From a virus, in IMG/VR virus record IMGVR_UViG_3300017989_000351, positions 1 through 28,406 of that record: 28,406 nucleotides of DNA; one strand, given 5' to 3'. Under the pieces are notes generated by a model. The model searched no databases, was not told where the DNA came from, and saw only the letters and a list, made by a program, of their open reading frames with translations. Of the stretch, positions 1 through 28,406 are shown in pieces. Positions within the stretch are counted from its first letter, which is position 1; each line of letters starts with the position of its first letter. The translations under genes and the position numbers were made by a program.

Positions 1-306
1 CTCTGCCAGGAAGTTCTTGGCATCCTCATCAGTTCTCGAGACAATAAGAATCGTCTTATGGTTGTGAAATAACGCAAACCACAGGGCGAAAGCACCAGAT
101 ATTTTGGACGCACCAGACTGACGGCACTTGCGGAAAATATTGAACCTATTCTGCCTAAACGCGGCTAGCGCTTTACGCTGATAGGTAAATGGGTTGAATG
201 GTATAATACCAGCAGCTGGATGCTTGGTCTTACCAAAGTTGCGCAGGAAGAATACGACAGACTTCTGGCATCGCTTAATGATCTTCTTTTGCGTGTCAGT
301 TATCAT
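1..306 (-). CDS. Terminase large subunit, N-terminal part (runs off the left edge)
   Basis: This is the first 102 codons of a large terminase, the ATPase/nuclease motor that packages phage DNA into the prohead. The ATG at 304-306 overlaps the TGA of the upstream gene (ATGA), and the frame stays open to base 1. About 45 residues in, an FNPFTYQ motif resembles the adenine-binding region of T4 gp17-type motors. It is followed by KCRQSGASK, which sits where Walker A belongs, and by KTILIVSRT, the next strand of the ATPase core. The Walker A is of the deviant RQxGxS type found in many phage terminases, without a classical GK[ST]. Walker B and the nuclease domain lie outside the window. Position downstream of the gp55-like sigma gene and a candidate small terminase fits the role. 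Confidence 0.85.
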   Translation of the reverse strand, partial: MITDTQKKIIKRCQKSVVFFLRNFGKTKHPAAGIIPFNPFTYQRKALAAFRQNRFNIFRKCRQSGASKISGAFALWFALFHNHKTILIVSRTDEDAKNFLAE

Positions 307-947
307 GCTTCATCATTCTCTGGCTGGCCCAACAAATCCTCTAGCTCCTCAGAGTTGCCACCATTGAAATTCTGCTGTATCATCGTCTGAACAGAACTCT
401 TGGTCGACGTCACTAGCCTAGACTTAGAGTCTAGCAATTTGACAGCTGAGTCATTCGTCTTCGCTAGTATGTCAAGTGCTTGTACCAACGCCTGGACCTC
501 TGCCGACTTAGCCTCATCTTCTTGCACTTTGGCGAGCAGTATGTTGATGACGCCGTCTGTCTTAGCACGATCCGCTTTTAGTTGCGACCTAATCTGGTCG
601 TAATCACGGTTATGGTTAGCAACAACCTCGCGAAGATTGAGTATCTCACCAGCTGCCTCACTCGGGCTCATCGGTGCCGGGTTAATGACATCGAGTGGTA
701 GATCTCCTGGCTCATCATCTACGAGTTCAGCCTTGGGCTCTTCCTCAGGCTCTTCTTTCTGCTCTTCAGGTTCAGGATCATCAGGTTCATCCGGACTAAA
801 GGGCGGCTCGTCGCCGTTTTCATCCTCTAACTCTTCCGGATCTACCGTGTCTTCGGATTCTTCATCTTCAAGCTCATCGTCATCACTCTCAAGCTCTCCG
901 ATTAAATCCTGCAATTCCTGATCTTCATCTGGCAGTTCATCGGCCAT
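303..947 (-). CDS. Very acidic protein next to the terminase; candidate small terminase subunit
   Basis: This 214-residue protein has two parts. Residues 1 to about 90 are almost entirely Asp, Glu and Pro. Residues from about 95 to 200 are predicted helical and end in an LVQALDILAKTNDSAVKLLD segment followed by a Gln/Asn-rich tail. The second half recalls the helical core of T4-like gp16 small terminases, which carry a similar A-x-TN-x-KLLDL stretch, and the gene sits directly upstream of the large terminase with an ATGA overlap. The assignment is inference from position and a loose motif, because sequence alone does not prove homology. The acidic arm is unlike ordinary gp16 and could be a DNA-mimicking or disordered tail. 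Start is ATG at 945-947, with only a weak GAG as ribosome-binding site. Confidence 0.55.
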   Translation of the reverse strand: MADELPDEDQELQDLIGELESDDDELEDEESEDTVDPEELEDENGDEPPFSPDEPDDPEPEEQKEEPEEEPKAELVDDEPGDLPLDVINPAPMSPSEAAGEILNLREVVANHNRDYDQIRSQLKADRAKTDGVINILLAKVQEDEAKSAEVQALVQALDILAKTNDSAVKLLDSKSRLVTSTKSSVQTMIQQNFNGGNSEELEDLLGQPENDEA

Positions 948-1440
948 GTAAATACTCGCTTATTCTTGATAGCCACTCGACATCGATATGTGCACTGCGC
1001 TCCCTATGGAGCTGTTTTATCATACGCCGCAAGGATTCCTTATCCTCGATCACATCAAGCTGATCGATACATTCCTCTATCGGCTTCCCCTTGTTATCAA
1101 GTATGAAGTTAACAGCTTCGCTAAACTTGCTCTTCTCACGTTCAATTGCCCGTTTGCCGCGATGCGTCCTCTTTGGGCTCGTCTCTGGGCCAGCGTCAGT
1201 ACCGGCATGGCGCTTAATAGCACTGCCCGCTTTTTTGACAGGGTCTGGGATGGTTGGATCTGTAGCTGGCGATCTGGTTAGCCTAGCGATCCGTTCGTGA
1301 GATGATTTAGCTAGCGTTTCAACGATTAGAGTGTTGAAATCATCAACAGTTATAATCTTCTCATCTATACGACGAAACAAGTCAGTCAAATTCGTCGTTT
1401 TGGTATTGCTGCTGTTGGAGCTTAATTTGCTGTCGCTCAC
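937..1440 (-). CDS. Unknown protein with a basic linker
   Basis: I do not recognise this protein of about 167 residues. It has a helical N-terminal part (LFRRIDEKIITVDDFNTLI), a central Lys/Arg/Pro-rich linker around residues 70-105, and a charged helical C-terminal part (SLRRMIKQLHRERSAH). The start is uncertain. The frame is open to a TTG at 1446, but a GTG at 1438-1440 has an AGGGAG seven bases upstream and is preferred here. Either start overlaps the end of the sigma gene by about 60 bases. TTG codons at 1387-1389 and 1378-1380 would remove most of that overlap. The gene ends 11 bases inside the acidic protein gene, so it is part of the sigma-to-terminase run and is probably expressed with it. 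Confidence 0.6.
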   Translation of the reverse strand: MSDSKLSSNSSNTKTTNLTDLFRRIDEKIITVDDFNTLIVETLAKSSHERIARLTRSPATDPTIPDPVKKAGSAIKRHAGTDAGPETSPKRTHRGKRAIEREKSKFSEAVNFILDNKGKPIEECIDQLDVIEDKESLRRMIKQLHRERSAHIDVEWLSRISEYLHGR

Positions 1441-2365
1441 GATCAATCTCCCTATTGAGAGGGGAGTCTGTAAAATCTTGGCTCCGAAGACGCATCATCT
1501 TTATGAAGGATGTGACCTGCGATCTAGAAAGACCAGAAGCCTCCACTAGTTTACCTATCAACCCATCATACGGTTTATCGTCCTCAGATATTACCTTGAT
1601 CAATGCACGAAGACAGCACATCTGATCATCATTATGTTTGCATAATTCCTCCGCCTCCGAGAAGAATCTCTTTAGGCGGTCCTGATCCACCCGCATAGAA
1701 TTAGTCAGGTGTTCCTTATATGACCCAGCATTCTTTTTATCCCTACCCTCTTTCTTCACGAACGCCAGGATGACAGTACGGGCCACCTGTGACCACATAT
1801 TGAAGACTTTACTATTCCCCTTGAATAGCACAGTAGTAGAACCACCAAATGTGCCCTGCTTAGCCTCTATACGAGGCTTATCAGACAACCTAGCCCTACA
1901 ATGTGGGCACACACGACCGCCAATGTGCTTGAACAGATCCTTGAACGTGATTATCCCATACTCGTTGTCGGCTGGGATATACAAGGCAGAATCGACCGGT
2001 CTATCTGGATTATAGCAGACCCTGCAATGCGGCTTGGCTCTGAACTTATAGAGCGTGCGTTCTATCTGCGTCCACGCAGTTTGAACCAGATCACCAAAGG
2101 CCGATTCTTCTTGGCCAGGATAGATCATATGCAAGTTCTGCTTACGTATGATCTGCTGTATCAGTTCGGGGGCGTGTGCCATTATAGCATTTCTTAGGCA
2201 CACGTCTGTACAGCTAGTCCAGAGATACTCGCGTAGCTGATCCTCGACTATCTCATTGATGAAGTAGAATTTGCGCTGTAATACTGATGGGTCGTCAGGG
2301 CCTACATCATTTGCGCCTGGCGAAGTTTGGCCGCTTGAATTGTGATCTGACGAAGGCTTCACCAT
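1382..2365 (-). CDS. T4 gp55-like late sigma factor with an inserted zinc ribbon
   Basis: This 327-residue protein is probably the phage sigma factor that directs host RNA polymerase to late promoters. Residues 88-108 (FGDLVQTAWTQIERTLYKF) match sigma region 2.1-2.2, and residues 177-202 (VFNMWSQVARTVILAFVKKE plus basic residues) match region 2.3-2.4. T4 gp55 has the same order, with its [20 protein letters not shown] segment after the first helix. Between the two halves lie about 67 extra residues holding CxxC pairs at 114/117 and 153/156, a likely zinc ribbon that T4 gp55 lacks. Residues 265-295 (LVEASGLSRSQVTSFIKMM) resemble a helix-turn-helix. The C-terminus is Gln-rich. The first 28 residues are low-complexity and overlap the helicase gene by 59 bases, so the start is uncertain. 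Confidence 0.72.
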   Translation of the reverse strand: MVKPSSDHNSSGQTSPGANDVGPDDPSVLQRKFYFINEIVEDQLREYLWTSCTDVCLRNAIMAHAPELIQQIIRKQNLHMIYPGQEESAFGDLVQTAWTQIERTLYKFRAKPHCRVCYNPDRPVDSALYIPADNEYGIITFKDLFKHIGGRVCPHCRARLSDKPRIEAKQGTFGGSTTVLFKGNSKVFNMWSQVARTVILAFVKKEGRDKKNAGSYKEHLTNSMRVDQDRLKRFFSEAEELCKHNDDQMCCLRALIKVISEDDKPYDGLIGKLVEASGLSRSQVTSFIKMMRLRSQDFTDSPLNREIDRERQQIKLQQQQYQNDEFD

Positions 2366-3902
2366 CTATGATACCATCAGGATAAACGACGTGCGTTTCA
2401 CAACCCAGTTTAATAGCAGATTTTAGGCGTCGCACGGAATGCTTATGGAGGTGCTTGTTGCCCATCCAGTAAAAATCGTACACCCTGGCTTTGCCATTAG
2501 GATTGAGGCGACGTGCCCGCCCAAGGCGTTGATCAAACTCCGACTCCAGTTTACCACCAGTTGCCAGGACTAAATTCTCGCATCCACCGGATAAATCTAA
2601 TCCACGGCGAACATTCTTTCCACCTATAAGTACTTTTATCTTACGATCTTCGAATGCACTAAGGATTTCCGGTCTTTTCTTCTTTGGTGTATTACCGTAT
2701 ACAAAATCACAATCCGGAATTATTGCATTCAACGCATGCCCCAGATCGTGCCGTTCAACAAGAATAAGTGTTCCCTCATCACGGTGTTTAGCGCATAAAG
2801 CCCTCACAATTCTATGGAATTGGTCACTATAGATCATATCCTCATCAAGTGCTATATCGAATGCCCTATCGTCGTTCTTCTTGCCGCCTCCATCAATTAC
2901 TATTGTGAAATATTCTAATGGTACTATCAAGCCAGCTTTTTGGACCTGTGTTTTTGTCTGCTTATATATAACAGACCCCAAATGTTCCCTCAGGAATAAT
3001 TGCTGTACGGGCTTCTGTTCATCATACGGAGTACCAGTGAACCCATATCGTCGACGGCCCTTGAACCAATACCGGAATAATTTCTTATATGTGTCGCCAG
3101 TAGCCAGATCACACTCATCTACCAATATCATATGACACTTGCCGATGAGCTTTCTGATGGCCTTCGCCTTCTTGTTCCTGCTCCTGAATGCCTTCAGAGA
3201 TATCTCGTAGCGTTTCTTTGCGGCTTTGTACTTCTTCTCCTGGGTCGAGTGCTCCGTCGTTTTATAATTCTCCTTCTCTGGCTTCTGTGGCCTTTTGGTA
3301 GGTGCTACCAATGATTGTATTGTCCCAACAATAATCAGTTGTCCAGTAGGCATCTTCCCGGCATAGAATAACCCAGGCTCCTCGCAGACATCGCGCAGCG
3401 TCAACCGCTCGCGGATCTGATCAATAACAATTCTCTGCTCAGCTATAATGGCAGTTGGGCATTTAATAATCTTGCAGACAGCGGCCATTAACTCAGTCTT
3501 CCCGCCGCCAGTCGGGATATCGAATATTCCAACTTCAGTAGACCAGACCCGCTTTATTCCCTTGATCTGGAAATCCTTGAGTGTAATGCCAGGCAGAAAT
3601 GATTCGGTGAGTCTATCTATACTTATTGGTTTGTATTTTGCCGGTGGACGCTTATCTTCAACAACTATCTGCAGATCCTTCTTTTTACAGAATGCCCTTA
3701 GCTCGCCAAGAAATGGCCTAGCCAATCGCTGCTGCTGAAAATTATATCGGCGATAAACGCCGTCCCAACTCTGTAACTCAGAGCTTTCTATATATCTGCT
3801 ATTGGGTACCTCAGCACTGAAGTGGTCGTCTATCATAGACTCTTCCCACTCAGTCACATTATCGAGGTAGATCCACCTATCATCTACTATTCTTGCAATC
3901 AT
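2307..3902 (-). CDS. uvsW: UvsW-like superfamily 2 DNA helicase
   Basis: This 531-residue protein is an SF2 helicase close in plan and length to T4 UvsW (503 residues), which unwinds R-loops and remodels recombination and stalled-fork intermediates. Visible motifs are PTGGGKT at 130-136 (Walker A), DECD at 262-265 (motif II, Cys in place of the usual Ala), GFTGTP at 287-292 (motif III) and QRLGRARR at 458-465 (motif VI). The first 100 or so residues form the UvsW-type N-terminal domain. A Lys-rich stretch at about 200-255 lies between motifs Ib and II. The start ATG at 3900-3902 overlaps the preceding gene by 23 bases and has only a weak GGAA upstream. In T4, UvsW is a late protein that helps switch replication from origin-dependent to recombination-dependent mode. 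Confidence 0.9.
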   Translation of the reverse strand: MIARIVDDRWIYLDNVTEWEESMIDDHFSAEVPNSRYIESSELQSWDGVYRRYNFQQQRLARPFLGELRAFCKKKDLQIVVEDKRPPAKYKPISIDRLTESFLPGITLKDFQIKGIKRVWSTEVGIFDIPTGGGKTELMAAVCKIIKCPTAIIAEQRIVIDQIRERLTLRDVCEEPGLFYAGKMPTGQLIIVGTIQSLVAPTKRPQKPEKENYKTTEHSTQEKKYKAAKKRYEISLKAFRSRNKKAKAIRKLIGKCHMILVDECDLATGDTYKKLFRYWFKGRRRYGFTGTPYDEQKPVQQLFLREHLGSVIYKQTKTQVQKAGLIVPLEYFTIVIDGGGKKNDDRAFDIALDEDMIYSDQFHRIVRALCAKHRDEGTLILVERHDLGHALNAIIPDCDFVYGNTPKKKRPEILSAFEDRKIKVLIGGKNVRRGLDLSGGCENLVLATGGKLESEFDQRLGRARRLNPNGKARVYDFYWMGNKHLHKHSVRRLKSAIKLGCETHVVYPDGIIDGEAFVRSQFKRPNFARRK

Positions 3903-4233
3903 ACGGTACGTTCCGGCATCGCCTACGTTCCACTCGAGGTTTCCTGTAAGCGCCCTTAACTGTTGCTCTGAGCTTTTTCTTCAACTCTGGGTCGCAAAAT
4001 GTCCCTATAAATATTTTGATGCTACCATAGAATATATAAACATTGCTTGGTCGCTCTATCTCTACTGAAAGTTTATCGCCCTGAGCATCCTCAAACCAGA
4101 TCAAATCAAACGCCGCAGAATGCCTATAATTTGACGGCAGATAGCCAAGGTCCTCCATGCATTTCAATAGGAAATGTGCAATTAGCCCAGCACCAGCTAA
4201 TCTTGCATCGGTTGTGGATTTACCATCATCCAT
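3880..4233 (-). CDS. Unknown small protein, related to the gene just upstream
   Basis: This 117-residue protein has no recognised family. It has a helical N-terminus (ARLAGAGLIAHFLLKCMEDLGY), a strand-rich middle (DKLSVEIERPSNVYIFYG) and a segment FIGTFCDPELKKKLRA before a basic tail. The order and spacing of these elements resemble the 112-residue product of the upstream gene, which carries LAGMQLIRGWLERFGY and YIGTLADPNIRDKIDA, so the two look like diverged tandem duplicates. It overlaps both neighbours (37 bases with the upstream gene and 23 with the helicase), which suggests translational coupling within the operon. No clear ribosome-binding site precedes the ATG. Confidence 0.65.
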   Translation of the reverse strand: MDDGKSTTDARLAGAGLIAHFLLKCMEDLGYLPSNYRHSAAFDLIWFEDAQGDKLSVEIERPSNVYIFYGSIKIFIGTFCDPELKKKLRATVKGAYRKPRVERRRCRNVPYDCKNSR

Positions 4234-4520
4234 TCTGTTGCCGCATCTATTTTGTCTCTGATGTTCGGATCTGCTAGAGTACCAATGTAGCTATCATCAT
4301 TATAACGACGTTTCATTATGATAGATGAGTCGCTGAAATAAATAGTGACTATGAGGTCTGGCTTCAGTATATGGTCGTGCATGAATGTTGCTTGTATACA
4401 CTTACCAATCACATACCTACCAGTAGCCGATGTATACCCAAACCGTTCTAACCACCCACGGATAAGCTGCATACCAGCTAAAACACACTTAGGCGGCTTT
4501 TCTCTGTCGCAATCATTCAC
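4197..4520 (-). CDS. Unknown small protein, paralogue of the downstream gene
   Basis: This protein of about 107 residues has no recognised family. A GTG at 4518-4520 with AGGAG five bases upstream is the best start. It overlaps the MazG-like gene by eight bases (GTGAATGA). A TTG at 4533-4535 is the alternative. Features are LAGMQLIRGWLERFGY near the N-terminus, DLIVTIYFSDSSII as probable strands and YIGTLADPNIRDKIDA near the C-terminus. The same elements in the same order appear in the next gene downstream. The function is unknown; context between a nucleotide pyrophosphohydrolase and a helicase suggests an early or middle gene. Confidence 0.65.
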   Translation of the reverse strand: MNDCDREKPPKCVLAGMQLIRGWLERFGYTSATGRYVIGKCIQATFMHDHILKPDLIVTIYFSDSSIIMKRRYNDDSYIGTLADPNIRDKIDAATEWMMVNPQPMQD

Positions 4521-4854
4521 GATTACTCCTAGCAAAGCCCGGTTTAGAAGTCAGCACCTCATCTTTATCGGTAGTAAAGACACTCCCTAGTTTTTTCAAG
4601 GCTGCATGCTGAACATCGTCGATCGATATGTTGCGGCTAACAAGCAAATGAATGACACATGCCATCAGATCAGAACATTCGTTCACAATACCAGCGTCGT
4701 CATCATTAAGCACTTCTGCTTGTAGCTCGACCGCTTCCTCGATCAGATGATTAGTGCAGATCGTATCGGACGCTTCAGATAGTCTGAACCCGCGTTTTCT
4801 ATGGTAAGCGTCTACCTTATGTAGCCATTCCACGTATTCGTATAGTTCTTTCAT
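4513..4854 (-). CDS. MazG-like nucleoside triphosphate pyrophosphohydrolase
   Basis: This 113-residue all-helical protein carries the metal-binding signature of the MazG/dUTPase-type NTP pyrophosphatases: EEAVE at residues 39-43 and ExxD at 59-62 (NECSDLMACVIHLL). Such enzymes hydrolyse (d)NTPs to monophosphates and pyrophosphate, and are common in environmental phages, where roles in clearing unwanted nucleotides or modulating host alarmone levels have been proposed. The substrate cannot be told from sequence. It follows the ribonucleotide reductase gene by 13 bases, which fits a nucleotide-metabolism pair. No Shine-Dalgarno is visible; the start is preceded by the ten bases TAGTATTTCA, also found before the primase gene. 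Confidence 0.75.
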   Translation of the reverse strand: MKELYEYVEWLHKVDAYHRKRGFRLSEASDTICTNHLIEEAVELQAEVLNDDDAGIVNECSDLMACVIHLLVSRNISIDDVQHAALKKLGSVFTTDKDEVLTSKPGFARSNRE

Positions 4855-4867
4855 GAACTATGAAATA

Positions 4868-7800
4868 CTAAATAACGCTGCAGGTATCCCCATCGCAGAA
4901 TTTAGTACCACTAGCATCTTCGAAGATGTAACGAGACGTATCAATAGGCTTGAGGCTATTATTGTAAGCAGTCACCTCTTCCTCTGTAGCCGCCTCATAA
5001 GGAGGCTGGATATGGCCATGGTCCAACTGCGGTAAAAAGCTGATACCCTTCAACTCATCATCAAATGCTGCCAAGATGCTAGGAATCTGCGACGCTTCCT
5101 CTGGTGTAAACTGGACAGTACACGATACTTGATTATCGGCCCAGTAGCGCTGATAATCAACAGCGTTCTTAATCTGCTCCCAGATCGATACCTCTGCGAC
5201 CGTCGCAGCATTCGGTGCACTAACACCAAACTTAGCAACCATCGTCCTATCATCCTTAGCATCAATTTCAACATCATAACCAGCATCGACCAGTATCTTG
5301 ACAAGGATGCTATCCGCAGCAATGCGTACACGACGCCAATAATGCCGCGACGGTGCGATAGTATAATGGATGCCAGCCGTAGCGCCAGCACAAAGAGAAA
5401 CAGTGCCACTTGGTTTAACAGACGTCTTCTTGATTGATCTCTTGCAACATAACCAATCGGCGTAGATCTTGTCCCAGTTACAGACAATTTTATAACCTTT
5501 GTCGCAGAACTCATCAAGAACCTGCCTGCGGCCAAACTTCTCAAACGCCTGTACTATGCCACTCTGCGACAGGCCGATTCGTCTGTTGCGTAGGAGCACC
5601 GAGTTTGTGTACCGGCAGTGTGTCGGCAGCAGTGTGACCGTTTTACCATATAAATAGGCGAATTTCAGTGTCCTATGGTAATCGGCGGCGTTGTCATGAT
5701 GCGTCGGGAACGTCTCAACTAGACAGCATAATTCATGGCTCTCGAGCGACTGCTCCACGCATGGGTTGGCACCCATAGCCAACCGATCAATACCCTCCTG
5801 GTACCCATCAATCATGCGACCGTAGTTCCGCACATTGTGAAGCCATAGATATCCGGGTTCGCCATTTATAGATGTCTGCTTCGCGAGCTTGTTGTAGGGC
5901 ATCCCAACATCAGCAAACACCGAATTATTAGATGCCCAACGATGAGATTCATACTCATCGGGGTAGATGTTGTTGTCCTTCATAGTAATGTATGCAAGAT
6001 CGTCGGGCATCCCAAATGCGATCTCCGCAGTTCGACGAACATTACCAGCAACAACGCACTTGCCGATGAAGTTCATCATATCGACGATATCAACACTCGT
6101 AAGACGACTATCCGGTCGTCTCAACACACTTTCAAGCAATTCCCGCATCATCTCGTGGAGACGAATCAGAACACCAGGACCGGAAGCCTTACCACCGAAC
6201 CCTTTAATGGGTGTGTTGGCCGGACGTATCTGGCTGTAGTCATACTGCAGACGGCCAAGCTCGGGCTGGTGCGTATAGGACAACACCAGAAGCCTAACTG
6301 AATTAGCCCAACCCTCCCTAGTATCAGGAATGACGTAGATCTTCTCTTCATTGTGGGGCTTAACAATCTCGAGTTTGCCAGCACCTCGCGTGTCGAAGCC
6401 AATACCAACACCAAGCATCGACATGTCCGTCATGAAATAAAACGGCTCTGCAGGATCTTTATCTATGTCGATTGTCGATATGAATCCACAGTTGCCAGTA
6501 AGAATATTTCCATCGAGAGTAAATGCATAATACTCTGGCACTTGCGGGCAAAATACTTCCTCAAACCTCCCGCTATCGTCAACCGAATCAACATACCAAA
6601 AATTATACATCGGTATAGCCCTGCCGCGATTCGCAACTAGGGCCTCAAACCGTTCACGATGGTCAGACAGCAGGAAGAAATCGTCGCACAAATGGTCGGC
6701 AAACAAGGCAATACGATAACCTATGAACTTCTTCGTTTTACCGTCATGCTTAACCGTCTGAAGACTCTCAGTTATGTCATGAACACCGATACCAAGTATG
6801 GCACAGACCGATTTCACAAGTTCCAGGTTAGATCTCTCTGAGCTAGCAATACGACACGTACCCTTTTTGGTTATATCACCATCTGCCGCAAAATACCCAG
6901 CAAGCCATCCATACAGATATGTGCGGGCCTCACGGATATCTGGTGCATTTCTGAACGCTCTTGGCAGATCGGCAACACGCTTAGCACCTTCTGACCCCCG
7001 CTCTGGTGCATCAGTCACATGGAATTGCTGGAAATATTTCAACAATTCTTCGTTCTTTTGCCCGCATAGATATAAGTATGTGCCGTGGTCCTCAGATGCA
7101 GAGCCAGTGGTGCCATCGCCGAAGCATATGCCGTGCATTATGCCAACGGGACTTGGCCGCAGCTTATTGTTATTTATACCTTGTCCGAAATTAGCAGCAA
7201 GACGCATGTTAGGTTTCAACTGGTCTGTCGAACACTCGCGAGTCCTATATGTCCCATGATCGTCACCGCCACCAACAGTAACAAGCTGCCGCGATTTCGA
7301 TTTTACAAACCACCTATGATCTGGTGTTGCATAAATCGTTTTGCGGTGCCTGCCCCTACGCAAAACGATCTTTTTCAATTCCTGTTCACCAAATGACCGG
7401 ATGGGTGCATTAACCCATTTGCCGCCAGTCGTCAGCACCGTCTGAGTGGTGCCGACCAGATCGCCGATTTTCTTTATGCCATCTCTGGTAATAATCTCGG
7501 TTTCAGCCGCAAAGCAGTTGTTCAACGCGGCACTGCCACGCTCCCACATGAATTTGGTTCCCATCGCCCAAAGCCCACGACCCGGAGGAAGGAACTTGAA
7601 TTCCCACATCCTTGTGAACATCTCTTGGGCAGATACCTGTGCACGTTCAAGTGTCCAAGGAATGTGAAGCATATCGCAATAGCGGCGTTGGATCTCGTAG
7701 CATCCCTCAACAACACGCTTGAACGTGTCCATTGCCGATTCTTTTGTTCCATCTTCCTTGATTCTCGAGTATGTGCGATAAAAGACAAACTCACCAAGGC

Positions 7801-7966
7801 CATTGAATCCAAAATTTGGCTTCTTACCATTGAAGCGGTTAAGGAATCGTTCGTCTAGTCTAAAGTAATCGTCGTCGCTAAACCCGTTATTATGCAAGCC
7901 GTTAAAATATGCACGAGGTTCATCCTTAACTTCTTCCCTTGTTAGCGTATGCACAACTCTCTCCAA
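4868..7966 (-). CDS. nrdJ: Adenosylcobalamin-dependent (class II) ribonucleotide reductase with an intein
   Basis: The precursor is 1032 residues; removing the intein (151-492) leaves a 690-residue monomeric class II reductase similar in size to the Lactobacillus ribonucleoside-triphosphate reductase (739). It makes deoxyribonucleotides using a B12-generated thiyl radical and does not need oxygen. Visible elements are the GEFVFYRTYSR and LPPGRGLW regions, ALNN/C with the first redox cysteine at 493, GNVRRTAEI at 641-648, and NPCVE with the probable thiyl-radical cysteine 736 and Glu 738. The partner redox cysteine is C747 in ELCCLVETFP. The C-terminal shuttle pair is C1024/C1029 in FCDGDTC. 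All expected active-site cysteines are present, so the spliced enzyme should be active. The start overlaps the upstream gene by 25 bases. Correspondence to Lactobacillus C119, C408, C419, C731 and C736 is by motif, not by computed alignment. Confidence 0.92.
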   Translation of the reverse strand: MERVVHTLTREEVKDEPRAYFNGLHNNGFSDDDYFRLDERFLNRFNGKKPNFGFNGLGEFVFYRTYSRIKEDGTKESAMDTFKRVVEGCYEIQRRYCDMLHIPWTLERAQVSAQEMFTRMWEFKFLPPGRGLWAMGTKFMWERGSAALNNCFAAETEIITRDGIKKIGDLVGTTQTVLTTGGKWVNAPIRSFGEQELKKIVLRRGRHRKTIYATPDHRWFVKSKSRQLVTVGGGDDHGTYRTRECSTDQLKPNMRLAANFGQGINNNKLRPSPVGIMHGICFGDGTTGSASEDHGTYLYLCGQKNEELLKYFQQFHVTDAPERGSEGAKRVADLPRAFRNAPDIREARTYLYGWLAGYFAADGDITKKGTCRIASSERSNLELVKSVCAILGIGVHDITESLQTVKHDGKTKKFIGYRIALFADHLCDDFFLLSDHRERFEALVANRGRAIPMYNFWYVDSVDDSGRFEEVFCPQVPEYYAFTLDGNILTGNCGFISTIDIDKDPAEPFYFMTDMSMLGVGIGFDTRGAGKLEIVKPHNEEKIYVIPDTREGWANSVRLLVLSYTHQPELGRLQYDYSQIRPANTPIKGFGGKASGPGVLIRLHEMMRELLESVLRRPDSRLTSVDIVDMMNFIGKCVVAGNVRRTAEIAFGMPDDLAYITMKDNNIYPDEYESHRWASNNSVFADVGMPYNKLAKQTSINGEPGYLWLHNVRNYGRMIDGYQEGIDRLAMGANPCVEQSLESHELCCLVETFPTHHDNAADYHRTLKFAYLYGKTVTLLPTHCRYTNSVLLRNRRIGLSQSGIVQAFEKFGRRQVLDEFCDKGYKIVCNWDKIYADWLCCKRSIKKTSVKPSGTVSLCAGATAGIHYTIAPSRHYWRRVRIAADSILVKILVDAGYDVEIDAKDDRTMVAKFGVSAPNAATVAEVSIWEQIKNAVDYQRYWADNQVSCTVQFTPEEASQIPSILAAFDDELKGISFLPQLDHGHIQPPYEAATEEEVTAYNNSLKPIDTSRYIFEDASGTKFCDGDTCSVI
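6491..7516 (-). mobile_element. Intein with LAGLIDADG homing endonuclease inside the reductase
   Basis: Residues 151-492 (342 residues) of the reductase precursor interrupt the conserved ALNN/C motif. Splicing block A is CFAAETEIIT, starting with Cys 151. Block B has ATPDH at 213-217 (the TxxH motif). Block F and the C-terminal splice motif are YYAFTLDGNILTGN, followed by Cys +1 (493). Two LAGLIDADG-type helices are seen: VGIMHGICFGDG at 274-285 and LYGWLAGYFAADG at 351-363, so a homing endonuclease is probably included. The penultimate residue is Gly rather than the usual His, a known variant. The +1 nucleophile is also the first redox-active cysteine of the enzyme, so the reductase cannot work until the intein leaves. 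Confidence 0.9.
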
Positions 7967-8607
7967 TCAGATCCTAGAATGGTTTCGGCTTGTTGTTTTA
8001 TTGCTACATCATCTACTACCTCAGACCTAGCGAAGTAGATATCAGATTGCTTCGGAAGCAGGCACCGTTGCTTCGGCATAGCCTTAGCAAGCTTTGCCAT
8101 GGCACGGACGCAAGATTTCGACAGGGCAAGATACCAGAGTGAAATCTTGCCATCCCTAAACCATCGAACGATATTAAAATCAGCATCAAGTCTTGGCCTG
8201 TCAATCAGCATTTCATACAATGAATCACTACGAAGCTTAGCATCTAAAAAGTGTCTAGATGCTCTTAATGATTCCAGCCTTTCATCATTTTCATCGTCTT
8301 GTGCGATGACACGTTCATAACATATCTGCAGTATGTTGGCCTGAAAGAAGACTGACATTCCTTTGTGGTATAGCTTCCGTTCTCTAACATATTCAGCAAT
8401 AGACCGAATGAACGTTTGTGAGGTCTGGTCATCAAAATCCCACTCTTCAAGTCGCCGCGCCAATCGCGAAACGTAGCGCCACTGATAGGTTTTTTGTGGA
8501 TCTGTGCCTTCTGGGAATGTTAGTATACGCCCGTGTTTAGCAAATGCCTCGCAGCACCAGCGCCAAACTTTCCAAACTACTTCAGGGTCAGTATGTATTT
8601 TAGGCAT
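7942..8607 (-). CDS. Unknown protein, first gene of the reductase-terminase run
   Basis: I do not recognise this 221-residue protein. It looks soluble and mostly helical, with a Trp-rich N-terminus (VVWKVWRWCCEAF), a central RYVSRLARRLEEWDF segment and a C-terminal half rich in Ala, Lys and Arg (SLWYLALSKSCVRAMAKLAK). No transmembrane helix, zinc motif or nucleotide-binding loop is visible. It is the first minus-strand gene after a divergent 52-base gap and overlaps the start of the reductase gene by 25 bases, so its expression is probably coupled to the reductase. A role in replication or nucleotide metabolism would be a guess from context only. Confidence 0.7.
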   Translation of the reverse strand: MPKIHTDPEVVWKVWRWCCEAFAKHGRILTFPEGTDPQKTYQWRYVSRLARRLEEWDFDDQTSQTFIRSIAEYVRERKLYHKGMSVFFQANILQICYERVIAQDDENDERLESLRASRHFLDAKLRSDSLYEMLIDRPRLDADFNIVRWFRDGKISLWYLALSKSCVRAMAKLAKAMPKQRCLLPKQSDIYFARSEVVDDVAIKQQAETILGSDWRELCIR

Positions 8608-8659
8608 GATTAACCAGCAGAGGCAGAAGTCTCGTTAACATCTAATACGAGTAGAGCAG
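8608..8659. promoter_or_regulatory. Divergent gap, presumed to hold promoters for both directions
   Basis: This 52-base gap separates two divergent start codons, so it or flanking sequence should hold promoters for both. It contains a TAATAC at 8643-8648 that could serve as a plus-strand -10, without a recognisable -35 at the right distance. It also has CTCGT at 8631-8635 mirrored by ACGAG at 8647-8651 (5-bp arms, 11-base spacer). No clear minus-strand consensus is seen. The promoter role is inferred from layout. Confidence 0.35.
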
Positions 8660-8932
8660 ATGTCCGAAGAATCCAACTCCCATACTGACGAAACTCCCAC
8701 ACAAAATGATGACTCGATAAAGTTTGAAGAGCGATACGAGTTTTTCATGGGTCAATTATCTGCAGCCTGCGACGAGGCAGGCATAAAAACAGCATTCGCA
8801 TTTGTCGTCGACCCAGAAAACCCAAAGTCGGTGTTGACTTTTCAGCACGGAGAAGAGTATGATCAGGCCAAAACACTAGCCGGTATACTGCGTGCATTGA
8901 AAGACAAATTCGACAAAGAACTAGCCACTTGA
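8660..8932 (+). CDS. Unknown small acidic protein (plus-strand island)
   Basis: This 90-residue protein is on the opposite strand from its neighbours. The first 20 residues are polar and probably disordered. The rest (FFMGQLSAACDEAGIKTAFAFVVDPE and KTLAGILRALKDKFDKEL) looks like a small alpha/beta fold. I know no function for it. The gene is divergent from the reductase operon across a 52-base gap and overlaps the end of the next, convergent gene by 12 bases. Short early or middle genes of this kind are common in T4-like phages. Confidence 0.7.
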   Translation: MSEESNSHTDETPTQNDDSIKFEERYEFFMGQLSAACDEAGIKTAFAFVVDPENPKSVLTFQHGEEYDQAKTLAGILRALKDKFDKELAT

Positions 8933-9310
8933 CATAAGAACAGTAGGATCAATAAACAAATCGTCAATCCTACCAGCTAGCTCATCATCAACACCATCTA
9001 ATGCATCATGCGCATCCATTAGTATCTTGCCAACGGCATTGTGTCGATCTATATCTAGACGATGTATAAATAACTCTATATCGAACATCCGCATGAGGAT
9101 AAAAGACATCCCCCACGCCTCATCAAGCTTTAATAGCACTTCCTCGCAAATCACATCAATATCTGGATTATCCCCAGTATTACTAGACCTAAGCGCCCCC
9201 TCTACAGATGCGACCACTTTCTCCTTACTAGTGAACGTATATGCTTTAGATGGGTCTTGATCGTAAACGATCAGCCAAATGGGGGTCACCTTGTCGCGTA
9301 ATTCACACAT
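8921..9310 (-). CDS. Unknown protein, mostly helical
   Basis: I do not recognise this 129-residue acidic protein. The N-terminal part looks beta-rich (TPIWLIVYDQDPSKAYTFTS), and the remainder is helical with many Asp, Glu and Leu residues. The start ATG at 9308-9310 is well supported by GGAGG five bases upstream. It is an isolated minus-strand gene between two plus-strand genes: its end overlaps the 90-residue gene by 12 bases, and its 5' side faces a short divergent region containing a perfect dyad (9336-9360), which may control it. Confidence 0.7.
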   Translation of the reverse strand: MCELRDKVTPIWLIVYDQDPSKAYTFTSKEKVVASVEGALRSSNTGDNPDIDVICEEVLLKLDEAWGMSFILMRMFDIELFIHRLDIDRHNAVGKILMDAHDALDGVDDELAGRIDDLFIDPTVLMSSG

Positions 9311-9335
9311 TAAACCTCCACTCCGTTACCAAATT

Positions 9336-9360
9336 TTTGATATGGGCAGTACATATCAAA
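9336..9360. promoter_or_regulatory. Perfect 9-bp inverted repeat between divergent genes (candidate operator)
   Basis: TTTGATATG at 9336-9344 is mirrored exactly by CATATCAAA at 9352-9360 across a 7-base spacer. It lies 26 bases from the start of the minus-strand gene and 55 bases before the ATG of the cupin gene. A weak plus-strand promoter (TTACCA at 9326-9331 and TACATA at 9350-9355, 18 bases apart) would overlap it. Spacing and symmetry suit binding by a dimeric repressor; alternatively it forms a hairpin in an mRNA leader. There is no following T-tract, so an intrinsic terminator is unlikely. Confidence 0.5.
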
Positions 9361-9415
9361 GGAAGACGTGTCACAACATATCTACGGAACTCTAAATAAA
9401 CAACGGGGATATACA

Positions 9416-9826
9416 ATGTGGGAAGAAAAATGCTGGGGACACGTCGAGCACATGTTCGAATCAGAAGACGTCGCCGTCAGTAGATTACGAGTCAAAGAAG
9501 GGTGGCGATGCAGCTGTCACCGACACAAAGAACGAGCCAATATATTCACAGTTCAAGACGGTGCACTAATAATAGAAGAATGGCGTGAGAAGCCAAAAAT
9601 AGCCGAACATATGTCACTCGGTAAGCTAACGCTTTTGCGGCCCGGCATGGAGTTATCAGTACCAACTGGCATATGGCACAGATTTAGGGTACTAGAATCA
9701 GGTAACGTAGTAGAATTCTACTGGACAGACAATCACGGTATCGTATCTATACACGATATCGAGCGGATAGATGAAGGCGGTGAGGATGACCTAGAAACCT
9801 TGCGGAAGTTAGCAAAGGTGCTCTAG
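9416..9826 (+). CDS. Cupin-fold protein, phosphomannose isomerase C-terminal type
   Basis: From the ATG at 9416 (GGGGA six bases upstream) this is a 136-residue single-domain cupin. Cupin motif 1 is seen as GWRCSCHRHK, with H35 and H37 as metal ligands; the usual Glu is not in its standard place. Motif 2 is a perfect GMELSVPTGIWH, with H88 as the third ligand. The sequence pattern is that of type II mannose-6-phosphate isomerase C-terminal domains, which occur in several environmental myoviruses and may act on sugar phosphates or sugar nucleotides; the reaction here is unknown. A GTG at 9368 would add 16 residues and has AAGGAAG very close to it. The gene ends convergently, overlapping the gp6-like gene by four bases. 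Confidence 0.8.
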   Translation: MWEEKCWGHVEHMFESEDVAVSRLRVKEGWRCSCHRHKERANIFTVQDGALIIEEWREKPKIAEHMSLGKLTLLRPGMELSVPTGIWHRFRVLESGNVVEFYWTDNHGIVSIHDIERIDEGGEDDLETLRKLAKVL

Positions 9827-11442
9827 GTTCCACTCTTCTTGTAGGCGGGCTCGTAGTACACTCTGACGTCTCGAGTGCCCTCGATAATAATCTCGTTGAT
9901 ACCAACACCCTTCAAATCCGGGTCTGCAAGCTCCTTGGTAGCAAGGATATTGTCACTAGGTTTGAAGATATCAACATACAGGACACCATCAACACCAGTG
10001 ATGAGTTCTGTTAATTCGGATACATAGAGCGGTTGTCCCATCTCTCTATTTGCGACGTTGAAATAGTTGTCCAGTACCTCATTCACCCTAGTCTTGACGA
10101 ATGTGGCATCAGCATTCCTATTGACAACTACAGTCATCTCAACATCGACAGACTTTACAGCACCATCCAAGACATCAGTGGTATCTGTGAAGACATTGAA
10201 TTCAGTAATATAATTCTTCAATGCCAGCTTGAGCCCAACACTAGGTGTTACAAGCTGTTCAGGACCCTCCGCCAATATGTAAATCTCAACCAGGTTAGCG
10301 TTCAGACCGGTGCGGATCGTAGCAATCGCCTTAGCAACAGCACCAAAAACAGGATGGGCGAAAGTCGTTGCAACCTGTGCATAATCACCCTCAGTAACGA
10401 TACTCGCTGGTCTGTCCGATGCGAACGCTCTGACCGCGAAATCCCTAGGAGCACGCTTCTTGGCCTGTTCAATCGTCTCACGGTCAGTACCACCAGAACT
10501 AGGTGCAACATTCCTAAATAGCACCTGGATTGGTGAGTTAGAAGGAGGCATCGGCGAAATAGCACGAGTCTCATTGATCGCACCAGACCCAATCCTACCA
10601 CGAATACCACCACCAACACGATATGATACAGTGATCTCTTGACCGGACAACGGTGCCTGACCATTGACATCATCACCAAATGTGAACTCTGCCCTATCGG
10701 AAAAGACCGCGACATTCATAACCTTATCGTCAGGGCCGAACCGCTCGAGCGGTTCAAATGTTGCCGCCCACTCCTCAACACCATCATCGGCCTCAATAAA
10801 CACAGTTATCGGCGCTTCAAGTATATCCGGCTGGTTGACAGTCAATTGTTGCCCTGGTCCACCAGTGCTGACTACAACAGTTGGATTTGCAAATCGACCC
10901 TCGATGCCATACCCAATAACACCACGTTTGCTGGCCTGAATTATAGTGCTGCTAGTGAAGTCGCCAGGCGCACGATACAACTCGTAGTATACCGGCTGGC
11001 CATCAGGACCACGCAATCTAAACAACGTGCCAGGATCAATATGTAGATCAGTAGTCAATGCTGTCGGCACAGATATCTCTATATCGACAACCGCTGGCGT
11101 CTGCTGCCTGAACTTCTGATTAATCAGCGCCAAATGCTGTATAACAGCTTCCTCAGTCGTAGACGTCGGCAGGAAACCCTCATTAGCAAGAATATCGCCA
11201 CGAAGGCTCAACTTAGCAACATTGCTGGATTGGATATCAACCAGCATCATCATGCCGTTGCTTTTGACAAAATCGTTAAAATCATTTGGGTAGTATGATT
11301 TGATGTACTCAATGGTCGCCCGGCGTGCAGTTGTGAAGTCCAGCGCACTAAAATTGATCTTCCTGAGATTGGCTGGAGGCAGTAGTATACCAATCTGCTC
11401 AGGATCTGTGGGGAGGTCGAAAAGTGTTTCCCTATCACTCAT
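9823..11442 (-). CDS. Baseplate wedge protein, gp6/gpJ-like
   Basis: This 539-residue protein belongs to the baseplate J family (T4 gp6, P2 gpJ), which dimerises to form the inner wedge ring around the hub and transmits sheath contraction. Recognisable parts are the N-terminal helical segment (FTTARRATIEYIKSYYPNDF), the central beta-rich domain with AEFTFGDDVNGQAPLSGQEI and the turn VSYRVGGGIRGRIGSG, and the later RASIVTEGDY-like segment (RPASIVTEGDYAQVA) typical of the family. It is somewhat shorter than T4 gp6 (660). It starts by TAATG overlap with the gp25-like gene, as gpW-gpJ pairs do, and is the last gene of the structural run. Confidence 0.9.
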   Translation of the reverse strand: MSDRETLFDLPTDPEQIGILLPPANLRKINFSALDFTTARRATIEYIKSYYPNDFNDFVKSNGMMMLVDIQSSNVAKLSLRGDILANEGFLPTSTTEEAVIQHLALINQKFRQQTPAVVDIEISVPTALTTDLHIDPGTLFRLRGPDGQPVYYELYRAPGDFTSSTIIQASKRGVIGYGIEGRFANPTVVVSTGGPGQQLTVNQPDILEAPITVFIEADDGVEEWAATFEPLERFGPDDKVMNVAVFSDRAEFTFGDDVNGQAPLSGQEITVSYRVGGGIRGRIGSGAINETRAISPMPPSNSPIQVLFRNVAPSSGGTDRETIEQAKKRAPRDFAVRAFASDRPASIVTEGDYAQVATTFAHPVFGAVAKAIATIRTGLNANLVEIYILAEGPEQLVTPSVGLKLALKNYITEFNVFTDTTDVLDGAVKSVDVEMTVVVNRNADATFVKTRVNEVLDNYFNVANREMGQPLYVSELTELITGVDGVLYVDIFKPSDNILATKELADPDLKGVGINEIIIEGTRDVRVYYEPAYKKSGT

Positions 11443-11828
11443 TATGTGGCTCCTGGCAACGGCACTTCCGCTTCAGCTTTCAGTATGGTATTCGGGTCCA
11501 GCGTCAATCTTCCAGACACCGTTATCCGTAGCGTGTTCCTTTGCTCATCCTTCTGCATGTACACATTCGGATCTGTTAGACGTGGCTCCTCATTCGCTAT
11601 TGCGGCCCGTATTTCCTCTTCTAACTCAGACATCGTGACATCATCAAGCGGTTCAAACACAGCCGCACGGATTCTAGTACCAAAGAATGGCTCGTGGACA
11701 CGTTCTCCAGGCAATGTTAGAAGGAGTTGCAATATATCATTCTTGATTAGCCGCTCATCCTCCTGGCGGGACAACACGCCCTGGTTGCCGCCAACAAACG
11801 GTGGGTTAAATCCGAAGTATATAGCCAT
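11442..11828 (-). CDS. Baseplate wedge protein, gp25/gpW-like
   Basis: This 128-residue protein is a GPW/gp25 family wedge component, which sits against the sheath and initiates sheath polymerisation. The family signature is clear: ILQLLLTLPGERVHEPFFGT followed by IRAAVFEP. The rest is a small alpha/beta fold ending in strands (LRITVSGRLTLD). The length is normal for the family. It overlaps the upstream gene as TAATG at 11826-11830 and the gp6-like gene in the same way at 11440-11444, a strong sign of translational coupling in the gp25-gp6 pair. Confidence 0.93.
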   Translation of the reverse strand: MAIYFGFNPPFVGGNQGVLSRQEDERLIKNDILQLLLTLPGERVHEPFFGTRIRAAVFEPLDDVTMSELEEEIRAAIANEEPRLTDPNVYMQKDEQRNTLRITVSGRLTLDPNTILKAEAEVPLPGAT

Positions 11829-12604
11829 TATCGCACCACTTGTGCAACGTTTCTAATCTGTTCAAGTATACTGTCAGCAGCGGCGGAGGCATCATTCGCC
11901 TCTGTCCGCAGTTCTGTTGCCTCATCCTGAAGACGTTTCAGATTAGCTTCAAGTTCCTTGATAGTCTGCGATAATTCTGGTGCAGTATCAACGAGTTCAT
12001 TGATAGCTGCTATCGCTTTGTTCGTTTCATTTTGCGTCTTCTGATTTTCGCCAATTGCCGTCTCAGCATTCTTTCGCTTGTTCTTCTGTACGCTCAGTTC
12101 AGCGTACAGATCATCCATCTGTGTCGACGCGATAGAATCTATCGTATTGATGTCATCTTGAGAAATACCCAGTCCAGTAAGATCTAGCTTATTGGTGTCA
12201 TGGCGAATCTCGGTACGCTTACTGACCAGCATTGGATTAAGAGGAGCTATCTCTTCAGTCGTGAACTCCAAGACTTGCCCGGCTTCATACTGCTTCTTGG
12301 ATGTACCAACCTGATCGGCCTGAGATTCATTAACAGAATAGGCATAATCGCCAAGAGCAGCACGACGCTCCTCATCTGTCAGCCTATCACCAGTCTTCTC
12401 ACGCAGTTCGACGGCAGGTGGTAGACGTGTAACCTGTTGATCGTCACGTTCTGGGTTCTCCATACTAATGGTGAACGTGACATTCCCGCCATCGCTGGGC
12501 TCTTGCGGGATTTGGTTACTATACAGTGCTGTTGGATGTCTTATAATCATGGGACTATAATAACTTTGTCCAGGATAATTACCCGCCAGAGGATTCTCCC
12601 TCAT
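11828..12604 (-). CDS. Putative baseplate-associated coiled-coil protein
   Basis: I do not recognise this 258-residue protein. The first 75 residues are Pro-, Asn- and Gln-rich, like extended virion linkers, and include YSPMIIRHPTALYSNQIPQE. Residues from about 155 to 250 form a long heptad-like coiled coil (TIKELEANLKRLQDEATELR). It lies between the gp5-like spike and gp25-like wedge genes, so it is probably a structural or assembly protein of the baseplate. The start is ATG at 12602-12604, overlapping the spike gene by 26 bases; ATG at 12548-12550 is an alternative. Confidence 0.6.
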   Translation of the reverse strand: MRENPLAGNYPGQSYYSPMIIRHPTALYSNQIPQEPSDGGNVTFTISMENPERDDQQVTRLPPAVELREKTGDRLTDEERRAALGDYAYSVNESQADQVGTSKKQYEAGQVLEFTTEEIAPLNPMLVSKRTEIRHDTNKLDLTGLGISQDDINTIDSIASTQMDDLYAELSVQKNKRKNAETAIGENQKTQNETNKAIAAINELVDTAPELSQTIKELEANLKRLQDEATELRTEANDASAAADSILEQIRNVAQVVR

Positions 12605-14738
12605 CCGGACAACTTATCTCAGTGTTGTAGCGTTTACCACGATCAGATGGCTCCTGATTTGGCGGTAATATATCCTCAGGTATTGGGGCAGGCGGTATAG
12701 TCGGGAAGAATGGGAAGAATAACGGTGCAAGTATAGGTGCATTGGCCCATATAATACCGGGTCTTATCTCGAGCCTGGTGCCATTACAATCAAACACAAT
12801 GCGTCGGCTGGCACGGACACTAACATCATTTAACGCGGCCACCTGGATGTCCCTACCAATGACTTCGGTAGTTCCGCCACAAATCATCTGCGATCGACCT
12901 TCATTGTTTTCATTGTAAATGACCATCTCGCCGGTTCTGTCATTCATCCATAGTGACTGACCGAAATTCGTCATACCACGGCGAGTACCAATCGGTTTAC
13001 CATGTAATGCTACTACTCCATCCTTGCCAAAGAATATCAGGCCGCGTCTATCAGCATCAACCAACTCAACCCAAGGCCCATCGCCTTGGTCACTGTCGCG
13101 ACATTCTAGGCCCTGGTGCTCGCCGCTCTCAGATTTCGTTTTGAACCTGATGTAATCATTTGCGGCATCTAGGATCATGTGATGCGAGTTGGTTTGTGGG
13201 TGCTCGCCATCATCGACAAGAGAATCATCATGTATCTCGACATCACTAAATTTCTTCCACGCCGTTGGATAGTCAGACTGATCGGTAGCCGCCATAATAT
13301 ACTTGTGCTTATCGCTCATTTGGATAGTAGAACCCAAAGGCGTGCCCCAAGTAGTAAAGTTGGCACTATCTTGTTCATTGAACTCCCAGTAGAAACCGCG
13401 TTCATCACCTGACGCCTCTTTACATTCAGAACCCGGTGACCTACGGCCTTTTATCAAGATACCTCTACCGTGTGGATTCTCTTTCGTGTCCGAATCCTTC
13501 TCATCAGATCCACGCTCATCGATAGCTATCTTAAAACCGTGACGACCAAGCCATCTGGACACACGGAAATCGTCATCCTCCCACTCCTCGTCCTCTTTCC
13601 TGCGTGCCTTTACGGATTCCAGCAGCGTGCGTTTTAGCCATTTGTCGTCTTGGGCATCGAACCCGACATCAGACATCTGGAATAACCAACCGCCCGGTGT
13701 GCCTGTCTTAATCCATCGTTCGTCCTTCTCGTCCGATTCACTGCTAGACTCGCCACCCTCACTGTCTTCCTTTGGTTTTACTATGTCCCTGCGACCCTCG
13801 GCATATTCACCCTCCCTCGACTTCTTCCAGCCAACATCACGCATTTCCCTATAATGACCATATCTAGTCATCTCGAGAATGCGTCTCTGGTCGCTACCAA
13901 GATCATCCTCATTTATTAGCTTCTGGATATCCAGCCATCTCTTGGTCTCGAATTCTTCATCCTCATCAAAATCACCCTCAAATTCGCCAAGCGAGCCTTC
14001 GTCACCTTCTTTTTGCCAATGATAGCACTGGTCACCCATAAAATAAAGATGCCCGTACTTGGTCATTCTCAACATGTACTTCAGATCGGGATCATTAACC
14101 TTCGGCTTTCCAGTCTGCTGGTTGAATGGAGTCTTCTCTTGCTCTTCACTAGTCAAGCCAGCATTCAAAGACTGAACAGGGTCATGGTCTGGATCTGGCG
14201 GCGGCTCCTTGTGTTCAACAGGAAAGAAGCCAACAGCACTGCTCATATCAAGATTGCCATATCGATCCTGCCGACCGTGGCTCATCGGCCTACTGTCTTT
14301 GGGCAGATAATCCTCTTCGTAATCCTCCGGTTGTTCTGCCGGATCACCTTTCTCATCGACTGGCAGTGGCGTGACCCCAAAAATTGAGGGGTATGGATAC
14401 AATTTACGCCTAGTTGGGTTAGCGAACCCAGTCCAGATGGGTGCATACGGATGGCCATCTTCAAACGTGATCCAGACCCAGTCACCGATGCACGGATGTG
14501 TCCATTCGCCAGCACGTTTACCACCGATCCGCGTGTCCGGCACTGCCCACGGGCAATCCTTCGCCTCTAGATCAGAGTCGTGTAGCTGAGGACATCTAAA
14601 TCTAATGCGATATATCTGAAGCGGATCATTTGTCTCAACAACTACTGCCCTTAATTGTCCAAGATATCGACCGCGCAACTGTCGATTGCGCATAGATATA
14701 AATCTGTCATTAATATCAGTATATGTATCTTCAATCAT
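12579..14738 (-). CDS. Baseplate spike protein, gp5/gpV-like, without a visible lysozyme domain
   Basis: This 719-residue protein appears to be the central spike. Residues about 22-115 (RYLGQLRAVVVETNDP through FEDGHPYAPIWTGFANPTRR) match the OB-fold of gp5/gpV/VgrG proteins, including the GDWVWITFEDG turn. The middle, residues about 125-540, is very rich in Asp, Glu, Lys and Ser, with recurring short strands such as LRMTKYGH (223-230), LEMTRYGH (288-295), FQMSDVGF (353-360) and IQMSDKHK (472-479). The last two follow GTP, resembling the TPGG rungs of spike beta-prisms. Residues about 560-665 look like the C-terminal beta-helix (VIGRDIQVAALNDVSVRAS). A Pro-rich tail follows. T4 gp5 carries a lysozyme domain between OB and helix; none is seen here. 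The start overlaps the gp53-like gene as ATGA. Confidence 0.8.
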   Translation of the reverse strand: MIEDTYTDINDRFISMRNRQLRGRYLGQLRAVVVETNDPLQIYRIRFRCPQLHDSDLEAKDCPWAVPDTRIGGKRAGEWTHPCIGDWVWITFEDGHPYAPIWTGFANPTRRKLYPYPSIFGVTPLPVDEKGDPAEQPEDYEEDYLPKDSRPMSHGRQDRYGNLDMSSAVGFFPVEHKEPPPDPDHDPVQSLNAGLTSEEQEKTPFNQQTGKPKVNDPDLKYMLRMTKYGHLYFMGDQCYHWQKEGDEGSLGEFEGDFDEDEEFETKRWLDIQKLINEDDLGSDQRRILEMTRYGHYREMRDVGWKKSREGEYAEGRRDIVKPKEDSEGGESSSESDEKDERWIKTGTPGGWLFQMSDVGFDAQDDKWLKRTLLESVKARRKEDEEWEDDDFRVSRWLGRHGFKIAIDERGSDEKDSDTKENPHGRGILIKGRRSPGSECKEASGDERGFYWEFNEQDSANFTTWGTPLGSTIQMSDKHKYIMAATDQSDYPTAWKKFSDVEIHDDSLVDDGEHPQTNSHHMILDAANDYIRFKTKSESGEHQGLECRDSDQGDGPWVELVDADRRGLIFFGKDGVVALHGKPIGTRRGMTNFGQSLWMNDRTGEMVIYNENNEGRSQMICGGTTEVIGRDIQVAALNDVSVRASRRIVFDCNGTRLEIRPGIIWANAPILAPLFFPFFPTIPPAPIPEDILPPNQEPSDRGKRYNTEISCPDEGESSGG

Positions 14739-15052
14739 TGTATCAGATCTCTGGCCAGCGATGGTTCTAACGTTTTAATTACGTCGCCAGCCCTAGGCCA
14801 GTTAAGAACATCCCTGGTGCCATTTAAGGCCACGATCAGCCAATCCAAGTGTGTTGTATTATACAACACCTGCGATATTCTGTCCGGCCTACCCTCAAGG
14901 GCACTGGGGGTTGTATACCTACGTATAGCATCTTCCGGCAGTTCATTTACCAATACGTCTGGCTCAACCCACTTACCAAACGTCTCTCCCTCCTCTGTGG
15001 AGACAGTTTCTGTTTGTGCAAATCGAGAAAATGGATCTACATCAATAGACAT
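14735..15052 (-). CDS. Baseplate wedge protein, gp53-like
   Basis: This is a small wedge protein of about 105 residues. DRISQVLYNTTHLDWLIVAL followed by a conserved N-W-P (DVLNWPRAGDVIKTLEP) is the gp53/LysM-like pattern, as in T4 gp53 and small baseplate proteins of related tails. The start is taken at the ATG at 15050-15052, which overlaps the upstream stop as TAATG and has GGATGG five bases before it; an ATG at 15059-15061 would add three residues. In T4, gp53 joins the wedges to each other around the hub. The neighbours (tape measure and adaptor upstream, spike downstream) fit. Confidence 0.8.
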   Translation of the reverse strand: MSIDVDPFSRFAQTETVSTEEGETFGKWVEPDVLVNELPEDAIRRYTTPSALEGRPDRISQVLYNTTHLDWLIVALNGTRDVLNWPRAGDVIKTLEPSLARDLIQ

Positions 15053-15738
15053 TAGTACCATCCAGGTCGCGGTCTGTTACTTAGTGATTCTTCATATCCC
15101 TCTGGCGCTTCCTTTTTACCCATTCCGTCCGTCCACACTTTAAGATCGGCACGCACATCAGTTCTAAGTGGGAATGTTTTATCTAGATCACCAGGCGACA
15201 TTAAATCTGGCCCCCGTGGTGCAACTAGTGTCTTACCATGGCTTATATCAACCGACAACATTCTATATGTCTGCTCCTGATCGCCACCAATCATCCAAAG
15301 CTTAAGGAATATCACAAGTTCCTGGCTCATAAATCTATCTGTAGTTCTAGCATAGTATGACCTCAACAATGCAACATTCCTCTTGACTTCCGTAGAGTCC
15401 CACCCAGGTATAGCACCTACGATATATGTCCATTCTATAGTTGTTCTTCTAGAACCAGAATTAGCAAATACGGCAAATTCTGGTTGACCTGGGACAGCAG
15501 TCTCTGTCCAATTGCCGTCGCGGCCATCAGAGACAACTTTTGGCGGGAATTGAAAAGCAATCCTAGATCGCGCATTGCCCTCCTTTCCGCCTGGTTGTCT
15601 TAGCTTACCTTCAGGTGTCAGAAAGTCATTACCAAAACCTCTACCTATTAGATGGGCATCGTCAAGACCCTTTTGCGGAACTGCGAACGCAGCCGCTCTA
15701 GCTATGTTGGTATCTATATCACATAATCTGGACGCCAT
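15052..15738 (-). CDS. Probable baseplate hub/tail-tube adaptor protein
   Basis: This 228-residue virion protein lies directly downstream of the tape measure gene (GGAGG six bases before its ATG). The core, around residues 60-135, is beta-rich: IAFQFPPKVVSD, EFAVFANSGSRRTTIEWTYI and EVKRNVALLRSYY. An FQFPPxV strand followed by a WTY strand recalls tube-initiator or LysM-associated hub proteins that lie after tape measure genes in contractile phages (the slot of gpU/gp48-type proteins), but I could not assign a family from sequence alone. The C-terminus ends SNRPRPGWY. The role as adaptor between baseplate hub and tail tube is inferred from position. Confidence 0.6.
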   Translation of the reverse strand: MASRLCDIDTNIARAAAFAVPQKGLDDAHLIGRGFGNDFLTPEGKLRQPGGKEGNARSRIAFQFPPKVVSDGRDGNWTETAVPGQPEFAVFANSGSRRTTIEWTYIVGAIPGWDSTEVKRNVALLRSYYARTTDRFMSQELVIFLKLWMIGGDQEQTYRMLSVDISHGKTLVAPRGPDLMSPGDLDKTFPLRTDVRADLKVWTDGMGKKEAPEGYEESLSNRPRPGWY

Positions 15739-15740
15739 TA

Positions 15741-18700
15741 CTAACCTCCATCCGGCTCGCCGCCACCCTTAGCACCACCGCTACCGATACGATTCCTCCT
15801 GCCGGACCTCTTCACATTCGTCAGTGCTTCTAATATTTCAACATCTCTATTCTTATCACGCAGCTCACCAAGTATTTCTACTATTTCACCCAATACGGCA
15901 GTCTGTTGTCTTGTTGCTGTACTGTTCTCCCTACCTTGACGCCACGTATTAGGTGATTCTTGATCAAAAACTTGTGTTGATGGTATCTCGCCTGGCATCT
16001 CAACACCCTCTGGCAATGCCAACCCCGCACTGGCTTCAGATGGTGTCGATGTCGCAGCCGGTAACTCGGTGACAGGTGCCATAGCCTCATCTATCTTAGA
16101 CGTCTCATCAGATATTTTGGTTACACCCTCCTTGATCGTCTTAGATATCTCTTCAAAAACATTCTCGATAAACGACTTGGTATTGAGCATCGACTCAAAG
16201 CCAAGTATCAATTTGCCAGAAACCGAATGCACAATCTTAACAAGATTGCCGATGGCTTTTTCAATCGACTTACGATCAAGAGCGGTATTGATGTTCTTTA
16301 GACCAGTCACGAGCGATTTGATGCCATCGACTATATTAACGGATGCGTCACTTATACTGATCTCATTAATATCATATAATGCATCAGCAAGGTTCATAAC
16401 GCCAGTGCCAGCATTGGATAATGTATCAAGCTCAGAAACAGCAGCAGTGATCTCCTTCCTGGACTTGTTGATATCCGCAGCAAACGTCCTGACAGCTCCA
16501 CCAACACCCTTCAGCCTGGTGTAGTTGACATTAGTAAGTGAATCAAGAGACTTAGATAGCATATCAAACGATTCAGCAACTGCAGACAGCCTAGACAGGC
16601 TTATCAACCACAGTGATACACTAAATGCAGTAAATGCAAGTCCTATTCCAACAGAACCAAGCATCATCAAACTAGCGGCGGCGATCAGCATAACACTAGC
16701 AGCGATGACGGTACCAAGGAACGTCAACAATCCTAACGAAATCTCCTCTAGCTGCGCGACACTAACGCCAGCCATCGAATCAATCGCACCGGCTATTAGC
16801 TTCAGACCAAACCCAAACGCAACGGCGGCGACACCAATAAGTATCGCGGCAACAGACAACCCAAGCAACGCTACAGTCAGTACAAGTATCCCAGGTGCAT
16901 AGGCAACACTAGCACCGCCAAGCACAGCTATCGCACCAGCTATAGCCAGCAACGTATTAGTAGCGTTCGGTCCAGCATCACCCATCATCTTGATGGCGGC
17001 ACCAACAAGCCACAGGCCAGCGCCAATCAGAACCATGCCTATACCAGCCGCGATTGCAGCTCCAGCCAGGCTAAGTAATGAAGTAGTGACAGCTATTAAC
17101 CCAATACCAAGCAATGCACCCATAGCTCCAAGCTTAGCTAGCGCAACCATGACCTCGCCTATGGCTGTTGCTGCACCAGACCCATGCTCTGAAATCGTAG
17201 CCAACGAACTAGCTATAAGTGTGAACCCAACACCCATCAATGCTATACCAGCACCCGCAAGCAGTGCAGCAGCACCAATGGCAAGCAACACACCAGCAAC
17301 AACAACAAGAGCGGGTGCCATGTAATATCCAGCGATACCAAGTGCGATTATCGCAACTGTCATCGCAACCAGTGCCGCGATAGCACCCCAACCGGCCTCA
17401 GCAACAGACACAATGGCGGCACCCATCATTTTGAATCCGACACCAACCATTATGGTCGCTGCACCAACAGCCAAGGCCGCAGCGGCTATACTAAGCAGCA
17501 CACCAACCACTATCCACCCAACTGGTGCCAATAGATATGCAGCAACAGTCAATCCGCCAAGCACAACAATCAGCGCTACCAATGGCCCGATTATAGCCCA
17601 GCCAAGTGACGCCATAGTAACAAATGACGAAGCGAGTAGCTTGAACCCATACCCAACCATCACGACAGCAGCACCAAGCGCAAGCATCACCGCAGCTGCG
17701 GACAACAACAGACCAGACAATGTAGTCATTACCGGCACAGACGCTGCGGCGGTATATGTCAACGCTATAATAGCAACGGCGAGTGCGCCAAACACGACCA
17801 CCATAATGAGTAGTGGTATCAACGCACTAGCACCCAGATCAGCAATCATTTTAAACGCTATAGCCACCATGAGAACACTAAGCCCAACACTGGCAACAGC
17901 AGCGGCCAATGCCAATAGCTTAGCTGGACTCAGAACCTTCATAAATTGGCCAAGCAAGATTATGCCAACCTTAATGACGGCATAAACAACTCCTATCCCA
18001 AGTAGCGTCTTAATAACACCGCCGAACGTTATATCAAATCCTTTAAGTGCATTCGTTGTACCCTTTACAGCACCGCTCGTGCCTTCAGCTGCATCGGCCA
18101 CTTTACTGACAGCTTCGGCAGTCGCCTCTGCTGGCTTAACAATAGCGGTTAGTGGCCCTGCTGCCTCTGCTACCTTACCAACAGCATCTGCAGCCGCCTC
18201 TGCTGGAGGTGCAATCGCTATCATGGGGTCAATAAACTTGAGTACCGCATCTATAAGTGGCTCAATAACATCCAATAACGCCATGATGTATGGCTTGATC
18301 CTGATGATTAGCGACTGCCAAGCAATAGTGATCTTGTTGAGTATTTCCTCAATCCGTTTGCCCATGTTCAGCATGGACTTTCCATACATCTCATTGAGCT
18401 TATTCTGTTGGTCATAATTCTTCAGCACTGAATCTTGGGCCGACTTAAACTTGTTGAAATCATTTACCGCACCCTCGCCAACAAGCTTGTTGGCATCAGC
18501 CCATGCATAAGTCTCTGCCAATAATTCCTTAGTAACACCAACCTGTGCGCTATATGCTTCAGCCATGTTCAGCATTTGTAACGCACCAGATTCAGAATGT
18601 ATATCAATGTCGCCCAGCTGGCCCGACATCTCATTCATCACGTCCATCAGACCAAGTTGGATTGCGGTAAGCTTGCGCTCAGCACCAGTCAAACCTTCAA

Positions 18701-19796
18701 GTTGTGAATGGAATTTTGCACCCCTAGAGGCAAGTATGTTTTGCGCAACAGCATTGTCTAATAGTGTACTTGTCAATTCTTGCATCGCCCCGACATTGCC
18801 CTTTGTCTGGCCAGCAAATGCAACCATCCTATTTTGATAATCCTGTACCATCTCCATGTTCTTACGGCCCCAGATGAACATTCTGACCCCAGCCTTCTCA
18901 GTTTGCTCGGCCATCAGTGACTGCATCTGTTCAGTCGTAAGGCCAGCCTGCTCCATAGCATATGTCATCTTGGCTAGAACACGTTCGGTGGCCTGAACAC
19001 CAAACCCAGCAAGCCTCATCTTGCGTGCCCAGTTGGCAGTAGCATCTGCACTGACACCAGTAACATGCGAGAATTGGGCAGTCATACCAATATACTTCTC
19101 GAGGTCACGTCCTGGTACACGCATAATTTGCCCAAGTATCTTGCCAGCTTCCGTCGCCTCAGTTTTTAAGACACCATACTCAACGGCTGCCCTATTGACC
19201 TTAGTGAGCATTTCATCCATAGACCCCTGTGATCTGAAAGATGCATACTGAAACTGTGCTGATTCCTCATTCAGCGCATGGAATGCCGCCCTAATAGCGT
19301 TCATACTAAATAGCACACCTCCGAGTGCAAGCGCCGATTTAGCCGTTTTCTTTGTGAAGTCCCACCACGATTCATTTACCTCATCAACATGATCCCTCAT
19401 CATAGCGATATTCTCAGAGATATCGCCAGTGTCAATGACTATCGTGGCCAAATAGTCAATCATTTCTTGAAGGCGTTCAACCACTTGGCCCAGAGCAATA
19501 CTGATTTGTTGCTGCGCCTCAAGCATCTCAGTAGACGGTGTAGTTGTCAACGTAAGATTGTCACCAAGGGTAGCGGCACCAGTATTTATCGCAGTAATGT
19601 GTGTGTTGACCTGTTGCATGCTGTCAGATAATGTCTGAGCGGCTTGTGCGAGGTCAGTATTAATAGTTGTCGATAATGTCTGGATATCGGTGTTTATCTG
19701 ATCAATCTGCTCAGATACAGTATCTAACTGTCCAATCGCCGCCGTCGCGTCGATGTTGAGAGCAAGATTCAGGGCATAATCATTAATATCCGCCAT
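15741..19796 (-). CDS. Tape measure protein
   Basis: This 1351-residue protein is the longest in the window and sits within the tail cluster. It sets tail length and occupies the tube lumen. The N-terminal 130 residues are coiled-coil (QLDTVSEQIDQINTDIQTLS). Residues 145-480 resemble the common globular part of phage tape measures. Residues 530-585 are Ala/Glu/Lys-rich. Residues about 595-1070 are almost wholly hydrophobic Gly/Ala/Val/Leu with exact 70-residue repeats. The C-terminus is helical, then Ser/Pro/Gly-rich (GAKGGGEPDGG). If largely helical at 0.15 nm per residue it would span about 200 nm, an inferred upper guide to tail length. The hydrophobic part may form a membrane channel during DNA entry. 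The ATG at 19794-19796 has a GAGGAG only at a distance. Confidence 0.92.
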   Translation of the reverse strand: MADINDYALNLALNIDATAAIGQLDTVSEQIDQINTDIQTLSTTINTDLAQAAQTLSDSMQQVNTHITAINTGAATLGDNLTLTTTPSTEMLEAQQQISIALGQVVERLQEMIDYLATIVIDTGDISENIAMMRDHVDEVNESWWDFTKKTAKSALALGGVLFSMNAIRAAFHALNEESAQFQYASFRSQGSMDEMLTKVNRAAVEYGVLKTEATEAGKILGQIMRVPGRDLEKYIGMTAQFSHVTGVSADATANWARKMRLAGFGVQATERVLAKMTYAMEQAGLTTEQMQSLMAEQTEKAGVRMFIWGRKNMEMVQDYQNRMVAFAGQTKGNVGAMQELTSTLLDNAVAQNILASRGAKFHSQLEGLTGAERKLTAIQLGLMDVMNEMSGQLGDIDIHSESGALQMLNMAEAYSAQVGVTKELLAETYAWADANKLVGEGAVNDFNKFKSAQDSVLKNYDQQNKLNEMYGKSMLNMGKRIEEILNKITIAWQSLIIRIKPYIMALLDVIEPLIDAVLKFIDPMIAIAPPAEAAADAVGKVAEAAGPLTAIVKPAEATAEAVSKVADAAEGTSGAVKGTTNALKGFDITFGGVIKTLLGIGVVYAVIKVGIILLGQFMKVLSPAKLLALAAAVASVGLSVLMVAIAFKMIADLGASALIPLLIMVVVFGALAVAIIALTYTAAASVPVMTTLSGLLLSAAAVMLALGAAVVMVGYGFKLLASSFVTMASLGWAIIGPLVALIVVLGGLTVAAYLLAPVGWIVVGVLLSIAAAALAVGAATIMVGVGFKMMGAAIVSVAEAGWGAIAALVAMTVAIIALGIAGYYMAPALVVVAGVLLAIGAAALLAGAGIALMGVGFTLIASSLATISEHGSGAATAIGEVMVALAKLGAMGALLGIGLIAVTTSLLSLAGAAIAAGIGMVLIGAGLWLVGAAIKMMGDAGPNATNTLLAIAGAIAVLGGASVAYAPGILVLTVALLGLSVAAILIGVAAVAFGFGLKLIAGAIDSMAGVSVAQLEEISLGLLTFLGTVIAASVMLIAAASLMMLGSVGIGLAFTAFSVSLWLISLSRLSAVAESFDMLSKSLDSLTNVNYTRLKGVGGAVRTFAADINKSRKEITAAVSELDTLSNAGTGVMNLADALYDINEISISDASVNIVDGIKSLVTGLKNINTALDRKSIEKAIGNLVKIVHSVSGKLILGFESMLNTKSFIENVFEEISKTIKEGVTKISDETSKIDEAMAPVTELPAATSTPSEASAGLALPEGVEMPGEIPSTQVFDQESPNTWRQGRENSTATRQQTAVLGEIVEILGELRDKNRDVEILEALTNVKRSGRRNRIGSGGAKGGGEPDGG
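16617..17876 (-). repeat. Six exact 70-residue hydrophobic repeats within the tape measure gene
   Basis: Residues 641-1060 of the tape measure protein divide into six consecutive 70-residue units (210 bases each). The position equivalent to the Phe in GFK recurs at residues 648, 718, 788, 858, 928 (Leu) and 998 (Leu), always 70 apart. The first is in IAFKM, the next ones in VGYGFKL, VGVGFKM, VGVGFTL, GAGLWL and GFGLKL. Each is followed by a short polar turn (for example MASLGW, VAEAGW, ISEHGS, MGDAGP) and two hydrophobic helices. The protein units are diverged and the DNA copies are not near-identical, so the duplications are old. Confidence 0.85.
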
Positions 19797-19811
19797 AACC
19801 TATAATATATT

Positions 19812-21191
19812 TTATCTCCTCGCCTGGGAGTTGGTCTTGCCTACTTTCTTGCCAAATGCATCATAATCTATCTTAGAACAATATAAATCAGTGGTCCACC
19901 CATCCTCATCAGCCGCATGGTCAAAACCATATACTATCCAGTTGCCGTGCAAAAACTGCTGGTCATTATCATCAGTCAGCATGATCACGTTGATGGTATC
20001 GGCACCAAGACCTTCAGACCCAGACCATATATAGTGTCCAGTAACAGTAAACCTGCATCTCATAGTCAGATCGTTGAGACCCAGATACAGACGACGTGCG
20101 CGACCGTCAATATATTGGTCATATTTCAAACCAAGATCACCAGCAGAATGCTCGGGGATTGGGTGTACATGCGACCAGCCAACGCCATACGTTCCCTCTG
20201 GCTGCGGACTATCGGTTGTTCTGGCATATGATGTTTTTACTGTATTCGATGGGTTATACTTATTTGGAGTGCCAACATCATCAACGCCAACATCCTGCTC
20301 ATAATCAACCTGATCATAGTACACACCAGAAACCGCTGACATCCCACCACTTAGTATCTTATCACCGACCATCTGTATAGCGTTGTCGCCAAGCATCTCC
20401 CACTCTTGTATATCTCCCTGACCATATGGGCCACCGCCATAGCCCCTATATTCATAGGTGCTCCTATGTAATGAGTCGACGCGGGCTTGTTCTTGTATAA
20501 TAAGCTTCTTGCCGTCCGGATATTTAAACCACCTTGTCTCTTTTTCATTAACAGTGCAGGACCACTCAAGCATTGAGTCAATAAGTGCCATCGGCGGCAG
20601 GCGATATTGATACCATTTATTGAACTTACTGTCGGTAGTTCTGCCTCTAAAATCGAGCGTAACATCAGCACCGTAGTCAATTACTACTTGTTCAATCGCC
20701 TCTTTTACGTTACCCTCATAAGCACCACCACCAGCGTCGCCTGCAGACAACCAGTATGTTGGATAGTCAACACCCACGAATTCAATCCATGCTGTGTTGT
20801 CAGATTCGCCATGCGGTGTAACAGACACCAGTGCGTGTTGCTGCTTTCGTATCCATAATTTATCGTTATTCATCCAGCCGACTTGCGACTCTATCTCAAG
20901 TGGTGCGTACCTCTTGCTATACTTAAAATATTGCTTGCCAAACAGTGGATTCATCTCTATGAATCTCATATCTGAAAGGCGAATCCTAACCATTTCGCCA
21001 CGGTTAAGCATAGCACTATACTCAAACCTACGGCAGTGTGGGGTTATGTCAAACGATCTACCCTCTCGTTTTATCAAAACCTTAAATATTGGTGATGTTG
21101 TAGCAGATGGGCCAAGCCGCTCTGGTGTTCCAAGACCTGGCGATGCATTGCCGGATGGCCTTCGTGGTGATTGGATAAGTCGCTTAGTCAC
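19812..21191 (-). CDS. Baseplate hub protein, gp27/gpD-like
   Basis: This 459-residue protein is probably the hub on which the spike sits and which continues the tail tube (T4 gp27, P2 gpD). After a disordered Pro/Ser/Gly N-terminus, residues about 35-75 (FKVLIKREGRSFDITPHCRR, then MVRIRLSD) show the family's opening strand pattern. There follow tube-like beta segments and a central helical part (NVKEAIEQVVIDYGADV, then PPMALIDSMLEWSC) typical of late-control-D proteins, and a C-terminal beta domain. The start GTG at 21189-21191 has a strong AAAGGAG seven bases upstream. It lies upstream of the tape measure rather than next to the spike gene. Assignment is from pattern and context and is moderately sure. 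Confidence 0.7.
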   Translation of the reverse strand: MTKRLIQSPRRPSGNASPGLGTPERLGPSATTSPIFKVLIKREGRSFDITPHCRRFEYSAMLNRGEMVRIRLSDMRFIEMNPLFGKQYFKYSKRYAPLEIESQVGWMNNDKLWIRKQQHALVSVTPHGESDNTAWIEFVGVDYPTYWLSAGDAGGGAYEGNVKEAIEQVVIDYGADVTLDFRGRTTDSKFNKWYQYRLPPMALIDSMLEWSCTVNEKETRWFKYPDGKKLIIQEQARVDSLHRSTYEYRGYGGGPYGQGDIQEWEMLGDNAIQMVGDKILSGGMSAVSGVYYDQVDYEQDVGVDDVGTPNKYNPSNTVKTSYARTTDSPQPEGTYGVGWSHVHPIPEHSAGDLGLKYDQYIDGRARRLYLGLNDLTMRCRFTVTGHYIWSGSEGLGADTINVIMLTDDNDQQFLHGNWIVYGFDHAADEDGWTTDLYCSKIDYDAFGKKVGKTNSQARR

Positions 21192-21467
21192 ATGAAACTC
21201 CTTTGGATAAAATATGGCTCACCAGCAAAACACGACTTGTTCCTACAATTATCGGATTCGGGGGGTACACTAATACTCCTAAAGTCCAAGTTAATGGATA
21301 AAGCTGAGCTTCGGCTGGTGCGTCAGAGCTTCCACATGTTATCCAGGTTAGATTTGGATAGCCGGATGAGATGGTTGAAAGACCGTGCCCCACAATCAAT
21401 GAAAAACGCCTATAGAAAATTCAGGACACAAAACATCACAATCCTCAAAGAGTATTTACCAGGGTAG
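21192..21467 (+). CDS. Unknown small basic protein (plus-strand island)
   Basis: I do not recognise this 91-residue basic, helical protein (MKLLWIKYGSPAKHDLFL at the N-terminus, a central KAELRLVRQSFHMLSRLDLD, and ITILKEYLPG at the end). The ATG at 21192-21194 directly abuts the divergent GTG of the hub gene, with no base between them. No good Shine-Dalgarno precedes it, and a TTG at 21171 would extend it by seven codons into the hub gene. Residue composition and codon use like the next plus-strand gene argue that it is real. Confidence 0.55.
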   Translation: MKLLWIKYGSPAKHDLFLQLSDSGGTLILLKSKLMDKAELRLVRQSFHMLSRLDLDSRMRWLKDRAPQSMKNAYRKFRTQNITILKEYLPG

Positions 21468-21483
21468 ATTAATAATCCCCGGC

Positions 21484-21507
21484 CCTACCGCTACAACTTG
21501 GTAGGAG
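21484..21507 (+). promoter_or_regulatory. Hairpin overlapping a ribosome-binding site
   Basis: CCTACC at 21484-21489 can pair perfectly with GGTAGG at 21500-21505 (6-bp stem, 10-base loop). The 3' arm contains the start of the TAGGAG Shine-Dalgarno (21502-21507) of the gene that begins at 21515. Pairing would hide the ribosome-binding site, as operator hairpins of some T4 early mRNAs do. Chance is possible for a stem this short. Confidence 0.35.
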
Positions 21508-21514
21508 AATAATT

Positions 21515-21952
21515 ATGAATATCAAAGAACTAGACCTGCTCACAAAGAATACACCATATTATTCAAGCCGCACGCTGGAAATTAGAACAGCTTCTATGTT
21601 TGTACCAAAAGACGATACAGACGAGGCACTGGAAGAGTTAGAGCGGCTGCAACGCGAAATAGAAGCAGATACCGTAACATATATCAAAATAAAAGAACGA
21701 GTCATGGCAGCTAGCGAGTCACCTGCCATACCACAAAATCAAGCCCCATTCATCGACATGCTAGTCAATCGCGCTGTTAAGAATGTCGATAGGCTAGCTA
21801 GAGATCTGGCGTACGTTAAACGCAAGATCACAGACATCAAGATTAAAAGAGATACCCCACTGAAAAAGAAGAAAAACGACTCTTTCTTCGACACACTCTG
21901 TGTCGCTGCCTGCGGGCTTCTGCTTCTAGGATGGTTTTGGGGTGGCGATTGA
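21515..21952 (+). CDS. Unknown protein with coiled coil and C-terminal membrane segment
   Basis: This 145-residue protein starts at an ATG with TAGGAG seven bases upstream. Residues 35-75 and 90-120 are charged helices likely to form coiled coil (ALEELERLQREIEAD; RLARDLAYVKRKITDIKIK). A KKKK cluster near residue 120 is followed by TLCVAACGLLLLGWFWGG, a short hydrophobic C-terminal anchor, so the protein probably sits in the inner membrane with most of its mass in the cytoplasm. Function is unknown; a lysis or host-takeover role could be imagined but nothing shows it. Its 3' end overlaps the convergent primase gene by 27 bases. Confidence 0.75.
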   Translation: MNIKELDLLTKNTPYYSSRTLEIRTASMFVPKDDTDEALEELERLQREIEADTVTYIKIKERVMAASESPAIPQNQAPFIDMLVNRAVKNVDRLARDLAYVKRKITDIKIKRDTPLKKKKNDSFFDTLCVAACGLLLLGWFWGGD

Positions 21953-23005
21953 TTTACTAGACAATCTGTCTACAATCCCAGTCAGCTTCTTCTTCTCCAT
22001 AAACGTCAGCTGAACCACAGAATCGTTGAGTACATCAAGTACCTTGTCCCAGCCGCAGACATACTTGGCAACATCGTTCCAATCCTTCGTTTCATTCTCC
22101 TCATCACCATCCACATAGCGGTACTTTGGTGGCAGTGCATAATACAACTTGTGGCCAAGCTTTTGCAGCTTTGCGGCATTCGACAAGATACTCTTAATGC
22201 CCGCCTCATCATTATCCGGCGCAAGAATTATCCCGTCCTTCGGATTGAACACACGGATCTTCCTGACCTGCATATCACCAAGTATGGCCCCGCCCGAAGC
22301 CACGCACTGATCCTCGAGAGTCTGCCCATCAATTATCGACTCGACAATAATGACATGGCTAGCTGGTTCCACCTGATCGAAACCATACAAATAATCATTC
22401 CTGTTAACACCCGTATCCAGTGGCGGAAACATAAACGTCTTGTTGAGACGCGATCTGCTCTGCCAGTACACTATTTCGTCATATTCATAATATGGCCATA
22501 TGACATCGAACCCCGAATGCAGCATCCCATACTTCTCTACACGACGTTCATCTATGCCTCGGCTAGCCAGCCACTTCAATAGAGTAGATGCTAGTTTAGG
22601 TTGCGAGGAATCTAGAAGAGACTCAGATGCATCGGGAAGGCCGAGAGAGGTATCGTCCGTGGCCTCCTGCTCTTCGGACGTCTTCTGAACCCTCAGAAAA
22701 AGACGTGGATCAGAAGAGGCTCCGAGAACGCTTCTGACGGCATCAAAGAACGAGCAATTCTTGTACAGCTGCACAAACTTCAGGAACGTACATTTCTTCC
22801 GCCTACCACCCGGCCCAGAGCCAACCCACTCATCACCACGCCAGTCATGGCACAGAGCTTTGGTGCAACTAATATTGAAATGATAGCCAGAATCCTCTCG
22901 GAAGGGGTTATTTATGCGAATCTCGTCGCCGCCCTTCCGGGGCTTGTTATCTGGGAACTCACGAGTGACCCAACCGTATATCTGCTCTGGCTTCAGCTTT
23001 TTCAT
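21926..23005 (-). CDS. DNA primase with Toprim domain
   Basis: This 359-residue protein is a phage-type DnaG/gp61-like primase, which makes RNA primers for lagging-strand synthesis with the replicative helicase. The N-terminal part has a reduced zinc-binding module: C47, C52-H53 and C72 in SCTKALCHDW and KKCTFLKF. The Toprim motifs are clear: HVIIVESIIDG with the catalytic Glu at 212, GGAILGD, and IILAPDNDEAG with Asp 254 and 256. A KDWNDV motif follows at 287-292. T4 gp61 is 342 residues, a close match. It is a replication gene embedded among tail genes, 12 bases after the dockerin-like virion gene. No Shine-Dalgarno is seen; the start is preceded by TAGTATTTCA, as for the MazG-like gene. 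Confidence 0.85.
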   Translation of the reverse strand: MKKLKPEQIYGWVTREFPDNKPRKGGDEIRINNPFREDSGYHFNISCTKALCHDWRGDEWVGSGPGGRRKKCTFLKFVQLYKNCSFFDAVRSVLGASSDPRLFLRVQKTSEEQEATDDTSLGLPDASESLLDSSQPKLASTLLKWLASRGIDERRVEKYGMLHSGFDVIWPYYEYDEIVYWQSRSRLNKTFMFPPLDTGVNRNDYLYGFDQVEPASHVIIVESIIDGQTLEDQCVASGGAILGDMQVRKIRVFNPKDGIILAPDNDEAGIKSILSNAAKLQKLGHKLYYALPPKYRYVDGDEENETKDWNDVAKYVCGWDKVLDVLNDSVVQLTFMEKKKLTGIVDRLSSKSIATPKPS

Positions 23006-23017
23006 GTAGCTGAAATA

Positions 23018-24523
23018 CTATCCTGACTTAAGAGCCGCAGCAATGACATTACGCATAGCCTCAGTGGCAGTATATATCCACCGTTCAGGAATCTCTGTGA
23101 TCAGATCATCTAATATCTCTATACCTTCGTGCTCAGCACGAATTCTGGCCTTAGCTGCCTCAAGTTCGGCACGATAATCCTTCACATACACTGACCCAGA
23201 GTTGTCAAGAATAAACATCAAAAACGTAGGGCTATAGTTGCCATTGCTCGTAACAGTGTTGAACATGTCAACTATTTCGTCGGCATAAACCCGAGGAGTC
23301 CTCACGTCAACCCCATCGGGGTTGGTCCTAGGATGCCAAAGATCCGTTGGGCCAGGCAACAGGATATGGTCAGACTCGGACCGGTCTGAATCTGGTGGGT
23401 AGTCACACGTACTACATAAAACTGGCCAAACATCTAAGCCACCATCTGGTCTAAGCGTCCTAGATAAGTGATACGGTTGTATCAATCCGAATCTGACCTT
23501 GATGCCCAGATCGTATGCTTGCCCCGTTATGAGATCAATCCAGTTCTGTTTATCGGCATCATACCTAGATTGAGGGCTACCACCATATGCTATATCCCAA
23601 GCCCTCTGTTGCCCAGCCGCATTCTCTGCGAAAAAGTCAGAGTAATACTCCGTCGCCTCATCATAGATAGCTATGATTACACTACGTTGTAGACGTTGAA
23701 CGGCAGTAGGAATTTCCGGTATAACCTCAGGTGCATCTTCCGACCCACACGGATTGGCATCATATCCAGCCACATCACGACTTGGAAGGATCTCACGTCT
23801 ATAGCAGTTTGGATCTAGAAGCGGTCGGCCATCAACAGTACAAACAGCACCGCACCTCAGAGCACCAGACTGCCCACTAAGTGAACTACCAAGAAGCCTG
23901 AAAATACACGCCTCGAGGTCACAACCAGATGCACCTATATTAGGCCCGCATACCGGACACTCTATTAAATCAACACTTATGAAGCAGACACTATGCTTGT
24001 TCCGGATCGGATCGGACATCTGAATCTCAGTCATTTCCTGCGTCCTAATATCACGCAGGAAGACATGAAATTGAGCAGTTGGTGTTGCGCCGATCCTTAT
24101 AGCCACGTCCTTAGCTGTCTGTATGACTGCCGGATCATATAGATCCCTGTGGATATCGTAGGAATTTACGCTATAGCATGACTCCGCGCTAGCGTCAACG
24201 ACCTTTCCAGAATTTAGGAATTCAGCGAGTTGGCCTAGATCTCTAGTTGTCACAAATCCGTCGCCACTCACATCAACATACGGCTGGCTCTTCAGCTTAC
24301 CAGGCGGCAACCGACCCGTACCGTTAGCACGGATGAAATCGACAAGAGTATCGTAATCATTCTGCGTGACATCGCCAGAGTTCGTTACATCGAACCGATT
24401 AAATGGGTTCTGCCATTTCGACGTTCCAAGACTCACGTTGGCGATACACGTCTCACCACCACGCGGCGTAACAAGTATCGCCTCGACAAATCGAGATTGG
24501 CCTATCTCTGGCGTTATCGTCAT
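23018..24523 (-). CDS. Putative virion protein with dockerin-like EF-hand pair and a MIDAS-like motif
   Basis: This 501-residue protein lies in the tail cluster. Residues 37-105 form a type I dockerin-like module with WQNPFNRFDV and two calcium loops: DVTNSGDVTQND (45-56) and DVSGDGFVTTRD (84-95). Residues 431-450 (FLMFILDNSGSVYV) hold a DxSxS motif at D440, S442 and S444, as in the metal site of von Willebrand A domains, but only about 60 residues follow, so a full vWA domain is not obvious. The middle is unusually cysteine-rich, with CPVC, CDLEAC, CGAVC and CSTC pairs. The start overlaps the previous stop as ATGA. A calcium-dependent adhesion or decoration role on the virion is inference. 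No signal peptide is visible. Confidence 0.7.
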   Translation of the reverse strand: MTITPEIGQSRFVEAILVTPRGGETCIANVSLGTSKWQNPFNRFDVTNSGDVTQNDYDTLVDFIRANGTGRLPPGKLKSQPYVDVSGDGFVTTRDLGQLAEFLNSGKVVDASAESCYSVNSYDIHRDLYDPAVIQTAKDVAIRIGATPTAQFHVFLRDIRTQEMTEIQMSDPIRNKHSVCFISVDLIECPVCGPNIGASGCDLEACIFRLLGSSLSGQSGALRCGAVCTVDGRPLLDPNCYRREILPSRDVAGYDANPCGSEDAPEVIPEIPTAVQRLQRSVIIAIYDEATEYYSDFFAENAAGQQRAWDIAYGGSPQSRYDADKQNWIDLITGQAYDLGIKVRFGLIQPYHLSRTLRPDGGLDVWPVLCSTCDYPPDSDRSESDHILLPGPTDLWHPRTNPDGVDVRTPRVYADEIVDMFNTVTSNGNYSPTFLMFILDNSGSVYVKDYRAELEAAKARIRAEHEGIEILDDLITEIPERWIYTATEAMRNVIAAALKSG

Positions 24524-25395
24524 GATATAGTCAGCACGAAGTCTGGACTCGTCCTAGTCGTACCGTCAGGAAGTGTAACAGTTACTCTGTATTGATAGGT
24601 ACCGATCAAGAACGATGTAGTATCGATCATATACCTAAAAACAAACGGGTTGGTCCTATACGAGCCTTGACGTATGCCCATCTCCATCGGTTCCGCATCA
24701 ACAACCCTCTCTTTATTACCAGTTTCAATAGAGATGGTTGCCGTCATATTCGGTATTGCGGGCACGTTGAGGTTATAATCAAAGTCGTACAGAGGCAGCG
24801 GCATGATGCCGACCTCTAGCGGTCTTATTTCTGGTTGGTGGAATTTCTGGTCTAGAGGTTCAAACCCAAGACGGATCTGTGACAAGCCATCCTGCGAGTC
24901 CCAGCAGTTCGGATAGACCCAGAATCTGTTGCAATTCTGTAGAATCAAACCAGACAACTCATCAGAGTCAAGGTCCGGATGACACAACTCGCCGTCACTA
25001 CCCTCGACGCAATCATCGGCGAAATCTTCTATCTCGCATGGATTCTTCGGCATATACGACCAGACATCAAAGTAGACATCCGGCGCTATGGCGTCATCTG
25101 GGATTTCCCACAGAAGCTTATAACAGCCAGGAACTATCGCCCCCTCCTGGCCCTCGGTACCGCAATCGCCTGGAGGGAGATCCTCTGTAGATCGCTGCAG
25201 TGGGGCAGGATAAACCGGGTCGCACGGATGTGGCATCACAAACTGAGCGACCAAATTATGTGGAAGGACTTGTGTGTGGTATATCTCCACCATACGAATA
25301 GCGTATGGGTCGGCTGGCACGCCAGCACACGTGAAACATACCTCAAGCTCTACGGTATTGCCGCGATGTGCGGAGATTCGTGCGTCTACTGCCAT
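24520..25395 (-). CDS. Putative cysteine-rich virion protein
   Basis: I do not recognise this 291-residue protein. It is beta-rich and acidic, with an N-terminal domain (RISAHRGNTVELEVCFTCAG) and a C-terminal immunoglobulin-like strand pattern (IGTYQYRVTVTLPDGTTRTS, then VLTI), so it may be built from Ig-like domains as many tail and decoration proteins are. It has at least ten cysteines, mostly in the middle, as does the next gene. A good GAGGG lies seven bases before the ATG. It shares a 4-base overlap with the dockerin-like gene and is probably coexpressed with it. Confidence 0.65.
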   Translation of the reverse strand: MAVDARISAHRGNTVELEVCFTCAGVPADPYAIRMVEIYHTQVLPHNLVAQFVMPHPCDPVYPAPLQRSTEDLPPGDCGTEGQEGAIVPGCYKLLWEIPDDAIAPDVYFDVWSYMPKNPCEIEDFADDCVEGSDGELCHPDLDSDELSGLILQNCNRFWVYPNCWDSQDGLSQIRLGFEPLDQKFHQPEIRPLEVGIMPLPLYDFDYNLNVPAIPNMTATISIETGNKERVVDAEPMEMGIRQGSYRTNPFVFRYMIDTTSFLIGTYQYRVTVTLPDGTTRTSPDFVLTIS

Positions 25396-25411
25396 TGTCC
25401 ATCCCTCTGGT

Positions 25412-25419
25412 TTATTATA
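25412..25419 (-). promoter_or_regulatory. Candidate late-type promoter (TATAATAA)
   Basis: On the minus strand TATAATAA ends 16 bases before the ATG at 25395, within the 47-base gap after the small chaperone-like ORF. It differs from the T4 late promoter octamer TATAAATA only in the order of the central bases, and no -35 element is needed for gp55-type sigmas. A start about 5-6 bases downstream would leave a short leader that still includes the GAGGG ribosome-binding site. This is an inference from position and resemblance. Confidence 0.35.
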
Positions 25420-25442
25420 TCTTTGAGATGGACAAATTAATC

Positions 25443-25625
25443 CTAACGACGAGGAATCCTAGGCTTGCTTAGATGTGGAATACTACCGCTCTGCTTCTTA
25501 TTCCGCTCGTTGGCGACACGCTGTAATTCCTCATACCACCACTTACGGTCCTCGGCAGTAAGCATATTCTGCTCTTGCAGACTCAGACTGGCATTGCCGT
25601 CGATCCCGAGCTTGAGAGCGAACAT
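25443..25625 (-). CDS. Small ORF, probable frameshifted extension of the gp26-like protein
   Basis: From its only ATG this ORF encodes 60 residues (MFALKLGIDGNASLSLQEQN at the start, then a WWYEELQRVANERN helix and a basic tail). The frame, however, is open upstream to 25706, through the stop of the gp26-like gene (25663-25665), and contains coding-like sequence (VQKTSDELEKQYQHCLKE) with no ATG, GTG or TTG there. This pattern suggests that it is made mainly as a C-terminal extension of the gp26-like protein by ribosomal frameshifting, as with the paired tail assembly chaperones of lambda (gpG/gpGT) and Mu. Standalone translation is also possible but no Shine-Dalgarno is evident. Confidence 0.65.
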   Translation of the reverse strand: MFALKLGIDGNASLSLQEQNMLTAEDRKWWYEELQRVANERNKKQSGSIPHLSKPRIPRR

Positions 25626-25660
25626 TTCCTTGAGACAGTGCTGATACTGTTTCTCAAGTT

Positions 25661-25686
25661 CGTCAGAGGTTTTCTGGACGAAAAAA
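25661..25686 (-). promoter_or_regulatory. Candidate programmed +1/-2 frameshift site (T6C slippery run plus stem-loop)
   Basis: On the minus strand GGC TTT TTT CGT is read in the zero frame five codons before the TGA of the gp26-like gene; the T6C run is at 25680-25686. A slip of +1 (TTT to TTC) or -2 on the T-run joins the frame of the small downstream ORF. Right after the run, CGT-C-CAGA at 25680-25673 can pair with TCTG-ACG at 25667-25661, giving a 7-bp stem with one bulged base and a 5-base loop. The fusion would be about 434 residues. Confidence 0.55.
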
Positions 25687-26748
25687 GCCTTCGGTGATGG
25701 GGAGCATCACCCGACTTTCGTTACCACATTCAGGACAACCGATCTCAACCTGTGTCATAATACCAGGAGTATTATCGGCAAGCCACTCCCTTATAGTGGC
25801 GAGATCACTAGAGTGCATCCTATCAACAAGCTGCCTAATCTTGTGCCTATCGGTCGACCCAAGGGCAGTGACGATGATCTGCTCTATGTTCTTGGTAAGA
25901 GTATCATCGAGTGGGATATCGGCAGAGAACGACTCTTGACCCGGTGTAGCGGCACCAGGTTCCCTCGCAGGCTGACCCGGCTGCCATTGCTGCTGCTTTT
26001 TCTGGCGCTTAATCATCCGCGCCTTGGAGCCGCCACCGACAGCACGCTTAATTGCACGCTTACCACGTGCTATCGCCTGCGAATCCTTGACCCGAAGGAA
26101 CCTGATTCCAACATTTACATCGCGACCAGCGGCCTTAGTCAGATATGGCAATGTAATGGAAAACGGCTCTTGGCCAAGGCTCTCATTCCCCCAAACAATC
26201 GTTTCAGCAAGTTCATTGAGATCGGCAAGGTGCGTACCAGTAGCCCCGCATTCTTGGTTCGGACATGTGACCATGAACTCGTACACATTGCCGTACGTGA
26301 TACCACGCAGGTAATAGAGCAGGAATACTTGATCACCAACAAGAAGATCAGTTGGTTCAAAACCATCCGGGAATTTGCAGCATGCGTTGATCAGGTAATC
26401 GACCGACTGCCCTGTCTGCGCGAGCCGCGACGTCGCCAGTATACGATCAACATCAGCACCCCAAGGATGAACTTGGATAACACCAGATGTCCAATCGTAG
26501 TAGAGGCCCTTACTAGGCAGAGTTACATCTTCCCATGGGAAGATGTCTTCTCTGGGGGCAGTAACGATCCGATCCAGCAACTCGCCATCGTCCGTAACAT
26601 TCTCGAGCGATTTGGCAAAGCCAATATTCTCATGCTGGTCGAAATGTGCGTCAGGCTCTGGGCCACTCTGCACGTTCTCTTTTTTGGGTTGTTGAGGTGC
26701 GGCTCCACCAGACAGTGGAATTTCCTCTGGTTTGTCTTTATCAGACAT
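25663..26748 (-). CDS. gp26-like baseplate/tail assembly protein (T4_baseplate family)
   Basis: This 361-residue protein matches the gp26-type pattern: VTLPSKGLYYDWTSGVIQVH, then DRILATSRLAQTGQSVDYLI, a PTDLLVGDQVFLLYYLRGIT core with TYGNVYEF, and a cysteine pair in CPNQEC followed by LADLNEL. The first 55 residues are disordered and Pro/Gln-rich. A basic, Gln-rich segment occurs near residue 250. The C-terminus has CPECG and ends MLPITEGFFRPENL, so the two cysteine pairs may bind zinc together. In T4, gp26 is part of the hub or its assembly. Here the place between tail tube and tape measure genes, and the overlapping ORF after it, suggest a tail assembly chaperone. GGAG lies eight bases before the ATG. 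Confidence 0.75.
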   Translation of the reverse strand: MSDKDKPEEIPLSGGAAPQQPKKENVQSGPEPDAHFDQHENIGFAKSLENVTDDGELLDRIVTAPREDIFPWEDVTLPSKGLYYDWTSGVIQVHPWGADVDRILATSRLAQTGQSVDYLINACCKFPDGFEPTDLLVGDQVFLLYYLRGITYGNVYEFMVTCPNQECGATGTHLADLNELAETIVWGNESLGQEPFSITLPYLTKAAGRDVNVGIRFLRVKDSQAIARGKRAIKRAVGGGSKARMIKRQKKQQQWQPGQPAREPGAATPGQESFSADIPLDDTLTKNIEQIIVTALGSTDRHKIRQLVDRMHSSDLATIREWLADNTPGIMTQVEIGCPECGNESRVMLPITEGFFRPENL

Positions 26749-26794
26749 GGCGTATCTCCAAGAGTCATATAGCTATGATTATGTACTAGCGAAA

Positions 26795-27346
26795 CTAAAA
26801 AACTAATTCACCATTAACAACCACATTTGTATTTACTGCCCAGTCATAAGTAACTATTACTTCAACTATCTTTATATCACTAGTAGTGTATGATAATTCA
26901 CCATCACGTATTGTTGATGGCCAGCTGCCATACATAGTCCAATCATATTCAGCCGTCTTGTCAGCATTAAATACAGTAATTTTAGTGTCGTTCTTATAAT
27001 CAGATGCGTATCCAATACCAGCAGCACAATTCCATACTTCAGCACTCCACCCCTCAAGTATTGGCTGCAATAATACACCCTTGCGAGGCATGTCATAAAA
27101 TGTTAGCCTGACATCATCCCACGTAACATCACTAGCATATTTATAATTGAGTGACGCACCCTGAACCTCCTCTTTACCAAAGGCAAACGCTGGCAACGTA
27201 CATTCGCGCAAACTAATTAATGGTAGAAATTTATTCGGTGAAAACCCACCTAGACTAGCAAGCTCCCAAGTATATGTGTAAAACGGTTTCTGCTCCAGTG
27301 GGAGCCCGCTTGGGTCACCGATTGCACCAGCATTGAAACCAGGCAT
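26795..27346 (-). CDS. Tail tube protein paralogue 3 (gp19-like)
   Basis: This 183-residue protein begins MPGFN like its upstream neighbour. It shares the later pattern of a VRLTFYD strand, a helical middle and a C-terminal DWTMYGSWPS ... LSYTTSDIKIVEVIVTYD, which is the arrangement of T4 gp19-type tail tube proteins that stack as hexameric rings. GAGGG lies before the ATG and the start overlaps the previous stop as TAATG. Which of the three paralogues is the major tube subunit cannot be told; the others may cap the tube ends or form its first ring. Confidence 0.75.
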   Translation of the reverse strand: MPGFNAGAIGDPSGLPLEQKPFYTYTWELASLGGFSPNKFLPLISLRECTLPAFAFGKEEVQGASLNYKYASDVTWDDVRLTFYDMPRKGVLLQPILEGWSAEVWNCAAGIGYASDYKNDTKITVFNADKTAEYDWTMYGSWPSTIRDGELSYTTSDIKIVEVIVTYDWAVNTNVVVNGELVF

Positions 27347-27927
27347 TATTCCCTCGGCCCTTCTTCTTCACACTTATCATAAACAAGCGTAAACGTCACA
27401 TCAAGTATGCCAGAGTCAGCATAATCAAGATCGGCAGGATCTACATTCGATGGCCAACATCCGTGCATTTTATATCCCCAAACAGCCCTGCCAACACCAT
27501 CGAGAAGGTCAAGTTCACACTTCTTCTTTACATCATCTGTTACTATGTGTGACCTTTGCAGGTTTATAACAGCTTGACCCCACCATTTATAAATAGCTTC
27601 AGCTGGTGCATCAGTCATTGATACACTGGCAAAATCCTGTTCAAATGAAAAGTTGCCACTCTGCTTCAGCACTTCATAGAACGTGATGGTTATGGGAGCC
27701 CATCTGTTCTTGCCGGGAAAATAAGCCTCATCCTGGCCATGGTGCATAGTGATCTTATCGATCTCTGGGCGTGGCCTGGTAGCTTTATAGGCGAATATTA
27801 ATAGATCTAATCCGCCATTATTATTGAAATCCTTATTGAGTGCTACAAAACGCCAACGGTGCTTACGAGCTGTTTCTACGACCCCAGGCGGGCCTTTACC
27901 GCTGCCGCAAATATTGAAACCAGGCAT
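27346..27927 (-). CDS. Tail tube protein paralogue 2 (gp19-like)
   Basis: This 193-residue protein starts MPGFN and has the gp19-like order: an aromatic first strand, KITMHHGQDEAYFPGK, PITITFYEVL, a helix, then ELDLLDGVGRAV and KMHGCWPSNVDPADLDYADS with a final VTFTLVYD strand. The HHxQ-E-x-FPGK and PITxTxY elements are shared most closely with the partial gene upstream. No Shine-Dalgarno is clear before its ATG, unlike the next paralogue. The 38 bases before it hold no recognisable promoter. Confidence 0.78.
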   Translation of the reverse strand: MPGFNICGSGKGPPGVVETARKHRWRFVALNKDFNNNGGLDLLIFAYKATRPRPEIDKITMHHGQDEAYFPGKNRWAPITITFYEVLKQSGNFSFEQDFASVSMTDAPAEAIYKWWGQAVINLQRSHIVTDDVKKKCELDLLDGVGRAVWGYKMHGCWPSNVDPADLDYADSGILDVTFTLVYDKCEEEGPRE

Positions 27928-27965
27928 TTCATGGCACGTCTAGATTAGCGAAACGACATGAATAT

Positions 27966-28406
27966 CTACGCCACCTGCAACCGCATGGCGCGATCGAATC
28001 GCATCTGGACTTCAATCGTCGCGATCTCAGTCGATGTATAGTCGATATCGCCCCAGTTGTTTTCTTTGGGCCACGTGTTACACAGTCTCCACCGTTCAGT
28101 CGGGACACCAACACCACTAAGCATGGAGAGTTGACCCTCACGCTTGTAGTACCCAGGAATCTGGACAAACGGGGCACCATACTGGCCCTCACCACCGGGC
28201 GAGTTGCCGCCATCGAACCGCGACACGTGCTGAATCCAGTCCCACATGTGGAACGACACATCTGGGCTCTGCTCGGCATCATACCAAGTCATAGTGATCG
28301 GTTCCCAGTCTTGCTTACCAGCAAACCGAGCAACCTCTTGGTTGTGATGCATCTCCGGTTCTTCGAACTTGAAGTTCGGTCGTTGGGCCGATTGCAGGAT
28401 CAACAG
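27966..28406 (-). CDS. Tail tube protein paralogue 1 (gp19-like), cut by the right edge
   Basis: The frame is open to the window end, and by comparison with the next gene about 50 N-terminal residues lie outside. The visible 147 codons carry EMHHNQEVARFAGKQDWEPI, TMTWYDAEQ, ELSMLSG-like GQLSMLSGVG and a C-terminal NTWPKENNWGDIDYTSTEIA followed by IEVQMRFDRAM, matching the two downstream paralogues. A TTG at 28401-28403 is in frame but is not a credible start. It is the first of three tandem tail tube genes. Confidence 0.75.
   Translation of the reverse strand: MLILQSAQRPNFKFEEPEMHHNQEVARFAGKQDWEPITMTWYDAEQSPDVSFHMWDWIQHVSRFDGGNSPGGEGQYGAPFVQIPGYYKREGQLSMLSGVGVPTERWRLCNTWPKENNWGDIDYTSTEIATIEVQMRFDRAMRLQVA

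What the first reader, a model, noticed from the sequence alone, without database searches (positions are those of the whole stretch)
25443..25706. Likely programmed +1/-2 frameshift joining the gp26-like protein to a small downstream ORF
The frame of the 60-residue ORF is open back to 25706, across the gp26-like stop at 25663-25665, with protein-like sequence but no usable start upstream of 25625. A T6C run (25680-25686) lies five codons before that stop and permits a clean +1 or -2 slip, and a stem can form right after it. Tail assembly chaperones made by frameshifting are known (lambda -1, Mu -2); finding one built on a gp26-family protein with a +1/-2 shift would be unusual. The gene lies between tail tube and tape measure, though three or four genes from the latter.
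Basis: partly seen in the sequence, partly recalled or inferred. Interest (0 to 1): 0.65.

Follow-up and report, generated by a model that had tools for sequence, protein, structure and literature searches.

The report
Phage tail chaperone made by +1 frameshift
A phage tail gene carries a conserved slip site (UUU_UUU_CGU) at which some ribosomes appear to jump one base forward and add a second domain, giving the short and long forms of a tail-assembly chaperone; the principle is known, but here the shift is +1 at the kind of site used by influenza A and plant amalgaviruses.

Summary
On the minus strand a gp26-like gene (26748-25663) ends GGC TTT TTT CGT CCA GAA AAC CTC TGA. The +1 frame is open from 25706 to 25446, without ATG, GTG or TTG before 25625. 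Comparison turns the suggestion into a strong case. I collected about 250 relatives, from viral metagenomes and named phages. The small ORF is a conserved helical domain (TAC-C) lying out of frame behind a gp26-family gene: +1 in 111 of 124 clusters, -1 in 13, never in frame. In the window's own clade (41 clusters, contigs up to 408 kb) the shift codon is TTT in 40/40 (background 49%) and the next codon is CGN in 40/40, i.e. UUU_CGN. Variants such as TTC TTT CGC argue against a -2 slip and against polymerase slippage, so the shift is +1. The product is best read as the tail assembly chaperone pair TAC-N/TAC-NC. T4 gp26 and gp51 match the same profiles, and cyanophages use a -1 site at the same place. 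That gp26-family proteins are T4-like chaperones, made by frameshifting in several groups, was proposed by Vladimirov et al. 2022 (not readable here). What may be new is the +1 UUU_CGN version. No protein evidence exists.

The parts
25663..26748 (-). TAC-N: gp26-family protein, 361 aa, normal-termination product
   Evidence: phrog_150 baseplate hub E 1.5e-14; PF12322 T4_baseplate E 3.5e-11; 40-57% identical relatives
25678..25686 (-). slip site TTT TTT CGT; proposed P-site TTT 25683-25681, A-site CGT 25680-25678, P-site tRNA-Phe re-pairs to TTC 25682-25680
   Evidence: read directly; TTT 40/40 and CGN 40/40 in the window's clade
25663..25665 (-). zero-frame stop TGA of TAC-N
25446..25679 (-). 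+1-frame extension, TAC-C (VQKTSDELEK...RIPRR), fused to TAC-N as the 434-aa TAC-NC
   Evidence: blastp E 1.6e-20 and 5e-15 to the +1 peptides of L091 and L092; fusion P0001
25491..25637 (-). conserved helical core of TAC-C (residues 24-72 of the open frame)
   Evidence: TAC-C profile hit (a hold-out profile gives only E 0.04 for the window but 5e-9 and 7.5e-10 for L091 and L092); predicted helices 361-380 and 398-421 of the fusion
25623..25625 (-). first in-frame ATG of the small ORF; lies within the conserved domain, so an unlikely true start
25629..25682 (-). predicted RNA stem(s) after the slip site; possible stimulator, not conserved in L091/L092
26795..28406 (-). three tail-tube-like genes (26795-27346, 27346-27927, 27966-28406) upstream
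   Evidence: PF06841 / phrog_4542
15741..19796 (-). probable tape measure protein (1351 aa), presumed client of the chaperone
   Evidence: length and hydrophobic repeats; no Pfam hit; inference

Best explanation
The locus encodes a tail assembly chaperone in two forms. Most ribosomes stop at 25663 and make TAC-N (361 aa). A minority, with peptidyl-tRNA-Phe on the second TTT of TTT_TTT_CGT and CGT waiting in the A site, slip one base forward (UUU to UUC, same tRNA) and read on in the +1 frame to 25446, making TAC-NC (434 aa). By analogy with lambda gpG/gpGT, TAC-N coats the tape measure protein and the rarer TAC-NC recruits tail tube subunits through its C-terminal helical domain. Shown here by comparison: conserved frame, slip site, homologous extension, +1 direction. 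Inferred: that the slip occurs, its efficiency, and the chaperone role of the products.
For: TAC-C is found behind gp26-family genes in 195 of 202 loci: 181 in +1, 14 in -1, none in frame; 111 vs 13 at 70% clustering. In the window's clade (68 loci, 41 clusters): P-site TTT 40/40 against 48.7% TTT among Phe codons in the same genes (p 3e-13), A-site CGN 40/40 against 63% CGN among Arg codons (about 1e-8, from the counts), no start codon in 19/40. Wide set: TTT in 106/107 P-site Phe codons (p 2.8e-11). +1 re-pairing is possible at the site or the codon before it in 109/111 clusters; -2 is impossible in 14. Only 7/111 have any start with an SD-like motif in the TAC-C frame, against 64/111 for the upstream gene. 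Gene order sheath-tube-TAC-N-TAC-C-tape measure in Mel-JY01, immuto, LIS04 and SP-15. T4 gp26 and gp51 hit the TAC-N profile and the gp51 C-terminus hits TAC-C; gp51 matches phrog_150 full-length. Cyanophages Syn33 and S-RIM44 have TAC-C in -1 at AGT/TCT TTT TTC. The fusion folds confidently (pLDDT 84).
Against: No protein or ribosome-profiling data. CGT is a common Arg codon in this genome (73 of 294), so there is no obvious A-site hunger. No conserved stimulatory structure or SD-like element was found. Some relatives have in-frame starts (21/40), one with GGAGG close by (L092). The fold comparison to the HK97 chaperone is not significant (2ob9, E 2.3, prob 0.20). Related loci are not independent, so the p-values overstate.
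Confidence: 0.92

Rival explanations
1. -2 ribosomal frameshift (Mu-type) instead of +1: same frame, one extra Phe in the product.
For: On T6 itself -2 re-pairing is perfect in the window and in 97/111 clusters; Mu uses -2 for its chaperone (PMC5009743).
Against: TTC TTT CGN (L216, L227, L276, L006, L176, L178, L186), TTC TTT TGG and TTT CTT TGG relatives keep cognate +1 but lose -2 re-pairing; the codon after the run is always CGN in this clade, which keeps UUU-to-UUC +1 possible.
Confidence: 0.06
2. The small ORF is translated separately, by reinitiation or from ATG 25625 or an unusual start.
For: ATG 25625 has AAGGA just upstream; L092 has GGAGG-CA-ATG; 21/40 close clusters hold some start codon.
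Against: 19/40 close clusters and 44/111 wide clusters have no ATG/GTG/TTG before the domain; 25625 would cut off the first helix; +1-frame residues between slip and zero-frame stop resemble those of relatives (FFVQ, FFGL); SD-like motifs are rare (7/111).
Confidence: 0.05
3. Transcriptional slippage on the T6 run makes mRNAs of altered length.
For: T6-T8 runs in most relatives.
Against: In 14/111 clusters the T run at the site is 4 or fewer, yet the frame relation persists; T6 is short for slippage.
Confidence: 0.02
4. Chance overlap, decayed gene or sequencing error.
For: Compact genome with many overlaps; an 87-codon frame is open by chance in about 1%.
Against: Homologous extension in the same frame in some 250 assemblies and in isolated phages.
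Confidence: 0.01

Closest known systems
T4-like tail assembly chaperones TAC-N/TAC-NC (gp26 family; Vladimirov, Gautam, Davidson 2022 Virology 566:9-15)
   Same: Same protein family (phrog_150/PF12322), same short/long logic, same C-terminal domain; T4 gp26 and gp51 hit the same profiles.
   Different: T4 uses two separate genes; cyanophages shift -1 at T_TTT_TTC; here the shift is +1. The paper itself could not be read; whether it lists +1 groups is unknown.
Lambda gpG/gpGT and Mu tail chaperone frameshifts
   Different: Lambda is -1 and Mu is -2 (PMC5009743); no sequence similarity detected; weak, non-significant fold match to the HK97 chaperone.
UUU_CGN +1 sites of influenza A PA-X and plant amalgaviruses
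   Same: Identical core UUU_CGN, same proposed UUU-to-UUC slip of tRNA-Phe (PMC5052127).
   Different: Eukaryotic RNA viruses; here a DNA phage with bacterial ribosomes; the preceding codon is also Phe and the site serves a tail chaperone. Presumably convergent.
Vandenendeviridae (phage Adele) -1 chaperone frameshift at GTTTTT
   Same: Poly-T slip site at the end of TAC-N, with the downstream frame misannotated as a separate gene (PMC12846349).
   Different: -1 direction; different slip core.
Listeria phage PSA / HSTV-2 +1 frameshifts
   Same: +1 direction in a tailed virus; HSTV-2 probably in its tail chaperone (PMC5009743).
   Different: PSA slips at CCC codons (CCC_UGA in the tail gene, CCC_UCC in the capsid gene) of major structural genes; HSTV-2 is an archaeal virus.

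Membership tests
Phage tail assembly chaperone made by programmed frameshift (TAC-N/TAC-NC) | Gene pair between tail tube and tape measure | tested here: met
   Direct sheath-tube-TAC-TMP order in Mel-JY01, immuto, LIS04, SP-15; in the window after three tube-like genes but several genes before the TMP
Phage tail assembly chaperone made by programmed frameshift (TAC-N/TAC-NC) | Second ORF out of frame, overlapping the end of the first, conserved in relatives | tested here: met
   111 +1 and 13 -1 of 124 clusters; 41 of 41 close clusters +1
Phage tail assembly chaperone made by programmed frameshift (TAC-N/TAC-NC) | Conserved slippery sequence under constraint beyond amino acids | tested here: met
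   TTT 40/40 vs 49% background; CGN 40/40 vs 63%
Phage tail assembly chaperone made by programmed frameshift (TAC-N/TAC-NC) | Homology to known chaperones of the group (T4 gp26/gp51) | tested here: met
Phage tail assembly chaperone made by programmed frameshift (TAC-N/TAC-NC) | Fold shared with a solved chaperone (HK97, 2ob9) | tested here: inconclusive
   Foldseek E 2.3, prob 0.20
Phage tail assembly chaperone made by programmed frameshift (TAC-N/TAC-NC) | Fusion protein detected; binds tape measure and tail tube | not testable with these tools
   needs mass spectrometry and pull-downs
UUU_CGN +1 frameshift motif | P-site UUU followed by A-site CGN | tested here: met
   window TTT_CGT; 40/40 close clusters
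UUU_CGN +1 frameshift motif | Shift is +1 | tested here: met
   only by comparison: -2 excluded by 14/111 and 3/40 variants
UUU_CGN +1 frameshift motif | A-site codon is rare | tested here: not met
   CGT is 73 of 294 Arg codons in the window; among close relatives CGC 22, CGT 14. All four CGN codons also occur in amalgaviruses (PMC5052127)
Mu-type -2 chaperone frameshift | Site permits -2 re-pairing throughout the family | tested here: not met

The most novel reading that the evidence does not exclude
A large clade of tailed phages makes its T4-like tail chaperone by +1 frameshifting at UUU_CGN (sister clades at UUU_UGG), the same slip-site logic that influenza A and amalgaviruses reached independently. 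CGN in the A site would then favour +1 slippage on bacterial as well as eukaryotic ribosomes, for a reason other than codon rarity, and within one gene family the shift has switched between -1 and +1.
Probability: 0.5. Interest if true: 0.65.

Novelty: new variant of a known kind. Interest (0 to 1): 0.5.

Why it matters
Most of these genes are annotated 'baseplate hub', with the downstream frame missed or called hypothetical or gp51, so a key tail-assembly protein is mis-annotated in many phage genomes. The +1 site is short and strictly conserved, which offers a bacterial test system for why UUU_CGN promotes +1 slippage, so far known from eukaryotic viruses. The family also gives a natural series (-1 at T_TTT_TTC, +1 at UUU_CGN or UUU_UGG, split genes in T4) for studying how recoding direction changes in evolution.

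Tried and rejected
Close relatives by single-protein patterns for the gp26-like and tape measure proteins in IMG/VR: none. The ten-sequence alignment was too divergent for a pattern scan. Genome-contig scan with the L092 protein: none. tblastn of the small ORF alone in the phage collection: only chance hits. Pfam, PHROGs and NCBIfam give no significant hit for the small ORF in the window. A TAC-C profile built without the window and its near relatives scores the window only at E 0.04, so the window's own membership in TAC-C rests on L091/L092 as stepping stones. A conserved downstream stem: rejected as a shared element, though average structure is mildly raised. Vladimirov et al. 2022 is not held; its abstract is recalled from memory only.

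Full report
What is there. On the minus strand a 361-codon gp26-like gene (26748-25663) ends GGC TTT TTT CGT CCA GAA AAC CTC TGA. The frame one base further on is open from 25706 to 25446, and its first ATG/GTG/TTG is the ATG at 25625. The gp26-like protein hits phrog_150 'baseplate hub' (E 1.5e-14) and PF12322 (E 3.5e-11). The small ORF hits nothing significant by itself. In isolation the open frame is only mildly unusual (about 1% in shuffles, in a genome full of overlaps).

Relatives. Distant relatives in isolated phages and huge-phage genomes already show the pattern: in LR756508, Microcystis phage Mel-JY01, Flavobacterium phage immuto, phage SagM-GXN1, Listeria phage LIS04 and Bacillus phage SP-15 a homologous small domain lies in the +1 frame, open across the gp26 stop. 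In Atu_ph07 and XacN1 it lies in the -1 frame behind T_TTT_TTC or T_TTT_TTT. In LR756511 it is in the -1 frame with its own ATG. In Mel-JY01, immuto, LIS04 and SP-15 the order is sheath, tube, gp26-like, (small ORF), tape measure, the place of a tail assembly chaperone. Scans of IMG/VR with alignments added 80, 80, 38 and about 70 loci.

Frame statistics. A profile of the small domain (TAC-C) finds it behind 195 of 202 complete gp26-family genes: 181 in +1, 14 in -1, none in frame 0. After clustering at 70% identity the counts are 111 and 13. The window's own small ORF was in the seed of that profile. With the window and its near relatives held out, the window scores only E 0.04, but L091 and L092 score 5e-9 and 7.5e-10, and the window aligns to those two with E 1.6e-20 and 5e-15. 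The chain of homology is therefore sound but indirect.

The window's clade. An alignment of the window with L091 and L092 pulled in 68 loci with a complete gene (the three seeds included), 41 clusters at 80% identity, on contigs up to 408 kb. All read into the homologous domain in the +1 frame. In 40 clusters with the site near the stop, the P-site codon is TTT every time, while TTT is 48.7% of Phe codons in the same genes (p 3e-13). The next codon is CGN every time (CGC 22, CGT 14, CGA 2, CGG 2), although AGA and AGG make up 37% of Arg codons (about 1e-8). The preceding Phe codon is free to be TTC (3 of 40). These p-values ignore shared ancestry and so overstate, but the contrast between the fixed and the free codon within one motif is clear. 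In 19 of 40 clusters, the window included, no ATG, GTG or TTG precedes the domain in its frame.

Direction. Relatives decide. TTC TTT CGN, TTC TTT TGG and TTT CTT TGG keep +1 re-pairing (UUU to UUC or UUU; CUU to UUU as in prfB, from general knowledge) but give no cognate -2 re-pairing; this holds in 14 of 111 wide clusters and 3 of 40 close ones. The same variants have short T runs, which argues against transcriptional slippage. The proposed event is therefore peptidyl-tRNA-Phe moving from UUU to UUC while CGU waits in the A site. This is the UUU_CGN motif shown for influenza A PA-X and proposed for amalgaviruses (PMC5052127). All four CGN codons occur both there and here, so a rare A-site tRNA is unlikely to be the whole reason.

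Stimulators. The window has a good local stem after the site (z -2.36), but it is not shared by L091 or L092. Across the clade the 100 nt downstream are on average more structured than shuffles (mean z -1.28, against -0.15 and +0.44 in control stretches), which leaves room for a variable stimulator. Upstream positions are conserved only as amino acids would require.

What the protein is. T4 gp26 and gp51 both match the TAC-N profile and the end of gp51 matches TAC-C; gp51 matches phrog_150 over its full length. In cyanophages Syn33 and S-RIM44 the short ORF annotated 'gp51' is this domain, in the -1 frame behind TTT TTC. Rhodothermus phage RM378 has +1 at TTT TTT TGG and Streptomyces phage BRock +1 at CTG TTT CGC. 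This fits the proposal, recalled from the abstract of Vladimirov et al. 2022 (cited in PMC10885494 and PMC12846349, text not available), that gp26-family proteins are the tail assembly chaperones of T4-like phages, made by frameshifting in several groups and by separate genes 26 and 51 in T4. An AlphaFold2 model of the fused window protein is confident (pLDDT 84), with TAC-C as a helical region. Foldseek finds the gp26 family among viral proteins (SP-15, E 9e-16) but only a non-significant match to the HK97 chaperone among solved structures.

Verdict. The system belongs to a known kind, tail chaperone frameshifting in gp26-family genes. What sets it apart from the cases I could read about is the strictly conserved +1 site UUU_CGN (UUU_UGG in sister groups). 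Whether that has been described could not be settled because the key paper is not held. No step has been shown experimentally.

Noticed in passing
window 4868-7966 (-): B12-dependent (class II) ribonucleotide reductase gene that appears to hold an in-frame intein (weak LAGLIDADG_3 hit at residues 353-394; junctions near NNC-FAAETEI and ILTGN-CGF).
   Followed up: partly
window 26795-28406 (-): Three consecutive tail-tube-like genes (PF06841 or phrog_4542), resembling the tripled tail tube locus reported for Vandenendeviridae (PMC12846349).
   Followed up: partly
window 21926-23005 (-): A TOPRIM primase-like gene sits inside the tail module, next to a convergent plus-strand ORF at 21515-21952.
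   Followed up: no
window 23018-24523 (-): Protein of 501 aa between tail genes with a weak dockerin type I / EF-hand-like match (E 0.001, below the Pfam cut-off).
   Followed up: no
L054: A member of the otherwise +1 group with TTC TTC TGG whose TAC-C domain lies in the other (-1/+2) frame: an apparent switch of shift direction.
   Followed up: no
L192, L193, L195, L197, L198, L202: Small clade with +1 TAC-C but no TTT run (YTA TTY AAT CCC AGT); it must use another +1 site, perhaps CCC_AGU.
   Followed up: no
L183, L184: The usual FF slip site is absent near the zero-frame stop, yet a TAC-C domain follows in the +1 frame; a TTT followed by C lies further upstream.
   Followed up: no
L213, L214 (cyanophages Syn33, S-RIM44): The short ORF annotated gp51 'baseplate hub assembly catalyst' is only the TAC-C part in the -1 frame; it is not equivalent to full-length T4 gp51.
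   Followed up: yes
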